Of a DNA stretch of 64,000 nucleotides, positions 1 through 64,000 are shown piece by piece. The position numbers and the translations under genes are program-made. The stretch is from an uncultured Bacteroidales bacterium (lineage in GTDB: Bacteria; Bacteroidota; Bacteroidia; Bacteroidales; P3): assembly GCA_900317285.1 (NCBI GenBank), contig ONGA01000004.1, positions 20,584 to 84,583 of the forward strand. Direction: 5' to 3'. Each line of letters opens with the position of its first letter. Positions within the stretch are counted from its first letter, which is position 1. The notes under the pieces were generated by a model. That model searched no databases. It was not told the origin of the DNA and worked only from the letters and a program-made list of their open reading frames with translations.

Positions 1-446
1 GCCACTACGACGATATCATCTACACCGCCCCCGATGGCGAGATGTTTTCCCAACCCATGGCGAACACGCTCTCCCTGGCACAGAACCTCATGGTGCTATG
101 TGGTCACTACAAAGGTGTCGACGAGCGCATACGAGAGCATTTTATCACCCGTGAGATATCCATCGGCGACTATGTCCTCACCGGTGGCGAACTCGCCACG
201 GCAGTCATCTGCGATGCCGTTATCCGTCTCGTTCCCGGCGTTATCGGCGACGAACAATCGGCCCTTGGCGACTCCTTCCAGGACGGTCTCGTCGCACCGC
301 CCGAATACACTCGCCCGCCGGAGTTCCGCGGCTGGCGCGTACCCGACGTGCTCCTCAGCGGCAACCACGCCAAAATCGAACAATGGCGCATGGAGCAAGC
401 CATCGCACGCACCAAGGAGCGCCGCCCCGACCTTCTAAAAAAGTAA
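1..446 (+). CDS. trmD: tRNA (guanine-N1)-methyltransferase TrmD, 5' truncated
   Basis: The reading frame is open from base 3, so the gene starts before the window and only its last 147 codons are seen. TrmD uses S-adenosylmethionine to methylate G37 next to the anticodon of a subset of tRNAs, which prevents frameshifting. The family signatures are present: [11 protein letters not shown] (first visible ATG at 42), which holds the catalytic Asp, and the trefoil-knot SAM site [10 protein letters not shown]. The C-terminal domain ends in an Arg/Lys-rich tail. The gene is followed after 18 bases by a small lipoprotein gene on the same strand. Confidence 0.96.
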
Positions 447-464
447 ACACAACAATTCCACGAT

Positions 465-692
465 ATGAAACATATCCTGAAAAAATCGATGCCTCTGCTG
501 CTCATTGCCGCCCTCCTTGCGCTGACGGGTGTGCAAACCTCCTGCAATAGCTCTTCCAAGAGTTCCAACATGGGTGCAGGCATGATGTACGAACGCCACA
601 AAAGCAACCGTGGCACCAAAGTGAAATCCAACATCAAGGTCAAAGGCACCAACAAAGCCAACAGCCACACTACTAGAACCCGCAGCTACTGA
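465..692 (+). CDS. small lipoprotein of unknown function (75 aa)
   Basis: A 75-residue protein with a basic start, a hydrophobic stretch at about residues 9-24 and a lipobox ending at Cys27 (VQTSC followed by N and a Ser run), so it should be lipidated and exported. The mature part is short, basic and rich in Lys, Asn, Ser and Thr, with no recognisable domain and probably disordered. It sits 18 bases after trmD, and its TGA overlaps the manA ATG by one base, so the three genes are probably cotranscribed. Exported small lipoproteins of this kind are common in Bacteroidales, but no function is known to me. Confidence 0.72.
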   Translation: MKHILKKSMPLLLIAALLALTGVQTSCNSSSKSSNMGAGMMYERHKSNRGTKVKSNIKVKGTNKANSHTTRTRSY

Positions 693-1741
693 TGCAGTCC
701 GCTCTCTATCCCCTTAAATTCCTCCCGCTTTACAAAAACGTCATCTGGGGAGGCAACAAACTGAAGCAGTACGGCTTCAACTACGAACCCCTGCCCAATT
801 GCGGCGAACTCTGGGCGCTCTCCTCCGTTGAGGGGCGCGAATCTGTCATCGCCAACGGGTTCCTGGCCGACAATACCCTCAACGAAGCCATCGAAATCTA
901 CATGGGCGACCTTGTGGGCGACAAAGTCTTCAACCGTTTCGGTACCGAATTTCCGCTGCTTTTCAAGATCATCGACGCCGCCAAGGACCTCTCCATCCAG
1001 GTGCATCCCGACGACGACCTGGCGAAGAAGCGCGGCATGCCCTGCGGCAAAACCGAGATGTGGTATGTCATGCAAGCCGACCCGGGAGCACGCCTCATTA
1101 GCGGCTTCCGCCGCGATACCGAGCCCGAGGAGTACCGTGCAGCACTCGCCGCCGGTCATCTCGAAGACCTCCTCCATGCTGAACAGCCCCAGGACGGTGA
1201 TATTTTCTTCATTCCCGCCGGTCGCGTCCATGCACTCGGCAAAGGTCTCATGGTGGCCGAGATTCAGCAAACTTCCGATTGCACCTACCGCATCTACGAC
1301 TACAACCGTCGCGATGCCGACGGCAACCTCCGCCAGCTCCACACCGAAGAGGCTATGGATGCCATCGATTTCTCCGGCATCCGCGGGCACGCCAACACCC
1401 AGTATCAAGCCCGGCGCAACGAATCCACAACCGTTGCCGCCTGTCCCTATTTCACTACACGCCTCATTCCCTTCGACACTCCCATGCGGAAAAACCTCGA
1501 GGAGGTTGACTCCTTCGTGGTCTACATGTGCGTCGAAGGTATCGCCGCAGTCAAAAGCATGGAAACCATCGTGCCCATGCACGTTGGCGAATGCGTCCTC
1601 GTTCCCGCCGCTGCCGACAGTGTCGAGCTCTTCTGCGAGGGTCCCGCCAAACTGCTTGAAGTGACCGTCGACACCGACGGATGGGACGACCCTGCCAAGA
1701 CGGACAATGACTGGGTCGCCCAATTCATCGGCAACAAATAA
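692..1741 (+). CDS. manA: mannose-6-phosphate isomerase, class I
   Basis: This zinc enzyme interconverts mannose-6-phosphate and fructose-6-phosphate and so links mannose catabolism to GDP-mannose supply. The 349-residue length fits the short class I form. The metal-site motif IQVHPDD places Gln103 and His105, the GKTEMWY motif places Glu122, and a second His lies in the IPAGRVHALGKG segment near residue 181. The C-terminal half is the second cupin-like domain. The start codon shares one base with the stop of the upstream lipoprotein gene, which suggests translational coupling. It ends head-on against the minus-strand HMA gene, with only three bases between them. Confidence 0.93.
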   Translation: MQSALYPLKFLPLYKNVIWGGNKLKQYGFNYEPLPNCGELWALSSVEGRESVIANGFLADNTLNEAIEIYMGDLVGDKVFNRFGTEFPLLFKIIDAAKDLSIQVHPDDDLAKKRGMPCGKTEMWYVMQADPGARLISGFRRDTEPEEYRAALAAGHLEDLLHAEQPQDGDIFFIPAGRVHALGKGLMVAEIQQTSDCTYRIYDYNRRDADGNLRQLHTEEAMDAIDFSGIRGHANTQYQARRNESTTVAACPYFTTRLIPFDTPMRKNLEEVDSFVVYMCVEGIAAVKSMETIVPMHVGECVLVPAAADSVELFCEGPAKLLEVTVDTDGWDDPAKTDNDWVAQFIGNK

Positions 1742-1744
1742 TAA

Positions 1745-2059
1745 CTATTTTTTCTTGTCCGAAGACCTCTCCTGAGGTTTATCGGAAACGACCTTGGTGT
1801 CGTATCCAATTTGTTTCATTGCAGACTGAAGGCTCTTGACATCGGTTTTCGTGGCATCGTATGTCACGGTCACGGTCTGATTCTCCACACTGGTCTCTAT
1901 TTTCTTTACGCCTTTCTCGAAGCGGAGGTTTTTCTTGATTTTGTTTTCACAACTCTCGCAGTGCATCTTGGGGGTGGGAGTCATCACCAGCACACGAAGG
2001 TCTTTGGCGCCAGCCATCAGCAGCAGGCTGGACAGGAGGATTAAAAGAGTCTGTTTCAT
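1745..2059 (-). CDS. exported heavy-metal-associated (HMA) domain protein
   Basis: A 104-residue protein with an N-terminal hydrophobic signal (about residues 4-17) followed by an HMA ferredoxin-like fold. The metal loop is KMHCESC, with Cys34 and Cys37 forming the CxxC pair typical of soft-metal sites such as Cu(I) in chaperones and MerP/CopZ proteins. The tail is a charged Ser/Lys stretch. It lies five bases after the TonB-dependent receptor gene and is probably the last gene of that operon, so a role as periplasmic metal carrier or sensor for that transporter is a reasonable inference. The metal cannot be decided from sequence. Confidence 0.83.
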   Translation of the reverse strand: MKQTLLILLSSLLLMAGAKDLRVLVMTPTPKMHCESCENKIKKNLRFEKGVKKIETSVENQTVTVTYDATKTDVKSLQSAMKQIGYDTKVVSDKPQERSSDKKK

Positions 2060-2063
2060 AAAA

Positions 2064-4034
2064 TTAAATGTTTAATCTGATTCCCGCATAGCCCATGATG
2101 CCGTGCACAGGTCCCCAAACGAGGGTGGGGTCGAAGGTGGAAGACCAGGGATTGGCGGCATTGACCACGGGGTTGGATTGACGGTAATTGGTGAGGTTTT
2201 CTCCACCCACATAAACCGAGAAATAGCGGAATTCGCGGGTCACCTGCAGGTTGAGCTGCAGATAGGCGGGAAACTCCTCGCCGGTGACCAGCACATTGTT
2301 TTCGTCAAGGTAGTCGGGGATACGTCCACCACCGTTGAGCTGCAGGGTGAGATCCACCTGCCAGATGGACAGCATGGGTTTCCAGCTGAGGGTGACAAGC
2401 CCCTTGTAGCGGCTCTGCAAGGGTTTCTCCATCATCCGTCCGCCGTAGGTGCACATCACACGGTTGTAGCGGAATGCCGCCAGGAAGTTGAGGTCTTCGG
2501 TGAGGTCGTAGTTGGCATCCACCTGGAGGGTGTGCGAGTAGGAACGGCCGTCCAGGTTGTCGATGCGGATCTTTGTGGGGTCACTGTCGTAATCCACCAC
2601 GGCCTGGTTGATGAAGTCGGTATAATAGTACTCGGCGTTGACGGTGAGCGTACGCTCCTTGACGGGAATGTAGAAGCACAGGCTGGCTCCCGAGTTCCAA
2701 GCCTCTTCCTGCTTCAGGTCTCCCACCACAAGGGTGCGCCCCGAGGTGAGGAGATAGTGGTTTTCGGCAACGGCATGCGGAGTGCGGTAGCCTTTGCCGG
2801 TGGAGGCACGGAGCGTCATCCAGTCGGCCGGCACCCACTTCACATGCAGGCGAGGAGTAAGGTAGCTGCGGTCGTAGAGCGAGCTGTGGTCGGCCCTCAA
2901 ACCCGCCATCAGCGTGAGTTTGTAGGTGGGCTTGTAGGTGTACTGAGCAAAGATTCCCGGCGTGTATTCGGTTCGAGTCTCAGCGGTCGGACCCAGGAGT
3001 TTCTCATCCAACTGGTCGGCATTGAGACTCAACCCTGTGGAGAGATTATGGATGTCGTTGAAGTTATGCTCCAGCACCAATTGGGAGTTGAGGCTCTGCT
3101 GCCGGTCGCTGTAGCTCTTCAAGCCGAACGTGCCATCGAGATTGTAGAGGCTCCCGGTGGCGAGCAGGGCGAGGTTGGTGTTGTGGTCGCGGTTGAGCAG
3201 GAAAGCATGCTTCATGTAGCCGTCGAGGCGGTTCGCCTCAATAAGCACACGGTAGGGGGTGGCGCTGAAATCCTTCATCTGTCCTCCCTCGCGGTTCTCA
3301 TGCAGATAGCCGAATCCGGCATGCATGATGTAGTGCCCTTTCTGGTATTTCCAACGGTTCTGCAGGTGCAGCTGTTCCACCGCCGGCGAGTCGTGCCAGC
3401 CGTCGCCGTCCTCGTCCATGTGCATGAAATCCTTCTCATAGTGCGCCAGCACCTCCGTGCTGAGATGGTGGTTCAAGTGCACGTTACCCATCACGTTGGC
3501 TTCGCCCTTGAGGCGGCTGTCGCCATAAATATTGACCTGCAAGGCGGGATTATCCTCGGGCTTGAGGTACTCCACATTGATTTGACCGGTAATGCTCCGG
3601 GGACCGTTCTTGACGCTCGAGGCGCCCTTGCTAACGGAGATGCTTTTCATCCACGCCCCCGGCACATAGCCAAGCGAGTAGGGCATGGCGGCACCGAGGG
3701 TGACGGGCAGGTTTTCGAGGAGCATCTGCACATACTGGCCGCTGAGGCCCAGCAGCTTGATTTGCCGGGCGCCCACAGCGGCATCGTTGTAGTTCACATC
3801 CACCGAAGGGTTGGTGATGAAACTCTCTCCCAGGTTGCAGCAGGCGGCACGGAAAAGCTCGTCCTGGCCTATGGCGTTGCCGTTCTCGGCGCCACCGAGG
3901 CGTGACAGGCCCTCGGCTTTGCGCTGCTGGATGGAGACCTCTTCCAGCGTGCGGCTGCGTGTACTGTCGGTCTGTGCACCGACACTTGCGGCTACCAGCA
4001 CCAAAAGGCTGGCAGCAATGAATCTTTTAATCAT
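2064..4034 (-). CDS. TonB-dependent outer-membrane receptor, probably for a metal ligand
   Basis: A 656-residue receptor with a signal peptide ending near residue 20 (SVGAQ). The plug domain follows at about residues 45-155, including the GARQIKLLGLSGQYVQ segment, and then a 22-strand-type barrel that ends in an aromatic strand (MGYAGIRLNI). It has no N-terminal carboxypeptidase-like repeat and no neighbouring SusD, so it is not a polysaccharide-utilisation receptor. An acidic His/Met loop (HMDEDGDGW) lies near residue 205. Its neighbours, a Cys-rich exported protein and a CxxC HMA protein, point to metal transport. The substrate is inferred, not shown. Confidence 0.9.
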   Translation of the reverse strand: MIKRFIAASLLVLVAASVGAQTDSTRSRTLEEVSIQQRKAEGLSRLGGAENGNAIGQDELFRAACCNLGESFITNPSVDVNYNDAAVGARQIKLLGLSGQYVQMLLENLPVTLGAAMPYSLGYVPGAWMKSISVSKGASSVKNGPRSITGQINVEYLKPEDNPALQVNIYGDSRLKGEANVMGNVHLNHHLSTEVLAHYEKDFMHMDEDGDGWHDSPAVEQLHLQNRWKYQKGHYIMHAGFGYLHENREGGQMKDFSATPYRVLIEANRLDGYMKHAFLLNRDHNTNLALLATGSLYNLDGTFGLKSYSDRQQSLNSQLVLEHNFNDIHNLSTGLSLNADQLDEKLLGPTAETRTEYTPGIFAQYTYKPTYKLTLMAGLRADHSSLYDRSYLTPRLHVKWVPADWMTLRASTGKGYRTPHAVAENHYLLTSGRTLVVGDLKQEEAWNSGASLCFYIPVKERTLTVNAEYYYTDFINQAVVDYDSDPTKIRIDNLDGRSYSHTLQVDANYDLTEDLNFLAAFRYNRVMCTYGGRMMEKPLQSRYKGLVTLSWKPMLSIWQVDLTLQLNGGGRIPDYLDENNVLVTGEEFPAYLQLNLQVTREFRYFSVYVGGENLTNYRQSNPVVNAANPWSSTFDPTLVWGPVHGIMGYAGIRLNI

Positions 4035-4071
4035 GGATTAGATTGTTTGATTGTTATACCTATTAGTCCTG

Positions 4072-4098
4072 CAGGTCCTGACAGTCTTTTTGGACCTG
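4072..4098. repeat. short inverted repeat between the Cys-rich gene and the TonB receptor gene
   Basis: CAGGTCC at 4072-4078 and GGACCTG at 4092-4098 are exact reverse complements separated by 13 bases. They lie in the 85-base gap between two genes of one apparent operon, so the hairpin could process or attenuate the transcript. Only seven base pairs are perfect, so this may be chance. Confidence 0.3.
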
Positions 4099-4119
4099 CC
4101 AGTCTGATGAGGCAAGCAA

Positions 4120-4479
4120 TCAAACCCTCAGCACGGCAACCGTCTGCGCCGTTCCCCCCGGAGGGGCCAGGGCAGAACCACAGTAACCATGGTCGCCATA
4201 GTCACCGTAAACAGTTGGAACCGTCGGCGGGAACACCGGAAAGAGCACCGGCTGCACCGGCATGTCGAGACTGGCGGTTGCCGTCGGAAGGTAGTCTGAC
4301 AGCTGCATGGACTTCACCGTCATGCAGCCGTTTTCCCCCGGACAACAGTCCTTGTCGACATGCATCGTCAACACTACCCGTCCCGTGCACGAGCATTTCT
4401 CCACCGACAGCCCAGCAACGCTGAAAAGCATCAGTGTCAGCACGATAGACGATATCAATATGTTGGCGAACCGCTTCAT
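4120..4479 (-). CDS. Cys-rich exported protein, possibly of the HYC_CC_PP type
   Basis: A 119-residue protein with an N-terminal hydrophobic segment (about residues 5-24). The mature part carries paired and clustered cysteines (KCSC, DCCPGENGC, GYC) and a proline-rich stretch (FPVFPPTVP). Bacteroidota often place a small Cys/Pro-rich exported protein of this layout (the HYC_CC_PP group) beside a TonB receptor and an HMA protein; I assign that family only tentatively. It is the first gene of the minus-strand run 4479-1745. Clustered cysteines would suit metal binding. The -7 box at 4488-4495 lies only about ten bases before the start codon. Confidence 0.65.
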   Translation of the reverse strand: MKRFANILISSIVLTLMLFSVAGLSVEKCSCTGRVVLTMHVDKDCCPGENGCMTVKSMQLSDYLPTATASLDMPVQPVLFPVFPPTVPTVYGDYGDHGYCGSALAPPGGTAQTVAVLRV

Positions 4480-4487
4480 TCCGGTTG

Positions 4488-4495
4488 CAAAAATA
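4488..4495 (-). promoter_or_regulatory. -7 promoter box (TATTTTTG) for the metal-receptor operon
   Basis: On the minus strand this reads TATTTTTG followed by C, matching the Bacteroidota TAnnTTTG -7 consensus. No good TTTG -33 box is seen at the right distance. The leader before the start codon at 4479 would be very short. Confidence 0.45.
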
Positions 4496-4697
4496 CAACT
4501 TTTTCCAGGAGTTAACGCAGCCGACAGAAGTTAAAAGTAGTTAAAGGGCAAATGAATCAGAAAAATCTTTGTACCTTTGCAAGTGCAAAACGAGGAGAAG
4601 ATCCCATACGAAAATCGAAATAGAGACTGATTATCAGATAGATAATTATTAGCACCACTGATTTTCAAAACAATACATCGCTTTAATTCACAGAAAA

Positions 4698-4820
4698 CTA
4701 TGTTCGGTAGGTCTATACTAGGTCTATGGTACCTCTATTGTAACTCTATGGTAGGTCTATGGATGATAGTATGTCGCTCCTATGTCGCTACCTAGTTTGA
4801 CCTATGCAATAGTTTAGTCT
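4698..4820. repeat. intergenic array of TCTATGG/TCCTATG-like words
   Basis: The 334-base space from 4480 to 4813 holds no gene. Its last 120 bases are a loose array of seven or more short words of the form TCTATGG, TCTATAC, CTCTATG and CTCCTATG, which ends beside the stop codon of the OmpA-family gene. The words resemble the CTCCTAT units of the better copies at 17549, 31287 and 54719, so I treat this as a diverged relative. Spacing is irregular, so it is not a CRISPR array. The first half of the gap shows only AT-rich sequence and the promoter at 4488. Confidence 0.5.
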
Positions 4821-6403
4821 ATGGGATTGCTCTTGAGCGGGACGAGAGTGGTGCGGCGGTTGAGGGCGCGACCCTCGGGGGTGTCGTTGGTGGCAACGGG
4901 GCGGCTCTCACCGTAGCCGCGGTAGGTGAGGCGGCTGGCGTCGACACCGCGAAGGATGAGGTAGTCGTAGACCGCCTTGGCGCGGCGCTCGCTGAGGGCA
5001 AGGTTGTCCTCGTCGTTGCCCACGGCATCGGTGTGGCCGCCCACCTCGAGACGCAGGTGGGGATGGCGCTTGAGGGCTTCGGCAAGGCGCTCGAGTTCGG
5101 CGAGGGAGGTCTCGACGAGGGTTGCCTTGGCTGTCTCGAAGAAGATGTTGCGCAGGGTGACGGTGTCGCCGAGGGTGAGCAGGTTCTCGGCCTGGATGAC
5201 GGGGTCAATGAAGGTGATGCGCTCGGGGCGCACGGGTGCGGGCATAACGAAGGAATATAGGTCCTGCTTGCCGTAGCCGCCATAGCGGTCGGAAGAGAAG
5301 ATGGCCGTGCGCCCGTCGGGGGCGACAATGAGGTTGTTCTCCTCGCCGGAGGTGTTGATGGGGTAGCCGAGGTTCTTGATGTCGCCCCAGGCGGTATCCC
5401 CCACCCTTTTGGCGCGGTAGAGGTCCATGCCACCCATGCCGAGGTGGCCGTCGGAGGCGAAGTAGAGGGTCTTGTCATCGAAATGGATATAAGGAGCGGT
5501 CTCGTTGCCCTTGGTGTTGACAGAGGGGCCGAGGTTTTTCGGCTCGCTCCAGCGCCCTTCCTCGAGGGTGCAGCACCAGATGTCGGTGCCGCCGTAGCCG
5601 CCGGGGCGGTTGGAGGCGAAATAGAGGGTGTAGCCGTCGATGGAGAGCGAAGGGAAGGATTCCCAGTAGACGGAGTTGAGGGGTGCGCCTAGATTGCGTG
5701 GCTGCCCCCAGCGGCCACCGTGGCGAACACTCATGTAGATGTCGCATCCGGTGGGCTCGTTGTGGCGGTTGCAGGCGGTGAAGATGACCACGCGACCGTC
5801 GTGGGAGATGGTCTGGGCGCCCTCGTTGCCGTTGCTGTTGAGGGGCTCGGGCATGCGGTGTGCCGGTCCCCAGTTGAGTTCCATGGTGTCGTAGTCGGAG
5901 TAGTAGAAGTCCTCTTCCATGGGATAGCCCCTGACGGTGGTGGACTTGCGGGGAAAGCGGCGCGTGAAGACGAGCATGCGGTAGTCGGCTGTGAGCGCGG
6001 GGAGGTATTCGTCATCCTCGGTATTGATGTTGGGACCGAGGTTGATGGGGCGGAAGGGCACGGGGTTTTCGACGGCATGCTGGCGGAAGTCGGCGGTGCG
6101 GATACCGGCGCGTGCTTCCTGCTGCCAACGGGTGCTTTTGGGATGGAGGTCGAGGCACTGCTGGTAGCAATCGCGGGCGGCGGCGTATTGCTCGAGGGCC
6201 AGATGCTGGTTGCCCAACACAAGCCACGCTTCGGCATAGCCGGGATCGATGTCGAGGGCGCGGCGGAGCAGCTTGACAGCTTCCTCATATTGTCCCACGA
6301 TGCCTTTCTCCACAGCCTGCTCGAACAGCGGTTCGCTTTTCTTGTTCTGCCCCACGGCCGCCAACGGCAGCAGGAGGAGCAGCGTCCATATCATCCTTTT
6401 CAT
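4814..6403 (-). CDS. TPR / PD40 beta-propeller / OmpA-family envelope protein
   Basis: The domain order is signal peptide (residues 1-18), TPR repeats (about 25-110), a PD40/WD40-like beta-propeller with repeated xxASDGHxG and FSSDRxGGYGxxD blades (about 140-390), then an OmpA C-terminal peptidoglycan-binding domain (about 415-529) with GGHTDAVGNDEDN and LSERRAKAVYDYL. This order resembles PorE of the type IX secretion apparatus, which tethers that machine to peptidoglycan. PorE is a lipoprotein and carries a carboxypeptidase-regulatory domain; I see no lipobox and no clear domain of that kind here. I start it at 6403 (MKRMIW) because the next upstream ATG lies inside a perfect palindrome. 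Length 529 residues. Confidence 0.86.
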   Translation of the reverse strand: MKRMIWTLLLLLPLAAVGQNKKSEPLFEQAVEKGIVGQYEEAVKLLRRALDIDPGYAEAWLVLGNQHLALEQYAAARDCYQQCLDLHPKSTRWQQEARAGIRTADFRQHAVENPVPFRPINLGPNINTEDDEYLPALTADYRMLVFTRRFPRKSTTVRGYPMEEDFYYSDYDTMELNWGPAHRMPEPLNSNGNEGAQTISHDGRVVIFTACNRHNEPTGCDIYMSVRHGGRWGQPRNLGAPLNSVYWESFPSLSIDGYTLYFASNRPGGYGGTDIWCCTLEEGRWSEPKNLGPSVNTKGNETAPYIHFDDKTLYFASDGHLGMGGMDLYRAKRVGDTAWGDIKNLGYPINTSGEENNLIVAPDGRTAIFSSDRYGGYGKQDLYSFVMPAPVRPERITFIDPVIQAENLLTLGDTVTLRNIFFETAKATLVETSLAELERLAEALKRHPHLRLEVGGHTDAVGNDEDNLALSERRAKAVYDYLILRGVDASRLTYRGYGESRPVATNDTPEGRALNRRTTLVPLKSNPID

Positions 6404-6417
6404 ACCCCTATAACGGA

Positions 6418-6447
6418 GAAGCGCCACGCAATATTGCGTGGCGCTTC
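6418..6447. terminator. perfect 30-base palindrome between ackA and the OmpA-family gene
   Basis: Positions 6418-6432 and 6433-6447 are exact reverse complements (arm GAAGCGCCACGCAAT) with no spacer, which gives an 11-base stem if four bases form the loop. It lies between the ackA stop at 6475 and the downstream start at 6403 on the minus strand, so intrinsic termination or mRNA 3'-end protection is likely. There is no T run after it on the minus strand. Confidence 0.6.
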
Positions 6448-6474
6448 GTTATTATGAATCGAAACAGGGACTCG

Positions 6475-7674
6475 TTACTTGGTGACGAGCTTGTAGGTGT
6501 CGCTGGCGATGACGAACTCCTCGTCGGTGGTAACAACGACCACAGCGACCTTCGAGTCGGGCGTGGAGAGGATGACGTCCTCGCCCATCACGCCGTCGTT
6601 CTTGCTGAAGTCAACCTTGATGCCGAAGAAGTCCATATCCTCGAGGATAGGACGGCGCATGAACCAGGCGTTCTCGCCGATGCCACCTGTGAAGAGCAGC
6701 AGGTCGCAGCCGTTCATGGCAGCCATATAGGCACCGATGTATTTCTTCACGCGGTAGGCGAACATATCGAAAGCGTAGGTGGCACGCTCGTCGCCTGCAT
6801 CGCGGCCGGCACGCACGTCGCGCATATCCTGCTTGTCACCGCTGACACCCAGCAGACCGCTCTTCTTGTTGAGGATGGTGGAGGCCTGCTTGGTGGTGAG
6901 GTTCTCTTTGTCCATCAGGTAAAGGAGGGCGCCAGAGTCGAGGTCACCGCAACGCGAGCCCATGAGGAGTCCCTCCACAGGGGTCATACCTAACGAAGTG
7001 TCCACGCTGCGCCCATGGTCGACGGCGGTGATGGAAGCGCCACTGCCCAGATGGCAGGAGATAATCTTGAGGTCTTTCCAGTCCTTGCCGATGAGCTTGG
7101 CAGCCTTCTCGGCGACGAAACCGTGGCTGGTGCCGTGGAATCCGTAACGGCGGATGCGGTATTTCTCGTAATATTCGTAGGGGAGACCATAGAGGTAGGC
7201 CTTGGGGGGCATGGTGTGGTGGAAGGCGGTGTCGAAGACGGCCACCTGCGGCACCTCGGGCAGCACCTCTTTGATGGCGTTGATACCGGCCAAGTTGCCG
7301 GGGAGATGCAGCGGGAACACATCGATGAATTCCTCCATCTTCTTGACAACCTTGTCGTCGATAATGCAGCTCTCGGTAAACTCCTCGCCGCCGAAGACAA
7401 TGCGGTTACCCACAGCACCAATCTCCTTCAAATCCTTGATGACACCAATTTCGGGATCCACCATGGCTTTGAGCACGATGCCCACACCGGCGGTGTGGTT
7501 GGGGATGGGGAGCTGCTCGTAGTGCTTCTGGCCGTTCCACTTGTGGGTGAACTCACCCATTTCCAGGCCGATACGCTCCAGCACACCCTTGGCCATCACG
7601 TTGCCATTGTTTGCCATGTCGATGAGCTGATACTTGATCGATGAACTTCCGCAGTTTAAAACTAAGATCTTCAT
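6475..7674 (-). CDS. ackA: acetate kinase
   Basis: This cytosolic enzyme interconverts acetyl phosphate plus ADP and acetate plus ATP, the energy-yielding last step of acetate fermentation. At 399 residues it has the normal length. It shows the ASKHA phosphate-1 motif NCGSSSIKYQL at residues 7-17, the conserved HGTSHGF segment, HLGSGAS, and the C-terminal FTGGIGENAWFMR. Phosphotransacetylase (pta) is usually adjacent in other Bacteroidota but is not beside it here. The gene has its own -7 box at 7734-7741 and is followed by a 30-base palindrome, so it appears monocistronic. Confidence 0.97.
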   Translation of the reverse strand: MKILVLNCGSSSIKYQLIDMANNGNVMAKGVLERIGLEMGEFTHKWNGQKHYEQLPIPNHTAGVGIVLKAMVDPEIGVIKDLKEIGAVGNRIVFGGEEFTESCIIDDKVVKKMEEFIDVFPLHLPGNLAGINAIKEVLPEVPQVAVFDTAFHHTMPPKAYLYGLPYEYYEKYRIRRYGFHGTSHGFVAEKAAKLIGKDWKDLKIISCHLGSGASITAVDHGRSVDTSLGMTPVEGLLMGSRCGDLDSGALLYLMDKENLTTKQASTILNKKSGLLGVSGDKQDMRDVRAGRDAGDERATYAFDMFAYRVKKYIGAYMAAMNGCDLLLFTGGIGENAWFMRRPILEDMDFFGIKVDFSKNDGVMGEDVILSTPDSKVAVVVVTTDEEFVIASDTYKLVTK

Positions 7675-7733
7675 TTTATGTAATTGTTTGATTTTTATAT
7701 TATTTATAATATTTCCTTATGTTTATCAACTGC

Positions 7734-7741
7734 CAAAGATA
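7734..7741 (-). promoter_or_regulatory. -7 box (TATCTTTG) for ackA
   Basis: Minus-strand TATCTTTG matches the Bacteroidota -7 consensus and would give an AT-rich leader of about 55 bases before the ackA ATG. A clear TTTG -33 box is not seen, only TTTC-like sequence. Confidence 0.5.
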
Positions 7742-7811
7742 CAAAAAAAAATTGAAAGTTGAGATTTTTTAACAGTTCGGAGGGGGATTTGGAGGGAGGC
7801 GAAGGAAGCAA

Positions 7812-7842
7812 CGAGGGGCGGCGCCTGTGGCGCCGCCCCTCG
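7812..7842 (-). terminator. hairpin after the Ser/Arg-repeat gene
   Basis: A 14-base perfect stem (7812-7825 with 7829-7842) with a three-base loop, 20 bases beyond the stop of the minus-strand gene at 7863. It is very GC-rich, with no strong T run. Probable transcription terminator. Confidence 0.7.
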
Positions 7843-7862
7843 GGGATGTAGTCTTTCGATTG

Positions 7863-8885
7863 TCAATCAGCTTCGTAGATAAGGAGTTGCCCTTCGGCCC
7901 AGATGAAGAGGAGAGGATCCTTTTCGTTCTTCTTGGAAATCCAACAGCCGCCGTTGTCGGGGTCGATGACCATGTTGCAGTATTTTTTATTGATTTTCTG
8001 CTCGGCGAGGAGATGGTCTTCCTTGTCGTAGACCTGGAGGAAGGTGTCGCCGCCGTCACGCACGATGGCGTACATGATGTCTCCGCTGATGCAGTAGGTG
8101 ACGATGTCGACCTTGTAGGTGTCCTGCACGTACTGGCGCACCACGACGACATCGGTCACATGATAGTCATACCAGTAGCTGTTGCAGAAGAGCCAGAATC
8201 CGGGCCAGTGCCAGGGACGCGGGGGTATGGGGTTCCAGATGATGGGGCGGCAGTGCACCATGCGGTGGTGCCAGGGGTGGTGGAAGTAGGGTGCCGGGTG
8301 GATGGGGCGGTGGCTCGGTGGGAGCACGCCGGGACGGCCAGGACGGGCGTAGCTGCCGTGGCGGTGGTCGGTGGTGGCACGCACCGAGGGAGCAGGGGCA
8401 CCGGCAGGGCCGGGAGCACTGGGAGTGCTGACAGAACGGAAAGGAGTGGCTTTGGGGAAGCCTTCGTTGCGACCCATGGCGCGTACGGCAGCACCGCGCT
8501 CGAATCCGCCGCTGCGGGTGGGAGCGGCCACACTACGCGAGGGCATGGAGACGCTGCGCGAAGAGGAGGAGCGGGAGACGGAGGAGGAGGAGTGGTTGGG
8601 GTTGTGGAAGGTGTGGCTGGAGGGTGAGGTGAAGGTGCGCGAAGAGCTGGAAGAGCGGCTAGGGGTGCTTACCGAACGGCTCGAAGAGCTCACTGAGCGG
8701 CTGGGAGAGCTGAAGGAATGGCTCGAAGAGCTGGCGGAACGACTGGGGCTGCTGACAGAACGGCTGGGAGAGCTGACGGAACGGCTGGAGCCGCCGCCGC
8801 GCGAGACAGCACGCTGGGCCAGGACCGGAGGGAGGCAAAGCGAGAAGGCAGTGATTGCCAGGATTATTGCTTTTGAAGTTTTCAT
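7863..8885 (-). CDS. secreted low-complexity protein with Ser-Arg-Ser repeats and a His/Pro/Trp-rich middle
   Basis: A 340-residue protein with a signal peptide (cleavage near residue 23, VLAQ). Residues about 27-125 are a degenerate tandem of units like SPSRSVSS, SSSRSVST and SSSHSFSS. A His/Pro/Trp-rich stretch follows (about 180-235), then a C-terminal region of about 90 residues with alternating hydrophobic and polar residues that looks folded (VVVVRQYVQDTYKVDIV, MVIDPDNGGCWIS). No catalytic motif is visible. The Ser/Arg tract should be disordered and positively charged, so binding to anionic surface polymers is possible but speculative. It has its own -7 box at 8935 and terminator at 7812. 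Confidence 0.75.
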   Translation of the reverse strand: MKTSKAIILAITAFSLCLPPVLAQRAVSRGGGSSRSVSSPSRSVSSPSRSASSSSHSFSSPSRSVSSSSRSVSTPSRSSSSSRTFTSPSSHTFHNPNHSSSSVSRSSSSRSVSMPSRSVAAPTRSGGFERGAAVRAMGRNEGFPKATPFRSVSTPSAPGPAGAPAPSVRATTDHRHGSYARPGRPGVLPPSHRPIHPAPYFHHPWHHRMVHCRPIIWNPIPPRPWHWPGFWLFCNSYWYDYHVTDVVVVRQYVQDTYKVDIVTYCISGDIMYAIVRDGGDTFLQVYDKEDHLLAEQKINKKYCNMVIDPDNGGCWISKKNEKDPLLFIWAEGQLLIYEAD

Positions 8886-8934
8886 GGTGTTACTCCTTTC
8901 TATTTGAATTGTTATTCGGTTTCTTTTTCGACTG

Positions 8935-8942
8935 CAAAATTA
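8935..8942 (-). promoter_or_regulatory. -7 box (TAATTTTG) for the Ser/Arg-repeat gene
   Basis: Minus-strand TAATTTTG fits TAnnTTTG and would give a leader of about 40-50 bases before the ATG at 8885. No TTTG -33 box is evident upstream, where the preceding operon's terminator lies. Confidence 0.45.
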
Positions 8943-8945
8943 CAT

Positions 8946-8970
8946 AAAAAAACCGGGGAAATTTCCCCGG
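8946..8970 (-). terminator. intrinsic terminator of the fimbrillin-like locus
   Basis: A perfect 18-base palindrome (8953-8970, arm CCGGGGAAA) is followed on the minus strand by a run of seven T (8946-8952). It lies 23 bases after the stop codon of the lipoprotein gene at 8994, a textbook intrinsic terminator. Confidence 0.85.
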
Positions 8971-8993
8971 CAGAAACATATTTTTCCCGAAGG

Positions 8994-10520
8994 CTAGTTG
9001 GCAATCTTCACCAAACGGATTGAACAACTGTTGGTTTGGGTCTCTGGATTGGTGGCGGAAAGTTCGCGAAGGCTGAAGAAAAGACGCTTGGCTTTATCGT
9101 CGCCTGAGGAGTTCGACGACCAGTAGTGTCCCTCGCCCCCCGGGCTATACGGTGCGGGAAGGAAGATGGCGCCGGCGGCTTCCATCTCGGTCCACTGGGC
9201 GGAGGTGAAGTCGTTGTAATCACTGAAGAATTGGGCATCTTCCTTATTGACGATATTTACATTCTTGAGCGGGATGCCGGTGGGTTGGACATAGTTGTCA
9301 GGGAAGAGGATGAGCCCGTTGACGCCATTGACGCAGGCTTTGGCGAAACGCGTGCCGATCCGGGTGTTGATGATGTATTCCCACTCGGTGGCCTCGAGGT
9401 TGCACCAGCCGGTGCCTATCAGGGAGCCCCAATCGTTGGAGACCTCACTCCAGGGGAAGAGGTCGCGCTCAGAGTCGCTCTGGGTGGCGGAACGGGAGTA
9501 TTGGTTGTCGTGGAAAGACCACAAGGAACCGTTTTTCTTGAGGTTACCCTTGGAAAAGTGCACTTGGACGCCAGAGTCGTTGATGGTGAAGAGGGAATTG
9601 TCGACGATGGTGGGGGTGGTATGCGAGGGAGTTCTGGAAATGTCAAGTCCGATTCTTGCCGTCATCATCACATTGCGTTCAAGGTCGGAAGAAAGACTTT
9701 TCGTGTCATCATAATGGTAGACCTCGGAGGTGTAGACATCTGGCACCCCGGTAATGCCGATGAGATTTCCCCTGCGATGAGCATAGATTTGGATTCTGAG
9801 GTCGCCAGTGCCGATGGGGAGGATGGGGACCTGCACCGTTTCTTCACCACCGGAGGGAATGGTGACGCCAGACAGGCGGACGGAGACCGAACCACTGCCT
9901 TCCTGCTTCCTGACGTCGAAGTCGCTTGCAGAGAAGTCGAGGGTCATGGCGCCACTGAGCTTGTATGCGCTGCTGGAGACGACGATGCTGTCGAGAGTCA
10001 GCGCGCTGCCGGTGATGTTGTTGCCAACCACAACCCTGAGGGCGGCGGTGAGGTGCTTGAATTCGATTTTATGGTCACCGACAACTCCTTTCGCCACCAT
10101 GGGCAGCGCCAGCACTTGACGAGACCCACTGTATTCGCTGTCGTAGCGGCTGGGAATCACCACAGTGGGCGTTTGAGTACCTCCATCAGAGGCTCCAGAA
10201 GCTGCAATGATGGATGCAGGATAGTAGGCCTGGACGGCGCCACTGCCGTAGACATCGTCGACATAAGCCTTCCCGTCGTTTACTTTGACAGTTTTGTCCT
10301 GTTCAGCCTGATTCTCGACGTAGAAACGCACCACCTCGTCGCCAGCGCCGGTCCACTGGACGGTGAGGTCCAGGACGGAGGTCTTGGTGGGCGACAGGTG
10401 CTTCTCGGTGGAAAGAGTGATAGCGTCCTTGGGCAGCGAGTCGCTGTCTTTCTCGCAAGAGATGAGGAGAAGGAGAAGCACCGAGAGGGCAAGGAATGAT
10501 GAATGACGAGTGATGAACAT
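8994..10520 (-). CDS. fimbrillin-like surface lipoprotein with C-terminal paralogous domain
   Basis: A 508-residue lipoprotein: a hydrophobic signal and a lipobox ending at Cys22 (LLISC followed by EKDSD). Residues about 35-290 resemble the two-lobed beta-rich fimbrillin (Mfa/FimA-like) fold, with the usual A-Y-P hinge (VQAYYPAS). Residues about 305-508 form a domain often found at the C terminus of Bacteroidota surface lipoproteins, with FSKGNLKKNGS, DLFPWSE, ATEWEYIINTR, VNGVNGLILFPDNY, EAAGAIFLPA, YWSSNS and SIRLVKI. The role is probably fimbrial tip/shaft or host-surface adhesion. It is the last gene of a minus-strand run, before the terminator at 8946. Confidence 0.8.
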   Translation of the reverse strand: MFITRHSSFLALSVLLLLLISCEKDSDSLPKDAITLSTEKHLSPTKTSVLDLTVQWTGAGDEVVRFYVENQAEQDKTVKVNDGKAYVDDVYGSGAVQAYYPASIIAASGASDGGTQTPTVVIPSRYDSEYSGSRQVLALPMVAKGVVGDHKIEFKHLTAALRVVVGNNITGSALTLDSIVVSSSAYKLSGAMTLDFSASDFDVRKQEGSGSVSVRLSGVTIPSGGEETVQVPILPIGTGDLRIQIYAHRRGNLIGITGVPDVYTSEVYHYDDTKSLSSDLERNVMMTARIGLDISRTPSHTTPTIVDNSLFTINDSGVQVHFSKGNLKKNGSLWSFHDNQYSRSATQSDSERDLFPWSEVSNDWGSLIGTGWCNLEATEWEYIINTRIGTRFAKACVNGVNGLILFPDNYVQPTGIPLKNVNIVNKEDAQFFSDYNDFTSAQWTEMEAAGAIFLPAPYSPGGEGHYWSSNSSGDDKAKRLFFSLRELSATNPETQTNSCSIRLVKIAN

Positions 10521-10549
10521 GATTCTTAACTCTTAATTCATATTTTATA

Positions 10550-10723
10550 TTAATAGTTCCATTCGCTGCCCCAAACACTGGTGGCTTCTTGGCGCTCCTC
10601 GATGTCACGGTCGCCCACAGACTGAATCAGCCCAAGCATGTGGGTATCGCTTGCGGCATAGCCACATTCCACCTTGAAGGTGACCACCGTCAGCCGGGGA
10701 GGTTCGTAATACTTCTTGGTCAT
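10550..10723 (-). CDS. small conserved-type protein beside fimbrillin-like gene (57 aa)
   Basis: A 57-residue protein starting MTKKYYEPPRLTVVTFKVE. The basic K-K-Y-x-x-P start, a V-x-F-x-x-E strand and a small-residue GYAAS segment are typical of short proteins that Bacteroidota encode next to fimbrillin-like lipoproteins. There is no signal peptide and no lipobox. An ATG twelve bases upstream (MMRG) is possible; I prefer 10723 because the K-K-Y-x-x-P motif is normally N-terminal. It lies between two surface lipoprotein genes, so it probably belongs to fimbria-like assembly or regulation. Function unknown. Confidence 0.62.
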   Translation of the reverse strand: MTKKYYEPPRLTVVTFKVECGYAASDTHMLGLIQSVGDRDIEERQEATSVWGSEWNY

Positions 10724-10734
10724 ACCGCGCATCA

Positions 10735-11244
10735 TTAATTAGTGAACACGGGCTTCAGCGGGTCGTTCACGGAGCCCAGACGGGCGCCGTTCTCAAAATG
10801 AAGAACAATGTCGGCCTGGAAAATATTGTGCAAACGGGTGGAGTAGTAACGCAGGGCGATATCCTCCTCGCTGGATGTAGGCACGGTGATGAAGAGGAAG
10901 AAGAGGCCGTCGGTGGGCTTGACCTTGACCACACCGACACACTCCTCGCCGGCAAAAGCACCCAAGAGGTCGGCGGTGTCGACTTGCCATTCGGCGGGGG
11001 TAAGATCGGGAAAAGTCTGCATGAGGTCAACATCAACCACGGCCGTCATGCTGGAACTGTAGTCGTAGTCCGGGGAAACATTCCACTCGGGAGTGGAGAT
11101 TTCGCCGCTGGAGATGTTCCGCGACGGGACGGTGTCGGTGCTGCTTGCAGGTGCATCATCCTTTACACAGGAGACGAGAAGGGGAAGGGCGAGCGCAATG
11201 AGCGCCAAGGAACGCAGAAGGGCGCTGGACAAATGTTTTCTCAT
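10735..11244 (-). CDS. lipoprotein of unknown function beside fimbrillin-like gene (169 aa)
   Basis: A 169-residue lipoprotein with signal segment at residues 8-25 and a lipobox ending at Cys26 (LLVSC followed by VKDD). The mature domain has beta-rich segments including LGAFAGEECVGVVKV, FFLFITV, a tandem YYSTRLHNIF, and ARLGSVNDPLKPVF. I have seen this pattern in other Bacteroidota proteins but know of no function. The start codon lies in a tandem 16-base duplication (11234-11265). It precedes the 57-aa gene by about eleven bases and follows metG by 55 bases, so it probably heads the fimbrillin-like cluster or is read through from metG. Confidence 0.68.
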   Translation of the reverse strand: MRKHLSSALLRSLALIALALPLLVSCVKDDAPASSTDTVPSRNISSGEISTPEWNVSPDYDYSSSMTAVVDVDLMQTFPDLTPAEWQVDTADLLGAFAGEECVGVVKVKPTDGLFFLFITVPTSSEEDIALRYYSTRLHNIFQADIVLHFENGARLGSVNDPLKPVFTN

Positions 11245-11265
11245 ACGTATGTTTTCTCATACGTA
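11234..11265. repeat. tandem 16-base duplication over a start codon
   Basis: Two exact copies of TGTTTTCTCATACGTA (11234-11249 and 11250-11265). Each contains the reverse complement of an ATG, so the second copy offers a second, out-of-frame start upstream of the lipoprotein gene at 11244. Confidence 0.8.
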
Positions 11266-11299
11266 TCATAACTTTGTTTTTTTTAAAGTGGTCACGTTT

Positions 11300-13360
11300 T
11301 CATCCCACGCTGCAACCCGGAGTGACCACGTCACTGGGGGTGAGGAGGACGAGGCGACCGTCTTTATCCTCGGCGCTGAGGATCATGCCCTGGCTTTCGA
11401 CACCTTTCAGTTTGCGCGGCGGGAAGTTGGCGATGAAGCAGACCTGCTTGCCGACGAGTTTCTCGGGTTCGGGGTAGTATTTGGCAATGCCGCTGACGAT
11501 GGTTCTCGTTCCCATTCCATCCTCAATCTTGAACTGCAGCAGTTTGTCGGCCTTGGGGACCTTCTGGCATTCGAGGATGGTACCCACACGGATGTCCATC
11601 TTGCCAAAGTCGTCGATGGTGACAGAGGCTTTCACTTCGGCAGGTTTCCATGCGTTGAGTTCGTTCTGGACCTTGGTGGCCTGCAGCTTGTCGACCTGGG
11701 CTTGGATGGCCTCGTCGCTGATTTGCTCGAAGAGGAGCTCGGGTTTCTCGATGGAGTGACCTTCCATGAGGATGTCGGCACGGCCGGCATCTCTCCAACC
11801 CAAAGCCTGCAGGTTCATCATGGCATGCATCTTGTCGGCGGTAAAGGGCAGGAATGGGGCACAGAGGACAGCGAGGTTGGCGCAGATCTGGAGCGAGAGG
11901 TTCATCACCGTGGCGGTGCGCTCGGGGTCGGTCTTGATGAGTTTCCAGGGCTCGGTGTCGGTGAGATACTTGTTACCCAGTCGGGCGAGGTTCATCATCT
12001 CGGCGAGAGCCTCACGGAAACGGTAGGTTTCGATGCTACGGCCAATGCGTTCGGGGAAGGTGGCGATTTCCTTGACAACCTCCTGCTCGGCCTCTCCAAG
12101 AGGTCCGCAGGCGGGCACCTTGCCACCATAAAATTTATGCGTCAGCACGAGGGTACGATTCACGAAGTTGCCGAGGATGGCAACCAACTCGGAGTTGTTC
12201 TTCAGCTGGAAATCCTTCCAGGTGAAGTCGTTATCCTTGGTCTCGGGGGCGTTGGAGCAGAGGGTGTAGCGCAGCACGTCCTGCTTTCCGGGGAACTCGC
12301 GGAGGTATTCGTGCAGCCAGACAGCCCAGTTGCGCGAAGTGGAAATCTTGTCGCCTTCAAGGTTGAGAAACTCGTTGGCGGGCACATTGGCGGGCAGGAT
12401 ATAACTGCCGTCGGCATGGAGCATGGAGGGGAAGATGATGCAGTGGAAGACAATGTTGTCTTTGCCGATGAAGTGCACCAGCTTGGTATCCTTCTCTTTC
12501 CACCATTTCTCCCAGTCGTCACCTTTCAGCTGCTTAGTGAAGGAGATGTATCCGATGGGGGCATCGAACCATACGTAGAGCACCTTGCCGTCGGCACCTT
12601 CGACAGGCACCTTCACGCCCCAGTCAAGGTCGCGCGTGACAGCACGGGGCTGCAGACCAGCGTCAATCCACGATTTGCACTGACCGTAAACGTTGGTCTT
12701 CCAGTCGCCCTTGTGACTTTCAAGAATCCACTGGCGCAGCCAGGGCTCGTCCTGGTCGAGGGGGAGGAACCAGTGCTTGGTCTCCTTGAGGACGGGCTTG
12801 CTGCCGCTGAGGGCGGACTTGGGATTGATGAGGTCGGTAGCGTTGAGCGAGGTACCGCAGGCTTCGCACTGGTCGCCGTAGGCGCGCTCGTTGCCGCAAT
12901 GGGGGCAGGTGCCGGTGATGTAGCGGTCGGCCAGGAAGCAGCCCGCCTCCTCGTCGTAGTACTGCTGCGACACTTTTTCCACGAACTTACCCTCTTCATA
13001 GAGTTTCTTGAAGTAGGCGGCTGCCGTCTCGTGGTGCTCCTTGCTGGAGGTGCGGCTGTAGATGTCGAAACTGATGCCGAGTTCGGCGAAGGAGTCCTTG
13101 ATAATCTTGTGGTAGCGGTCGACAATGTCCTGCGGGGTGACACCTTCTTTGCGGGCCTTGATGGTGATGGGCACGCCGTGCTCGTCGCTGCCGCCGATGA
13201 ACATCACCTGCTCACCCTGGGCGCGGAGGTAACGAACGTAAACATCGGCGGGCACATAAACACCGGCGAGGTGTCCGATGTGCACAGGACCGTTGGCATA
13301 GGGCAAAGCCGAGGTGACGGTATAACGCTTGTATTGCTTGTCTTTTTCTGTGTAAATCAT
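11300..13360 (-). CDS. metG: methionyl-tRNA synthetase
   Basis: Charges tRNA-Met and initiator tRNA with methionine in the cytosol. The 686-residue protein has the class I HIGH signature at residues 27-30, a zinc knuckle ([18 protein letters not shown], about residues 146-163), the KMSKS-type loop as DKISTSRN, an anticodon-binding helical domain, and a C-terminal EMAP/Trbp111-type tRNA-binding domain from about residue 580 ([20 protein letters not shown]). This is the long dimeric form. Its ATG overlaps the stop of the upstream lipoprotein gene in an ATGA, so translation is probably coupled. Confidence 0.97.
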
Positions 13361-14457
13361 TGCTGCTGTTCTTGATACGTATATTCGAATTGTCTGGTGG
13401 TCCCGTTGGAGACATTGCCCGACGCGTCGGTGACGCGGTCGGTGACCGAAACAGGATAATTGGCGGTGTTGTAGGCGTAGCGGTAGCTCACCGTGCGGTT
13501 GAACAACGGGCGGCTATACAGCGGAATGTTGGGGGAAGTGAGACCCACTTTGATGCTCACGCCCGATGCATGGGACTCCTGGGTGACATTGTTGGCAGAG
13601 AGGGTTGACACATCCACCTGACCCAGGTAGTGCTTGAAGGGGTTGGTCTTGTTGTCATAGTCATAGCCGATGGTGTCGGTGATGGTGACACCGAAGGCGA
13701 TGGGGGTGTTATCCGGAAGAAAGGAAATCAGGGCAGACAAGGAAGGCTGCGAACCTATGATATTTGCCAACGAAGAGTTCATGATGGCGCCCTTGGTGCT
13801 GCTGGCGTTGATGGAGACGGCCAGACGCACTTGCTCCACATTGTCGCCCACCCACGAGAAGTCGAGACTTCCGTTCGACCCGGTGATGGTGAAGGCCGGC
13901 AGGTTGGCGCTGCTGCTGCTCACAAAACTGGCAATCATCCCATTGAGCAAGGCCAGAAGAGTCTCGTCATTGAGGGAGACAGAGGCTCTGCTCACCTTGT
14001 TGGCAGCGTTGCGGCTCACCTGGGCCGCTACCATGTCGGTTCCGTCACGTTTGAGCGTGATGCCCGACACATAGTCGCCAGTGTAGCTCACCTCGGCGGT
14101 ACCGGTCAGGAGGTTGCCCAGATATTCCGTCAGCACACCACCGGCAATGTTGACGCTCTGCACACGGCCGCTGCCATCATAGGAGAAGCCACGCTGCTGG
14201 ACGTTGCTGCCGTTGGACACCGACTGCAGGCGGGGGCCCAACCAGGACCAACGCTCCTCCACGATGCCGTCGTTGGTGACGGTGACAATCTGAGCCCAGG
14301 GGCTGTAGACACCCTCTTGGTCGGGCCAGTCCTGCGGGGGCACTGGAGCCGGTACGGGCTCGGGGTCCGGGTCGGGTGCGGAAGAATCGTCGTCCTTCGA
14401 GCAGGCGACCATGCCCATCAGCGCCACCGCAAAGAGAGAGAAAATTATTTTTTTCAT
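13357..14457 (-). CDS. DUF-like lipoprotein translationally coupled to metG (366 aa)
   Basis: A 366-residue lipoprotein: signal segment and lipobox ending at Cys19 (GMVACSKDD), then an acidic Pro-rich linker with alternating D/P, E/P and V/P (about residues 25-42). The remaining beta-rich region includes [14 protein letters not shown] and repeats of similar strands, as in DUF4595-like or RHS-like beta-sheet proteins of Bacteroidota; I do not assign a family firmly. The frame is open further upstream, but the MKKIIF start at 14457 gives a proper signal peptide. Its stop overlaps the metG start by four bases, and the DUF5606 gene lies just upstream. Confidence 0.72.
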
Positions 14458-14473
14458 CGCTTGGGTTGCTTTA

Positions 14474-14896
14474 TTATTTGTCAGCCTCTTTCTGCTCGGC
14501 TTCTTCGTCGAAGGTGATCTTGCCGGCTTGGAGCAGGACGTTGTACCAGGAGAAGAGCTTCTTGGCATCGGAGGTGTGGACGCGCTCACGGTCGTAGTCG
14601 GGGAGGGCTTTCTCGAGGAGGGCGAAGAGTTCCTTGCCATCGGCTTTCTTGGGGTCGAAGGCGGTGGGTTTGCCGTCGAGGGTCTTGAAGATGAGCTGCA
14701 TCACCTCGTCGAGGGGACGCTCATCGGTATTGGTGAAGAGGCGGATTTCGCCCAGAGAGCTGATGCGGTCGTTCTTGAAGACGGGGTATTTCTGACCCGT
14801 CACAAGGTTTTTCACCACGGCACCGCCTTTGGTCTGCGACACCAGTTCACTCAGATCCGGCTTGCCGGAAATCACTAAGATGCTTGTCAAATCCAT
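14474..14896 (-). CDS. DUF5606 domain-containing protein
   Basis: A 140-residue acidic cytosolic protein. The N-terminal half carries the DUF5606 pattern: ILVISGKPDLSELVSQTKGG, VKNLVTGQKYPVF and RISSLGEIRLFT. A helical C-terminal half and an acidic E/K tail follow. DUF5606 is confined to Bacteroidota and has no known function. It sits in the minus-strand run pyrK-pyrD-kinase-DUF5606-lipoprotein-metG. There is no signal peptide or membrane segment. Confidence 0.8.
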   Translation of the reverse strand: MDLTSILVISGKPDLSELVSQTKGGAVVKNLVTGQKYPVFKNDRISSLGEIRLFTNTDERPLDEVMQLIFKTLDGKPTAFDPKKADGKELFALLEKALPDYDRERVHTSDAKKLFSWYNVLLQAGKITFDEEAEQKEADK

Positions 14897-14961
14897 TTTT
14901 TTAGTTTTTTAGAGTTTTAGGGGGAAACGTACTTTTTAAATTAATATTTCTTTAACTATCG

Positions 14962-15798
14962 TTAAAAGTTCTTAATATGGTACTGGCGCAACCCTTCGAT
15001 GGGGTCGGCGACGACGGTGCTGAGGGCGACCGACTTGTCGCTGCAGAAGACGGAAAGCACAGGGCGGATGGCTTCGGCAAAACCTCCCACGACACAGAGC
15101 CTGCTGCAGTGGGTGTCGCGGATGAGACTGGAAATCTGGTAGCCGTACCAATTGTCGAGGGCATGGTAGACAACATCGCGGCAATAGTCTTCCTTGAGGT
15201 GACTGACAGCGAAGGGCGCCAGGGAGGCGAGGAAGCGGTTGGCATTGGGACGGCGGTAGATGGACTCAATCCATTCGTCCTTTTCCATGGGGTAAGTATC
15301 ATGGAACATGGCACTTATCTCTTTCGGCATGTCACCGGCGAGATAGTCGGTGAGGAGGATTCGCCCCACATGGTTGGCGGAGCCGTGGTCGCCGAGGATG
15401 TAGCCCAGGCTGGGGGCTTGGGCAGCCACCTGACCGTTGTCGTAGTAGCAGGTGCTGCTTCCGGTACCGAGCACTCCGACGAGGCCGCTCTGGATGCCCC
15501 AGGTCGCCCGGCAGGCAGCCAGCAAATCGGTCTCAACAAACACGTTATCAGTAACAAATGCCTGTGAAAGGAGCCGCGCCACACGCTGGCACTGACTCTT
15601 GCTGCCGCAGCCGGCACCATAGAAATAGACCGACAGCTGGGTGAAGATGGAGAACCTGTCGCCCACTTCGGCGCAGGCGGCGAGGAAAGCCTCGTCGGTG
15701 GTGAAGTAGGGGTTGAGGCCTTCGGTAACTATCTTGTTACCAGAGGCTACGTCCATCCAAGTGGTCTTGGTACTGCCGCTGTCGGCGATGAGAATCAT
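14962..15798 (-). CDS. BadF/BadG-type ATPase, probable N-acetylglucosamine (muramyl sugar) kinase
   Basis: A 278-residue member of the BadF/BadG/BcrA/BcrD-like ASKHA ATPases. It has the phosphate-1 motif [10 protein letters not shown] (residues 4-13), [12 protein letters not shown] (phosphate-2), [15 protein letters not shown] and [12 protein letters not shown] (adenosine region). The Bacteroidota members with DxGSTK and GxGS motifs are usually assigned as N-acetylglucosamine or N-acetylmuramate kinases that recycle cell-wall sugars; that activity is inferred. Its start overlaps the pyrD stop in an ATGA. Confidence 0.8.
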
Positions 15799-16694
15799 AT
15801 AATTCCGATTATCTCGTTTATATCGTTGATTCCATGACGTTTGCAGTAGTCCTCAAGACCATCGATAACCTTCATGGTGACGGCGGGGTCGATGAAGTTG
15901 GCGGTGCCTATCTGGACGGCCTTTGCGCCGACCATGAGGAACTCGAGGGCGTCGGCCGCAGAGGCAATACCGCCGAGACCGATGACGGGAATCTTCACGG
16001 CGTGAGCCACTTGCCACACCATTCGAACTGCCACGGGCTTGACGGCGGGACCGGAGAGACCGCCGGTGATGGTGCTGAGGTAGGGGCGCTGGCGTTCCAC
16101 ATCCACGGCCATGCCGAGCATGGTGTTGATGAGCGAAACGCTGTCGGCACCGGCATCTTCGACAGCCTTTGCGATGTCGACCACGCTGGTGACATTGGGT
16201 GTAAGCTTCACAATCAGCGTCTTATGATAGACTTTGCGGACGGCGGAGACGACCTGTGCCGCCATGTCGGGGTTGGTGCCGAAGCCCATGCCACCCTTTT
16301 TGACGTTGGGGCAGCTGATGTTGAGCTCGATGGCGGGAATCTTCTCCAACTCGTCGATTTGCGACGCCACATCGCAGTATTCCTCGATCGAGGAGCCGCT
16401 GACGTTGACGATGATATTGGTGTCTAAGTGCTTGATTCTATGATACACTTCGGTGCAAAACTTCTCGACGCCACCGTTCTGGAGACCCACGGCGTTGAGC
16501 ATGCCGGAGGGGGTTTCCGCCATGCGGGGGTAGGGGTTGCCTTCGCGGTGGGTGCCCGTGGTACCCTTGACGATGAAGCCGCCGAGGCGGTTGAGGTCGA
16601 CGAAATCGGCGAACTCCTCGCCGTAGCCGAAGGTGCCGCTGGCGGTGAGCACCGGGTTTTTCAGTTTGAGATTGTGTATGTTGACGTTCAGCAT
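15795..16694 (-). CDS. pyrD: dihydroorotate dehydrogenase, class 1B catalytic subunit
   Basis: Oxidises dihydroorotate to orotate in pyrimidine synthesis, using FMN and the PyrK partner to pass electrons to NAD. The 299-residue protein has the N-terminal [16 protein letters not shown], the active-site loop [15 protein letters not shown] with the catalytic Cys used by class 1B enzymes, and [19 protein letters not shown] for phosphate binding. I start at 16694 (MLNVN); an ATG nine bases upstream (MVPM) is also possible. Either start overlaps the end of pyrK, so the two subunits are translated together. Confidence 0.95.
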
Positions 16695-17464
16695 TGGTAC
16701 CATTTTTTGAGGGTGGAAATATCGAATACGGGGCCGTCCTTGCAGACGCAGCGGTGACCCTGGTCGGTGTCGGTGACGCAGCAGAGGCAGGCGCCGACGC
16801 CGCACGCCATCATGTTTTCGAGGCTGACCTCGCAGCGGATGCCGCGCTGGTCGGCGGAGCATGCGACGGCTTTCATCATGGGTGTGGGACCGCAGGTGTA
16901 GATGATGTCGTAGGGTTCGGCGAAAGCCGGGTGTTCAACGACCAGGCCCTTGTGGCCCAGGGAGCCGTCGTCGGTGGCGATGAGGACGCGGCCATAGGGG
17001 TTGAACTCGTCGCGCACGGGGATGAGGTCCGCCGTGCGGCCGCCAAGGAGGACGGTGCAGTCTATTCCTCTTTCTTTCAGTACTTTGGAGAGATGCAGGA
17101 GCGGAGCGATACCGGCGCCGCCGCCAACCATCAGTACGCGGCTTGAGGCGGGGATGTCGGTGGAGAAGCCGTGGCCGAGGGGATAGACGAGGTTGAGGCT
17201 GTCGCCCTCGCGGAGTTCGGCGAGACGGCGGGTGCCGTTGCCGACGACCTGTATGAGGAGGGTGAGGGTGCCGGCCTGGGGGTCGACGTCGTGGACGGAG
17301 ATGGGACGGCGGAGCATGACGCCGGGGCATCCGTCGACCTGCACCTCGACGAACTGGCCGGGGGCTATGGGCTGGAGGGTGCCACCGTGTGCGAGGAGCA
17401 GGGAGAAGTAGCGACTGCCGAGCTGCTGGCGGCGTAAGATGGTGAAACTATGTATTTCTTTCAT
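16688..17464 (-). CDS. pyrK: dihydroorotate dehydrogenase electron-transfer subunit
   Basis: The FAD and 2Fe-2S subunit that lets class 1B dihydroorotate dehydrogenase reduce NAD. The 258 residues comprise an FAD domain ([11 protein letters not shown]), an NAD-binding domain ([16 protein letters not shown]) and a C-terminal iron-sulfur loop with four cysteines in CGVGACLCC and [11 protein letters not shown] start at MKEIHSF (17464) because the ATG at 17491 lies inside the -7 box at 17489-17496. It heads the minus-strand run that continues through pyrD and the sugar kinase. Confidence 0.94.
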
Positions 17465-17488
17465 ATATACGGGATTCAAATACGGCTG

Positions 17489-17496
17489 CAAAATTA
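17489..17496 (-). promoter_or_regulatory. -7 box (TAATTTTG) for pyrK-pyrD
   Basis: Minus-strand TAATTTTG fits the Bacteroidota -7 consensus. A start point near 17482 gives a leader of about 18 bases to the ATG at 17464 and excludes the longer reading of PyrK. No -33 box stands out. Confidence 0.5.
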
Positions 17497-17548
17497 CGAT
17501 TTTTTTGTGAAATGGAAGAAAAAAATATCGTGCGGGAGGGAGGGGTGT

Positions 17549-17673
17549 GGGACGAAGGATAGGAGAAAGTGGGACGAAATCCGGAAAAAGTGGCTCCTAT
17601 GGTTGTACTACCATTCTCCTATACTTCTCCTTGGGTTCTCCTATGATGCGTATATGAGCTCCTATGTCAGGGG
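17549..17673. repeat. CTCCTAT-type dispersed intergenic repeat, copy A
   Basis: About 125 bases between the divergent pyrK and cysS genes. It begins GGGACGAAGGATAGGAGAA, repeats GGGACGAAAT, then has CTCCTATGGTTGTACTACC, TTCTCCTATACTTCTCC, TTGGGTTCTCCTATGATGCG and a closing CTCCTATGTC. The long middle section is nearly identical to copy B (31287) and copy C (54719). ATAGGAGAA at 17559 and TTCTCCTAT at 17614 form an inverted pair. Several stop codons and its position between promoters argue against coding. Function unknown. Confidence 0.85.
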
Positions 17674-17699
17674 TGCCGGAAAGGGTGTGGAGAAGAAAT

Positions 17700-17730
17700 T
17701 TTGCCATGTGTTTTTTTTTGCGTAACTTTG
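17700..17730 (+). promoter_or_regulatory. promoter of cysS
   Basis: TTTG at 17700-17703, a 19-base spacer and TAACTTTG at 17723-17730 match the Bacteroidota -33/-7 consensus exactly. The start point should fall about 15-20 bases before the cysS ATG at 17752. The repeat at 17549 ends 26 bases upstream of the -33 box. Confidence 0.85.
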
Positions 17731-17751
17731 CATCTCAAAATTTAACGGATT

Positions 17752-19242
17752 ATGGAACAACAGTTGTTGATTTACAATACTTTAAGCCGTCAGAAGGAGC
17801 TTTTCCGCCCGTTGACGGAGGGAAGAGTGGGCATGTATGTCTGCGGACCAACCGTTTACGGCGACGGCCACTTGGGCCATGCGCGCCCCGCCATCACGTT
17901 CGACGTGGTGTTCCGCTACCTCCGGCATCTGGGCTACAAGGTGCGCTATGTGCGCAATATCACCGACGTGGGACATCTGGAGCACGATGCCGACGAGGGT
18001 GAGGACAAGATTGCCAAGAAGGCACGCCTGGAGCAGCTGGAGCCGATGGAGGTGGCGCAATACTACACCAACCGCTACCATGCCGCCATGGAGAAGCTTA
18101 ATGTGCTGCCGCCCAGCATCGAGCCCCATGCCAGCGGCCATATCATGGAGCAGATTGCGCTGGTGCAGAGCATTCTCGATGCCGGCTATGCCTATGTGAG
18201 CAACGGCAGCGTGTACTTCGATGTGCGCAAGTATCAGGAAAATACGCACAAGTACGGTCAGCTGAGCGGCCGCGTCATCGACGAGATGCTGGCAACCACG
18301 CGCGAGCTTGACGGTCAAGACGAGAAGCATTTCAGCGGCGACTTTGCCCTGTGGAAAAAGGCTGCGCCGGAGCATATCATGCGTTGGCCCTCGCCGTGGA
18401 GCGACGGTTTCCCCGGATGGCATGCCGAGTGCACCGCCATGGGTTCCAAATATTTAGGTTCACCGTTCGACATTCATGGCGGCGGCATGGACCTTGTTTT
18501 CCCGCACCACGAGAGCGAGATAGCGCAGTGCGTTGCCTCGACGGGCCACGCCCCCTGCCGCTACTGGATGCACAACAACATGATTACCATCAACGGCCAG
18601 AAGATGGGCAAGAGCCTGGGCAATTTCATCACCCTCGACGAGTTCTTCAGCGGCAGCCACAAGGACAAGGACGGCAAGGAGATGCTGGAGCAGCCCTACT
18701 CGCCCATGACCATCCGCTTCTTCATCCTGCAGGCCCACTACCGCAGCACCGTGGACTTCAGCAACGAGGCGCTGCAGGCCGCCGAGAAGGGCTTCGCCAA
18801 GTTGATGGAAGCCTACAAGACGCTGGATAGACTTACCGGGAGCGCAAACGGCTCGTCCGAGATGCAAGCGGGACGCCTGCGCACCCAGTGCTATGATGCC
18901 ATGAACGACGATTTCGCCACGCCGACGGTCATCAGCCACCTCTTCGAGGCCGCCAAGATCATCAACGGTGCCGCCGACGGCAAGGTTAAACTCACGCAGG
19001 CCGATATCGACGAGCTAAAGGGCGTGTTCGACACCTTCCTTTTCGACATCCTCGGCATGAAAGACGAGACGTCGAGCGACAATACCGCGCTGATTGACGG
19101 TCTGATGCATATCATCCTCGACATCCGCGCCGCCGCCAAGGCTAACAAGGACTGGACCACCAGCGACAAGATCCGCGACGCCCTCAAGGAGGCCGGAGTC
19201 ACCGTGAAAGACGGCAAAGACGGCGCAACCTACAGTTACTAA
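17752..19242 (+). CDS. cysS: cysteinyl-tRNA synthetase
   Basis: Charges tRNA-Cys. The 496-residue protein has the class I HIGH motif as HLGH (residues 40-43), the zinc-site Cys in [19 protein letters not shown] and HHESEIAQ zinc ligands, and the KMSKS loop as KMGKS. The C-terminal anticodon-binding helices follow. Residues 371-379 (MQAGRLRTQ) are encoded by a near-exact copy of a REP-like repeat (18864-18888) just before the conserved [12 protein letters not shown] segment, so the repeat has been absorbed in frame at a tolerant linker. It has its own promoter at 17700. Confidence 0.96.
18864..18888 (+). repeat. REP-like palindrome embedded in frame in cysS
   Basis: This 25-base stretch matches the first copy of the intergenic repeat at 35218-35242 at 23 of 25 positions. 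It keeps the GGGACGCCTGC core and the CACCCAG tail. One base in the left arm (GCAAGCG instead of GCAGGCG) breaks the perfect stem. It encodes residues 371-379 of CysS. Confidence 0.75.
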
Positions 19243-19248
19243 CGTATT

Positions 19249-19746
19249 ATGAAACATATCAAACCGCTACTTCTCCTACTCCTCGGCGCCATTGCTTTCG
19301 CCGCCTGCAGCGACGAGCCTCCCGCCGACAAAATCAAGGGTTCCTACGGCTGCAAAGTCGCCGCCTACACGCGCTACCAGAAACAGGGCCGATACCTTGC
19401 CCCCAACGGCCAGTACCGCGACACCATCTATTACCGCGACACCGTCTACAACTACGGCAACGGCAGCGTGTCGATAAGCAGAAACAGCGACAAGAATGTC
19501 AGCGTGACGCTGAAGAACACCCGACTGGGCATCAACGAGAGCTACGAGTCGGTGAGCCTGTCGGACTACAGCTACGAGGCCAACCTCTCGTCGTCGAAAG
19601 ACTCCATCACCATCAACAGCCGCCGCTATGAGGCAGTTTTTTCGGGCACGGTGAACTACGACTCGAAAGCCATAGCGCTGTCGCTGAAGGTGAAGAACTA
19701 CCCCAGCTCGTACGGCAAATATATCCTTTCGTTTACCGGAGAATAA
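19249..19746 (+). CDS. lipoprotein of unknown function (165 aa)
   Basis: A 165-residue lipoprotein: basic start, Leu-rich signal and a lipobox ending at Cys21 (AFAACSDEPP). The mature domain is Ser/Tyr-rich with alternating strands (KIKGSYGCKVAAY, SVSISRN, NVSVTLKN, AVFSGTVNY, IALSLKVKNY), which suggests a small beta-barrel or beta-sandwich, perhaps calycin-like. It follows cysS by six bases and precedes an Mpv17-like gene, so it is probably in their operon. No function is recognised. Confidence 0.68.
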   Translation: MKHIKPLLLLLLGAIAFAACSDEPPADKIKGSYGCKVAAYTRYQKQGRYLAPNGQYRDTIYYRDTVYNYGNGSVSISRNSDKNVSVTLKNTRLGINESYESVSLSDYSYEANLSSSKDSITINSRRYEAVFSGTVNYDSKAIALSLKVKNYPSSYGKYILSFTGE

Positions 19747-19761
19747 AAACAAGATAACAAA

Positions 19762-20469
19762 ATGAAAAAAGCAGACTGGATACTGATTCTGTGCGTCATC
19801 ATTGTGCTGGCGCCCTTCTTCATCCCAGCCACGGGCTTCTTCGCTTGGTTCTGCAACGCCACGGCGTCGCACCCCTACATCATGGCCTTCTTCAAGTTCG
19901 CCATCCTCGCCACCCTCGGCGAGATGCTGGCGCTGCGCATCCGCGAGGGCGTCTATAACAAGAAAGGCTTCGGCGTGCTGCCCCGCATGATAGTGTGGGG
20001 ATTCCTCGGCATGGCCATCGCGATGTCCATGGTCATCTTCAAAGTGGGCGTTCCCGCTTTCCTCGAGACCGTGGGCGGCTGCGACAAAGGCACATTGGCC
20101 GCCATCTTCAACGCCAGCGAATTCAGCTGGGGCAAACTGGGCATCGCCTTTGCAGTCAGCGTGCTGATGAACAGCATTTTCGCCCCCGTGATGATGACCT
20201 TCCACAAGTGCACCGACATCCACATTACCGACAACGGCGGCACTGTGCGTGGCTTGCTGCGCCCGATGAAGATGCGCGAAATCATGAGCACAAAAGTGAA
20301 CTGGGACGTGCAGTGGAACCTGGTCATCAAGAAGACCATCCCGCTGTTCTGGTTCCCGATGCACACCATCACGTTCATCCTGCCCCCCACCTTCCAGGTG
20401 CTCTTCGCCGCCCTCCTCGGCGTTGCGCTGGGACTGATTTTGGCTTTGGCCGGAGGAAGCAGGAAATGA
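19762..20469 (+). CDS. Mpv17/PMP22-like integral membrane protein
   Basis: A 235-residue membrane protein with about five hydrophobic segments (roughly residues 6-24, 40-58, 78-98, 128-146 and 200-230). The C-terminal WNLVIKKTIPLFWFPMHTITF resembles the W..N....PLFWFP..T signature of Mpv17/PMP22 family proteins, which occur in Bacteroidota as uncharacterised relatives of eukaryotic organelle membrane proteins. Its TGA overlaps the next gene's ATG (ATGA), which implies coupled translation with the outer-membrane barrel. Function unknown. Confidence 0.7.
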   Translation: MKKADWILILCVIIVLAPFFIPATGFFAWFCNATASHPYIMAFFKFAILATLGEMLALRIREGVYNKKGFGVLPRMIVWGFLGMAIAMSMVIFKVGVPAFLETVGGCDKGTLAAIFNASEFSWGKLGIAFAVSVLMNSIFAPVMMTFHKCTDIHITDNGGTVRGLLRPMKMREIMSTKVNWDVQWNLVIKKTIPLFWFPMHTITFILPPTFQVLFAALLGVALGLILALAGGSRK

Positions 20470-21701
20470 AGAAGATAGTCATAGGACTTATAGGACTTAT
20501 AGGACTTATTAGCCCTATACGAGCCCAGTTCTCCCTCGACTGGCACGGTTTTGTCAACCCGCACTACTATGCCGATAGCCGTAGCGTGGTGGGTGGCCGC
20601 GAGGACATGATGCTTTTCTATCCCAAGCCCATCCTCCGCGACAGCCTCGGCAACGACCTCAACGACGGTTGGCAGGCCGACATGCTGGCCATCACCGCTC
20701 GCCTGGGTCTCACCATCAAAGGCCCCGACATCTGGGGTGCCAGGACCAAGGCTTACATCGAGGGCGACTTCACCGGCAGCACCAACGCCACCATCAACGA
20801 TCTGCGCCTGCGGCATGCCTATATCGACATGGTGTGGGAGAAAAATATCAAAGTCAGAAAAGGCCAAAAAGTATACGACATCACAGTCAGGCGACAGCAT
20901 CTTCTTGCAGGTCAGTACTGGTATCCTATGGTCATACATGAGATTATGCCGATGACCAACCCGCTGAATATGGGGGCTCCCTTCCACTGCTATGCCCGTC
21001 AACCGCAGATACGCTACGAGTACCAGAATCCTTTTTGGGGGGTTGAGGCCGTGGCTGTGGCCTCGTGGCAACTCGACAACATGAGCCAAGGTCTTCTCAA
21101 TGGCACTCCCACCTCCAGCACCCAATTCGCCCGCCATAGCTTAGTGCCCGAGCTGAACTTACAGCTGCGCTACAACACCGGCAAACTCTTCTTCGGTGCC
21201 GCCGTCAACCTGAAGACCATCCAGCCTATGGTACAGACGGCCTACACTGCCGTGCAACCCTCCACCAACCTCTATTCCTCATTCTCTTACTCCTTCTTCG
21301 GCAAGGCTGTCCTCGGCCCCATCACCGTCAAAGCCCAGACCCTCCTCAACAACAGTCTCTACGAGGGATGCTCCTTGGGCGGCTACCTGATGCTGGCCGA
21401 CAGCACTTTCCAGGACTGGCACTTCAACACCGTATGGCTCGACATCGAGCGCAACACTGGCCACTGGCGCCCCGGCCTCTTCATTGGCTTCGCCAAAAAC
21501 CTCGACTACGGCAACACCAACTTCGTCCACTGCTTCGGCCGTGGCCACGACATGGAATACCTCTGGCGCATCCAACCGCGTCTCACCTACACTACCGAGA
21601 AAGGTCTCTCTTTCACCGGCGAAGCCGAATATACCCGCGCAGGATATGACAAACCCGTCGGCAACCTGCGACTCTCACTCAGTATGGTATATGCTTTCTA
21701 A
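20466..21701 (+). CDS. outer-membrane beta-barrel protein (411 aa)
   Basis: The frame is open far upstream, but the ATG at 20466 gives a signal peptide (MKKIVIGLIGLIGLISPIRAQ) and overlaps the preceding stop. The mature chain opens with FSLDWHGFVNPHYYADSR and continues as alternating aromatic/polar strands with short turns, ending in LRLSLSMVYAF with a terminal Phe, as in outer-membrane barrels. The pattern suggests a porin-like barrel of 14-18 strands. The signal peptide is encoded by three tandem ATAGGACTT units. The last eleven bases overlap the start of the phosphatase gene. Substrate unknown. Confidence 0.78.
   Translation: MKKIVIGLIGLIGLISPIRAQFSLDWHGFVNPHYYADSRSVVGGREDMMLFYPKPILRDSLGNDLNDGWQADMLAITARLGLTIKGPDIWGARTKAYIEGDFTGSTNATINDLRLRHAYIDMVWEKNIKVRKGQKVYDITVRRQHLLAGQYWYPMVIHEIMPMTNPLNMGAPFHCYARQPQIRYEYQNPFWGVEAVAVASWQLDNMSQGLLNGTPTSSTQFARHSLVPELNLQLRYNTGKLFFGAAVNLKTIQPMVQTAYTAVQPSTNLYSSFSYSFFGKAVLGPITVKAQTLLNNSLYEGCSLGGYLMLADSTFQDWHFNTVWLDIERNTGHWRPGLFIGFAKNLDYGNTNFVHCFGRGHDMEYLWRIQPRLTYTTEKGLSFTGEAEYTRAGYDKPVGNLRLSLSMVYAF
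20481..20507 (+). repeat. three tandem 9-base units inside a signal-peptide region
   Basis: ATAGGACTT is repeated three times exactly and encodes the Gly-Leu-Ile run of the signal peptide. Loss or gain of a unit keeps the frame and only changes the length of the hydrophobic core. Confidence 0.85.
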
Positions 21702-22521
21702 TTTTCACACTCATAGCAACTATTGCGACGGCAAGGCCACGCTGCGCGAGATGGTCGACTTTGCCGTCAGCCATGGATTCACCGCCTTGGGCTTCAGCGG
21801 ACATGGTCCCCTACCCTTCAAGAACACCTATTCCATCACCGACTACGAAGGCTATTGCCGCGAGGTGCGGGCATTGCAGGAAGAATACCGCGACCGCATC
21901 GAGATAAGTCTCGGACTTGAGATAGACTATGTCCCCGGTATGCTGGAGGACTTCACACCACTGATAGAACAAGGACATCTGGACTACACCATCGGCAGTG
22001 TACACCTCATTCCCGCACCGGGCATCACCCCACACGACAGCGACGACCTGTGGATGATTGACGGAAGCCGATACGAGACCTACGACGAAGGGCTGATGAG
22101 ACACTTCGGTGGCGACATCCGCCGCGGTGTCCGTGCCTATTTCCACCAGGAGAACGCCATGCTCGAGAGGAACCGCCCCACTATCGTCGGCCATCCCGAC
22201 AAGATAGTGATGCACAACCGCGACCGCTATTTCCACGAAGACGAGCCCTGGTACCGCGACCTGGCACTGGAGACCATACACCTCATCAAAGAGCTCGGAC
22301 TCATCTGCGAAATCAACACCCGCGGCATCTATAAGGGGCGCCACACCGACTACTACCCGGGCAAGTGGCTCATCAACGAGATGAAAACCTTGCGCATCCC
22401 CGTTATCGTCAGCACCGACGCACACATGCCCGACGACCTGCTGCGTACGGAAGGAGCCTACGAATACCTGGAAGAAATAGGATATCCCGAAGTGCTCAAA
22501 TCCTGGCGCGACGCACAGTGA
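21691..22521 (+). CDS. PHP-domain histidinol-phosphatase
   Basis: A 276-residue PHP-superfamily phosphoesterase. The metal-site motifs are in order: FHTHSNYCDG (His6, His8), GFSGHGP, LGLEIDYVPG, GSVHLI, VGHPDKI and VSTDAHMPDDL. This matches the HisK-type histidinol-phosphatase, which dephosphorylates L-histidinol phosphate in histidine synthesis. No other his genes are nearby, so a related sugar phosphate is possible. The start ATG (21691) overlaps the end of the barrel gene. The 3' end overlaps the minus-strand permease gene by 26 bases tail to tail. Confidence 0.86.
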   Translation: MLSNFHTHSNYCDGKATLREMVDFAVSHGFTALGFSGHGPLPFKNTYSITDYEGYCREVRALQEEYRDRIEISLGLEIDYVPGMLEDFTPLIEQGHLDYTIGSVHLIPAPGITPHDSDDLWMIDGSRYETYDEGLMRHFGGDIRRGVRAYFHQENAMLERNRPTIVGHPDKIVMHNRDRYFHEDEPWYRDLALETIHLIKELGLICEINTRGIYKGRHTDYYPGKWLINEMKTLRIPVIVSTDAHMPDDLLRTEGAYEYLEEIGYPEVLKSWRDAQ

Positions 22522-23716
22522 GCGCCACAGACAGGCTGCTGATAGCCATCACCAGAATAAAAGTATAGAGAAAATCCACCGCCCGCATCGCCACGGGGAA
22601 GGTGCTGACGACAAAGTTGCCGTCGCCCATGCGGATGATGCCGAACTGCTGCTGCAAGAAGCACACCACGAATCCCAACACCAAACCCAACACCACCGCC
22701 AAGGCACAAATGAGCAATCCTTCTGCCGTGAAAGAACGGCGGATACGCTGTGCCGTCATGCCCATGCTTTTCAGAATGAACACATCGCCTCGCTTGTTGA
22801 TAATCAACAGCGAAAGCGATGCCACAAGGCTCAACGTGGAGATGAGAACGATGAGGGAAAGGATGAGGTAGATGCCGAGACGCTCGGTGCGGAAAATCTT
22901 GAAATAGAGAGGCTGCTGGTCGTAACGGTCCTTGACGACAAGTGCGGAATGCGGGGTACGGAGTACGGAAGCAAGGCTTTTCTTCACCCTCTGGGGGTCA
23001 GTGCCAGGCCTGAGTTTGATGGCCAAAGCCGACACTTCGTCGGGGGCGTAGTTCATCAGACGCCGCACAAAGTTGATGTCGGTCACCACATACTGCCGGT
23101 CGATATCCTGCTGGATGAAGAAGTTGGCTATCGGATAGGCATAGCCGATGTTGAATGCCTCATCCATGGTGAGACCCATGGCCGTGGAGCCACGCTTGGG
23201 GATGTGTACCGCCGCCGGGAAGGCGGAGGGGATGTGCATGCCAAGTTCGTAAAATATTTCGCCGCCGCAGATGAGACCTACCGCATGGGGGTCGTCGAAC
23301 CGCAGCAGATAGTCGCCCTCATGCAGGAGGGTGTCGAGACCCGTGAGGGTGCGGTAGTTGTCGTCCACACCGCGCAGCTTTACGATTGCCTGGTTGCTTC
23401 CGTAGGTAACCCATGCCGTCTCCGTGACGAGGCGCGACACGTTCTCCACGCCCTCCGTCTCGTTCAACGCACGGAAATCGATGTCGGCAGTATGGAACGT
23501 CTTCCCTTCCGAAGGCTCGATGAGCAACTCGGGGTCGAAAGTGCCGAAAAGACCTTTGGTGATGTCGCCGATGCCGTTGTAGACCGACAGCACGATGATG
23601 AGCGCCATGGTGCTCACCATGAGACCGATGAGGGAAATCCACGAGATGACATTGACCACCGACCGCTGCTTGCGGGCGAAGAGGTAGCGGACGGCGATAA
23701 GTCCCTCAATTTTCAT
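22496..23716 (-). CDS. LolE/FtsX-type ABC transporter permease
   Basis: A 406-residue inner-membrane permease with one N-terminal transmembrane helix (about residues 20-45), a large periplasmic domain, and three C-terminal helices (about 280-305, 330-355 and 370-395), the MacB/LolE topology. The N terminus IAVRYLFARKQRSVVNVISWISLIG is typical of LolC/LolE proteins that release lipoproteins from the inner membrane. The ATPase partner is not adjacent. The start overlaps the rbfA stop (ATGA), so it follows rbfA in an operon. Confidence 0.87.
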   Translation of the reverse strand: MKIEGLIAVRYLFARKQRSVVNVISWISLIGLMVSTMALIIVLSVYNGIGDITKGLFGTFDPELLIEPSEGKTFHTADIDFRALNETEGVENVSRLVTETAWVTYGSNQAIVKLRGVDDNYRTLTGLDTLLHEGDYLLRFDDPHAVGLICGGEIFYELGMHIPSAFPAAVHIPKRGSTAMGLTMDEAFNIGYAYPIANFFIQQDIDRQYVVTDINFVRRLMNYAPDEVSALAIKLRPGTDPQRVKKSLASVLRTPHSALVVKDRYDQQPLYFKIFRTERLGIYLILSLIVLISTLSLVASLSLLIINKRGDVFILKSMGMTAQRIRRSFTAEGLLICALAVVLGLVLGFVVCFLQQQFGIIRMGDGNFVVSTFPVAMRAVDFLYTFILVMAISSLSVALTVRRARI

Positions 23717-24057
23717 TGTTTCAGCAAACGCTCGATATTCTCAATATAGTCAAGAGAGTCGTCGAGATAGAATTCCAGGTGCGGAATGATGCGGAGCTGC
23801 TTGCCCTCACGCAGGCCGAGGCGGCGGCGGAGGTCGGCGGTGTTCTCGCGGATGAGCTGCAGGAGAGCTTCCTTGGTGCCGCCACCGATAATCATAATGG
23901 AGACATAGATGCGAGCGATGGAGAGGTCGGGGGTGATGCGCACCTGGGTGACGGTGATGAGCGAATTGCCCAGCACCGGCTTCATCTCTTTCAGGAAAAT
24001 GTCGCCCATGTCCTGCTGGATGAGGCGGCAGATTTTATTTTGACGAGTACTCTGCAT
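23713..24057 (-). CDS. rbfA: ribosome-binding factor A
   Basis: A 114-residue KH-type RNA-binding protein that helps mature the 30S subunit and process the 16S rRNA 5' end. The segments NKICRLIQQDMGDIFLKE, ITVTQVRITPDLSIARIYVSI and LREGKQLRIIPHLEFYLDDSLDY match the RbfA pattern, and the length is normal. It overlaps the LolE-like gene start by four bases and follows the barrel gene by three bases on the minus strand. Close rbfA-LolE-like pairing is common in Bacteroidota. Confidence 0.93.
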   Translation of the reverse strand: MQSTRQNKICRLIQQDMGDIFLKEMKPVLGNSLITVTQVRITPDLSIARIYVSIMIIGGGTKEALLQLIRENTADLRRRLGLREGKQLRIIPHLEFYLDDSLDYIENIERLLKQ

Positions 24058-24060
24058 AGC

Positions 24061-24687
24061 CTACCACCTCCATCCTAAACGTATGGGAAGGAACACCGTC
24101 TGCTGCATATACGCCAAACCGATGGTGACGTAGAAGCTGTGCCAGTTGCGCGTCATGTTGCGCATACCGTTGAAGGCGTACCAATAGTACCAGTTGAGAC
24201 CGCCATAAATCTCCGCCATGGGGGTGAAGGTGTTGCCGTAGGTCTCTTCCTTGCCCATCAGCAGGCTGCCACCGGCGCGGACGCCAATCATCGGCGCCCA
24301 TTTGATGGAGGTGGGCTGGTAGTCGAGACCCATGATGGCTTTCCAAATGGGGCGGAAATCCATATCGGCGAAGAAGTTGACGCCCATCAGCGCATCCACT
24401 TCCTTGTGGTTGAAGTTGTGGAAATAGTTGAATCCCGCACCGAGACCGACAAACCAGTCCTGGCTGATATTCAGACCTGCCATCACGTTGGCATTGGCGG
24501 CGCTGTGGAACTCGCCGAGATAGAAGCCATAGTCGCCGGCCTCGCCCACATTGCCCATGAAGGGAGCATAGCCTGCATCGACCTTGAGCATGAACTCATT
24601 CTTCTTTCCCAACTGCGAATATTGTGCTGCCGCTGAGAGCGAAACGCTCACCAACACGGTAACAACGAGTACTTTTAGCTTGTTCAT
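24061..24687 (-). CDS. outer-membrane beta-barrel protein (208 aa)
   Basis: A 208-residue protein with a signal peptide (SLSAAAQ, cleavage near residue 21) and a mature chain of alternating strands with conserved-looking Gly/aromatic turns (LKVDAGYAPFMG, NVMAGLNISQDWFVGLGAGFNYF, MIGVRAGGSLLMG). It ends in a Trp (LPIRLGWRW). This fits an 8-10 strand barrel of the porin-family outer-membrane type. Its start overlaps the stop of the M1 peptidase gene, and a -7 box inside that gene's 3' end may give it a separate promoter. Function unknown. Confidence 0.78.
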   Translation of the reverse strand: MNKLKVLVVTVLVSVSLSAAAQYSQLGKKNEFMLKVDAGYAPFMGNVGEAGDYGFYLGEFHSAANANVMAGLNISQDWFVGLGAGFNYFHNFNHKEVDALMGVNFFADMDFRPIWKAIMGLDYQPTSIKWAPMIGVRAGGSLLMGKEETYGNTFTPMAEIYGGLNWYYWYAFNGMRNMTRNWHSFYVTIGLAYMQQTVFLPIRLGWRW

Positions 24688-26978
24688 AATTGTATCAATT
24701 TCGACTGCAAAGATATGAAATTATTTTCAATCCTCACAAAATAAATTCCTTTCGGCAGTTCCGGACGTACATTCTCGCCGTCCCGGCACTCCTCTTTCCG
24801 CCACACCTGACGTCCTTCGGCATCGACTATCGCCACCGAAAAAGGCTGCCCAGTCGGAGCTTTCAGCGTCAGCGGCTGCCCCTGATTCAGGGGGTTGGGG
24901 AAGAGCTGCATCTGGAAGTCGGGCAACAGGGACTCGCCGATGCCCAACTGCTGGGTGTCGACGACCGCGAGAGCATATTCGCCCGCCATCAGGCTGTCGA
25001 CGACAAAGTATCCCTCGTTGGCGGAGCCGGTACGGGTGTGCGACACCACGCGCCACGCCTCACCGGCATGGCTGCGGTGGAACAGGTAGATGGAGTCAAT
25101 GGTGGCGGTGCCCAAGTAGAATCCACGGTCCAGATTCTTGTAGCTGCTCGAGGAGACACCGGTGCGGACATAGCGGAACTTCCCCTGCACGGGGGCGTTC
25201 CACAGCCCTGTCACCACCCAGTAGCGTTTAGCGCTGCGCACCACGCCGTTGGGCATATCCTCGGGGGAGCCCCAGTGGTGCTCGGCATAGACGTCGGCAG
25301 GACCCTGTGCCGCCAGCGTCAGGTGCGCTATCGGCAGGCTCTGCGTGCCGGCGGAGGTGAAATGGGCTTCGCCGTTGATGGCGGCATCCGAAATCTCCTT
25401 GTCATAATCGAGAACCCAGAAAGCAGGGGAGAAGGGGAGTTGGTGGCTACTTGCTACAGTGTCACTCCCTGCAAAGCAGACCCACACCTTGCTGGTGTCG
25501 CCCGTGGCGCTGAAGAAGGTGATGGGCACACGGTTGGCGTAGGCGAGGTTCGCGGTGCCCACATTGCCCTGCGAGATGGCGATTCTGACGTTGGAGGGGG
25601 TCTCGCCCTGCGAGACGCTGACATGGTAGTTGACAAATCCCGGACTGAAGACGTGGAAATTGAAGAATCCCGTGAGGTCGACGCCGCTGTAGAGGCTCAG
25701 CGAGTCGCGCAGCCCGTCGGCATCGAGGTTGCCGAAGGCGCAGCGGTCCATCAGCTGGCGAATGGAGGCGTAGAACAGCGAATCGCCCAGGTATCCGCGC
25801 AGCGAATGCCACACCATCCAGCCCTTGTCGTAGGTGGTGGAGCCGTAGGTGTAGTTGTGCGACATGCCGTGCAGGGCACGGTAGACGACATCGGTGACAT
25901 GCGTGGTGCGGAGCACCGACTCGAGGTTGCGCTGGTAGTAGTCGTCCGACCATTCGCGTCCGCGGGCTGCTTCCATGCCCACCTCGCTGGTGAAGGAGGC
26001 GCCGCCCTCGTTGATCCACATGTCGCCCTCGGTGGCGCAGGTCACCAGGTTGCCGAACCAGGCATGCCCCAGCTCATGGACGATGGTGGTGCGTGCGAAC
26101 TCTTCGGTCGCTGCCGTCGGGGTGAGGGCCTGGCGTGCCAGCGCGATGTTGTTCACATGCTCCATCGAGCCTTTCTCGGTGGCGATGTAGCCTATGCGGC
26201 CCCAGCGGTAGGGACCGAAACAGCGCTCGAACATCGGCACCACGGTGTCGAGGTCGGCGAAGGCGTTGCGCACCTGGGTCTCGGTGGGGTAGAGATAGCC
26301 GTAGGTGGCGGGATAGTCGCCATAGAGCGAATGGATGGTGTCTTGTACGCGCTGCCAGTTTGCCTGACTCACGGAGACGAGGTAGGTCGGCGTGGGCTGT
26401 GAGATGCGCCACACCGAGTGCTCGCAACCGTCGCCATCGGTCGACGTGCTCTGCTTGATGCCGCCGCATTCGGCCGTCCAACCGGCCTTGCTCTTCACGC
26501 GCAGCGTGTAGCTTGCCTTGTCGTGGAAGTTGTCGCGGCAGGGGAACATCGTGCGACCCACAACGTGGGGGTTGGTCTGGAAGCCCACGCCGAGGTTGTA
26601 GTGCATGTCGGAATCGAAATGGAAGCCTCCCCAGCCCTGACTCTCCACATAGCCGTAGCTGTAATACCAGACGCGCACGGTGAAGGTGTCGCCCACGGCG
26701 ATGTTGGCGATGGGCAGTGCCGCGAGGTCGGCATTTGCGACCTTCTGGCCATTCACGGCCACCGAGTCGACAGCGACGAGGTTGTCGACCACCATGCTGG
26801 AGCAGGCGCGGAGTTTCCTGACCGTGAGGGTGGCGTCGCCGCGGAACGGCGGGGCGGCACTCAGGTCGAGGGCAATGTCATAGTCGAGCACGTCGACCGA
26901 GTCGGTCGCCTGTGCCCGCAGGACGTTGCATGTCAGGGCGATAGCGATTACCGCCACCAGGGTTGCAATCCGTTTCAT
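24684..26978 (-). CDS. secreted M1-family aminopeptidase with T9SS sorting domain
   Basis: A 764-residue secreted metallopeptidase. The signal peptide ends near residue 22 (VLRAQ). The gluzincin site HELGH is at residues 301-305 and the third zinc ligand Glu324 lies in WINEGGASF, 19 residues on, as in the M1 family. The catalytic region is followed by beta-rich domains, then a type A C-terminal sorting domain from about residue 680 (FQMQLFPNPLNQG, VAIVDAEGRQVW, LPKGIYFVRIE), which directs export and surface anchoring by the type IX system. It likely degrades host or dietary peptides. Confidence 0.92.
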   Translation of the reverse strand: MKRIATLVAVIAIALTCNVLRAQATDSVDVLDYDIALDLSAAPPFRGDATLTVRKLRACSSMVVDNLVAVDSVAVNGQKVANADLAALPIANIAVGDTFTVRVWYYSYGYVESQGWGGFHFDSDMHYNLGVGFQTNPHVVGRTMFPCRDNFHDKASYTLRVKSKAGWTAECGGIKQSTSTDGDGCEHSVWRISQPTPTYLVSVSQANWQRVQDTIHSLYGDYPATYGYLYPTETQVRNAFADLDTVVPMFERCFGPYRWGRIGYIATEKGSMEHVNNIALARQALTPTAATEEFARTTIVHELGHAWFGNLVTCATEGDMWINEGGASFTSEVGMEAARGREWSDDYYQRNLESVLRTTHVTDVVYRALHGMSHNYTYGSTTYDKGWMVWHSLRGYLGDSLFYASIRQLMDRCAFGNLDADGLRDSLSLYSGVDLTGFFNFHVFSPGFVNYHVSVSQGETPSNVRIAISQGNVGTANLAYANRVPITFFSATGDTSKVWVCFAGSDTVASSHQLPFSPAFWVLDYDKEISDAAINGEAHFTSAGTQSLPIAHLTLAAQGPADVYAEHHWGSPEDMPNGVVRSAKRYWVVTGLWNAPVQGKFRYVRTGVSSSSYKNLDRGFYLGTATIDSIYLFHRSHAGEAWRVVSHTRTGSANEGYFVVDSLMAGEYALAVVDTQQLGIGESLLPDFQMQLFPNPLNQGQPLTLKAPTGQPFSVAIVDAEGRQVWRKEECRDGENVRPELPKGIYFVRIENNFISLQSKLIQL
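24708..24715 (-). promoter_or_regulatory. possible internal -7 box (TATCTTTG)
   Basis: Minus-strand TATCTTTG lies within the last codons of the M1 peptidase gene, about 20 bases before the start of the downstream barrel gene at 24687. It could allow separate expression of the barrel, rbfA and LolE-like genes. Its position inside coding sequence lowers certainty. Confidence 0.4.
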
Positions 26979-27061
26979 AACTCTTGAGGTTCAACAATTT
27001 GGCATCGGGGGAAAATAATTTGTGCTTTTCTCCGTTACTAGGGACAAAAAGTCTTTTTTCA

Positions 27062-27193
27062 ATGAAACGTCTCACCCCCACTTGCCGCCTGCTGGCGCTG
27101 CTACTCGCCGCCGTGCTACTCTGCACCGCCTGCGGCAGCAGCGTCAACATGCATAAGCACAAACGTTCTCACTGCGACTGTCCGTCGTTCTGA
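27062..27193 (+). CDS. small lipoprotein with His/Cys-rich tail (43 aa)
   Basis: A 43-residue protein: MKRLTPTCRLLALLLAAVL, then a lipobox ending at Cys24 (LLCTAC followed by GSS). The short mature part is KHKRSHCDCPSF-like, with His, Lys and a CDC pair that could bind a metal. An upstream in-frame ATG at 26984 is possible, but 27062 starts a proper signal peptide. It is convergent with the DHS-like gene and divergent from the M1 peptidase. Similar tiny lipoproteins with a C-terminal Cys pair are frequent in Bacteroidales. No function is known to me. Confidence 0.6.
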   Translation: MKRLTPTCRLLALLLAAVLLCTACGSSVNMHKHKRSHCDCPSF

Positions 27194-27203
27194 TGCCTTT
27201 TTT

Positions 27204-28241
27204 TTATTTCTGGAAGAGTTTCTGCCAGTTCTTGTATTCGCGGTCACGCCATGCGCCGTTGTGGTAGGCGTAGCTGACGATAGCGGGGATGACGGTGGTG
27301 CCTTCGGCGTAGACCATCTGCTGGAGTTCTTCGCTGACCTTGCCCCAGCTGCCGGCCTCGAGGAGGGTTGAGGAGGAGCAGGCGCCGTCGCGGACGTCGG
27401 CCACGGTGATCTGGATGGCATATTTGTGCATGGGGACTTCCTTGCCGAGGATTTCGGCGCAGACGACGGTGTCCTGTGCGAAGTTCTTGGGGGTGCCGCC
27501 GCCGACCATGAAGAGGCCGCTTTCGGGGCTGTTCATCTTGATTTCGGTAAGCTCGAGGAAGTCGGCGACGCTGTCGATGCTGACATAGGGTTTGCCGGCA
27601 TGTTTGCGGATCCACTGGTGCTTGCCGATGCCGAAGCCTGCGGAACTGTCGCTGAAAGCGGGGCAGAAGATGGGGACGCCGCACTCGTAGCAGGTCTGGA
27701 TGAGGCTTTCTTTCTTCACGCCGTGGCCGTTGGCGAGCCATTTGCCCACCTCATAGAGGAATTCGCGGCTGGAGTAGGGACGGGGTTCGAGGAGGTCGGC
27801 GACGTCGCAGGTGGCCTGGTCGCAAGCCTGGAGTTCCTCTTCGTCGATGAAGGTGTCGTAGATGCGGTCGATGTAGAGTTCGCGGAGTTTGGTGTCGGGG
27901 ATGACGTTTTCCTTGGTGCCGATGTAGTGCTTGTAGCCGAGGGCTTCGAAGAGGTCCATGTCGATGATGGAGGCGCCGGTGGAGACGACGGCGTCGACCA
28001 TTTTGTTGCGGACCATGTCGACGTAGACCTGCATGCAACCGGCGGCGGAGGTGGAGCCGGCGATGGTGAGGATGTTGGTGCAGTCCTTCTCGGCGAGCAT
28101 CTGGCAGAGGATGTCGGCGGCGCGGGCAGTGTCGCGGCTGGTGAAGCTCATGGAGCGCATGGCGTTGATGAGCTCGGTGGAATCGTACTTCTTGATGTCA
28201 ATGTGCTTGACGGTTTCTTTGAGGAGGTCTTTCTTTTCCAT
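27204..28241 (-). CDS. deoxyhypusine synthase-like protein
   Basis: A 345-residue member of the deoxyhypusine synthase fold. The NAD/spermidine-site signatures are present: GSTSAAG, VVSTGASIIDMDLFEALG, GTKENVIPD, FMVGGGTPKNF and GSWGK, with the Lys of SWGK matching the enzyme-substrate imine Lys of the eukaryotic enzyme. Bacteria have no eIF5A, so the substrate must differ. Some bacterial relatives act as homospermidine synthases, while others are uncharacterised. It has no signal peptide. It is followed by a HigA-like gene upstream on the same strand, with a 47-base gap. Confidence 0.88.
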   Translation of the reverse strand: MEKKDLLKETVKHIDIKKYDSTELINAMRSMSFTSRDTARAADILCQMLAEKDCTNILTIAGSTSAAGCMQVYVDMVRNKMVDAVVSTGASIIDMDLFEALGYKHYIGTKENVIPDTKLRELYIDRIYDTFIDEEELQACDQATCDVADLLEPRPYSSREFLYEVGKWLANGHGVKKESLIQTCYECGVPIFCPAFSDSSAGFGIGKHQWIRKHAGKPYVSIDSVADFLELTEIKMNSPESGLFMVGGGTPKNFAQDTVVCAEILGKEVPMHKYAIQITVADVRDGACSSSTLLEAGSWGKVSEELQQMVYAEGTTVIPAIVSYAYHNGAWRDREYKNWQKLFQK

Positions 28242-28288
28242 TTTATCTAATGTATTATATTTATATTATTATCTTTTTGAGGATTCTG

Positions 28289-28633
28289 CTAGAGAACGGC
28301 GGCGATTTTCCGCATGTTGTCGAGCCGGGCGGTCAGGGTCTTGTTGCGGTGAGCCATTTGCATGTCGTAGTCCGACTGCATGTTGATAAGGAACGAGGCG
28401 TCGATGTCGAGGGCCTTGCCTATCAGGAGGGCATATTCGATGGTGACGGGACGTTTGCCGTTGAGCACTTCGTTGACGACGGTGTAGGAGATGCCCGTCA
28501 CGTCCGACAGCTGGCGCTGGGTGATGCTGCGGGCCTCGATTTCGTCTTTTATCACCTCGCCCGGATGGGTGGAGACGAAGGGGGTGAGGTTGTTGGCTAT
28601 CATATTGTCCTTGGTTCCGGCAGTGTGTATCAT
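28289..28633 (-). CDS. HigA-family XRE antitoxin/regulator, no adjacent toxin
   Basis: A 114-residue DNA-binding protein. The HTH region (HPGEVIKDEIEARSITQRQLSDVTG, about residues 23-47) and the following NGKRPVTIEYALLIGKALD match the HigA (VapI-like) antitoxin group. A HigB toxin of about 90-100 codons normally lies directly upstream. Here the 163 bases upstream hold only a promoter and the terminator of another gene, and the 47 bases downstream hold nothing. It is therefore an orphan, perhaps a regulator of itself or of the DHS-like gene. The start at 28633 fits the -7 box at 28658. Confidence 0.84.
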   Translation of the reverse strand: MIHTAGTKDNMIANNLTPFVSTHPGEVIKDEIEARSITQRQLSDVTGISYTVVNEVLNGKRPVTIEYALLIGKALDIDASFLINMQSDYDMQMAHRNKTLTARLDNMRKIAAVL

Positions 28634-28657
28634 GTCTGGTTATTTATTTTCCGGCTG

Positions 28658-28665
28658 CAAAGATA
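28658..28665 (-). promoter_or_regulatory. -7 box (TATCTTTG) for higA-like gene
   Basis: Minus-strand TATCTTTG with a TTTTG about 22 bases upstream, slightly longer than the usual 19-21 spacer. The leader to the ATG at 28633 is under 20 bases. Confidence 0.55.
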
Positions 28666-28742
28666 CGAACTATTTTCAAATAATTCTCAAAATTGCGAAG
28701 ATTTAACATTTAGTTGTCCAAGGGGTAAGGGGGGAAAAACAG

Positions 28743-28773
28743 AAGAGGGTGCCCTGGTGGAGGGCACCCTCTT
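28743..28773 (-). terminator. intrinsic terminator of the choice-of-anchor J gene
   Basis: A 12-base perfect stem (28743-28754 with 28762-28773) and a 7-base loop, followed on the minus strand by CTGTTTTTCCCC. It starts 24 bases after the stop codon at 28797. Confidence 0.85.
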
Positions 28774-28796
28774 GGGGGATTGTGAAGGGGATGGAT

Positions 28797-31067
28797 TTAC
28801 TTCACAATGAGTTTGCGGACGGCGTTGACGTTCTCGCCGGTGAGGCGGACGAAGTAGGCGCCACGGGCGACGTTGGTGACGTCGAAGGTGAAGCTCTGAG
28901 CGTTGCCGTTCTGTTCCATGATGGTGCGGCCGTTGAGGTCGACGATGGCGACGTTGACGGTGCCCTCGATGCCGTTGGCGCTAACCTTGACGGTGTTGCT
29001 GGCGGGGTTGGGGCTGAGGGTGAGGTTGACGTTCTCGACATCGTTGATGCCAACGCCGGAAGCCTCGATGCTGAAGTCGTCAACGTAGAGGTTGTACGCA
29101 TATTCGCTGTTGTAGTTGATGGCGATGTACTTGGTGCCGGCGGGGATGACGGCATCAAATTCCTCCCAGTCACTTGCTCCGACCTCGTCGTTGAAGCCAA
29201 TCTCGTTGGTGAAGCTGCTGATCTGATTGTCGGTGGAGGAGGTGAGGACGGTGAAGGACTCAGTCTGGGAGCTATGGGAGGCACGATACCAGAATTTGAC
29301 GTGGTAGGTGGTACCTTCGGTGAGGTTCAGTTCGGGAGTGATGAGGTACTGGTTGTAGTCACTGGCTCGGGAGAAGGAGCTGAAACCGAACCAATGGGTG
29401 CCTTCATAAGCTTCGGGATCATCTTCGGGATCATCCATATAGATTCCCATTCTGTTTATATTAGCGGTGTTGTTGCTGATAGCGGTCCAGCAGTCAAGGC
29501 CGTTCTCGAAGCCTTCCTCGTAGGGGAACTGGCTGATGGCGTCGCAGGAATAGACGTGGACAAAGATGGAGTCGGTGAAGACGCCATGGCTGTTCTGAGC
29601 GGTGAAGATGACAGTGTCGGTACCGTTGGCGTTGTAGGAGACGGTGGCGGAGAGGGTGTTGGCGCCGGTGACAGTGCCGAGGGTGGAGGTCCAGTTGTAG
29701 CTCATGCCAGTCTGGACGCCCTCAACATAGGTGGCGGTGAAGGTAGCGGTCTCCGGTCTTTCGACGCTGGCGGGACCTTCGATGGCAAAGACAGGTTCCA
29801 GAGCAGCGCGGATCTTGACGTCGTCGATGAAGAGGGTGTTGGCATCGATGTCGCAATTAGCGCGGAAAGCGATGTAGATGGTGCCGGTGTAGTTGGCGAT
29901 GGAGGCAGAGTGCTGCACATAACCAAGTGCTTCTGCGTCTTGAGCGGTGAATTCCTGACGGAAGATGGTGTCGGTGAAGTCGTTGACAGAGTTGCCGGTG
30001 GTGGAGACAAGGACCTCATAGCGGCCGAGAGAATCACCGTAAGCACCACCCCGGACATACCAGTAGAGCTGCATGCCGGTAGTGTTGGCGGGCATGGTGA
30101 TGGCGGGGGAAACCATCATCTCGTCGGGAGCGGCACTCTCATTGTAACGAGAACCAATGCAGTGGGTGCCGGTGTGGGCGTACTCTTCATTGTTAGAAAT
30201 GTAGAAATTGTCAATCGCCGCACCATTTTTGTCGATTGCGGTCCAGCAATAGGCAGTTGCTTCTTCAAAGCTTTCCTCATAGGGGAACGCGGAAATGCCA
30301 GGGCAGGAGATAGCCTCGACGGGGAAGTAGACGGTGTCGCGACCGTAGGTGTTCTGGGCAATCATACGGATGGTGTCGAGACCAGCGGCGGCGTAGCTGA
30401 CAGTGATGGTGTCGCCAGTGCCGGTAATGGTGCCGATACGAGAAGTCCAGGAGAAGGACATGGCGTTGTTGGCGGTGTCACCCTCAACATGGTTAGCAAC
30501 ATAGGTGTAGGGGGTATTCAACTGAGCCACGCTGGCGCCAGAGACATAGTAGAGGGGAGCACTGGTGGGACCAATCTTGAAGTCGTCGATTGCCAATATG
30601 CTATAATTAGCCGCATGCTCGAAAGAGACGGTAATGGTCTGACCGGCATATTCTTCAAGGTCGATAGACACACGCTCAAAACCATTGGTGTAGCAATAAT
30701 AGGTATCCACAGTGTCGGTGGTAGTGGTGGTGTTGACGGTCACAAAGTAGTAACCCACAGCACCCTGTTCAAGGTATGGGAGTTCACCATAGACATAGTA
30801 AGTCATCTTGTAGCCATTGGCGTTGGCGGGGAGGGTGAAAGCGGGAGAAGTCATGGTGCCACTAACACCCAGGCTCACCATGGAGCCCTCAGCCATGTTG
30901 CCAACGGCGGTCATGACATCGAAGCTACCAGCCGGGGAGATAGTCCATGTGTTCATGGAAGCTGCCGAGTCGGAGAAATCGTCCGACCACGGGAAGGAGG
31001 TGATTTGTGCGCGCAGTGCCACGGGGAGCAGCATTGCCATCGCGAAAGTTAATAAAACTTTTTTCAT
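28797..31067 (-). CDS. T9SS cargo protein with three choice-of-anchor J domains
   Basis: A 756-residue surface protein. After a signal peptide (cleavage near residue 20, LRAQ) come three MAM-like choice-of-anchor J modules, each opening with a FPW/FPYEE..F motif (about residues 24, 256 and 505) and closing with an IDDFKIG, IDDVKIR or VDDFSIE strand. Two PKD/Ig-like spacers separate them (about 175-250 and 420-500). A type A sorting domain ends the chain (LTLSPNPASNTVKV, VDLNGRTI, GAYFVRLTG). It is probably an adhesin or glycan-binding surface protein secreted by the type IX system. It has its own promoter and terminator. Confidence 0.9.
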   Translation of the reverse strand: MKKVLLTFAMAMLLPVALRAQITSFPWSDDFSDSAASMNTWTISPAGSFDVMTAVGNMAEGSMVSLGVSGTMTSPAFTLPANANGYKMTYYVYGELPYLEQGAVGYYFVTVNTTTTTDTVDTYYCYTNGFERVSIDLEEYAGQTITVSFEHAANYSILAIDDFKIGPTSAPLYYVSGASVAQLNTPYTYVANHVEGDTANNAMSFSWTSRIGTITGTGDTITVSYAAAGLDTIRMIAQNTYGRDTVYFPVEAISCPGISAFPYEESFEEATAYCWTAIDKNGAAIDNFYISNNEEYAHTGTHCIGSRYNESAAPDEMMVSPAITMPANTTGMQLYWYVRGGAYGDSLGRYEVLVSTTGNSVNDFTDTIFRQEFTAQDAEALGYVQHSASIANYTGTIYIAFRANCDIDANTLFIDDVKIRAALEPVFAIEGPASVERPETATFTATYVEGVQTGMSYNWTSTLGTVTGANTLSATVSYNANGTDTVIFTAQNSHGVFTDSIFVHVYSCDAISQFPYEEGFENGLDCWTAISNNTANINRMGIYMDDPEDDPEAYEGTHWFGFSSFSRASDYNQYLITPELNLTEGTTYHVKFWYRASHSSQTESFTVLTSSTDNQISSFTNEIGFNDEVGASDWEEFDAVIPAGTKYIAINYNSEYAYNLYVDDFSIEASGVGINDVENVNLTLSPNPASNTVKVSANGIEGTVNVAIVDLNGRTIMEQNGNAQSFTFDVTNVARGAYFVRLTGENVNAVRKLIVK

Positions 31068-31171
31068 TTTGTTTTAACCCCAGTTTTATACCGTCGGGCC
31101 ATCGGTTTTTGAATGTTATTAATTTGTTTCTCTGTTGTTTACCGTTTCGGTTGCTATATATATAAGCAGTG

Positions 31172-31179
31172 CAAAGATA
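31172..31179 (-). promoter_or_regulatory. -7 box (TATCTTTG) for the choice-of-anchor J gene
   Basis: Minus-strand TATCTTTG, giving a leader of roughly 100 bases before the ATG at 31067. No -33 consensus is seen. Confidence 0.5.
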
Positions 31180-31286
31180 CTATTTTTTTTTGATTGTGCG
31201 CGGGGAGGGGTGTTTTTAAGTTATTTTAACGCTGGGAAGGGCGTTTTCGGGGGCTTGGAGGCAAGTGACTGGGAATGAGGCGGGAT

Positions 31287-31423
31287 GGGACGAAAGATAG
31301 GAGAATGTGGGACGAAATGCCGAAAAAACGCCTCCTATGCTTGTACTACCATTCTCCTATACTTCTCCTTGGGTTCTCCTATACCGCTTCTTAGTTGCTT
31401 CTTAGATGCTCCTATGTAGGGGG
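31287..31423. repeat. CTCCTAT-type dispersed intergenic repeat, copy B
   Basis: The 408-base gap 31068-31475 has no gene. It holds a promoter for the minus-strand gene and this 137-base repeat. The order of words is the same as in copy A: GGGACGAAAGATAGGAGAATG, GGGACGAAAT, CTCCTATGCTTGTACTACC, then ATTCTCCTATACTTCTCC and TTGGGTTCTCCTAT, which are identical to copy A over more than 40 bases. The ending differs (CGCTTCTTAGTTGCTTCTTAG) before CTCCTATGTAGGGGG. ATAGGAGAATG (31297-31307) and CATTCTCCTAT (31350-31360) are an exact 11-base inverted pair. Confidence 0.88.
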
Positions 31424-31475
31424 ATTTTTTTTCGGGGGTGCATACTTTATTCGTGAGGACTCCGTTATAGGAGGT

Positions 31476-33107
31476 ATGGATTCGGGAGACAAATCGACAA
31501 ACAGAGGCAGCTTTGTACTGATTCTCACGGCGATGGCACTAGGGGTGCTTATCGGCGTGATGTTTGCTTCGCACCAGCGCATGCACCCCGGCGAGACGAC
31601 GCTCCAGGGGAAGATGAGCGAGGTGATGGAGCTGGTGGAGAGCGAGTATGTGGATTCGGTCGACGCGGATTCGATGGCTGAGCGGCTTGTGGGGGTGATG
31701 CTTTCAGAGCTGGACCCGCACAGCACGTACCTCTCGGCCCGCGAGACGGAGCGCACGGCGGAGCTGATGCGCGGGAGTTTCGAGGGTGTGGGCATCGTGA
31801 TTCACCGCGATGGCGACAGCTCGTTTGTGGGTCAGGTGATGGCCGACGGTCCCTCGGCGGGAAGCGGCATTCTGCCCGGCGACAGGATTGAGCTGGTGGA
31901 CGGCAGGGCCGTGACCGGCATGCCGAGCGACACGGTGGTGTCGTGGATGCGGGGCCGGAGGGGCACGACGGTGGAGCTGACCCTGCAGCGTGCAGGGGTT
32001 GCCAAGCCCCTGGTTTTCAAGATTCGCCGCGGGGTTGTGAAGCACACTACCCTGCTCTACCACGGGATGTTAGACGACACCACGGGGTATATCCTTCTGA
32101 ACACTTTTTCAAACACGAGTCACGACGAGTTCCACGACGCCCTGAAGGCGCTGAAGCGCAAGGGTATGCGGCACCTGATTTTCGACCTGCGTGGCAACAC
32201 CGGCGGGTCGCTGGCGGCGGCGGTGGGCATTGCCGGCGAGCTGCTGCCAGCGGGGAGCCTTATCGTCTACACGCAGGGTGCACACCAGCGTAGGCAGGAT
32301 GTGTTCGCCCACTCGGGCGGACTGTTCACCACGGGGGGTGTGACGGTGCTGGTGGACGAAGGGTCGGCCTCGGCCAGCGAGGTGGTGAGCGGTGCGCTGC
32401 AGGACAACGACCGCGCGGTCATCGTGGGACGCCGCACTTTCGGCAAAGGACTGGTGCAGAGGGAGTTTGAGTTGAGCGACGGCTCGTCGGTGCTGCTCAC
32501 CACGGCACGCTACTACACGCCCTCGGGACGTTCGATCCAACGGCCCTACGACCACGGGACGGACGAGTATTACCACGACTACCTGGACCAGCTGGTGGAG
32601 GAGTCGTATGCCGACAATCCGACGGTTCACATCACGGACTCGACGCCCTATCACACGGCGGGCGGGCGCGTGGTGTACGGCGGCGGCGGCATCGTTCCCG
32701 ACCACCTGATACCGTACCGCAAGGACAGCAGTTACATCTACTATAACAAGCTGGCGTCGAAGGGATTGATTTCGCGAGTGGCGTTCAATGAGGTAAAACG
32801 CCATGCCGGAGCGCTGCTGAAGCGCTATGCCGACGCCGAGAGTTTCTGCCGCTCGTACAGCGTGCCCGAAGGGCTGCTGCGCAAGCTGAGCGAGGCGGGC
32901 GTGGCCGAGGGCATCGCCGCCGACGCCAAAGGGATGGCGGCACAGCGACAGCTGATACTCACGATGCTCAAAGCCCATATCGGCAACGCCCTCTACGGCA
33001 ACGACGCCTTCTACCGCGTGTACCTCGGCGAAGACCAGGACCTGCGCGAAGCCCGCGGGGTGAAAATACAGATTGCAAAGAATAAACAGACAAACAGAAA
33101 GAAATGA
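31476..33107 (+). CDS. S41-family carboxyl-terminal processing protease
   Basis: A 543-residue envelope protease. One N-terminal transmembrane segment (about residues 13-31) anchors it, with the rest in the periplasm. A PDZ domain follows at about residues 95-175 (GVGIVIHRDGDSSFVGQV, GILPGDRIELVDG). In the S41 core the nucleophile Ser lies in DEGSASASEVV and the general-base Lys in RRTFGKGLVQ. Such CTP proteases trim or degrade periplasmic proteins. I start at 31476 because the earlier ATG at 31395 falls inside the repeat at 31287-31423. It overlaps the thioredoxin-like gene by four bases. Confidence 0.93.
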   Translation: MDSGDKSTNRGSFVLILTAMALGVLIGVMFASHQRMHPGETTLQGKMSEVMELVESEYVDSVDADSMAERLVGVMLSELDPHSTYLSARETERTAELMRGSFEGVGIVIHRDGDSSFVGQVMADGPSAGSGILPGDRIELVDGRAVTGMPSDTVVSWMRGRRGTTVELTLQRAGVAKPLVFKIRRGVVKHTTLLYHGMLDDTTGYILLNTFSNTSHDEFHDALKALKRKGMRHLIFDLRGNTGGSLAAAVGIAGELLPAGSLIVYTQGAHQRRQDVFAHSGGLFTTGGVTVLVDEGSASASEVVSGALQDNDRAVIVGRRTFGKGLVQREFELSDGSSVLLTTARYYTPSGRSIQRPYDHGTDEYYHDYLDQLVEESYADNPTVHITDSTPYHTAGGRVVYGGGGIVPDHLIPYRKDSSYIYYNKLASKGLISRVAFNEVKRHAGALLKRYADAESFCRSYSVPEGLLRKLSEAGVAEGIAADAKGMAAQRQLILTMLKAHIGNALYGNDAFYRVYLGEDQDLREARGVKIQIAKNKQTNRKK

Positions 33108-34135
33108 AGAGACTGACCCTACTCCTGCTGACCCTCCTGCCGCTGGCCGGCGCGGCGCAGAAAATCACCCTGCAGTGCACCTTCGACGGGCTGCCACAGG
33201 GGTCGCGCATCATCGTGAGCGAACCCGACGGCTCGCGGCTGATGGCGATCGACACGCTGACGCCCAACCGCAAGGGGGCAGTCAAAATGGAGCGTTTCTC
33301 GGACAATCCCGTCATGGCGATACTCACCCTCGAGGGGCAGCAGGGACCCATGCTGCATGTGCTGATGCTGCCCGACGAGCGCATCACGATGGAAGTCGCC
33401 TATATGCCGTCCATCAACTTTTTCAACATCACTGACGTGAAAGGGTCGGAGAACATGGCGCTGTACAAGACATTCGCCAATATGCAGGCCGACCTGACGG
33501 TGCAGCAGAACACCCAGGCGATGGCACCGGCGCTGAAAGCGCTGCTGGAGGCGAACCCCGGACAACTGATGAGCGCGTTCCTGGTGACCTATTTCGAGCA
33601 AGCCTTCGACCAATACGCATCGCTGTACAAGACGGTGCGCGACGCACAGGATGCACGCTGGAAGGGCCACGACTTTGTGCGCCACCTCGACAGCCGTCTG
33701 CGCAGCGTGCTGCTGCCGGGGATGGATGCTCCCGACATCGAGCTGCCCGACCCGGAAGGGAAGACCCGGCGGCTGAGCGACCTTCGCGGGAAGGTGGTGC
33801 TGATAGACTTCTGGGCCTCGTGGTGCCGCCCATGCCGCGCCGAGAACCCCAATGTGGTGCGCCTGTACGGAGAATACCACCCCAAGGGGCTGGAGATTTT
33901 CAGCGTGTCGCTCGACAACAACCGCGATGCATGGTTGAATGCCATCAAGAGCGACGGGCTGTCGTGGCCGAACCATGTGAGCGACCTGCGCGGATGGAGC
34001 TCGGCGGGCGGACGCCTGTACGGCATCAGCTCGATACCCGCCACCGTGCTGGTGGACCGCGAGGGCAAGATTGTGGCACGGAATTTGCGGGGCAAGGATT
34101 TGGAAAATAAACTGAAAGAAATATTCGACAAATGA
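33104..34135 (+). CDS. TlpA-type thiol-disulfide oxidoreductase with N-terminal DUF4369-like domain
   Basis: A 343-residue exported protein. The signal peptide ends near residue 18 (AGAAQ). Residues about 20-190 form a beta-rich then helical region of the DUF4369-like type found in Bacteroidota redox proteins. Residues about 205-343 are a thioredoxin fold with the active site FWASWCRPC followed by RAENPN, and a cis-Pro in SSIPATVLV. It probably keeps periplasmic thiols reduced or serves a specific client. Both ends overlap neighbouring genes by four bases. Confidence 0.9.
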   Translation: MKRLTLLLLTLLPLAGAAQKITLQCTFDGLPQGSRIIVSEPDGSRLMAIDTLTPNRKGAVKMERFSDNPVMAILTLEGQQGPMLHVLMLPDERITMEVAYMPSINFFNITDVKGSENMALYKTFANMQADLTVQQNTQAMAPALKALLEANPGQLMSAFLVTYFEQAFDQYASLYKTVRDAQDARWKGHDFVRHLDSRLRSVLLPGMDAPDIELPDPEGKTRRLSDLRGKVVLIDFWASWCRPCRAENPNVVRLYGEYHPKGLEIFSVSLDNNRDAWLNAIKSDGLSWPNHVSDLRGWSSAGGRLYGISSIPATVLVDREGKIVARNLRGKDLENKLKEIFDK

Positions 34136-35214
34136 TAACGACAACACAGATAGAGATGGCCCTGGGCCATGTGAACGACCCCGACCTGGGTCGCAGCCTG
34201 ACGGAGTTGGGCATGATAGAGAACATCAAAGTGGAGGGGAAGAAGGTGAGCTTCGACCTGGTGCTCACCACTCCCGCCTGCCCGATGAAGAAGAAGATGA
34301 GCGACGACTGCATCGCCGCCATCCACGAGCTGGTGGACCGCGAGGCGGAGGTGGAAATCAACCTCACCAGCAAGCCCCAACCCGACCCCAAGGAGGAATT
34401 CAAAGAGGTGTTCGAACACATCCACAACGTCATCGCCGTTGCCTCGGGCAAGGGCGGCGTGGGCAAGAGCACCGTGGCGGTGAACCTCGCCATCTCGCTT
34501 GCCAAGACCGGAGCCAAGGTGGCACTGGTGGATGCCGACATCTACGGTCCCTCCATCCCCATCATGCTGGGCGTGAAGGGAGAAGAGGTGTACGGCCACA
34601 AGGTGGGCGAGAAGACCTATATGCTGCCCATCGAGCGCTACGGAGTGAAACTGATGTCGGTGGGATTCTTCGTGGATCCCGACAAGGCACTGGCATGGCG
34701 CGGACCCATGGCAAGCGGCGCACTGAAGCAGATCATCACCGAGACCTGGTGGGACGAGGTGGACTACATGGTGGTGGACATGCCCCCGGGAACGGGCGAC
34801 ATACAGCTGACGCTGGCACAGACAATGCCGGTGAGCGGCGCCATCATCGTGAGCACACCGCAGCAGGTGGCGCTGGCCGACGTGGTGCGCGGCGTGGAAC
34901 TGTTCCGCAACGAGGCACTGAACATTCCGGTGCTGGGCTTTGTGGAGAACATGGCATACTTCACCCCCGCCGAGCTGCCGCAGAACAAATACTACATCTT
35001 CGGCAAAGGCGGCTGCAGGAAGCTGGCCGAAGAGATGGGCATCCCGCTGCTGGGCGAGATACCGCTGGTGCAGAGCATCGCCGAGAGCGGCGACAACGGC
35101 AAGCCGGCAGCCCTCTTCAACCCCACCCACACGGAGGATGCCGTGAGAGACGCCTTCGACGCACTGGCACAGAACACCATTGCGGAGATTTGCAAATTGA
35201 AAGTTAAGAATTAA
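34132..35214 (+). CDS. Mrp/ApbC-family iron-sulfur cluster carrier ATPase
   Basis: A 360-residue cytosolic P-loop ATPase that carries and transfers Fe-S clusters. Residues 1-90 form a MIP18/DUF59 domain, and the deviant Walker A GKGGVGKST lies at residues 106-114, followed by DADIYGPSIP, the MVVDMPPGTGD switch region, and ENMAYF. The usual C-terminal CxxC is absent; only one Cys is left in FGKGGCRKL, as in many Bacteroidota members. A NifU-type scaffold gene follows, which supports the Fe-S role. The stop codon touches the REP-like array. Confidence 0.93.
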   Translation: MITTTQIEMALGHVNDPDLGRSLTELGMIENIKVEGKKVSFDLVLTTPACPMKKKMSDDCIAAIHELVDREAEVEINLTSKPQPDPKEEFKEVFEHIHNVIAVASGKGGVGKSTVAVNLAISLAKTGAKVALVDADIYGPSIPIMLGVKGEEVYGHKVGEKTYMLPIERYGVKLMSVGFFVDPDKALAWRGPMASGALKQIITETWWDEVDYMVVDMPPGTGDIQLTLAQTMPVSGAIIVSTPQQVALADVVRGVELFRNEALNIPVLGFVENMAYFTPAELPQNKYYIFGKGGCRKLAEEMGIPLLGEIPLVQSIAESGDNGKPAALFNPTHTEDAVRDAFDALAQNTIAEICKLKVKN

Positions 35215-35217
35215 ATT

Positions 35218-35303
35218 GCAGGCGGGACGCCTGCGTACCCAGAAAATGCAGGCGGGACGTTTGCGCACCAATTAAATTGCAGGCGAGACGCCTGCGTACC
35301 CAG
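35218..35303 (+). repeat. three copies of a REP-like palindromic repeat
   Basis: The space between mrp and nifU is filled by three near-copies: 35218-35242, 35248-35270 and 35279-35303, a period of about 30 bases. The unit is GCAGGCG, GGA, CGCCTGC then GTACCCAG, i.e. a seven-base perfect stem with a three-base loop and a conserved tail. Copy 2 has TTTGC in its right arm and a GCACCA tail; copy 3 has GAGA. A related unit lies inside cysS at 18864. Resembles bacterial REP/MITE elements; no transposase is nearby. Confidence 0.85.
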
Positions 35304-35317
35304 GAAATTGAATTGAT

Positions 35318-35563
35318 ATGACAGATTTGGAAAAACCTGCCGTTGAGCAGAAAGTGAAAAACGCATTGTTGCAGATACGCCCCTACCTGCAACAGGACGG
35401 CGGCGACGTGGAATATGTGGACATGACCGCCGAGGGCGTGGTCATCGTGCGCCTGAAAGGGCACTGCGGCTCGTGCCCGCACGCCATGCAGACCCTGAAA
35501 CAGGGCATCGAACAGGCCCTCAAACGCGTCATCCCCGAAGTTAAAAGCGTCGAAAAAGTATGA
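35318..35563 (+). CDS. NifU-like C-terminal domain Fe-S scaffold
   Basis: An 81-residue protein made only of the NifU C-terminal (Nfu) domain. The cluster-binding CxxC is Cys50 and Cys53 in KGHCGSCPHA, preceded by LQQDGGDVEYVDM. Nfu proteins assemble or carry 4Fe-4S clusters to apoproteins. It lies downstream of the Mrp gene across the REP-like array and overlaps the cobalamin adenosyltransferase start by four bases, so all three are probably expressed together. Confidence 0.93.
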   Translation: MTDLEKPAVEQKVKNALLQIRPYLQQDGGDVEYVDMTAEGVVIVRLKGHCGSCPHAMQTLKQGIEQALKRVIPEVKSVEKV

Positions 35564-36105
35564 TATACACAAAGACCGGAGACAAAGGCACCACCTCGCT
35601 GGTGGGAGGCAGCCGCGTGGCGAAGGACGACAAGAGAGTGGAAGCCTACGGGACTGTCGACGAGTTGAACTCGCATGTGGGACTGCTGGCAGAGATGCTG
35701 CGTCAACAGAAAGGAGGCTACTACGACGAACTGAAAGCCGTGCAACGCAACCTCTTCACCCTGCAGACACTCCTCGCTACCGAGGACGAAGCACTCTATG
35801 CACGCCTGCCACAGCTGGACCCCGTGGAGGTGGAGATGCTTGAACGCCAGATAGACACGCTCACCGACCTGCTGCCGAGGCTGCAGAACTTCGTCATTGC
35901 CGGCGGCAATATGGTGGGAGCGCAAAGCCATGTGTGCCGCACCGTCTGCCGACGCGCCGAGAGGTGCGTGGTGACCCTCGCCCGCGAGGCGAAAATCGAC
36001 GATGTGATACTGCGCTATCTGAACCGCCTTTCCGACTACCTTTTCGTCCTCGCGCGCTATGCCGTGGTGTCGACCGGAGCACAGGAAGATTTGTATATCA
36101 GCTAA
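35560..36105 (+). CDS. PduO-type cob(I)alamin adenosyltransferase
   Basis: A 181-residue helical protein that transfers adenosyl from ATP to cob(I)alamin to make coenzyme B12. It has the N-terminal ATP-binding IYTKTGDKGTTSLVGG at about residues 2-17, VEAYGTVDELNSHVG, and the C-terminal RTVCRRAERCVVTL and YLNRLSDYLFVLAR that identify the PduO family. It overlaps nifU by four bases. No cobalamin synthesis genes or B12 riboswitch are in the window, so it probably serves salvaged corrinoids for enzymes such as methylmalonyl-CoA mutase. Confidence 0.94.
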   Translation: MIYTKTGDKGTTSLVGGSRVAKDDKRVEAYGTVDELNSHVGLLAEMLRQQKGGYYDELKAVQRNLFTLQTLLATEDEALYARLPQLDPVEVEMLERQIDTLTDLLPRLQNFVIAGGNMVGAQSHVCRTVCRRAERCVVTLAREAKIDDVILRYLNRLSDYLFVLARYAVVSTGAQEDLYIS

Positions 36106-36117
36106 TTGAAAAAAAAA

Positions 36118-36148
36118 TTTGTCAGTATTAAAAATTCACGTACTTTTG
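36118..36148 (+). promoter_or_regulatory. promoter of the DUF2795 operon
   Basis: TTTG at 36118-36121, a 19-base spacer and TACTTTTG at 36141-36148 match the Bacteroidota consensus. The leader to the ATG at 36183 is about 27 bases. Confidence 0.87.
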
Positions 36149-36182
36149 CACGATTTTTTTGACAGAAAAAGACTAAAAAAGC

Positions 36183-36404
36183 ATGTATTGGACACTTGAA
36201 TTAGCATCGAAACTGGAAGACGCCCCCTGGCCCGCAACCAAGGAGGAACTGATAGACTACGCCCAGCGCACCGGCGCTCCCATGGAAGTCGTCGAGAACC
36301 TTCAGGAAATCGAAGACGAGGGCGACCAATATGAGAGCATCGAGGACATCTGGCCCGATTATCCCACCAAGGAGGACTTTTTCTTTGAAGAGGACGAATA
36401 CTAA
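36183..36404 (+). CDS. DUF2795 domain-containing small acidic protein
   Basis: A 73-residue acidic protein: MYWTLELASKLEDAPWPATKEELIDYA followed by helices and the acidic tail FFFEEDEY. The WPATKEELIDYA segment and PMEVVENLQEI match DUF2795, a short helical domain of unknown function found widely in Bacteroidota and other bacteria. It is first in a run with the DUF2520 and TatD genes and has its own consensus promoter. Confidence 0.85.
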   Translation: MYWTLELASKLEDAPWPATKEELIDYAQRTGAPMEVVENLQEIEDEGDQYESIEDIWPDYPTKEDFFFEEDEY

Positions 36405-36417
36405 TGCCTCCCGCACG

Positions 36418-37185
36418 GTGCGACCGCGCACCATCTCTTTCGTCGGGTCGGGGAATGTAGCCACCCACCTGGCGCTGGCTCTGCAAGCCGCAGGCAACAC
36501 CATTTGCCAAATTTTTTCCCGAGAATATGACCATGCCGCCCGCCTGGCAGCACGCGTGGGAGCCTCTCCCATCGACCGTGCCGACCTGTTGCGCGACGAC
36601 GCCGAGGTCTATATCCTTGCCGTGAGCGACGACGCCCTCTATGAGCTGCCTCTCGACCTGAACCTTCCGCAAGCCCTGGTGCTGCACACTTCCGGTTCGA
36701 CACCCGCTTCGGTGCTGAACCATGTATCGCGCAAACACGGCGTCGTGTGGTCGCCGCAGACTTTTGTGCGCGACATCGCCATCGACTACTCCCGCATGCC
36801 TCTCTGCATCGAGGGTTCCACGCCCCAGGTGGCCGAAGAGATCGAGATGCTTTTCGCTCCCGTGACCCAACGCCTCTACCGCCTGGACTTCGAGCAGCGC
36901 CGCCACGCCCACCTGGCTGCCGTCATGGTGAGCAACTTCGTCAATGCCCTCAATGCACAGGCGCAACAACTCATGCAGGAGGAAGGGCTCGACTTCGACA
37001 TGCTGCGCCCCCTCGCCGAGGAGACACTGCGCAAGTGGGACTTCGGCGACCTGCGCAGCCAGCAGACGGGACCCGCCGCACGCCACGACAGCAAGACCCT
37101 TGCCGCCCAACGGAAACTGCTTGCCGACAAACCACAACTGCTGCAACTTTACGACCTCATGACGGAAATCATCCAGCAACCATGA
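36418..37185 (+). CDS. Rossmann-fold oxidoreductase of the DUF2520 type
   Basis: A 255-residue protein. An N-terminal Rossmann domain (TISFVGSGNVATHLALAL, residues 5-22) resembles NADP reductoisomerases. The C-terminal half is the helical DUF2520 domain with AAVMVSNFVNALNAQA and LRPLAEETLRKW. Substrate unknown. I choose the GTG at 36418, 13 bases after the DUF2795 stop, because family members start two to five residues before the first strand. The only upstream ATG (36331) would overlap the DUF2795 gene by 74 bases. It overlaps the TatD gene by four bases. Confidence 0.82.
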   Translation: MRPRTISFVGSGNVATHLALALQAAGNTICQIFSREYDHAARLAARVGASPIDRADLLRDDAEVYILAVSDDALYELPLDLNLPQALVLHTSGSTPASVLNHVSRKHGVVWSPQTFVRDIAIDYSRMPLCIEGSTPQVAEEIEMLFAPVTQRLYRLDFEQRRHAHLAAVMVSNFVNALNAQAQQLMQEEGLDFDMLRPLAEETLRKWDFGDLRSQQTGPAARHDSKTLAAQRKLLADKPQLLQLYDLMTEIIQQP

Positions 37186-37973
37186 GATTCATCGACACCC
37201 ATTGCCACCTCTACGACGAGGCTTTCGACAACGACCGCAACGAAGCGTTGCAGCGCGCGCTCGATGCGGGGGTCGACACGCTTCTGCTGCCCGACATCGA
37301 CAGCCAGTCGACAGCCGCCCTCGACAAACTCTACAGCGAGTTTCCACAACATTTCCGCCGCATGACGGGGTTGCACCCCACATCGGTCAAGGAGGACTAT
37401 GAGCAGGAACTTGCGCTGGTGCATGCACGCCTGTTCGATTCCGGCATCCCGTTCATTGCCGTAGGCGAAATAGGGCTCGACTTCTACTGGGACCGCACCT
37501 TTGAAGAGCAACAACTCGACGCCCTGCGCCGCCAACTGGGTTGGGCTGCCGAGTGCAACCTGCCAGTGGCGCTGCATGTCCGCAAAGCCCACAATGAACT
37601 GTTCAACCTGCTGCGCGACATCAACCGCCCCACGTGGCGCGGCGTGATGCACTGCTTCGGCGGCAGCCTGCCCGAAGCCTACCGCGCCATGGAGCTGGGT
37701 TTCCATCTCGGCATCGGCGGGGTGGTGACATTCAAGAATGCGACACTTGCCGACATTGTACGCGAGGTACCCCTGGAGCGACTCCTCCTCGAGACCGACG
37801 CGCCCTACCTCGCCCCCGTACCCTACCGCGGCAAGCGGAACGAGAGTGCCTACATCCCCGTTATCGCACAAAAAATAGCCGATATCAAAGGCATCTCCCT
37901 CGAGGAGGTTGCCACCGTCACTACCGACTCCGCCACCGCCCTTTTCCACCTCCATCAAGAAGCAACACAATAA
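37182..37973 (+). CDS. TatD-family metal-dependent hydrolase
   Basis: A 263-residue TIM-barrel hydrolase. The metal-binding motifs are FIDTHCHLYDEAF at the N terminus, GEIGLDFYW, LPVALHVRKAH, MHCFGGS, GGVVTFKNA and LLETDAPYLAPVPYRGKRNE. TatD proteins are 3'-5' exonucleases or deoxyribonucleases involved in DNA and RNA turnover and quality control. The ATG overlaps the preceding stop (ATGA). A longer upstream reading exists but would overlap the DUF2520 gene. Confidence 0.94.
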   Translation: MRFIDTHCHLYDEAFDNDRNEALQRALDAGVDTLLLPDIDSQSTAALDKLYSEFPQHFRRMTGLHPTSVKEDYEQELALVHARLFDSGIPFIAVGEIGLDFYWDRTFEEQQLDALRRQLGWAAECNLPVALHVRKAHNELFNLLRDINRPTWRGVMHCFGGSLPEAYRAMELGFHLGIGGVVTFKNATLADIVREVPLERLLLETDAPYLAPVPYRGKRNESAYIPVIAQKIADIKGISLEEVATVTTDSATALFHLHQEATQ

Positions 37974-38018
37974 GAAAACGCCTTTTGCGTTACATAATAA
38001 AACAATAAAGAAGAAAGA

Positions 38019-38897
38019 ATGAAAGCATACGTATTTCCCGGACAGGGAGCCCAGTTTGTAGGTATGGGCAAGAACCTCTACGACGGCAACGAAGAATGCC
38101 GCGCCATGTTTGAGAAAGCCAACAAAATCATTGGTTTTAGAATCACCGACCTGATGTTTGCCGGTACACCGGAAGACCTGAAACAGACCAAGGTGACGCA
38201 GCCCGCCATCTTCCTCCACAGCGTGATTCTGGCCAAATATATGGGATCTGCCTTCCAACCCGACATGGTGGGTGGCCACTCGCTGGGCGAGTTTTCCGCC
38301 CTCGTCGCTGCCGGCGCCATGAGTTTCGAAGACGGCCTACGCCTGGTTATCGCCCGCGCCAACGCCATGCAGAAATGCTGCGAGAAGACCCCGTCAACCA
38401 TGGCAGCCGTGCTGAAACTCGACGACAAAACGGTCGAGGACATCTGCGCCAGCATCGATGGTGAGGTCGTCGTTCCGGCCAACTACAACTGCCCCGGCCA
38501 GCTGGTTATCAGCGGCACCAACGAGGGCGTGGCACGTGCCTGCGAGAAAGCGAAGGAAGCAAAAGGTAAAGCCTTGCCGCTGGCAGTGGGTGGTGCATTC
38601 CACAGCCCCCTGATGGAACCCGCCCGCGTGGAGCTGGCAGAAGCCATCGAGCGCACGGAGTTCCGCAAGCCCGTCTGCCCCGTGTACCAGAATGTTGACG
38701 CCATGCCGCACAGCGACCCCGCCGAAATCAAGAAGAACCTGCTCATGCAGCTCACTTCGCCTGTCCGCTGGACAGCCACCGTCCAGAACATGATGAAAGA
38801 CGGTGCCGACGAGTTCATCGAGGTGGGACCCGGCACCGCCCTGCAAGGGATGGTGAAACGCGTGGACGCCAACGCCAACGCCCACTCGGCAGAGTAA
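38019..38897 (+). CDS. fabD: malonyl-CoA:ACP transacylase
   Basis: Moves malonyl from CoA to acyl carrier protein to feed fatty-acid elongation. The 292-residue protein has FPGQGAQFVGMG at residues 6-17, the nucleophile Ser88 in GGHSLGEFSAL, an Arg in the following RAN motif, and the catalytic His in GGAFHSPLM. It is a single gene separated from TatD by 45 bases and followed by a strong bidirectional terminator at 38917. Confidence 0.96.
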   Translation: MKAYVFPGQGAQFVGMGKNLYDGNEECRAMFEKANKIIGFRITDLMFAGTPEDLKQTKVTQPAIFLHSVILAKYMGSAFQPDMVGGHSLGEFSALVAAGAMSFEDGLRLVIARANAMQKCCEKTPSTMAAVLKLDDKTVEDICASIDGEVVVPANYNCPGQLVISGTNEGVARACEKAKEAKGKALPLAVGGAFHSPLMEPARVELAEAIERTEFRKPVCPVYQNVDAMPHSDPAEIKKNLLMQLTSPVRWTATVQNMMKDGADEFIEVGPGTALQGMVKRVDANANAHSAE

Positions 38898-38916
38898 TTA
38901 AAGAAATTAAAAAAAG

Positions 38917-38949
38917 GCTGGCGCTTTACCGTGAAGCGCCAGCTTTTTT
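38917..38949. terminator. bidirectional terminator between fabD and the thioesterase gene
   Basis: Ten-base perfect stem (38917-38926 with 38934-38943) and a seven-base loop, then six T on the plus strand and five A on the other side. It ends fabD and also overlaps the 3' end of the convergent minus-strand gene. Confidence 0.9.
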
Positions 38950-39324
38950 ATTGCTTACTTTTTCGAAGAATTTGGCGGTATCAATAATGAATCTTTCATG
39001 GAAGCCTTCACCGATAAGGTCACACTCATCGAAAGCTTTCACCTTGAATACCAGTTTTCTTCTGTCAACCTCAACCAGCTCGCTTTCGCACCATACGCGC
39101 ATGCCGATGGGGGTGGCGGCAGTATGGGCCACATTGACCAGCGTACCCACGGTGCCCTGCCCCTCGTCGAGGTAGGGAAGTACGCTCTCGTTGCAAGTCT
39201 GCTCAATAAGAGAAATCATCATTGGGGTGGCGAAAACCTCCACCAGCCCGCTGCCCACACGGGCGGCACTCATCTCGGGCGTCACCGTCTGTTCGCGGCG
39301 GCCTTTTATTCCTGTTGTTACCAT
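38926..39324 (-). CDS. hotdog-fold thioesterase
   Basis: A 132-residue hotdog-fold protein of the fluoroacetyl-CoA-thioesterase (FlK)-like group. It has SAARVGSGLVEVFATPMMISLIEQTCNESVLPYLDEGQGTVGT-type order: the segment FATPMMISLIEQ and TVGTLVNVAHTAATPIG are diagnostic. It may hydrolyse an acyl-CoA; the substrate is unknown. It starts from a -7 box at 39345-39352 that overlaps the divergent promoter of the C69 dipeptidase gene, and its last codons run into the terminator shared with fabD. Confidence 0.85.
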   Translation of the reverse strand: MVTTGIKGRREQTVTPEMSAARVGSGLVEVFATPMMISLIEQTCNESVLPYLDEGQGTVGTLVNVAHTAATPIGMRVWCESELVEVDRRKLVFKVKAFDECDLIGEGFHERFIIDTAKFFEKVSNKKAGASR

Positions 39325-39340
39325 AGCTGTTAAATATTTT

Positions 39341-39373
39341 TTTGCAAAGATACGAAAAAAAGTCGTATTTTTG
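39341..39373 (+). promoter_or_regulatory. promoter of the C69 dipeptidase gene
   Basis: TTTG at 39341-39344, a 21-base spacer and TATTTTTG at 39366-39373. The leader to the ATG at 39415 is about 35 bases. It overlaps the divergent -7 box at 39345. Confidence 0.85.
39345..39352 (-). promoter_or_regulatory. -7 box (TATCTTTG) for the thioesterase gene
   Basis: Minus-strand TATCTTTG, about 20 bases before the ATG at 39324, located between the -33 and -7 boxes of the divergent promoter. The two polymerases could not occupy the site together. Confidence 0.6.
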
Positions 39374-39414
39374 CACTCTCAAAAAAACAGGAAAAATAAT
39401 TAACAACAAACAAT

Positions 39415-41175
39415 ATGAAAGTCAAAACCTTTTTAGCAGCAGGACTTCTCGGAGCAGCGATGCTTTTCGCCGATGCCGCCAATGCCTGCACCAATTTCCT
39501 TTTCACCAAAGGTGCCACCAAGGATGGCAGCACCATGATCACCTACGCCGCCGACAGCCACACGCTCTACGGTGAGCTCTACTACCGTCGCGCCGCCAAC
39601 TATCCCGCCGGCACGATGTTCCAGGTTATCGATTGGGACAGCGGCACGCCCCTCATCCAGATTCCTCAGGTGGCTCACACCTACAGCGTGGTGGGCAACA
39701 TGAACGAGTGCCAGCTGGCCATCGGCGAGACCACCTACGGCGGTCGCGAAGAGCTGGCGCACGAGATTGAAGGCGGTATTGATTACGGCAGCCTTATCTA
39801 TCTCACCCTCCAACGTGCCCGCAATGCCCGTGAGGCCATTCTCACCCTTGCCGGTTTCCTGAGCACCTATCCCTACCACAGCGAGGGCGAGAGCTTCAGC
39901 ATCTGCGACCCCAACGAGGTGTGGATTTTTGAACTCATCGGCAAACGCCCCGAACCCGTAAAGGGAGACCTCGCCAAGAAATTGAAATATAAATATAAAG
40001 ACGGTGCCGTTTGGGTGGCACGCCGCATTCCCGACGGCTACGTCAGCGGTCACGCCAACCAGGCCCGCATCACCCAGTTTCCCCAGGAGGGCAAGAAATT
40101 CCAGAAAGCCAAAGGCAAAGGTCTGCACAGCGTCATCAGCAGCGCCCACCTCGACTACCTGTTCGAGCCCGAAGTGGAATGCGTCTACAGCAGCGATGTC
40201 ATCACCTATGCCCGTGCCTGTGGCTGGTTCAATGGCAACAACGAGGAGTTCTCGTTTGCCGACACCTACGCTCCGCTGACCTTCAGTGGTTTGCGTGGTT
40301 GCGACGCCCGTGTCTACGCCATGTTCAACCGCGTTGCCACCGGCATGCAGCGCTATGAGAAATATGTCATGGGGGACCCCACTGCCGAGCGTATGCCCCT
40401 GTGGGTGAAACCCGACCATAAGATTGATGTGCGCGAAGCCATGAACCTGATGCGCGACCACTATGAAGGCACCGCCATGGATATGAGCAAGGATCTCGGC
40501 GGCGGTCCCTTCAACTGCCCCTACCGCTGGCGTCCCATGGGCTTCGAGATTGATGGCCATAGCTACATCCACGAGCGTGCCACCAGCACCCAACAGACCG
40601 GCTTCAGCTTCGTGGCCCAGTGCCGTGGCTGGCTGCCCGCCAAGGTGGGTGGTATCCTCTGGTTCGGTGTCGACGACACCTACAGCACTGTCTACTGCCC
40701 CATGTACTGCGGCATCACCGAGATTCCGGAGTGCTTCCGTCAGGGCAACGGCGACATGCTGACCTACAGCGAGACTGCCGCATTCTGGCTCTTCAACCGC
40801 GTCACCAACTTCGTCTACAGCCGCTACAGCGACATGATTGTGGACCTTCAGAAGGTGCAAAACAGCCTCGAGGAGGGATTCATTGCCGATGTGCAGAAGT
40901 TTGACCAACGCGCCAAAGGCAGCGACGGCGACGCCCTCACACGCCAGCTGAACGAATTCTCCGGTCGTGCTGCCGCGAAGATGATGAACGAGTGGAACAA
41001 ACTGGACAAATACCTCCTTGTGAAATACATTGACGGCAACATCAAGAAAGAGAAGGACGGCAAATTCGAGCGCACCGCCAGCGGTATGGCTGTGTTCCCC
41101 ATGCAGCCCCACTACCGCGAGGAATGGCAGCGCATGATTGTCCGTGACCACGGCGACGTCATTCGCGAGAAATAA
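39415..41175 (+). CDS. C69-family dipeptidase
   Basis: A 586-residue Ntn-hydrolase. A signal peptide runs to residue 24, and the mature chain starts at the nucleophile Cys25 (CTNFLFTKGATKDGS), as in peptidase family C69. It carries TYSVVGNMNECQLAIGETTYGG and the oxyanion-site segment RIPDGYVSGHANQARI. These exported dipeptidases cleave dipeptides in the periplasm and support peptide nutrition. It is a single gene with its own consensus promoter at 39341 and a terminator at 41197. Confidence 0.92.
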   Translation: MKVKTFLAAGLLGAAMLFADAANACTNFLFTKGATKDGSTMITYAADSHTLYGELYYRRAANYPAGTMFQVIDWDSGTPLIQIPQVAHTYSVVGNMNECQLAIGETTYGGREELAHEIEGGIDYGSLIYLTLQRARNAREAILTLAGFLSTYPYHSEGESFSICDPNEVWIFELIGKRPEPVKGDLAKKLKYKYKDGAVWVARRIPDGYVSGHANQARITQFPQEGKKFQKAKGKGLHSVISSAHLDYLFEPEVECVYSSDVITYARACGWFNGNNEEFSFADTYAPLTFSGLRGCDARVYAMFNRVATGMQRYEKYVMGDPTAERMPLWVKPDHKIDVREAMNLMRDHYEGTAMDMSKDLGGGPFNCPYRWRPMGFEIDGHSYIHERATSTQQTGFSFVAQCRGWLPAKVGGILWFGVDDTYSTVYCPMYCGITEIPECFRQGNGDMLTYSETAAFWLFNRVTNFVYSRYSDMIVDLQKVQNSLEEGFIADVQKFDQRAKGSDGDALTRQLNEFSGRAAAKMMNEWNKLDKYLLVKYIDGNIKKEKDGKFERTASGMAVFPMQPHYREEWQRMIVRDHGDVIREK

Positions 41176-41196
41176 AATAATTACGGAAGAAAAAAG

Positions 41197-41231
41197 AGCA
41201 TCGGGCTTGGTCTCAGGCCCGATGCTTTTTT
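41197..41231. terminator. bidirectional terminator between C69 and Rieske-like genes
   Basis: Ten-base perfect stem (41197-41206 with 41217-41226), ten-base loop, T run at 41226-41231 on the plus strand and an A run at 41191-41195 on the other side. It serves both convergent genes and overlaps the last codon of the minus-strand one. Confidence 0.9.
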
Positions 41232-41670
41232 AATTGTATATTTCCAATACATAGCCGCCATCATAATGGGCGGTGTAGGGATAGAGCGGGCATGAGGTTT
41301 CGGCTCCGTCGAGAGGGTTCCCGTATTCCGTTTCGAATTTCGAGCCACAAGCAGGGCATTCCAGTACCGCACCGTCCCACCCGTCGGCGGGCTGCAATGC
41401 GATATCGTGGTCTTTGGGACAGGTGCAATCAAATGCCACGAATTCGTAGAGGGTGGCATGACGGACGAAAATACCGCGGTGTCCCACCTCAAAACCATAG
41501 TTGTCGTAATGGATGACCATTGTGCCACCCACGGGAATCAGTGGAGAAAATGAGGGCAGGGAAAGGTCGAAGACGCCACCCTCGCCAAAAGGGGTGTCGC
41601 AAACGTCGCTCTTGCAGGACGACAGGGCTGCGACGAGCAGTGCAATCGCCAGTATGCTATTTGTTTTCAT
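41230..41670 (-). CDS. Rieske-fold-like lipoprotein with Cys ligands
   Basis: A 146-residue lipoprotein with a lipobox ending at Cys19 (AALSSCKSD). The mature domain resembles a Rieske fold, but the two ligand boxes are FDCTCPKDHD and LECPACGSKFE rather than C-x-H and C-x-x-H. A true 2Fe-2S Rieske cluster is therefore unlikely; four Cys could bind zinc, or this is a structural relative. Many Bacteroidota carry such lipoproteins near envelope enzymes. I start at MKTNSI (41670) rather than an ATG 15 bases upstream, to give a normal signal peptide. It overlaps the glutaminyl cyclase gene end. Confidence 0.75.
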   Translation of the reverse strand: MKTNSILAIALLVAALSSCKSDVCDTPFGEGGVFDLSLPSFSPLIPVGGTMVIHYDNYGFEVGHRGIFVRHATLYEFVAFDCTCPKDHDIALQPADGWDGAVLECPACGSKFETEYGNPLDGAETSCPLYPYTAHYDGGYVLEIYN

Positions 41671-42652
41671 ACGGGTAATCGCCATAGAGGGTCTTCATGA
41701 CGACCGTGGCGACGGTTTTCATGCTCTCGGGGCTGACGGCGTTGAGGTCGTCGGTGGTGGTGTGCCAATGCTCAAAGAAGCTGGTGGTACCGCTGTTCTG
41801 CACGATGTCCACCATGGGGATTCCCGCGAGGCGGTTGACATAGTAGTGGTCGTCGAGGATGGGGTCGGTGTCCTGATTGACGAACACCTGACCATAGCCC
41901 AGCACAGAGGCTGCATTCCACATCTTGGCGGTCAAGCCCGGGGCGAAATGCCGGCTTATCTGCTCTTTGGTGAAGCGCGGGGCTTGGGTACCCACCATGT
42001 CGAAGAGCACACCATAGACGGCAGTGTAATAGGGCATGTGCGGCGTGCGGGCCCAATGCTGGGAACCCTTGCACCAAGTATCCTCGCCGTTGGCATCGGA
42101 CCACTCGGGGGCGCCCTGGTCCTCCACATCGAAGAAGATGAAATCGACACCGACGGTGGGCGGCATCTGGCTCATCACACGGGCCATTTCCATCAGCACT
42201 GCCACTCCCGAAGCACCATCGTTGGCACCGGGGACGGGGCTCTTGTGGTTGGCGTCGGCAGGGTCGTGGTCGGCCCAGGAACGGCTGTCCCAGTGGGCTG
42301 CCAGGAGGACACGTTGGCTGGCCTGCGGCTGCAGGGAGGCGATGATGTTCTTTCCGGGCACGGTGCTATTGTTCCACAGGGTGGCGTTAAAGTCCTGAAC
42401 GATGACAGTGTCGCACCAGCGGCGCATCTGGGCAGTGAGCCATTCGGCACACTCGCGCCAAGCCTTGGTGCCGGGGATGCGGTTGCCAAATGCCAGTTGG
42501 GAAGCCACATAGGCATAGGCGGAATCGGCCGAGAAAGCGGGTGTGGCGACCTGCTGGTAGTCCACCGCCTTGGTGGCGTTGGTTTCTGTCTGATTATGCT
42601 TGCAGCCTGCCAGCACAAGCAAGCAGGCTGCAAAAAATGCAATGCGTTTCAT
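41657..42652 (-). CDS. glutaminyl-peptide cyclotransferase, M28-like lipoprotein
   Basis: A 331-residue lipoprotein (lipobox ending at Cys17, VLAGCKH) of the M28/QC family. Single-zinc QC features are seen: LLAAHWDSRSW (zinc Asp region), PGANDGASGVAVLME, FFDVEDQG and EHWHTTTDDL. Animal-type glutaminyl cyclases convert N-terminal Gln of exported proteins to pyroglutamate. In Bacteroidota such as Porphyromonas the periplasmic enzyme acts on many mature exported proteins, which often begin with Gln after signal cleavage, as several proteins in this window do (for example SVGAQ, VLRAQ and AGAAQ sites). An aminopeptidase is the alternative. Confidence 0.88.
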   Translation of the reverse strand: MKRIAFFAACLLVLAGCKHNQTETNATKAVDYQQVATPAFSADSAYAYVASQLAFGNRIPGTKAWRECAEWLTAQMRRWCDTVIVQDFNATLWNNSTVPGKNIIASLQPQASQRVLLAAHWDSRSWADHDPADANHKSPVPGANDGASGVAVLMEMARVMSQMPPTVGVDFIFFDVEDQGAPEWSDANGEDTWCKGSQHWARTPHMPYYTAVYGVLFDMVGTQAPRFTKEQISRHFAPGLTAKMWNAASVLGYGQVFVNQDTDPILDDHYYVNRLAGIPMVDIVQNSGTTSFFEHWHTTTDDLNAVSPESMKTVATVVMKTLYGDYPYENK

Positions 42653-42658
42653 TCAATG

Positions 42659-43222
42659 TTATTTGATGCGCTCGGAATACTCGCCGGTGCGGGTGTCAAC
42701 TTTGATGCGCTCGCCTTCCTTGATGAAGAGGGGGACGCGGACCTGAACGCCGGGTTCGACGGTGGCGTCTTTCATGGCGTTGGTGGCGGTGTTGCCGGCG
42801 AAACCAGGCTCGGTGTAGGTGACAACGGTCTCAATGAAGGGGGGCAGTTCGCAGATGAGCGGGGTCTCGGTGTCGGCCTCGACAGTGATTTCAACATACT
42901 GACCATCTTTCAGGAACTGGGGAGCGTTGATGATTGTCTCGGGAATGTAGATCTGCTCGTAGGTCTCGGTGTGCATGAAGACATGCATGTCGCCCTCTTT
43001 GTAGAGGTAGGTGTAGGGGCGACGCTCGACGCGCACGATGTCGATTTTGGCACCGCTGGGGAAGGTGTTCTCAAGCATGCGTCCGGTCTTCACGTTGCGC
43101 ATTTTGGTGCGGACGAAGGCGGCACCCTTGCCGGGTTTGACATGGAGGAACTCAACGATGGTGTAGATGTCGTTGTTGAAATTGATGCAAAGTCCGTTTT
43201 TGATATCGGTCGTTGTTGCCAT
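42659..43222 (-). CDS. efp: elongation factor P
   Basis: Relieves ribosome stalling at polyproline stretches. The 187-residue protein has three beta-barrel domains, with the loop Lys at residue 32 ([13 protein letters not shown]) where other bacteria attach beta-lysine or similar groups. The C-terminal signature [14 protein letters not shown] and [26 protein letters not shown] is intact. No modification enzyme (EpmA/EpmC-like) is in the window, so the modification state is unknown. It follows the small membrane-protein gene and precedes the glutaminyl cyclase gene on the minus strand. Confidence 0.95.
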
Positions 43223-43236
43223 AAATGATTGTTATT

Positions 43237-43503
43237 TTATTGATTATTATTCTTTTTCTTTTCTTCGGCGAGAAGTTGGGTGAGGCGGCGGAGGTCGGCG
43301 TTCAGCTGGTCGATTTCCTCTTCGGCAGCTTTGCTGCGGTGGCGTTCCATCATCCAGCGCATGGCAATGGCAACGGCGACGAGCATCATGGTCAAGGAGA
43401 GACGCATGGGGCTGTCTTTCAGCATGAAATATACCGCGGTGGCACCCAAGATGAGCACGTAGGAGGCGATTTCGTAGAGACGTATGGCGGTCTTGTGACT
43501 CAT
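43237..43503 (-). CDS. small two-helix membrane protein with C-terminal coiled coil (88 aa)
   Basis: An 88-residue protein starting MSHKTAIRLYEI. Two hydrophobic segments (about residues 10-27 and 33-49) are followed by a charged helical tail rich in Glu, Leu, Lys and Arg that could form a coiled coil (AAEEEIDQLNADLRRLTQLL). The -7 box at 43526 makes this start more likely than the upstream ATG at 43575. It is the first gene before efp. No family is recognised. Confidence 0.6.
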   Translation of the reverse strand: MSHKTAIRLYEIASYVLILGATAVYFMLKDSPMRLSLTMMLVAVAIAMRWMMERHRSKAAEEEIDQLNADLRRLTQLLAEEKKKNNNQ

Positions 43504-43940
43504 AATATATTTAGATTTGAGGGTGCAAAAGTACACATTTTTTTTCAATTGGAGATATTTTTTTGAATGGTGCATTGCAAGGCATTGGTTATCAACACGT
43601 AATGAGATTGTCCCAAAATGGTTTCATTTTTTGCATCGATGTCAGAAAAATGGCATTCTTTATGTTTTTCAATGTGCTGTATTTTAATGGATTATACCTA
43701 TCAACTCTTACTGAACTCTTACTCTTCTCCTATGTCGCTTCTATGTCATGCCTACGGATGAGGAGGGGGACAGAGAGGTCCTTGGGGGAGAATGAGGGGA
43801 AGGTTCGGAGGATGCTGGAAGGGGGGCAAATTGGAGTAAAAGTCGGTTGCGAAATGCTCTTGGAGAGCTTGTAACAGGTTATGGGTGTTAATAAATTAGT
43901 GCTGATAAACAATGTGTTATAATTTTTTTTCAAAAAATAT
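43504..43940. other. gene-poor AT-rich space with a diverged CTCCTAT-like array
   Basis: This space before the tRNA cluster has no convincing gene. It holds the -7 box TACTTTTG (minus, 43526-43533) for the small membrane-protein gene, and an array at about 43690-43755 with ACCTATC, TTCTCCTATGTCGC and TTCTATGTC words that resemble the repeat family, followed by a G-rich run. Two short open frames (43563-43874 and 43730-43984) look accidental: odd composition and no family features. Confidence 0.55.
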
Positions 43941-43971
43941 TTTGTCATATCGGAAAAAGGTTGTATTTTTG
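43941..43971 (+). promoter_or_regulatory. promoter of the tRNA-Ala cluster
   Basis: TTTG at 43941-43944, a 19-base spacer and TATTTTTG at 43964-43971, followed by C. The first tRNA begins at 43999, which leaves about 20 bases of leader. Confidence 0.85.
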
Positions 43972-43998
43972 CACTCGAATTCAAGAGGGAATTCAGTT

Positions 43999-44072
43999 GG
44001 GGTATTAGCTCACTTGGCTAGAGCGTATGACTGGCAGTCATAAGGTAATCGGTTCGATTCCGATATACTCCA
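43999..44072 (+). tRNA. tRNA-Ala (GGC)
   Basis: A complete cloverleaf of 74 bases. The acceptor stem GGGGTAT pairs with ATACTCC and contains the G3:U70 wobble that marks tRNA-Ala. The D stem is GCTC/GAGC, and the anticodon stem TATGA/TCATA encloses the loop CTGGCAG with anticodon GGC, which reads GCC and GCU. The T arm TCGG-TTCGATT-CCGA is intact. CCA is not encoded. A hairpin terminator follows. Confidence 0.92.
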
Positions 44073-44080
44073 CAAACGAG

Positions 44081-44107
44081 AGGGTCGCAGCGATACGGCC
44101 CTTTTTT
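44081..44107 (+). terminator. terminator after tRNA-Ala (GGC)
   Basis: Seven-base stem with one G-T pair (44081-44087 with 44096-44102), eight-base loop, then a six-T run. Confidence 0.8.
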
Positions 44108-44117
44108 GATAACCATC

Positions 44118-44190
44118 GGGGTAGTAGCTCATCTGGTAGAGCATTTGGTTCGCAATCAAAAGGTAGTGGGTTCGAGTCCCATCTACTCCA
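44118..44190 (+). tRNA. tRNA-Ala (CGC)
   Basis: A complete 73-base cloverleaf with acceptor GGGGTAG/CTACTCC (G3:U70 present), D stem GCTC/GAGC, anticodon stem TTTGG/TCAAA and loop TTCGCAA with anticodon CGC, which reads GCG. The T arm GTGGG-TTCGAGT-CCCAT is intact. It has no promoter of its own beyond the upstream one, and it is followed by its own hairpin terminator. Confidence 0.88.
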
Positions 44191-44200
44191 CAGGAAAGAA

Positions 44201-44229
44201 ACAGCAAGACAATGTCTAGCTGTTTTTTT
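44201..44229 (+). terminator. terminator after tRNA-Ala (CGC)
   Basis: Ten-base stem with one A-A mismatch (44201-44210 with 44214-44223), a three-base loop, and a seven-T run at 44223-44229. Confidence 0.78.
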
Positions 44230-44230
44230 A

Positions 44231-44327
44231 TTGGTAGTAGCTCATCTGGTAGAGCATTTGCTTCGCAATCAAAAGGTAGTGGGTTGTCGGCCGAGCCGAC
44301 GGCGCACCACGAGTCCCATCTACTCCA
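44231..44327 (+). pseudogene. degenerate tRNA-Ala (CGC) copy with T-loop insertion
   Basis: This copy matches the preceding tRNA-Ala (CGC) almost throughout, including D arm, anticodon loop TTCGCAA and the 3' CTACTCCA. It differs in three ways. The first two bases are TT instead of GG, which breaks the top of the acceptor stem. G31 is C, which gives a C-T mismatch in the anticodon stem. A 24-base insertion (44286-44309) sits inside the T loop between TT and CGAGT. The insertion folds as GTCGGC-CGA-GCCGAC and ends GCGCACCA, like the tails of the REP-like repeats. It has its own terminator, but function as a tRNA is doubtful. Confidence 0.8.
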
Positions 44328-44329
44328 CA

Positions 44330-44358
44330 AAGGGAGGTCGAAATTGACCTCCCTTTTT
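44330..44358 (+). terminator. terminator after the degenerate tRNA-Ala
   Basis: Ten-base perfect stem (44330-44339 with 44346-44355), six-base loop, then five T. Confidence 0.88.
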
Positions 44359-44476
44359 ATTTAGACCAATCTGACGGCATACAATACAGCATTGATTTAC
44401 AATTTGATGCACAAAAGGCAATAGCGGCTATCGCGAAATAAGTGCCCTAAACCACATCCATGGAAAATGGCGGGTG

Positions 44477-44484
44477 TATTTTTG
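44477..44484 (+). promoter_or_regulatory. -7 box (TATTTTTG) for the 43-aa membrane protein
   Basis: TATTTTTG followed by C. No -33 TTTG at the expected distance. The leader to the ATG at 44528 is about 38 bases. Confidence 0.5.
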
Positions 44485-44527
44485 CAGCGTTGAAAAAGAA
44501 CAAATAATCACTTTAAACTTATTGATT

Positions 44528-44659
44528 ATGAACACACTGCTTTTAATTTCAATTCATCCCGCATGGGCAATTATTCTTATCGGCTTGGTGGCGACGTTTG
44601 CTATCGGATCCTATCTTAAGGAGAAGGAGCTCAACAATCAGTTGCACCATAATTTGTAA
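44528..44659 (+). CDS. small single-span membrane protein (43 aa)
   Basis: A 43-residue protein, MNTLLLISIHPAWAIILIGL then one hydrophobic span to about residue 26 and a charged C-terminal tail (SYLKEKELNNQLHHNL). One transmembrane helix with a short cytosolic tail. It has its own -7 box. It lies just before the LysR gene, whose promoter overlaps its stop codon. No family recognised; expression and conservation would need testing. Confidence 0.5.
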   Translation: MNTLLLISIHPAWAIILIGLVATFAIGSYLKEKELNNQLHHNL

Positions 44660-44666
44660 TTTTTTG

Positions 44667-44674
44667 TATCTTTG
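44667..44674 (+). promoter_or_regulatory. -7 box (TATCTTTG) for the LysR gene
   Basis: TATCTTTG followed by CC, with TTG about 22 bases upstream. The box ends only nine bases before the LysR ATG at 44684, so the mRNA would be nearly leaderless. That position also rules out the upstream start at 44672. Confidence 0.5.
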
Positions 44675-44683
44675 CCTTTTGGT

Positions 44684-45577
44684 ATGGAATTACGTCAGTT
44701 GAGGTATTTCGCTAAGGTTGCGGAACTTAAGAGTTTCTCGAAGGCGTCAAAGGCACTCTTTGTGAGCCAAAGCGCCCTATCGCAGCAGGTCAGGCAACTC
44801 GAAGCCGAGTTGGGCACGTCGCTACTGGTGCGCGACTCGCACCATGTGGTACTTTCCGACACCGGGCGAGCCTTTCTCCCGTCGGCGCTGCGCACGCTGG
44901 CCGAAGCGGAAATCGGGATGGACAACATCCGCAATGTGGCGGGGCTCCGCACAGGAGACCTCACCATCGGAAGCACCTTTACTTTTTCGCTGCTTCTGGA
45001 ACGGGTAGTGCGCGAGTTTGCCAAAAAATATCCCGGCGTAAAGATTCATGTGTTGTGCCGGAAGATGGAGGAACTGATGGAGATGCTCGATTGCGGCGAA
45101 ATCGACGTTGCTTTATCCTATCGTCCACAACATGAGTATCCCAATATTGATTCCACCATACTCTTCGACAACCGACTAGCAGTAGTAGTCAGCAATACCC
45201 ATCCACTTGCTGGGAAGGGGTCTGTTTCCCTGGAGGAATTACAGCACTTCCCTCTCGCGCTACCCATGCGCGGGATGCAGGCCCGCAACGCATTCGACCG
45301 CCTTGTCGAGGGCCGCAGGCTCGACCTGAACATCCAACTTGAAATGGATGAGGTAACGGTATTGCTCAATCTTGTGGCTTCGACCCACATGGTGACACTT
45401 GTGTCGCAGGCAACGGCGCATCATCCCAGGCTGACAACCTTGTCCCTGCACGACGCAGAAGTACCGATGGAGGGGTGCTACCATGTGCGCAAAGAGACCC
45501 ACATGAAGCATGCCGCGACCGAGTTTATCCGTCTGCTTGAGGAGAACAAGGCATTGGGAATCATTGAAATGATGTAA
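44684..45577 (+). CDS. LysR-family transcriptional regulator
   Basis: A 297-residue regulator. The N-terminal winged HTH (MELRQLRYFAKVAELKSFSKAS, ALFVSQSALSQQVRQLEAELG) is followed by the periplasmic-binding-like effector domain (about residues 90-295), typical of the LTTR family. It lies six bases upstream of a transporter gene and reads in the same direction, so it probably controls that transporter. The ligand is unknown; aspartate, succinate or a related acid is possible from the transporter type. Confidence 0.9.
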   Translation: MELRQLRYFAKVAELKSFSKASKALFVSQSALSQQVRQLEAELGTSLLVRDSHHVVLSDTGRAFLPSALRTLAEAEIGMDNIRNVAGLRTGDLTIGSTFTFSLLLERVVREFAKKYPGVKIHVLCRKMEELMEMLDCGEIDVALSYRPQHEYPNIDSTILFDNRLAVVVSNTHPLAGKGSVSLEELQHFPLALPMRGMQARNAFDRLVEGRRLDLNIQLEMDEVTVLLNLVASTHMVTLVSQATAHHPRLTTLSLHDAEVPMEGCYHVRKETHMKHAATEFIRLLEENKALGIIEMM

Positions 45578-45583
45578 TCGAAT

Positions 45584-46795
45584 ATGGACTGGTTCAAACA
45601 ATTGTTGGTGGAACACGGTGTCGCCAACACGCTGGTTGTTATCGCCGTCATAATCGCTGTAGGGCTCACGTTGAGCAAGATAAAGATGGGACGTGTCAAC
45701 CTAGGCGTTACCTGGATACTTTTTGCCGGCATAGCGGCAGGACAGGCAGGTCTCAGCATAGAGCCCTGTTCGGCCCTGTTCATCAAGGAGTTCGGACTAA
45801 TACTATTTATATATTCCATCGGCATCGAGGTGGGACCGAAATTCTTCGCTGCATTCAAAAGCGGAGGGGTACTCCTCAACTCCCTGGCTGCGATGCTCAT
45901 ACTGCTGGGTTGCCTCACGGCTTTGTGCATTGGAGTCCTCAGCGGTACCGACCCGGCCGCTATGGTGGGGGTGCTTTATGGCGCTGTCACCAATACGCCG
46001 GGTTTGGGTGCTGCGCAACAGGCCTTCGCCGATCTCACAGGAGGTTCATCCAATCCCCTTTTTGCCCAAGGTTATGCAATGGCCTATCCTCTAGGGGTAG
46101 TAGGTATTATTTTGAGTATCACGTTTCTGCGTTCGATGTTCCGTATAAACCTCGACCACGAGAATGAATTGTACCAACGCAACGCCAGCCGCAATGGCAT
46201 CGAGTTGCAACGTGAGTTGGCAGCCAAACAGAAGCCCACGAATCACCAGCCCAACCTCTTCTTCATCTTTTTTGGAATCGCGCTGGGCGTGATGCTGGGC
46301 ATGCTTCCCATCCATGTGCCCGGCATGGCTGTGCCGGTGAAAATCGGACTGGCGGGAGGACCTCTCATCGTCAGCATCTTGCTTACTTACTTTGGACCCC
46401 GCCTGCACATCAACACCCACACTACCGAGAGTGCCAACCTGATGATACGCCAAATAGGCATCAGTCTTTTCATGGCTGCCGTAGGTCTCGGCGCAGGCAA
46501 AGGATTTCTGCAGACCGTCGTGAGCGGGGGCTATATGTGGGTGCTTTACGGTGTGGTTGTAACCATGATACCCTGTCTGCTGGTGGGAATCGTGGCCCGC
46601 TGGTTTTGCCACCTGAGTTATTTCACCATTGCCGGTCTTATCAGCGGTGCGACTACCGACCCGCCCGCATTGGCGTACAGCAACGATATCTGTGGAGGTA
46701 GCCAGGCCTCTATCGCCTACACCACGGTTTATCCCCTTTCGATGTTTCTCCGGGTTATTGCCGCCCAACTGATGGTGGTCTTCACCTGCATCTAA
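45584..46795 (+). CDS. AspT/YidE/YbjL-type transporter lacking the central TrkA-C domains
   Basis: A 403-residue membrane protein with two homologous membrane halves: about residues 15-175 with FGLILFIYSIGIEVGP and TNTPGLGAAQQA, and about 225-400 with IGISLFMAAVGLGAGKGF and GATTDPPALAYS. These match the Asp-Al_Ex repeats of aspartate:alanine exchangers. Full-length relatives of about 550 residues have two TrkA-C domains between the halves; here only a short linker of about 40 residues remains. The conserved TNTPG and TTDPP pairs are intact, so it may be a natural short form. The LysR gene lies immediately upstream. Confidence 0.86.
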   Translation: MDWFKQLLVEHGVANTLVVIAVIIAVGLTLSKIKMGRVNLGVTWILFAGIAAGQAGLSIEPCSALFIKEFGLILFIYSIGIEVGPKFFAAFKSGGVLLNSLAAMLILLGCLTALCIGVLSGTDPAAMVGVLYGAVTNTPGLGAAQQAFADLTGGSSNPLFAQGYAMAYPLGVVGIILSITFLRSMFRINLDHENELYQRNASRNGIELQRELAAKQKPTNHQPNLFFIFFGIALGVMLGMLPIHVPGMAVPVKIGLAGGPLIVSILLTYFGPRLHINTHTTESANLMIRQIGISLFMAAVGLGAGKGFLQTVVSGGYMWVLYGVVVTMIPCLLVGIVARWFCHLSYFTIAGLISGATTDPPALAYSNDICGGSQASIAYTTVYPLSMFLRVIAAQLMVVFTCI

Positions 46796-46818
46796 AAAGC
46801 GGGAACGAAGGCGGAAGA

Positions 46819-48237
46819 TTACTTCTTCTTGTGGAAGAGCTTCGCGAAGAGCTTGCGCCAGGCGGAGCCGTCGAAGAAGGAGGAGTCGGTAGTGGCTTGG
46901 AGGGTGAGGACGATGCCGATGGGGAGCATGACCAAGGAGGATATCCACATGCCCTCAGGACCCATGGCAGATTCGCGGACAGCTTTCTCGCTAATCATTC
47001 CCACAACATAGTAGAGCACGAAGAATCCGACAGACGCCACCAGCGGGAGCCCCAGACCGCCCTTACGGACGATGGAACCGAAAGGTGCGCCGATGAGGAA
47101 GAGTAGTAAGCAGGCAACAGCGAGTGTGAACTTGCGGTGCCACTCGATGTAGTGGCGGTTAATATACTCGATATCGGAGTCGAATATTTCAGCATAGACC
47201 TTGGAGTCCTGACGCGCAGAGACAGCGGCATTGCGGGCATAGACACGTGCCTGACTGCGACTGCGGTCGGGCAGGGAGAGCAGCAGCGAGTCGACGGCAA
47301 CGGGTTTGGCGGCAGACTTGACAGCTGAACTGTCGGAACATTGCCGCCAAGCATGCAGGGAGGCTGTCAATTCGTCTTTTAGCTGTCCCATGCGCTGTTC
47401 AAGAGATTCCTCGAGTTTGACTATCGTTGTGTCGAGCTGGTTGATGTTCATCATCTGGTAGCTGCCCTTGAAGTTTTCCTCGACGCTCTTGTTGTAGGCG
47501 AACGAGGAGATGTCGAAGTTGAGGGTCTGTTCGCTGAAGCCGATGGAGGTGAGCGGACGCCGACTGTAGTCCTCACCGGAAGTGAGTTCGTTGTAGGAAT
47601 AGCCGTCGTTGAGGGTGAACTGGAGATAGTGGTTGTCGGGGGAAGTCTGCATGAAGCCGCTCTTGGCGACAATCACATTGATTTCGGACATGCCCTTGCG
47701 GTGGTCGTAGATGACGATATCCTCGAGCGTGCGACCATCGCGGCTCTTTCCACCGATGCGGATAACATAGCCCTCAAGCTCCTTGTAGTACTCGCCCGGG
47801 CGAATGTTGACAGCAGGTTTCTTGCGAGTGATGTCGTAGAGGGTCATGCGGTATTTAAGCATGGCTGTGGGCATGACGTTGTTGCCAAAATAGAACGCCA
47901 TCCCTGTGAGCATCAAGGCAACAATCGCCATTGGCATCATGACACGGCTGACGGAAACACCACCGGCCTTCATTGCCACCAGCTCGTATTTCTCGCCGAA
48001 GTTGCCCATGGTCATAATGGAGGCAAAAAGGACAGCGATAGGGAGCGCCATGGGAACGAATGTCGCCGAGGCGTACATGAGAAGCTCGGCAATGACGGAG
48101 AACTCAAGACCCTTGCCGACCAAATCGTCGACATACTTCCAGACAAACTGCATGAGGAGCACCAGCACAGAGAGGGTGAAGGTGAGCACAAGCGGACCGA
48201 TGAAGGACCTGAGTATGAGCCTGTCGAGTCTTTTCAT
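46819..48237 (-). CDS. LptF/LptG-family LPS transport permease
   Basis: A 472-residue inner-membrane permease of the lipopolysaccharide exporter. Transmembrane helices lie at about residues 12-35, 55-80, 100-120 and, after a large periplasmic beta-jellyroll domain of about 240 residues, near 385-405, 412-430 and 438-455. The N terminus MKRLDRLILRSFIGPLVLTF and the conserved FVPMALPIAVLFA are typical. It follows rseP on the minus strand. Both halves are a single chain; its LptF or LptG partner and LptB are not in the window, while LptC is at 61804. Confidence 0.9.
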   Translation of the reverse strand: MKRLDRLILRSFIGPLVLTFTLSVLVLLMQFVWKYVDDLVGKGLEFSVIAELLMYASATFVPMALPIAVLFASIMTMGNFGEKYELVAMKAGGVSVSRVMMPMAIVALMLTGMAFYFGNNVMPTAMLKYRMTLYDITRKKPAVNIRPGEYYKELEGYVIRIGGKSRDGRTLEDIVIYDHRKGMSEINVIVAKSGFMQTSPDNHYLQFTLNDGYSYNELTSGEDYSRRPLTSIGFSEQTLNFDISSFAYNKSVEENFKGSYQMMNINQLDTTIVKLEESLEQRMGQLKDELTASLHAWRQCSDSSAVKSAAKPVAVDSLLLSLPDRSRSQARVYARNAAVSARQDSKVYAEIFDSDIEYINRHYIEWHRKFTLAVACLLLFLIGAPFGSIVRKGGLGLPLVASVGFFVLYYVVGMISEKAVRESAMGPEGMWISSLVMLPIGIVLTLQATTDSSFFDGSAWRKLFAKLFHKKK

Positions 48238-48250
48238 TTTCAGTTATCCA

Positions 48251-49657
48251 TTAGAATTGACTGGAAAGCCATCGCCAAATGTCGTTGCCGTTGGCGAGAA
48301 CCATGAGTGCCAAGAGAAGAACCATACCCACTGTCTGCGCATAGGAGAGGAACTTGTCGGAAGGTTTTCTGCGGGTGACTATCTCCCAGAGGGTGAATAG
48401 GATATGCCCACCATCGAGTCCCGGAATGGGGATAATGTTCATGAAAGCGAGGATAAGCGCCAGGAGAGCAGTGAGGTTCCAGAACGACTGCCAGTCCCAG
48501 TAGTCGGGGAAGAGACCCGCCATGGAACCGAAGCCGCCCAAGTTCTGCACACCACCGGGGGCGAAGAGCATCTTGAGGCTGGAGACATAGGTGGCAAGGG
48601 TTTCCCAACCGTGGCTAATGCCTGCGGGGAAAGCCTCAAAGAAGCGGAAGTCGATGTGCCTGATCATCCCCGGGAAGAGCCTGGAGAAATCGTTCTCGCA
48701 CTGGACACCAAGTTTGCCGGCACTGGAGACGGTGACGGGCAACGAATCGAGACGACCGTCGCGATAGAATCCCACCATGATTTCCTGTCCAGCGTGATTG
48801 GTAAGTTCCATGGTAATGTCCTGGAAGATGTTCATCGGTTTGCCGGCAATGCTCACCACGCTGTCGCCCGCCTGCATGCCCGCCTTCTCGGCCGGGGAGC
48901 CTGCGATGAAGCTCTTGACCAGGAAAGGAGTACGGGGCATCATGAGACTCTTGACACGCTGCTGGTTGACCTTGTCGGCGAGATGACCGCTAAGGGTGAT
49001 GACAGCGGTAGAGTCGCCACGACGGACGGTGACCTTGCGGGCGTTGCCGAGGAGGAGTTCGCGGTTGGCGGCGGAATAGTCGTCGACAACAGAATCGTCG
49101 ATAGCATAGATGATGTCGCCCTGCTGGAAGCCCTCGTCGAGCATCACCTGGTGGTAGTGGAATCCGTAGGTGGCATTGTGCATGGGAAGCTCATCCTTGC
49201 CCCAATGAGCGAAGATGGCACCGTAGAGGAGGAGTGCCGTGACGAAGTTTACCAGCACGCCGCCGGAAATGATGCAGAGGCGCTGCCAAGCGGGTTTGGT
49301 GCGGTATTCCCAAGGCTGCGGTTCTGCCTCGAGGTCTTTGGCATCCTTGGTTTCGTCAATCATGCCAGCAATGTCGCAGTAGCCGCCCAGGGGAATCCAT
49401 CCGAGGCCCCAGAGGGTGTTGTCCTGGTCTTCGGGACGGAGGTTCTTTTCGTCCCAGCTGTCGGGGGTGGTGGCATTGAACCAAAGGAAATGCCACTTGC
49501 CGTCGAACTTTTTGGCTTTGAGGATGGAGAACTTGTAGTTGAAGAAAATATAGTACCTGCGCACGCGCGTATGGAAGAGCTTGGCAAAAAGGAGATGCCC
49601 AAACTCGTGCGTGGCGACAAGGATAGTAAGGCTGAGAATCAGTGCAATCCAGTTCAT
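48251..49657 (-). CDS. rseP: RseP-family site-2 protease
   Basis: An intramembrane zinc protease of 468 residues that cleaves membrane-bound regulators such as anti-sigma factors. The first helix carries HEFGH at residues 17-21, and the C-terminal helix carries the LDG motif (PIPGLDGGHILFTL). A PDZ pair occupies the periplasmic middle (about residues 170-380; EGFQQGDIIYAIDD and AEKAGMQAGDSVVSIAG). It lies between dxr and lptF/G on the minus strand, an arrangement common in Bacteroidota. There is a 31-base gap from dxr. Confidence 0.94.
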   Translation of the reverse strand: MNWIALILSLTILVATHEFGHLLFAKLFHTRVRRYYIFFNYKFSILKAKKFDGKWHFLWFNATTPDSWDEKNLRPEDQDNTLWGLGWIPLGGYCDIAGMIDETKDAKDLEAEPQPWEYRTKPAWQRLCIISGGVLVNFVTALLLYGAIFAHWGKDELPMHNATYGFHYHQVMLDEGFQQGDIIYAIDDSVVDDYSAANRELLLGNARKVTVRRGDSTAVITLSGHLADKVNQQRVKSLMMPRTPFLVKSFIAGSPAEKAGMQAGDSVVSIAGKPMNIFQDITMELTNHAGQEIMVGFYRDGRLDSLPVTVSSAGKLGVQCENDFSRLFPGMIRHIDFRFFEAFPAGISHGWETLATYVSSLKMLFAPGGVQNLGGFGSMAGLFPDYWDWQSFWNLTALLALILAFMNIIPIPGLDGGHILFTLWEIVTRRKPSDKFLSYAQTVGMVLLLALMVLANGNDIWRWLSSQF

Positions 49658-49688
49658 GAGTGCTTTAATGTGTTAATTCGTTAATGTT

Positions 49689-50837
49689 TTAAATTTTTCC
49701 CTTGCTCCTAATCTCCTTGTCTGTGGAGAGCAGGTCGTCGAGGGTGGGATTGGGGATGAAAGGAGCCGTCTGCATGGTCTGCTCGACAAAGTCGGCGATG
49801 CCGAGGAAACCGATGCGGCCGTCGATGAATTGCTGCACGGCAACCTCGTTGGCGGCATTCATAATGCATGGCATGTTGCCACCCTGACCAATGGCACGGT
49901 AGGCAAGGTCGAGACAGCGGAAGGTGTCGCGGTCAGGGCGCTCAAAAGTAAGGTTGGGATACTTGGCAAAATCCAGACGCGGGAGATGGCTCTCGATGCG
50001 TTCGGGGAAGGAGAAAGCATACTGGATGGGAGTCTCCATAGTGGGGATGCCGAGTTGCGCCTTGACGCTACCGTCGACAAACTGCACCATGGAATGCACC
50101 ACAGACTGCGGATGGACGACGACCTCTATATCGTTAGCTTCGACACCGAAAAGCCATTTGGCTTCGATGACCTCGAGACCTTTATTCATGAGCGTGGCGG
50201 AGTCGATGGTCACCTTGCGCCCCATGCTCCAGTTGGGATGGTTGAGTGCCTGCTCGAGAGTGACCGATGCGAGGTCGGCGCGTGTACGGCCACGGAAAGG
50301 ACCTCCCGAGGCCGTGAGAAGAATCTTGTCGACGCCGGAAGACTCGCCCATGAGGCACTGGAAGATGGCTGAATGCTCGCTGTCGACAGGCAGGATGGGT
50401 ACACGATGGTGCTGCGCGGCGGCGGTGACGATGCTGCCGGCGACCACCATGGTTTCCTTGTTGGCGAGCGCCACGGGCTTGCCACATTCAATGGCATGGA
50501 GCGTGGGTCGCAGACCAGCAAACCCGACGATGGCGGCAAGCACCATGTCGATGCTCTCCATCTCCATGAGGTCGACCATAGAGGAGACTCCTGCGAAGAC
50601 CTTGATGCCTTTGGGCGACAAAGCTTCCTGGACGGTGGCATATTTGGATTCGTCGGCAATGACGACGGCGTTGGGGTCGAACTCCAGAGCTTGCTCTATA
50701 AGGAGAGCGGCATTGCTGCCGGCGCAGAGCACCTCGACCGAAAAGAGGTCGCGATGGCGACGGATGACGTTGAGCGCCTGTGTGCCTATCGAACCTGTGG
50801 AACCCAATATGGCTATTCTTTTCATCTGAGAGTTCAA
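49689..50837 (-). CDS. dxr: 1-deoxy-D-xylulose-5-phosphate reductoisomerase
   Basis: Commits DXP to the non-mevalonate isoprenoid route, making MEP with NADPH. The 382-residue protein has the NADPH motif GSTGSIGTQAL (residues 11-21 of this start), AVVIADESKY, the metal/substrate region LPVDSEHSAIFQCLMGES and TIDSATLMNKGLEVIEA. Its ATG at 50837 overlaps the M23 gene stop (ATGA), which favours this start; MKRIAIL at 50825 is the alternative. It sits in the M23-dxr-rseP-lptF/G run. Confidence 0.95.
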   Translation of the reverse strand: MNSQMKRIAILGSTGSIGTQALNVIRRHRDLFSVEVLCAGSNAALLIEQALEFDPNAVVIADESKYATVQEALSPKGIKVFAGVSSMVDLMEMESIDMVLAAIVGFAGLRPTLHAIECGKPVALANKETMVVAGSIVTAAAQHHRVPILPVDSEHSAIFQCLMGESSGVDKILLTASGGPFRGRTRADLASVTLEQALNHPNWSMGRKVTIDSATLMNKGLEVIEAKWLFGVEANDIEVVVHPQSVVHSMVQFVDGSVKAQLGIPTMETPIQYAFSFPERIESHLPRLDFAKYPNLTFERPDRDTFRCLDLAYRAIGQGGNMPCIMNAANEVAVQQFIDGRIGFLGIADFVEQTMQTAPFIPNPTLDDLLSTDKEIRSKGKI

Positions 50838-51742
50838 AATGAGATGTATTCTTCGGGGTTGACGGGGGTGCCGTTGACCCAGATTTCAAAATGGAGGTAG
50901 GGACCCTGCTCGCGGAAACCTGCATTGCCCACATAGGCTATGGGCTCGCCAGCACGGACGGCATCGCCCTGATGCTTGAGGAGCGAGCCGTTGTTGCGGT
51001 AGAGGGTGACGACATTGCCGGGATGCTGGATGGCGATGACATAGCCTGCATCGGCGGTGAAGCTGGCAGAGACGACGGTGCCGCTGTAGGCGGCGTTGAC
51101 GGTCTGGTTGGTGGAGCCCGAAATGTCGACTCCCAGATGGCGGGCGGAGGATTCGTATTTCTTGAGAATCTTACCCTTCAGGGGAGGGAAGAAGAGGTGG
51201 TTGACGGCAGAGACATTCTCGACGACGGCAGTGTTCTGGGCCGAAGCGACGCGCACCTGGTAGCGGTTGTCCTCGCGTTCCACGTCCTCGCGGAGGAGAC
51301 TGTCTTCCACAGAACGGCGGTAGACGGCGGCGAGCTGCTCGAGGGTGACAGTGCTGTCGTTTTTCAGTTCCTCGACCTCGCTGCCCATCTCCTCGCCACT
51401 GAGCACGCCACGGATGGTGTTGAGCATCCACTCCTGGTTGGCGACCTGTACCTCGAGGGAGTCTATGGTGCGCGCATTGGCGTAGGTCTGCTCCACCATG
51501 CGGATGTCGGTGTAGCCCGGAATGAACTCGCGCAAGGGGGTGAAGGCGATGAGGACGGTGGTGAGGATGATGAAGATGATGACGGTGATGCCGACGGTGA
51601 CAAAGAGGTTGATGCCCGACAGCTGGAAGGAGAATTTCTCCTTGAAGGTGTCGGTATCCATCACGACGAAGCGGTGCTTATGCTTGATGACGTCGGACAG
51701 GGGATAGCTTTTGAGCTGGAGCCACCACTCGTTGATCTTCAT
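50834..51742 (-). CDS. M23-family membrane-anchored peptidase-like protein
   Basis: A 302-residue inner-membrane protein with one N-terminal transmembrane segment (about residues 45-67), a charged helical/coiled middle (about 75-175) and a C-terminal LytM domain (about 180-302). The zinc motif HxxxD is present as HLGVD, but the second motif is YLHFEI where active enzymes have HLHFEI, so the first His of the HxH pair is replaced by Tyr. The zinc-binding His remains. It may be a low-activity or regulatory LytM protein like the EnvC/NlpD amidase activators. Coupled to dxr. Confidence 0.87.
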   Translation of the reverse strand: MKINEWWLQLKSYPLSDVIKHKHRFVVMDTDTFKEKFSFQLSGINLFVTVGITVIIFIILTTVLIAFTPLREFIPGYTDIRMVEQTYANARTIDSLEVQVANQEWMLNTIRGVLSGEEMGSEVEELKNDSTVTLEQLAAVYRRSVEDSLLREDVEREDNRYQVRVASAQNTAVVENVSAVNHLFFPPLKGKILKKYESSARHLGVDISGSTNQTVNAAYSGTVVSASFTADAGYVIAIQHPGNVVTLYRNNGSLLKHQGDAVRAGEPIAYVGNAGFREQGPYLHFEIWVNGTPVNPEEYISF

Positions 51743-51766
51743 GCCGCGGGATTATTGAAAAAGGAA

Positions 51767-51798
51767 GGTGGAGAGTGGAGAGACGTCCACTTTCCACC
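51767..51798 (-). terminator. terminator after the PpiD-like gene
   Basis: Thirteen-base stem with one G-T pair (51767-51779 with 51786-51798) and a six-base loop, followed by CTTCCTTTTTCAAT on the minus strand. It lies 26 bases after the stop codon at 51824. Confidence 0.75.
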
Positions 51799-51823
51799 TT
51801 TCATGCTGCTCTAAAGCGTCTGA

Positions 51824-53938
51824 CTAGAAGAATTTGTTACGCTGGTCGACGATGTTGGCTTTCATTCTGAGAATCTGGGTGAGGGAGCGCATCTTGCCGC
51901 GGTAGCCCTGCTCGAGCTGAGCCTTGACGGCATCGGCAGTGGCACCCTCGTGAGGCACTTTGCCGTCGACCTGGACCATGTAGACGCCGTTGGCACCCTT
52001 GACGGGAGCGGTAAGACCGCTCTTGGTGACGGCGATGGCGGACTGGACCTTGGGCTCCATGCCGAAGCGGCCGAGGTAGTAGTCGTTGAAGGCGACGCTG
52101 TCGAGGGTGTCGACGGCGACATTGAGTTTAAGGGCGATGGAGTTGATGTCCTTGCCGGCCTTGACAGCCTCGTCGGCGCGGGCCAGGAGGAGTTCGCCTT
52201 TCTTCTCGAGGCGGACCTGCTGTTCAATCATAGGACGCACCTGGTCGAGGGTGGCGAAGCCTTTCTTGAAGACATCCTTGAGGGCCACGACGACGAACAT
52301 GCCGTCGCACTCGTAGACCTGGTCGGCGACCATGCCGGTCTCGGTCTCCTCGTTGAAAGCCCACTGGACAATCTGACGGGCGTTGGAGATGCCGGCGAGG
52401 TTCTCGCTCATGAGGTTGACGCGGGCGTTGCGGACCTGGAGGTTGCCTTCCTGGGCAGCGGACTCAAAGGCGCTGAGGGTGCGGTTGCGGGAAGCGAACT
52501 GGTGAGCGGTGGAGAAGATGGCGTCGTTGGTGGCCTTGGAGGGGATAATCTCGCGGGTGATGAGGGCGACGCGGTATTTCTTGGTGGCGGGGGTCTTATC
52601 GGTGACTTTCACGACGAGGTAGCCGATGCCACGGGGGTCTTCTTTGACAAAGTAGCTGCCAACGGGGTTGCTGACAAGGTCCTCGTTGAGGAAGCCGTAG
52701 GCACCGTCGGGCTGCCAGTTGATGTCACCCTTGTTGTCGTTCTTCTGGGGGTCGTCGGAGAATTTCTCGAGGGCGGCCTCAAAGGGCATCTTGTTGGAGC
52801 GCAGGAGGGCGAGGACGCTGTCGGCGAGGACTTTTGCCTGGTCGTTGCTGCGGGTGGTGATGCTGGAGCCGGCCTTGCTGTTGAGGATGTAGATGGCGCT
52901 GGCGCGGAGGCTGTCGGGACGGACGGCGGTGGAGAGGACCTTGGCCATCATCCACTCGTTGCCGACGATGGCGGGAGCGATGAAGGTGCCAGCCTCGGCA
53001 GCGGCAATCTGCTCGCTGAGGGGAGCGGCGAAGGAAGAGGATTTGACATAGGAGGAGTCGTAGCTGTGCTCAGACTCGGCGTTGACGAAGAAGGGGATTT
53101 CATCGTTGGGGAGGGTCTGGAACTCTTCCCAGACTTTGTTGACGTCGCTTTCGATCTGAGCGAGGTCTTTCTGGGTGGGGTTGACGGGATAGACGATGAA
53201 CTCGAGGTCGCGCATTTCTTCCATGACGCGGAACTCGGCCTTGTGCTCTTCGTAGTAGTTCTTGTAGTCGGCATCGGCGACGGTGATTTCCTCATCCTTG
53301 ACGCTCTGGTAGGGGAGGGCGGCGATGCGGACGTTGGAGGCCTCGGCGCTGTACTCGGCGATCTTGGCGGCGATGGGCTTGGGCATATAGAGGCCGTTCA
53401 TGATGAGACCAGCGTATTTCTGCTGCTGACGGTCTTTCTTGACGGTTTTTTCCATTTCAACCCAGCGCATGCGGTCGGCGGTGTCGAGCTGGTCGAAGTT
53501 CTCGATGATGCGGTTGACGTAGGCGGCATCGTACTGGCCCGTCTGCGGGTTGGTGAAGTTCTGACGCAGGTAGGGGTGGATGAAGGTGCCGGTGTACATG
53601 TCGGTGACTTCGGCAGCGGTAACCTGGAGACCGAGTTTGGCGGTCTGCTCGCCGAGGAGGGTTTCGTCGATGAAGTTCTGCCAGACCTGTTCGCGGATTT
53701 GGCTCTGGACCTCGGAGGGGATCTGGGAGGCCTGCTGCTGCATCTTGTAGTTGTCTTCCATCTGCTCGACGAGTTCGTCGAAACGCTGGTGGGTCATGAC
53801 GGTGCCGTCGACCTTACCCATGTCGGGAATGCTGCGGTTGTTTTTCGTCAGGTCACCGGCGATGAATGCCAGAATGGCGATACCCACGATAGCCACGGCT
53901 ATCCAGGAGTGCTTTCTAATAGTTCCGATAATTGCCAT
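51824..53938 (-). CDS. PpiD/SurA-type periplasmic peptidyl-prolyl isomerase-chaperone
   Basis: A 704-residue chaperone with one N-terminal membrane anchor (about residues 11-29), a SurA_N-like helical chaperone region with KVDGTVMTHQRFDELVEQM (about 40-240), and a parvulin-type rotamase domain near residues 340-450 (SSITTRSNDQAKVLADSVLALL, FEAALEKFSDDPQKNDNKGD). A second parvulin-like region follows. It assists folding of newly exported proteins. It has its own -7 box at 53996 and terminator at 51767, so it is transcribed alone. Confidence 0.9.
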   Translation of the reverse strand: MAIIGTIRKHSWIAVAIVGIAILAFIAGDLTKNNRSIPDMGKVDGTVMTHQRFDELVEQMEDNYKMQQQASQIPSEVQSQIREQVWQNFIDETLLGEQTAKLGLQVTAAEVTDMYTGTFIHPYLRQNFTNPQTGQYDAAYVNRIIENFDQLDTADRMRWVEMEKTVKKDRQQQKYAGLIMNGLYMPKPIAAKIAEYSAEASNVRIAALPYQSVKDEEITVADADYKNYYEEHKAEFRVMEEMRDLEFIVYPVNPTQKDLAQIESDVNKVWEEFQTLPNDEIPFFVNAESEHSYDSSYVKSSSFAAPLSEQIAAAEAGTFIAPAIVGNEWMMAKVLSTAVRPDSLRASAIYILNSKAGSSITTRSNDQAKVLADSVLALLRSNKMPFEAALEKFSDDPQKNDNKGDINWQPDGAYGFLNEDLVSNPVGSYFVKEDPRGIGYLVVKVTDKTPATKKYRVALITREIIPSKATNDAIFSTAHQFASRNRTLSAFESAAQEGNLQVRNARVNLMSENLAGISNARQIVQWAFNEETETGMVADQVYECDGMFVVVALKDVFKKGFATLDQVRPMIEQQVRLEKKGELLLARADEAVKAGKDINSIALKLNVAVDTLDSVAFNDYYLGRFGMEPKVQSAIAVTKSGLTAPVKGANGVYMVQVDGKVPHEGATADAVKAQLEQGYRGKMRSLTQILRMKANIVDQRNKFF

Positions 53939-53995
53939 TGTGTTGTGTTTGTTTTTTATTATTATTTATTTTTATTTTCTTTATTTTTAAGTGTG

Positions 53996-54003
53996 CAAAA
54001 GTA
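53996..54003 (-). promoter_or_regulatory. -7 box (TACTTTTG) for the PpiD-like gene
   Basis: Minus-strand TACTTTTG followed by CAC. The upstream -33 is TTTT rather than TTTG at a 19-base distance. The leader to the ATG at 53938 is about 50 bases. The rest of the 217-base gap to the deaminase gene shows nothing else. Confidence 0.6.
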
Positions 54004-54155
54004 CAAAGAATTATTTTTGTGGAAAAATTTTTTTTATCCCACGGCATGCCTTCAGTTCGTAAAACACATGGAATCAGGAGGAAACAAGTGTAAAGATTCT
54101 GTGCTGAAAGGGCGGTTTTGCGGCTGCGGAAGGGGTTGGCGGGGGTGCCGTGAGT

Positions 54156-54626
54156 TCAAATTTGGAAGGTGAAGGGGAGGAGGTCAGCGACGCTTTGGAA
54201 GAGGCGCACACGGCCTTCGGCGAGGTAGCAGAGGACACGGAGGGGGTGCTGCTGGAGGCGCTCGTATTCGGCCATGACCTGGCGGCAGGCACCGCAGGGA
54301 GAGGCTTCGCAGAGGGTGCCGCCGGCATCGCATCCGACGATGGCAAGCGCCTGGTAGTCACGCATCTCGGGTCGCTGCGCGGAGGCGGCGAAGAGGGCGG
54401 TGCGCTCGGCACAGAGACCAGAGGGGTAGGCGGCGTTCTCCTGGTTGGTGCCGGTGACCACCGAGCCGTCGGCAAGGCGCAGGGCGGCGCCCACATGGAA
54501 CTGGGAATAAGGGGCATAGGCCGAACGGGAAGCCTCGATGGCACGCTGGAGGAGGTCGCGGTCGGCGGGGTCGAGGAGGTCGGGGGAGTCGACCTCGCGG
54601 TAGTGAATCTGGAGGGTTTTTTCCAT
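54156..54626 (-). CDS. cdd: cytidine deaminase
   Basis: A 156-residue zinc enzyme that converts cytidine and deoxycytidine to the uridine forms in pyrimidine salvage. It has the substrate loop YSQFHVGAALRLADG, the zinc site GLCAERTAL (Cys-Ala-Glu) and PCGACRQVMAE with the other two zinc Cys. The short homotetrameric form is typical of most bacteria. It is a single gene, with the divergent Y-family polymerase gene after a repeat-bearing gap. Confidence 0.94.
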   Translation of the reverse strand: MEKTLQIHYREVDSPDLLDPADRDLLQRAIEASRSAYAPYSQFHVGAALRLADGSVVTGTNQENAAYPSGLCAERTALFAASAQRPEMRDYQALAIVGCDAGGTLCEASPCGACRQVMAEYERLQQHPLRVLCYLAEGRVRLFQSVADLLPFTFQI

Positions 54627-54718
54627 CTGCGGTTTTTGTTTTTTCTATTTCCGATAACGGGAAACAGGTGACATTATTTTGCGGTGGGGAAGGTTTTTTC
54701 AGGGGCGTTTTTGGCGAA

Positions 54719-54837
54719 CATAGGAGGATTTTGGGTGAAATGGTGTCCTATGGTTGTACTACCTTTCTCCTATACTTCTCCTTGAGTTCTCCTATGATGC
54801 GTATATGATGCGTATATGATGCTCCTATGTCGGGGGT
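54719..54837. repeat. CTCCTAT-type dispersed intergenic repeat, copy C
   Basis: About 119 bases between the divergent cytidine deaminase and Y-polymerase genes. It keeps the family order: ACATAGGAGGATTTT, GTCCTATGGTTGTACTACC, TTTCTCCTATACTTCTCC, TTGAGTTCTCCTATGATGCG, and then GTATATGATGC repeated before CTCCTATGTCGGGGG. The start region differs from copies A and B, while the middle is nearly identical. Its last ATG (54827) opens a reading frame into the polymerase gene, which is why that start is suspect. The AT-rich part before it shows nothing else. Confidence 0.87.
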
Positions 54838-54889
54838 CGGAGAAAGGGGGATGGACAATAAAACGGGGGAGGCTGCGTTATGGATAGGA

Positions 54890-56386
54890 ATGCCGACCGA
54901 ACGCACATATATAGCCATCGACCTGAAGTCGTTCTATGCCTCCGTGGAGTGCGTGGAACGGGGGCTTGACCCTCTGACGACGAATCTGGTGGTGGCCGAC
55001 GCCAGCCGGACGGAGAAGACTATCTGCCTGGCGGTGACGCCGACGCTGAAGCAGTATGGGCTGTCGGGACGGTCGCGGCTGTTCGAGGTGGTGCAGCGCG
55101 TGAGGCAGGTGAACAACGAGCGGAGGCGGCAGGCGCCCTACTGGCAGTTCACCGGCGAATCGGCCGACGACACTGAGCTCCAGGCACATCCCGAGCTTGC
55201 CGTCGCCTACCATGTGGCGCCGCCGAGGATGGCATACTACATCGACTACAGCACGCGGATTTTCAGCATTTACATGAAGTATGTGGCTCCCGAGGACATT
55301 CATGTGTATTCGGTCGACGAGGTATTCATGGATGTCACTAACTACCTGGGAACATACAAGATAACGGCTCACGAGCTGGCCCGCCGCATGATAGGGCATG
55401 TGCTCCGCGAGACGGGCATCACCGCCACCGCGGGCATCGGGCCAAACCTCTACCTCTGCAAGGTGGCTATGGACATCGTTGCCAAGCACATACCCGCCGA
55501 CAAAGACGGGGTGAGAATTGCCGAGCTGGACGAGATGAGCTACCGCCGCCAGCTGTGGAACCACCGGCCGCTGACCGACTTCTGGCGCGTGGGGCGCGGC
55601 ATCGCCCGCAAGCTCGAGGCCTGCGGGATGATGACCATGGGCGACGTGGCACGGTGCTCGCTGGACAAGGAGGGTTTGCTGTATAAACTCTTCGGTGTCA
55701 ACGCCGAACTGCTTATCGACCATGCCTGGGGCTGGGAGCCCTGCACTATCGCCGCCATCAAGAGCTACCGCCCAAAGAACAGTTCCTTCAGCTCAGGGCA
55801 GGTGCTTTCGGAGCCCTATCCATTTGATAAAGCGCGCATTGTGATGCGCGAGATGGCCGATGCCATAGCCCTCAAACTGGTGAGCCTGCGCATGGTGGCA
55901 CATCAGGTGGGCATTTTTGTCAATTACGATACAACAAGCTTGAAACAAGGAACTTATGGAGGAGAGGTGGTGAGCGACTATTATGGCCGCCCGGCACCCA
56001 AACCGGCCCACGGCGGAACACAACTCCCCCACCCCACCTCGTCGGCACGCATCATCACCGAGACCGTCATGCAGCTCTTCGACCAGGCGGTGAACCCACA
56101 ACTGCTGGTAAGACGACTAAACATCACAGTAAACCAAGTGGTTGACGAGGAAATGGCAGCCGCCAATACTCCCGCTGAGCAACTCGACATGTTCACCGAC
56201 TACGAGACGGTGGCCCGCCAGCGCGAAGCCGAGCAGAACGCCCTCGACAAGGAACGCCGCATGCAGGAGGCTGTGCTCAGCATCAAACGGAAATTCAACA
56301 AGAACGCCATCCTCAAGGGGATGAACCTCGAGGAGGGTGCCACGGCCCGCGACCGCAACAGCCAGATTGGAGGGCACAAAGCATAG
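54890..56386 (+). CDS. Y-family DNA polymerase (UmuC/DinB-like)
   Basis: A 498-residue translesion polymerase. Catalytic motifs are IAIDLKSFYASVECVERGLDPL (first acidic residue of the palm), VYSVDEVFMDVTNYL with the second acidic pair, AGIGPNLYLCKVAMD, and the little-finger region. It lacks a UmuD-type partner. The ATG at 54827 falls inside the intergenic repeat, so I start at 54890 (MPTERTYIAID), though 54851 (MDNKTG) is also possible. A YolD-like gene follows after 17 bases, as next to UmuC-like polymerases in other bacteria. It is probably induced by DNA damage, but no operator was identified. Confidence 0.9.
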   Translation: MPTERTYIAIDLKSFYASVECVERGLDPLTTNLVVADASRTEKTICLAVTPTLKQYGLSGRSRLFEVVQRVRQVNNERRRQAPYWQFTGESADDTELQAHPELAVAYHVAPPRMAYYIDYSTRIFSIYMKYVAPEDIHVYSVDEVFMDVTNYLGTYKITAHELARRMIGHVLRETGITATAGIGPNLYLCKVAMDIVAKHIPADKDGVRIAELDEMSYRRQLWNHRPLTDFWRVGRGIARKLEACGMMTMGDVARCSLDKEGLLYKLFGVNAELLIDHAWGWEPCTIAAIKSYRPKNSSFSSGQVLSEPYPFDKARIVMREMADAIALKLVSLRMVAHQVGIFVNYDTTSLKQGTYGGEVVSDYYGRPAPKPAHGGTQLPHPTSSARIITETVMQLFDQAVNPQLLVRRLNITVNQVVDEEMAAANTPAEQLDMFTDYETVARQREAEQNALDKERRMQEAVLSIKRKFNKNAILKGMNLEEGATARDRNSQIGGHKA

Positions 56387-56403
56387 ACAAAGCATTGTAA
56401 GTC

Positions 56404-56625
56404 ATGGAATACGAGGATATTATCAATCTGCCACACCATGTGTCGTCGCACTATCCACGCATGAGCATGGAGGGGCGAGCCATGCAGTTTGCTCCCTTTG
56501 CCGCCCTCACGGGTCTGGAAGCAGCCATCCGGCGCGCCGCACAGCACCCCGACGAGCAGGTCTATTTCGATGACGAGATGCTGCAATCACTTTACAATGA
56601 GGATACTGACACTGAAGAAGAATAA
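56404..56625 (+). CDS. YolD-like small protein
   Basis: A 73-residue protein, MEYEDIINLPHHVSSHYPRM, with MSMEGRAMQFAPFAALTG and an acidic tail. The LPHHVS..R..MS...RA.QFAPFAAL pattern matches the YolD-like family, short proteins that lie next to Y-family polymerase genes. Here it follows the polymerase gene by 17 bases and precedes the Dus gene by three, so it is likely cotranscribed with both. Role in translesion synthesis is inferred. Confidence 0.78.
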   Translation: MEYEDIINLPHHVSSHYPRMSMEGRAMQFAPFAALTGLEAAIRRAAQHPDEQVYFDDEMLQSLYNEDTDTEEE

Positions 56626-56628
56626 CCG

Positions 56629-57627
56629 ATGGAACTGAAATTACCAGAAAAAGAATGCCTGATAGGACTGTCGCCAATGGACGACATCACTGACATGCCC
56701 TTCCGCGAACTGTGCAAAGAGTTTGGTGCCGATGTGCTTATCACAGAGTTTATCGCCAGCGAAGCACTGAACCGCGACGCGGAGAAAAGCCTACGCAAGA
56801 TGCGGTTCAGCGAGAGCCAGCGACCCATTGGAATCCAGATATTTGGTGCCGACGAAGGGGAGTTGCTGCAGTGCCTCGAAGTGGTCGAGGAGGCGAAACC
56901 GGATTTCATCGACATCAACTGGGGTTGCCCTGTGCGCAAAGTGGCGGGCAAAGGGGCAGGCTCTGGCATCCTCCAAAACATACCTAAAATGCTTAGAATC
57001 ACTGCCTCTATGGTAAAACACGCCCACCTGCCGGTGACTGTCAAGACAAGGATAGGATACAGTGCTGATTCCATGATGATTACGGATTTTGCGGAAGCGT
57101 TGCAGGATACAGGAATCGCAGCCCTTAGCATACACGGACGCACTAAGACTCAGATGTATAGCGGTACCGCAGACTGGTCGATGATTGGGGAGGTGAAAAA
57201 CAATCCGCGCATGCACATCCCCATTTTCGGCAACGGGGACATTACCTCGGCAACGCAAGCCATTGATAACAAGAGGCGTTACGGCGTTGACGGAATCCTG
57301 ATAGGGCGCGGGGCCATCGGGAACCCGTGGATCTTCGAACAATGCCGCCGCGTGTTTAACGGCGAAGAAGAACGGGAGGTGAGCGTAGGAGAGCGAGTGG
57401 AGGTGTGCCGCCGCCACCTGCACGCCGCCATAGCCTTCAAGGGCGAGCATACCGCCATTTTCGAGATGAGAAAACACTATGGCGCTTATTTCAAGGGACT
57501 TCCGCACTTCAAGGCGTTCCGTATCCCGCTGGTGAACAGCACAAATCTCGACGAAATGGAGGAGATTCTGGACAAAGTGAAAGCGTACTACGCGGGGTAC
57601 AACGAGAATATTTTAGATAAAATATAA
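56629..57627 (+). CDS. tRNA-dihydrouridine synthase
   Basis: A 332-residue FMN enzyme that reduces uridines in the tRNA D loop. It has LSPMDDITDMPFRELCKEFGADVLITE at the N terminus, IQIFGA, the catalytic Cys100 in DINWGCPVRKV, SIHGRTKTQMYSG and FGNGDITSA. The C-terminal helical domain recognises the tRNA. It resembles DusB. It lies three bases after the YolD-like gene, an unusual pairing of tRNA modification with a damage-tolerance gene. Confidence 0.93.
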   Translation: MELKLPEKECLIGLSPMDDITDMPFRELCKEFGADVLITEFIASEALNRDAEKSLRKMRFSESQRPIGIQIFGADEGELLQCLEVVEEAKPDFIDINWGCPVRKVAGKGAGSGILQNIPKMLRITASMVKHAHLPVTVKTRIGYSADSMMITDFAEALQDTGIAALSIHGRTKTQMYSGTADWSMIGEVKNNPRMHIPIFGNGDITSATQAIDNKRRYGVDGILIGRGAIGNPWIFEQCRRVFNGEEEREVSVGERVEVCRRHLHAAIAFKGEHTAIFEMRKHYGAYFKGLPHFKAFRIPLVNSTNLDEMEEILDKVKAYYAGYNENILDKI

Positions 57628-57635
57628 AAATATAT

Positions 57636-57666
57636 TTTGCCATGTCGGTCATTATTTGTACTTTTG
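57636..57666 (+). promoter_or_regulatory. promoter of pth-coaX operon
   Basis: TTTG at 57636-57639, a 19-base spacer and TACTTTTG at 57659-57666 match the consensus. The leader to the pth ATG at 57683 is about ten bases. Confidence 0.87.
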
Positions 57667-57682
57667 CACTTTAATTTTCAAG

Positions 57683-58354
57683 ATGATGAGGCTGTTCGAG
57701 AAGATACTATCATTTTGTAAACGAAAAGATTGCAAAGAAAATAACGACGAAGAGGTGAGCAAATATCTCATAGTGGGGCTGGGCAATGTAGGCTCAGAGT
57801 ACGAAGGGACACGCCACAACGCAGGCTTCATGGTAGTGGATGCCCTCGCCAAAGAGGCGGAGGTGAAATGGAGCCTTGAGCGCCATGCCTACCGCACAGA
57901 GATACGCCACAAAGGACGCATACTGGTGCTCATCAAACCCACGACTTATATGAACCTCAGCGGCAAAGCCGTAAAATACTGGCTACAAGCCGAGAAGATA
58001 GAACTGGAGAACCTAATGGTCGTTGTCGACGACCTGGCACTCGACCCGGGCATCATACGCATCAAGAAACAGGGTGCCGCCGGCGGACACAACGGACTGG
58101 CCGATATCGAAGCCCTGCTGGGAACACAGAATTACAACCGGTTGCGTGTCGGCGTGGGAAGCAACTTCAGCCGCGGACGCCAGGTGGATTATGTCCTTGG
58201 CCAGTTCACAGCCGACGAACAGGCGGCGATGGAAGAGGCTGTAAAACAGGCGGGTGCTGCCGTGAAATGTTTTGTCACCCAAGGCATCGACCGCACCATG
58301 AACCTGTACAACAAGAAAGGTAACGCACATACAGAATCAGTCAAGGAGAAATGA
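57683..58354 (+). CDS. pth: aminoacyl-tRNA (peptidyl-tRNA) hydrolase
   Basis: Releases peptides from stalled peptidyl-tRNAs. The Pth core starts at KYLIVGLGNVGSEYEGTRHNAGFMVVD (catalytic His in TRHNAG, Asn in the loop), with VVDDLALDPG, GAAGGHNGLADIEALLGTQ and FGRG-like tail. The 223-residue protein has a 33-residue N-terminal extension with basic and Cys residues (LSFCKRKDCKEN) before the first core strand, longer than most. I start at 57683, downstream of the promoter; an upstream TTG reading would lie inside the promoter. It overlaps coaX by four bases. Confidence 0.93.
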   Translation: MMRLFEKILSFCKRKDCKENNDEEVSKYLIVGLGNVGSEYEGTRHNAGFMVVDALAKEAEVKWSLERHAYRTEIRHKGRILVLIKPTTYMNLSGKAVKYWLQAEKIELENLMVVVDDLALDPGIIRIKKQGAAGGHNGLADIEALLGTQNYNRLRVGVGSNFSRGRQVDYVLGQFTADEQAAMEEAVKQAGAAVKCFVTQGIDRTMNLYNKKGNAHTESVKEK

Positions 58355-59040
58355 ATTTAACACTGGACATAGGGAACACATCTGCGAAATGGGCTACCTT
58401 CGAGGGAAGGGAGCTCACGGCACATGGTCACGGCATGCCCGCCGACCAGCTGGAAAAGGCCGAAAAGGTGTTCGCCTGTGTCAGTGGCGACGGGACATCT
58501 CTCGATTCCCGCATAGAGGTGCTCACATCCAGCACACCCTTCCCTATCCACCTGAATTACAAAACCCCCGAGACGCTGGGAGCCGACCGTGTGGCCGATG
58601 CCTGTGGAGCGGTGAGCCTGCACCCCGGCGAACCCTGCCTGATTATCGACGCGGGAACCTGCATCACGGTGGATTTTGTCGATGCCACAGGGACCTACCA
58701 CGGCGGAGCCATCATGCCGGGACTGGGAATGAGCCTTCAGGCACTGCATACTTTTACGGCGAAACTGCCGTTATTGGATATCGAACATGTTGACAAAGCT
58801 CCCGTGCTGGGCCGCACCACCGAGGAAAGTATCCTTGCAGGTACCTTGGGTGCCACCCTGTTGGCGCTGGCGGGCTTTGTGGCACTCTATAAAGAGAAAG
58901 CTCCAGGGCTGCACGTGCTGCTCACCGGCGGCGATGCCGGGCGCCTCGTGAGCGCAGGCACCAACGGATGGGAACACGTGCCGCAGCTGACACTGATAGG
59001 ACTGAACGAAATAATGATACACAACGAACTAACCAAGTAG
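58351..59040 (+). CDS. coaX: type III pantothenate kinase
   Basis: Phosphorylates pantothenate, the first step of coenzyme A synthesis, using an ASKHA fold. The 229-residue protein has LTLDIGNTSAKWATF at residues 3-17, LNYKTPETLGADRVADACGA, LIIDAGTCITVDFVD and HGGAIMPGLGMSLQALHTF. Type III enzymes are not inhibited by CoA and usually lack the antibiotic sensitivity of type I. It overlaps pth by four bases. An outer-membrane gene follows after 17 bases. Confidence 0.95.
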   Translation: MNLTLDIGNTSAKWATFEGRELTAHGHGMPADQLEKAEKVFACVSGDGTSLDSRIEVLTSSTPFPIHLNYKTPETLGADRVADACGAVSLHPGEPCLIIDAGTCITVDFVDATGTYHGGAIMPGLGMSLQALHTFTAKLPLLDIEHVDKAPVLGRTTEESILAGTLGATLLALAGFVALYKEKAPGLHVLLTGGDAGRLVSAGTNGWEHVPQLTLIGLNEIMIHNELTK

Positions 59041-59057
59041 ACAGCAGTTTAAGACAA

Positions 59058-60371
59058 ATGAAAAAAAGATTCATAATAGGGTTCCTGGGATTCATCGGAC
59101 TGATGGGCAATTCTTTTGCACAGAACGGTTTCAACATGCCCTACTCGCAATTCGGTATCGGCATCAGCGAACAGCCGTACAACCTGCCGATGGTGACCCG
59201 CATGGGGGGCGTGGTGCAGACCCGCTCGGGGAAAAACTACATCAATCCTTTCAACCCTGCCTCCTACGGCTCTATCCAAAAAGAGAGTTTCGTGTTTGAC
59301 ATGGGTGCCGGCATCCAGATGACTACTCTCAGCGATAACGACAAACGCATGAAGGACGCCGACGGAAACATCAGCTACCTGATGGTAGGATTCCCTGTCA
59401 CCGACTGGATGAAAGTGGCCGGCGGACTGATGCCCTACAGTGCGACAGACTATGAATCGGTCGCCATAGGCACTGGTCCCGGATACGACACCGTCAAGAA
59501 CTTCTACAACGGCACCGGCGGTACGAGCCAGTTGTTCATCGGAAGTTCCTTCAACCTGTTGGGCAACGGCCTGGAGGGTCGCCGCCTGCAGGTGGGCTTC
59601 AACATAAATTACCTTACCGGACGCATCGAACGTGGACGCTCTTACCAGTTCCTCCATACCGACACCACCTACTTCATGAACAAATACTACTACAAGGAAA
59701 CCAAAATCAGCAACTTTCTGTTCGATCTCGGCGTACAGTACTGGGAACCGCTAGGAGAGAAATACACCCTTGGGGTGGGTCTGACTTACAAACCCTACCG
59801 CAAATGCAATGTGAATGACAAGGCAGTGATTTACACTGCTTCCGACACCATCTATCCGTTGTCTGGGAACTCTCCAAAATTCACCAGCACCTTGGAGCAG
59901 GATCACACCATCGGCATTGGAGTGAGCCTGGAGCGCAACAAACGCTGGCTGGTGGCCGCCGACGCGAGTTTTGCCGGTTGGTCGGGACTGAAATACACCG
60001 AAGGGAGTTCCAATCCCATTCTCGGTGACGATGCGTTTCAAGCAGGACCGTGGAGCCGTTATGCGCTGGGTATCGAGAAGATTGGCTCGATGGATGCCTC
60101 AAGTTACTGGGGCCGCATCAGCTTAAGTCTTGGCGCACACCTGGAACAGGGTGCCATGCGTCTATACTTGCAGGGCAAAGAACAGGTGGTCAACGAATGG
60201 GGTGCCGGCCTGGGTGTCACTCTGCCGATGCGCAAAGGGCAATCACTGCTCACCCTGAGTGTAGGATACAGCCGCTTGGGCAACAAGGATTTGCTGCAAC
60301 GCGAAACCCTCACCTTCGGCATCTCCGTAAGCACCTGCGAACGATGGTTTGTGAAAAGGAAGTACAATTAG
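59058..60371 (+). CDS. outer-membrane beta-barrel protein beside coaX (437 aa)
   Basis: The frame is open upstream, but the ATG at 59058 gives a signal peptide ending near residue 22 (GNSFAQ). The mature chain begins NGFNMPYSQFGIGIS and continues in alternating strands with aromatic girdles (GNGLEGRRLQVGFNINYLTGR, YWGRISLSLGAHLEQGAMRLYLQG, LRETLTFGISVS), typical of a 14-strand FadL-like or porin-type barrel. In Bacteroidota a barrel gene of this kind often sits between coaX and a TPR gene. Substrate unknown. The signal peptide again has a Gly-Phe/Ile-Gly-Leu pattern. Confidence 0.82.
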   Translation: MKKRFIIGFLGFIGLMGNSFAQNGFNMPYSQFGIGISEQPYNLPMVTRMGGVVQTRSGKNYINPFNPASYGSIQKESFVFDMGAGIQMTTLSDNDKRMKDADGNISYLMVGFPVTDWMKVAGGLMPYSATDYESVAIGTGPGYDTVKNFYNGTGGTSQLFIGSSFNLLGNGLEGRRLQVGFNINYLTGRIERGRSYQFLHTDTTYFMNKYYYKETKISNFLFDLGVQYWEPLGEKYTLGVGLTYKPYRKCNVNDKAVIYTASDTIYPLSGNSPKFTSTLEQDHTIGIGVSLERNKRWLVAADASFAGWSGLKYTEGSSNPILGDDAFQAGPWSRYALGIEKIGSMDASSYWGRISLSLGAHLEQGAMRLYLQGKEQVVNEWGAGLGVTLPMRKGQSLLTLSVGYSRLGNKDLLQRETLTFGISVSTCERWFVKRKYN

Positions 60372-60449
60372 CAAGAAACAAAGACTTTTGCGTACCAAGT
60401 TGTAGAAACAATTGAAAAAACACCGATAACAATAAAAACAGAATAAACA

Positions 60450-61799
60450 ATGAAAACGACCAAAAAACTGACGATTGGAGTCCTGCTGGCAGCCATGGGT
60501 CTGTCGGCTTCCGCCCAGTTAAAAGACTGGGGATGCAGCGACGAGGTGCAGCAGCAGATGCTCGAGCCCGTTTCGCTCTACCAAGAAAACGTGAAACAGT
60601 TCAAAGCCTCGAAAGACCAACGCTATCTGGAGGAAGCCTACCCCTACTGGAAACAGGTGGTCGCCAACTGCCCCCGCCAGAGCAAAAACCTCTACCTCTA
60701 CGGTGCCAACATCCTTAAGGTAAAGATAGCAAAAACCCAGAATGCAGAGGAGCGCAATGCTCTGATACAAGAGCTTATGGCCATGTACGACACCCGTATC
60801 GCACAATACGGCGAAGCAGCCAAATATACCGCCAAGAAAGCCAGTGAGATTGAAGACCTGCTGAAAGAGGAAGGCCTGGAGCAGTACTACCAACTCTACA
60901 GTGAGGCCATACGTCTCGGCGGTGAAGACCTCGAGGCTGGCTACCTGGTGAAATACATGGAAGCCACCATTAACTATGTGCGCGCCGGCAAAGCTGAGCC
61001 CACCCTTGTGGTCGACAACTACGACATCGCCAGCGATCTCCTCGATGCCGAACTGGAGAAAAATATTGACGACAGCGTCAAAGCTGCCACCATCCGTGGC
61101 TATATCGCCGGCGTGGAAGCAGCTTTCTCTCCCTATGCCACCTGCGACCAGTTGACCGAGATCTACAGCAAAAAATTTGAAGCCGACCCCGAGAATGTTG
61201 ACCTGCTGAAGAAAATCACCAGCATCATGATGCGTAAACGTTGCACCGAGCAGCCTCTCTTCTTCTCGGCCACCGAGAACCTTTACCGCCTTGAACCCAG
61301 TCCCACCACCGCTATGCGCATGGGTCAAATGTGCCTCTCAAAGAAACAATACAACGACGCCATCAAATACCTGACCGATGCCACCAAAGGTGTGACAGGC
61401 AAGGATAGATACATGGCTTATCTCTATCTCGGTCATGCCTACAACGGCGCCCACAACCCCGTTGCCGCACGCAACGCCTACAATAGCGCTGCCGAAGCCG
61501 ACCGCACCAAAGGCGAGCCCTACCGCATGATAGCCCAACTGTACGCCGGTAATTCCTCAAGTGCCAGCGAAGACAACGTGAGTGGTCGCAGTGCCTACTG
61601 GGCTGCCGTTGACAAACTGAACAAGTCAAAAAGCGTTGACTCGTCGGAAGAAAACGTCAACGCATGCAATGCCCTCATTGGTCGTTACAGTGCTCACTTC
61701 CCCAAACAGACCGATGCTTTCATGGCTGGTTTGGAAAACGGAAAATCTTTCCGCGTGCCCGGCTGGATTGGTGAATCCACCATTGTGAGGACCAGATAG
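60450..61799 (+). CDS. exported TPR-repeat protein
   Basis: A 449-residue protein with a signal peptide (cleavage near residue 22, SASAQ) and TPR-like helical repeats through most of the chain, clearest from about residue 270 (ENLYRLEPSPTTAMRMGQMCLSKKQYNDAIKYLTDA, YLGHAYNGAHNPVAARNAYN). No enzymatic domain. It lies after the barrel gene and four bases before the lptC gene, in the coaX-OMP-TPR-lptC order common in Bacteroidota. It probably scaffolds envelope complexes. Confidence 0.85.
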   Translation: MKTTKKLTIGVLLAAMGLSASAQLKDWGCSDEVQQQMLEPVSLYQENVKQFKASKDQRYLEEAYPYWKQVVANCPRQSKNLYLYGANILKVKIAKTQNAEERNALIQELMAMYDTRIAQYGEAAKYTAKKASEIEDLLKEEGLEQYYQLYSEAIRLGGEDLEAGYLVKYMEATINYVRAGKAEPTLVVDNYDIASDLLDAELEKNIDDSVKAATIRGYIAGVEAAFSPYATCDQLTEIYSKKFEADPENVDLLKKITSIMMRKRCTEQPLFFSATENLYRLEPSPTTAMRMGQMCLSKKQYNDAIKYLTDATKGVTGKDRYMAYLYLGHAYNGAHNPVAARNAYNSAAEADRTKGEPYRMIAQLYAGNSSSASEDNVSGRSAYWAAVDKLNKSKSVDSSEENVNACNALIGRYSAHFPKQTDAFMAGLENGKSFRVPGWIGESTIVRTR

Positions 61800-61803
61800 A
61801 AAA

Positions 61804-62376
61804 ATGATAGGGTTAAAAAAGATAAAAAAACTGAAAAGGTTGGAAAGGGTTCTTCCCTTTCTGACCTTTATCCCCTTTTTTACCATTTCCTGTTCCAACG
61901 ACATGAAGGACGTGAGCCAGTTTGCACGGCAAAACCCTCCCGACCAAGAAATCAAGGATGCCCGCATTTGGCGCAGCGAATATGGCAAGCTGCAATTGAA
62001 GCTCACCGCCCCCGTCATCAAACAGTATCGCACCCCCGATACACGAACCTTATATCCCGACGGGGTGGAACTTGGCTTCTATGCTGAAGACCGAAGCCTT
62101 AAAACCTTTATCCGTGCCAACAAGGCAATCTCATACGACGACAAAAATATACTGAAAGCCAATGATAGTGTGGTAGTGATAGACTATTCCAATGGCGATA
62201 CCGTATATCTAGAGGATATCATCTGGAAATCGAACGAAGATATTATCTATTCAAACCACCCAGTACGTGCCGTCAATGGAAACCGTGTCACCTACGGAGA
62301 CGGTTTTGTCAGCGACGAAAACATGAATAACCTGCGCATTAGACGACAGCGCGGAGTAATTGAATTTCAAGATTAA
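61804..62376 (+). CDS. lptC: LPS export protein LptC
   Basis: A 190-residue protein with an N-terminal hydrophobic segment ending in a lipobox-like TISCSND (Cys30) and a beta-jellyroll domain (RIWRSEYGKLQLKLTAPVI, LYPDGVELGFYAEDRSLKTFIRANKA, NGDTVYLEDIIW, GDGFVSDENM). LptC takes lipopolysaccharide from the inner-membrane exporter and passes it to LptA. It lies just before lpxD, another lipid A gene, so both serve outer-membrane LPS supply. Bacteroidota members are often lipoproteins. Confidence 0.86.
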   Translation: MIGLKKIKKLKRLERVLPFLTFIPFFTISCSNDMKDVSQFARQNPPDQEIKDARIWRSEYGKLQLKLTAPVIKQYRTPDTRTLYPDGVELGFYAEDRSLKTFIRANKAISYDDKNILKANDSVVVIDYSNGDTVYLEDIIWKSNEDIIYSNHPVRAVNGNRVTYGDGFVSDENMNNLRIRRQRGVIEFQD

Positions 62377-62379
62377 GAC

Positions 62380-63393
62380 ATGCAATATACAGCCAAAGAA
62401 TTAGCCCGCCTGGTCAAAGGTACCGTTGAGGGCGACGAAAATACTAGAGTTTGGAAACCCTGCAAGATAGAAGAAGGCGAAGAGGGTGGCATCACTTTCC
62501 TGGGAAACCCCAAATATACTCACTACATCTACGAGAAACAGTCGTCGATAGTCATTGTCAGGAAAGATTTCCAGCCCGAACACCCGGTGAATTCGACCCT
62601 CATCCGTGTCGACAATCCCTACATGGCAGTGGCAAAACTATTGCATGCCTTCAACCAGCGCAGCAAACCGCCAAAGGGACGCTCCTGGAGAAGCAGTGTG
62701 GGACGCGGCACAAAGATAGGCAAAGACTGCTATCTGGGTGCCTACGCGGTCATCGGACGCCACTGCCAAATAGGCAACAATGTGAAAATATACCCCAATG
62801 CTACCATCGGAGACAATGTCAAAGTGGGCGACGGATCTATTATCTACGCCGGAGTAAAGATTTATGAAGGTGTGGAAATTGGTCGCAACTGCATTCTTCA
62901 TGCAGGCTGTGTCATCGGCGCCGACGGCTTTGGCTTCGCCCCAACTGGCGACGGCGGCTGGGATAAAATCGATCAAATCGGTAACGTCATCCTCGAAGAC
63001 AATGTCGAAGTGGGTGCCAACACTTGCGTAGACCGTGCCACCATGGGCTCCACCATCCTGCACGAAGGGGTAAAGGTGGACAACCTCTGCCAAATAGCAC
63101 ATAATGTGGTGGTCGGTCGTCATACTGCAATGGCATCCCAGGTAGGCATTGCCGGCAGCTGCAAAGTGGGTGAAGACTGCATCATCGCTGGACAAGCCGG
63201 CATCGTGGGACATATCACCGTGGGCGACCATGTGACCATCGGTGCCCAAAGCGGCGTGACACATTCTGTGCCAAGCAACCAAACCATCTTTGGTAGTCCT
63301 GCCATGGAAGCCTCGAAGCGCCGCAAGGTGGAGGTTCTCGTTCGCAATATCGAGAACCTTGCACGACGCCTCGAAATCCTGGAGAAAAAATGA
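62380..63393 (+). CDS. lpxD: UDP-3-O-acyl-glucosamine N-acyltransferase
   Basis: Adds the second fatty acid during lipid A synthesis. The 337-residue protein has an N-terminal uridine-binding domain (about residues 1-100; [16 protein letters not shown]), then a left-handed beta-helix built of hexapeptide repeats ([42 protein letters not shown]) with the catalytic His near residue 239 ([10 protein letters not shown]), and a C-terminal helix. It follows lptC by three bases and overlaps the SGNH-type gene by four. Confidence 0.95.
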
Positions 63394-64000
63394 AACCCCG
63401 GACAATAGTTTTTTTCATAGCCGGAATCATTTTGTCGCTGGGAATACTGAGTGTTGTATTCCCACGCGAGGGTATAAGTATTGGCTCACGAACTTACTAC
63501 TTCCCTTCTTTACGCACCCTGGTCGATGATGACCAGCGTAAAATCGAACTTGACATCAAAACCATTCCTCCTGAGATCTCCCAATTGAGTGACTCCATTC
63601 TCTTTTTCGATTCTCTTGTCAACGAAGGGAAGTTGCGTTTTTGGCTACCTGACAGTTCCTATTTCAACTCATTCTGGGAAACAGTCGAACAAGCCAAGGA
63701 GAACAACACCATTGTGCGTATCCTTCATTATGGTGACTCTCAAATCGAGATGGACCATATCTCTTCCCAACTTCGCAAACATCTACAAGAAGCCTTCGGT
63801 GGTGGGGGTCCCGGTATGCTACCGTTCCAAACCATCGTCCCTACCCGTACCGTACAACAATGGAATTCGGGAAATCTCATCCACCTGTCCTCCTTTGGCG
63901 ACAGTACGGTTGTGCGCAGCAGGGGCAACTACGGTCTGATGATGCAATGCTTCCAAATGAATGGAGATGCCTCTGTCAATATCCGTGCCAGCAAAAGCAA
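63390..64000 (+). CDS. SGNH/GDSL-like exported protein, 3' truncated by window end
   Basis: Starts with ATG at 63390, overlapping the lpxD stop, and runs open to the end of the window (203 codons seen). An N-terminal signal/anchor ([19 protein letters not shown]) is followed by an acidic linker. The conserved [23 protein letters not shown] and [11 protein letters not shown] match the SGNH hydrolase-like proteins of Bacteroidota that act on acetyl groups of surface glycans, often near an MBOAT acyltransferase. The catalytic Ser is in the GDSQ motif. The rest lies beyond this window. Confidence 0.8.

Follow-up and report, generated by a model that had tools for sequence, protein, structure and literature searches.

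Three intergenic blocks in the DNA of an uncultured Bacteroidales bacterium, at 17549-17673, 31287-31423 and 54719-54837 of the window (the whole stretch of 64,000 nucleotides that was analysed), are mutually alignable, and they raise the question of what kind of element such blocks represent. A preliminary description of the window had given them a common order of words and had offered three guesses as to their nature: a regulatory element, a MITE-like element or a small RNA source. All three blocks are present with the word order described, and a repeat search of the window relates them to one another, since they form the top entry of its 42 direct-repeat families (three copies, 124 nt, 71-74% identity to the reference copy). 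The word TTCTCCTAT, with at most one mismatch allowed, occurs 21 times in the window as compared to 7.8 +/- 3.1 times in shuffled sequence, and none of 100 shuffles contained as many; TTGTACTACC alone has four matches in the window, which is not beyond chance (4 of 100 shuffles had as many).

Architecture of the repeat

Read in the pyrimidine-rich orientation, a copy consists of a variable purine-rich left arm (with ATAGGAG and with TGGGACGAAA or TTTTGGGTGAAA words) and a more constant right part, which is composed of the spacer-free 11-mers CTCCTATGGTT, GTACTACCATT, CTCCTATACTT, CTCCTTGGGTT, CTCCTATGATG, CGTATATGATG (or CTTCTTAGTTG) and CTCCTATGTC. Tiling and an alignment of 37 copies show that these units are unlike one another and that their order is constant between copies. 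The view in the preliminary description that no tandem spacer structure fits must be given up, since degenerate 11-mers follow one another in strict register through the conserved part and make it a tandem array; the mean lag-11 identity across copies is 0.58 in the right part versus 0.26 in the flanks. A CRISPR array was considered and rejected, because the repeats of a CRISPR array are identical, measure 20-40 nt and alternate with unique spacers, whereas the units here are 11 nt long, lack spacers and keep the same order in all copies.

The arms and arrays of the window copies all read on the plus strand, and their lag-11 identities were evaluated against 20,000 mononucleotide shuffles. The purine-rich left arm of copy A (17549..17593), which extends from GGGACGAAGGATAGGAG to GTGG on the side toward the minus-strand gene, is common to most long-form copies; the array that follows (17594..17668) leads from CTCCTATGG to CTCCTATGTC, falls about 12 nt short of the most frequent form, and has a lag-11 identity of 0.516, a value as high as which was seen in 1 of the 20,000 shuffles. 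Copy B (L022) has a purine-rich left arm at 31286..31331 and an array of CTTCTTAGTTG-type units at 31332..31418 (lag-11 identity 0.579), while copy C (L039) has a short-form left arm with AACATAGGAGGATTTTGGGTGAAATGGT at 54717..54744 and an array that includes two CGTATATGATG units at 54745..54831 (0.675); neither value was equalled in any shuffle.

The length of the repeat changes by whole units. The distance from TGTACTAC to the last CTATGT, measured in 53 copies, is 70 nt in 36 of them, 81 nt in nine, 92 nt in four, and 103 nt and 59 nt in one each, which places 51 of the 53 at the mode or at whole 11-nt steps away from it; the two exceptions measure 58 nt (the copy A type) and 119 nt. Internal duplications are found in copies L014 and L024. 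Perfect 10-nt inverted ends were seen by eye in L036 and L040 only, and the long-form copies are without them. No target duplication was visible by eye in the short-form copies L034, L036, L038, L039 and L040, the ends of which are not firmly known.

Copies and their polarity in the source genome

A sequence-only model built from 37 copies places the family at 59 sites in the 2.07-Mb genome at E < 1e-9 (the search gave 97 rows at E <= 1, and the 60 rows below 1e-9 became 59 places when one split match was merged). With a 119-nt query, 42 rows were obtained out of 60 first-look candidates, and 40 were scored. Many copies are more than 90% identical over about 100 nt and have unrelated flanks. 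The dispersed family proposed in the preliminary description is thus real, but it is far larger than the three copies from which it was proposed, and it has a positional pattern in the form of a strong polarity bias; the outcome that was to have counted against it, these copies alone with no pattern, was not obtained.

This bias was measured using gene calls made by a home-made codon-usage script trained on the window, for 40 copies at first and then for the 55 of the 59 loci that the anchor placed (L009, L020, L135 and L145 were left out); no called gene overlaps a copy across the 40 examined. In 47 of the 51 cases with a called neighbour, the gene next to the purine-rich end points away from the copy (binomial p 2e-10), and the tandem gaps are split 22 to 3 by polarity (p 2e-4). 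The copies had been described as lying in divergent gaps just before a plus-strand gene. The gaps of all three window copies are indeed divergent, with genes for cysS, an S41 peptidase and an ImpB/MucB/SamB polymerase on the right, but divergence is not the rule in the genome, where the 55 placed copies include 22 in divergent gaps, 22 in '--' gaps and 1 in a convergent gap. The plus-strand gene is moreover the wrong side on which to look, since the right-hand gene is plus or minus about equally often and it is the left-hand gene whose strand is nearly constant (minus in 47 of 51). Copy A lies between a minus-strand gene for a dihydroorotate dehydrogenase of the electron-transfer type (16688..17491; PF10418, PF00175 and PF00970; these are the coordinates of the listed open reading frame, and the gene-calling script put the start later) and plus-strand cysS (17752..19242; PF01406 and PF23493).

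Two loci were judged individually. L025 is doubtful, since what reads by eye as an opposite-strand tRNA-Ser lies between the copy and the called left-hand gene; in L018 the nearest gene on the left looks like a tRNA that is directed away from the copy, in agreement with the polarity. The word TAnnTTTG, which we take to be the Bacteroidetes promoter word, occurs between the copy and the left-hand gene in 32 of the 47 cases. Helical phasing of the copies relative to this motif, scored in these 32 of 47, gave p values of 0.015-0.08 at all four periods and is non-specific. By eye, 35 left-hand proteins are the products of mixed core genes without a common pathway.

Several features of the surrounding DNA were also observed. 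The copies L007, L018, L020, L025, L029 and L033 lie at or near contig ends, so the copy number is perhaps underestimated. Heptamer runs such as GGTTTAAGGTTTACGG directly follow many copies (the right flanks of L002, L004, L006, L007, L008, L010, L011, L014, L020 and L033), and a period-7 array is present in 13 of the 40 loci L001-L040. The right flanks of L007, L008, L010 and L020 carry octamer-like runs of GACATCGAGACTTCGA, which form another repeat layer, and an identical AGTTTTGATAGTTCTTTTA stretch lies near these runs in three of the four.

Arrays of period 11 in related genomes

The preliminary description had proposed a search for further copies in the rest of the genome and in close relatives. 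The genome supplied them, but a copy compared with 60 relatives (36 of the same genus and 24 of the same order) matched none at E <= 1e-3. The words of the family are species-specific; its period-11 design is genus-wide. A model search at E <= 0.1 gave matches in 33 of 119 genomes, the source genome included, and when 17 of 19 chosen loci were viewed, most proved to be arrays built from different 11-mers, and paired arms were frequent among them; at least L078, L079, L081 and L085 look like chance. In the genome G090, one hairpin family is common to 21 loci, which lie in 15 divergent, two '++', one '--' and one '+-' gaps, with one side unknown for two. Eight of 40 G090 flanking proteins match the 103 flanking proteins of the source genome (a raw count, from which no shared regulon is claimed), and one gap is shared on both sides between the two genomes (L163/L015).

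Of 120 same-genus genomes, 48 contain the pattern GTTCT-N6-GTTCT-N6-GTTCT, with 405 matches in G028 and 359 in G099. Its reversed control is present in a few genomes, where it is infrequent (15 matches in G088 and 6 in G019, for example); the source genome contains neither. In an order-level sample the triplet was found in 1 of 393 genomes, G376, which belongs to another family, and the six G376 loci that were read are hairpins of the same design, so the design is not strictly confined to the genus. The G376 loci L273-L281 carry hairpins of 11-nt units such as GTTCTATACCC and GTTCTGTATGG. A 109-nt hairpin from G028 has matches in 17 of 119 genomes (a count that takes in G028 itself), the lowest at about 69% identity, and in some species long 11-nt-periodic hairpins are present in high copy. 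Among 41 high-copy GTTCT hairpin loci (from G028, G126, G102 and G077), 12 are in convergent, eight in divergent, eight in '--' and eight in '++' gaps, with one side unknown for five, and in G126 alone 8 of 14 are convergent. The promoter habit is that of the source species, of G090 and of the genus mean, and not of every family.

A single outside match was obtained (L073, CADBBP010000126.1), at the contig end of a metagenome-assembled genome named uncultured Prevotellaceae. Over 206 nt it is 100% identical to locus L012, after which the sequence is unrelated and matches no other locus of the source genome that was compared; this public contig was probably misjoined at the copy, and is not taken as an independent relative. 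Viral spread was rejected as an explanation: the GTTCT-triplet and own-word patterns do match viral contigs, but the reversed control, like them, gives at least 120 matches. At least 90 rows of the viral search (several per contig) have a period-11 context among 173 loci, and these appear to be repeats of another kind, from phages that are unrelated. The unrelated viral contigs L345, L371, L387, L388, L415 and L444 contain AGAAC/GTTCT units at a spacing of 11 nt, in some of them next to possible replication genes; the control is equally frequent among the matches listed, and no link is claimed. No report of 11-nt arrays of this kind was found among the open-licence papers searched.

Two period-11 arrays built from other words were found in the window itself by a period scan, both on the plus strand: one of the GGTCTATGGTA type at 4693..4796, in a tandem gap according to the home-made gene caller, and one with ACTCTTACTCT and TCTCCTATGTC at 43692..43760, 5' of two tRNA-Ala genes. 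A tRNA-Ala (cgc) lies at 44118-44191, and just after it 44233-44327 repeats its first 53 bases at 98% identity; this second stretch has an Rfam score just above the cut-off and no ARAGORN call, and it is perhaps a broken tRNA copy.

The distribution of such arrays was mapped in larger samples by defining an array as a 44-nt window with an identity >= 0.6. Same-genus DNA contains 13 arrays in 280,869 nt and 28 in 400,000 nt (41 in 681 kb), as compared to one array in 258,813 nt from 20 genomes of other families and one in 251,553 nt from three genomes of a sister genus; these two single arrays resemble AT-rich chance. For the other-family and sister-genus DNA, gene-free counts were used, because few genes were called there and gap figures are unreliable. 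In both same-genus samples together, which are not fully blind, since several contigs were known from earlier searches, arrays of period 11 occupy 14 of the 39 divergent gaps, 17 of the 198 tandem gaps and 1 of the 27 convergent gaps, and none lies in the 448,521 nt of called coding DNA. The stretch L661 (G021:C36) holds an ftcD gap known beforehand, and without its array the divergent figure is 13 of 39. Every other period from 5 to 20 is found in only 0-1 divergent gaps. Periods 7 and 8 are also raised in same-genus DNA (42 and 22 raw arrays versus 41 for period 11), mostly in tandem gaps, which shows that tandem arrays in general are common in the genus. Long clear hairpins are present in 7 of 32 sampled arrays.

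The same period recurs upstream of particular genes. Arrays of period 11 lie upstream of ftcD at 14 of 30 loci and upstream of aspA at 10 of 28 loci (the source genome is included in both counts, and two aspA loci were unread), while any other period from 5 to 20 is found at 0-4 loci in these gaps. The words of these arrays differ by species, and among the loci read the two gaps have words in common in each of G022, G012 and G021, while in G007 and G024 they do not.

Origin and possible roles

We consider it somewhat probable that the blocks are copies of a non-coding, MITE-like dispersed repeat with an internal 11-nt minisatellite, which would make the MITE-like element the best of the three preliminary guesses. 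This reading is preferred because near-identical ordered blocks with species-specific words occur at many sites, because similarity is graded across species while length changes by whole units, and because BrickBuilt offers a described parallel in the Bacteroidales (PMC4596501). The location habits, which differ between species (the source species and G090 versus the mostly convergent G126), fit elements with their own target habits. Counted against it are the lack of visible target duplication in the five short-form copies and of any demonstrated filled/empty site pair. No transposase or recombinase could be linked to the family. RAYT/IS200-type mobilisation was rejected as a general cause, since the single PF01797 gene adjoins another repeat, which by eye is without CTCCTAT words; a PF01797 match is also absent in 3 of 13 array-bearing genomes (G028, G095 and G090). 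That gene, for a RAYT-like Y1 transposase (a 147-aa open reading frame from ATG; L042 1401-2040, contig C13), has a GCCCCGTAGGGGC-type repeat on both sides, which is a separate REP-like family.

The copies of such a MITE-like repeat might spread as DNA by means of some enzyme, or through recombination and gene conversion, and the number of units could then shift by slippage or unequal pairing. A MITE alone does not predict a single 11-nt unit in many unrelated words, nor the excess in divergent gaps, and these features together with the polarity suggest a second layer of helix-phase constraint, imposed by a handling protein or by DNA shape. A unit of one helical turn would be kept if the handler, whether a protein or the bending that underwound DNA undergoes, depends on contacts repeated along one face. 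In the source species the copies would be retained for the most part directly upstream of promoters, and they may act there by bending DNA, by taking up supercoiling or by influencing transcription.

A possible but distinctly less probable account gives this second layer the leading part: the repeats would be promoter-upstream topology or protein-docking elements. Units phased with the helix turn would make underwound DNA bend or writhe, or would serve as a docking site for an oligomerising protein, and the period and the place would be conserved even as the words drift and become uniform within a genome. The polarity of the copies, the concentration of arrays in divergent gaps with none in called coding DNA, and the arrays of differing words upstream of ftcD and aspA all speak for it. 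Predicted curvature adds a weak signal, since it exceeds that of shuffled sequence (mean rank 0.17) and is somewhat higher than that of arrays with permuted words (mean rank 0.35 where 0.5 is expected, n = 22). The 11-bp period is also commonly taken as the pitch of negatively supercoiled DNA (PMC4132750). The high-copy GTTCT hairpins, however, are not promoter-upstream as a rule, the phasing to the left-hand promoter motif is unconvincing, long hairpins are found in a minority of the sampled arrays, and array-free divergent gaps are common in the aspA/ftcD set. The stronger formulation, that these are genus-wide DNA elements conserved by form and not by sequence, with one-helical-turn (11-nt) units on the negatively supercoiled side of the promoter whose phase and palindromy do the work (through bending, plectoneme pinning or cruciform extrusion) while their words turn over per species and are homogenised within each genome, is advanced only tentatively and with considerable doubt.

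It is improbable that slippage is the whole explanation, with period 11 a functionless favoured size in a genus prone to short gap arrays. The raised periods 7 and 8 and the whole-unit length steps are what slippage would give, but it does not put near-identical ordered blocks of 100 nt at 59 sites or make paired arms, and period 11 stands nearly alone in divergent gaps. Operator arrays of one transcription regulon would have the upstream position and fixed polarity that are seen, and a spacing of 11 nt suits cooperative binding on one face of the DNA; this explanation is very improbable, since near-identity spans whole blocks beyond any core motif, the words change completely between species, and the 35 left-hand proteins show, by eye, no shared pathway. 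A structured RNA or transcript-end element appears more improbable still. The left and right arms are partly complementary, and the common polarity of 22 of the 25 tandem gaps means that read-through RNA would always carry the same strand, but 22 of the 55 copies are flanked by divergent genes and would be transcribed from neither of them. The RNA fold is also not clearly better than that of shuffled sequence (for the six strands tried, 4 to 52 of 200 shuffles folded at least equally well, z -0.5 to -2.4), and an Rfam scan of the window gave three tRNA matches only, none at the copies. The small RNA source suggested in the preliminary description is accordingly not favoured, and RNA roles in the source species are unlikely.

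The nearest described relative is the BrickBuilt MITE of Porphyromonas gingivalis (PMC4596501), which is likewise species-limited, intergenic and multi-copy, with variable flanking modules and a spacer-free tandem core that changes by whole units. BrickBuilt differs in having a 23-nt unit, a long leader and tail, 19 loci, and one copy with 12-bp inverted ends and a 4-nt target duplication, whereas the present family has 11-nt units at about 59 places, no visible target duplication and a fixed left-gene polarity. The TAACTGA heptamers of Beggiatoaceae (PMC4679880) resemble the present family in forming many intergenic direct-repeat sets beside genes of mixed function with a sporadic distribution, but they are perfect 7-nt units near start codons, without ordered unlike units or hairpin arms. 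REP/REPIN sequences, which are associated with RAYT transposases, are also short, intergenic, palindromic, species-specific and high in copy, but they are not 11-nt tandem arrays, and the RAYT-like gene of the source genome adjoins another repeat. The 11-bp iterons of the ParR/parC type are direct repeats one helical turn apart, confined to one plasmid locus beside an operon, while the present family shares that spacing but occupies many chromosomal places beside unrelated genes; a centromere of this type was rejected, since the period fits but the 35 left-hand proteins are, by eye, ordinary and include no segregation operon.

Repeats of this kind can break or misjoin short-read assemblies, as the several copies at contig ends and the apparently misjoined public contig illustrate. 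The findings point to a little-known kind of fast-changing DNA element. If the reading given here is correct, the genus carries many short repeats per genome that share a period and, on average, a positional habit, but not a sequence, and similarity searches miss them, as the 119-nt copy did in all 60 relatives. The repeats would then offer a natural way of testing if selection on DNA can act on helical phase by itself, a question already posed about the 11-bp signal that bacterial genomes show in general (PMC4132750).
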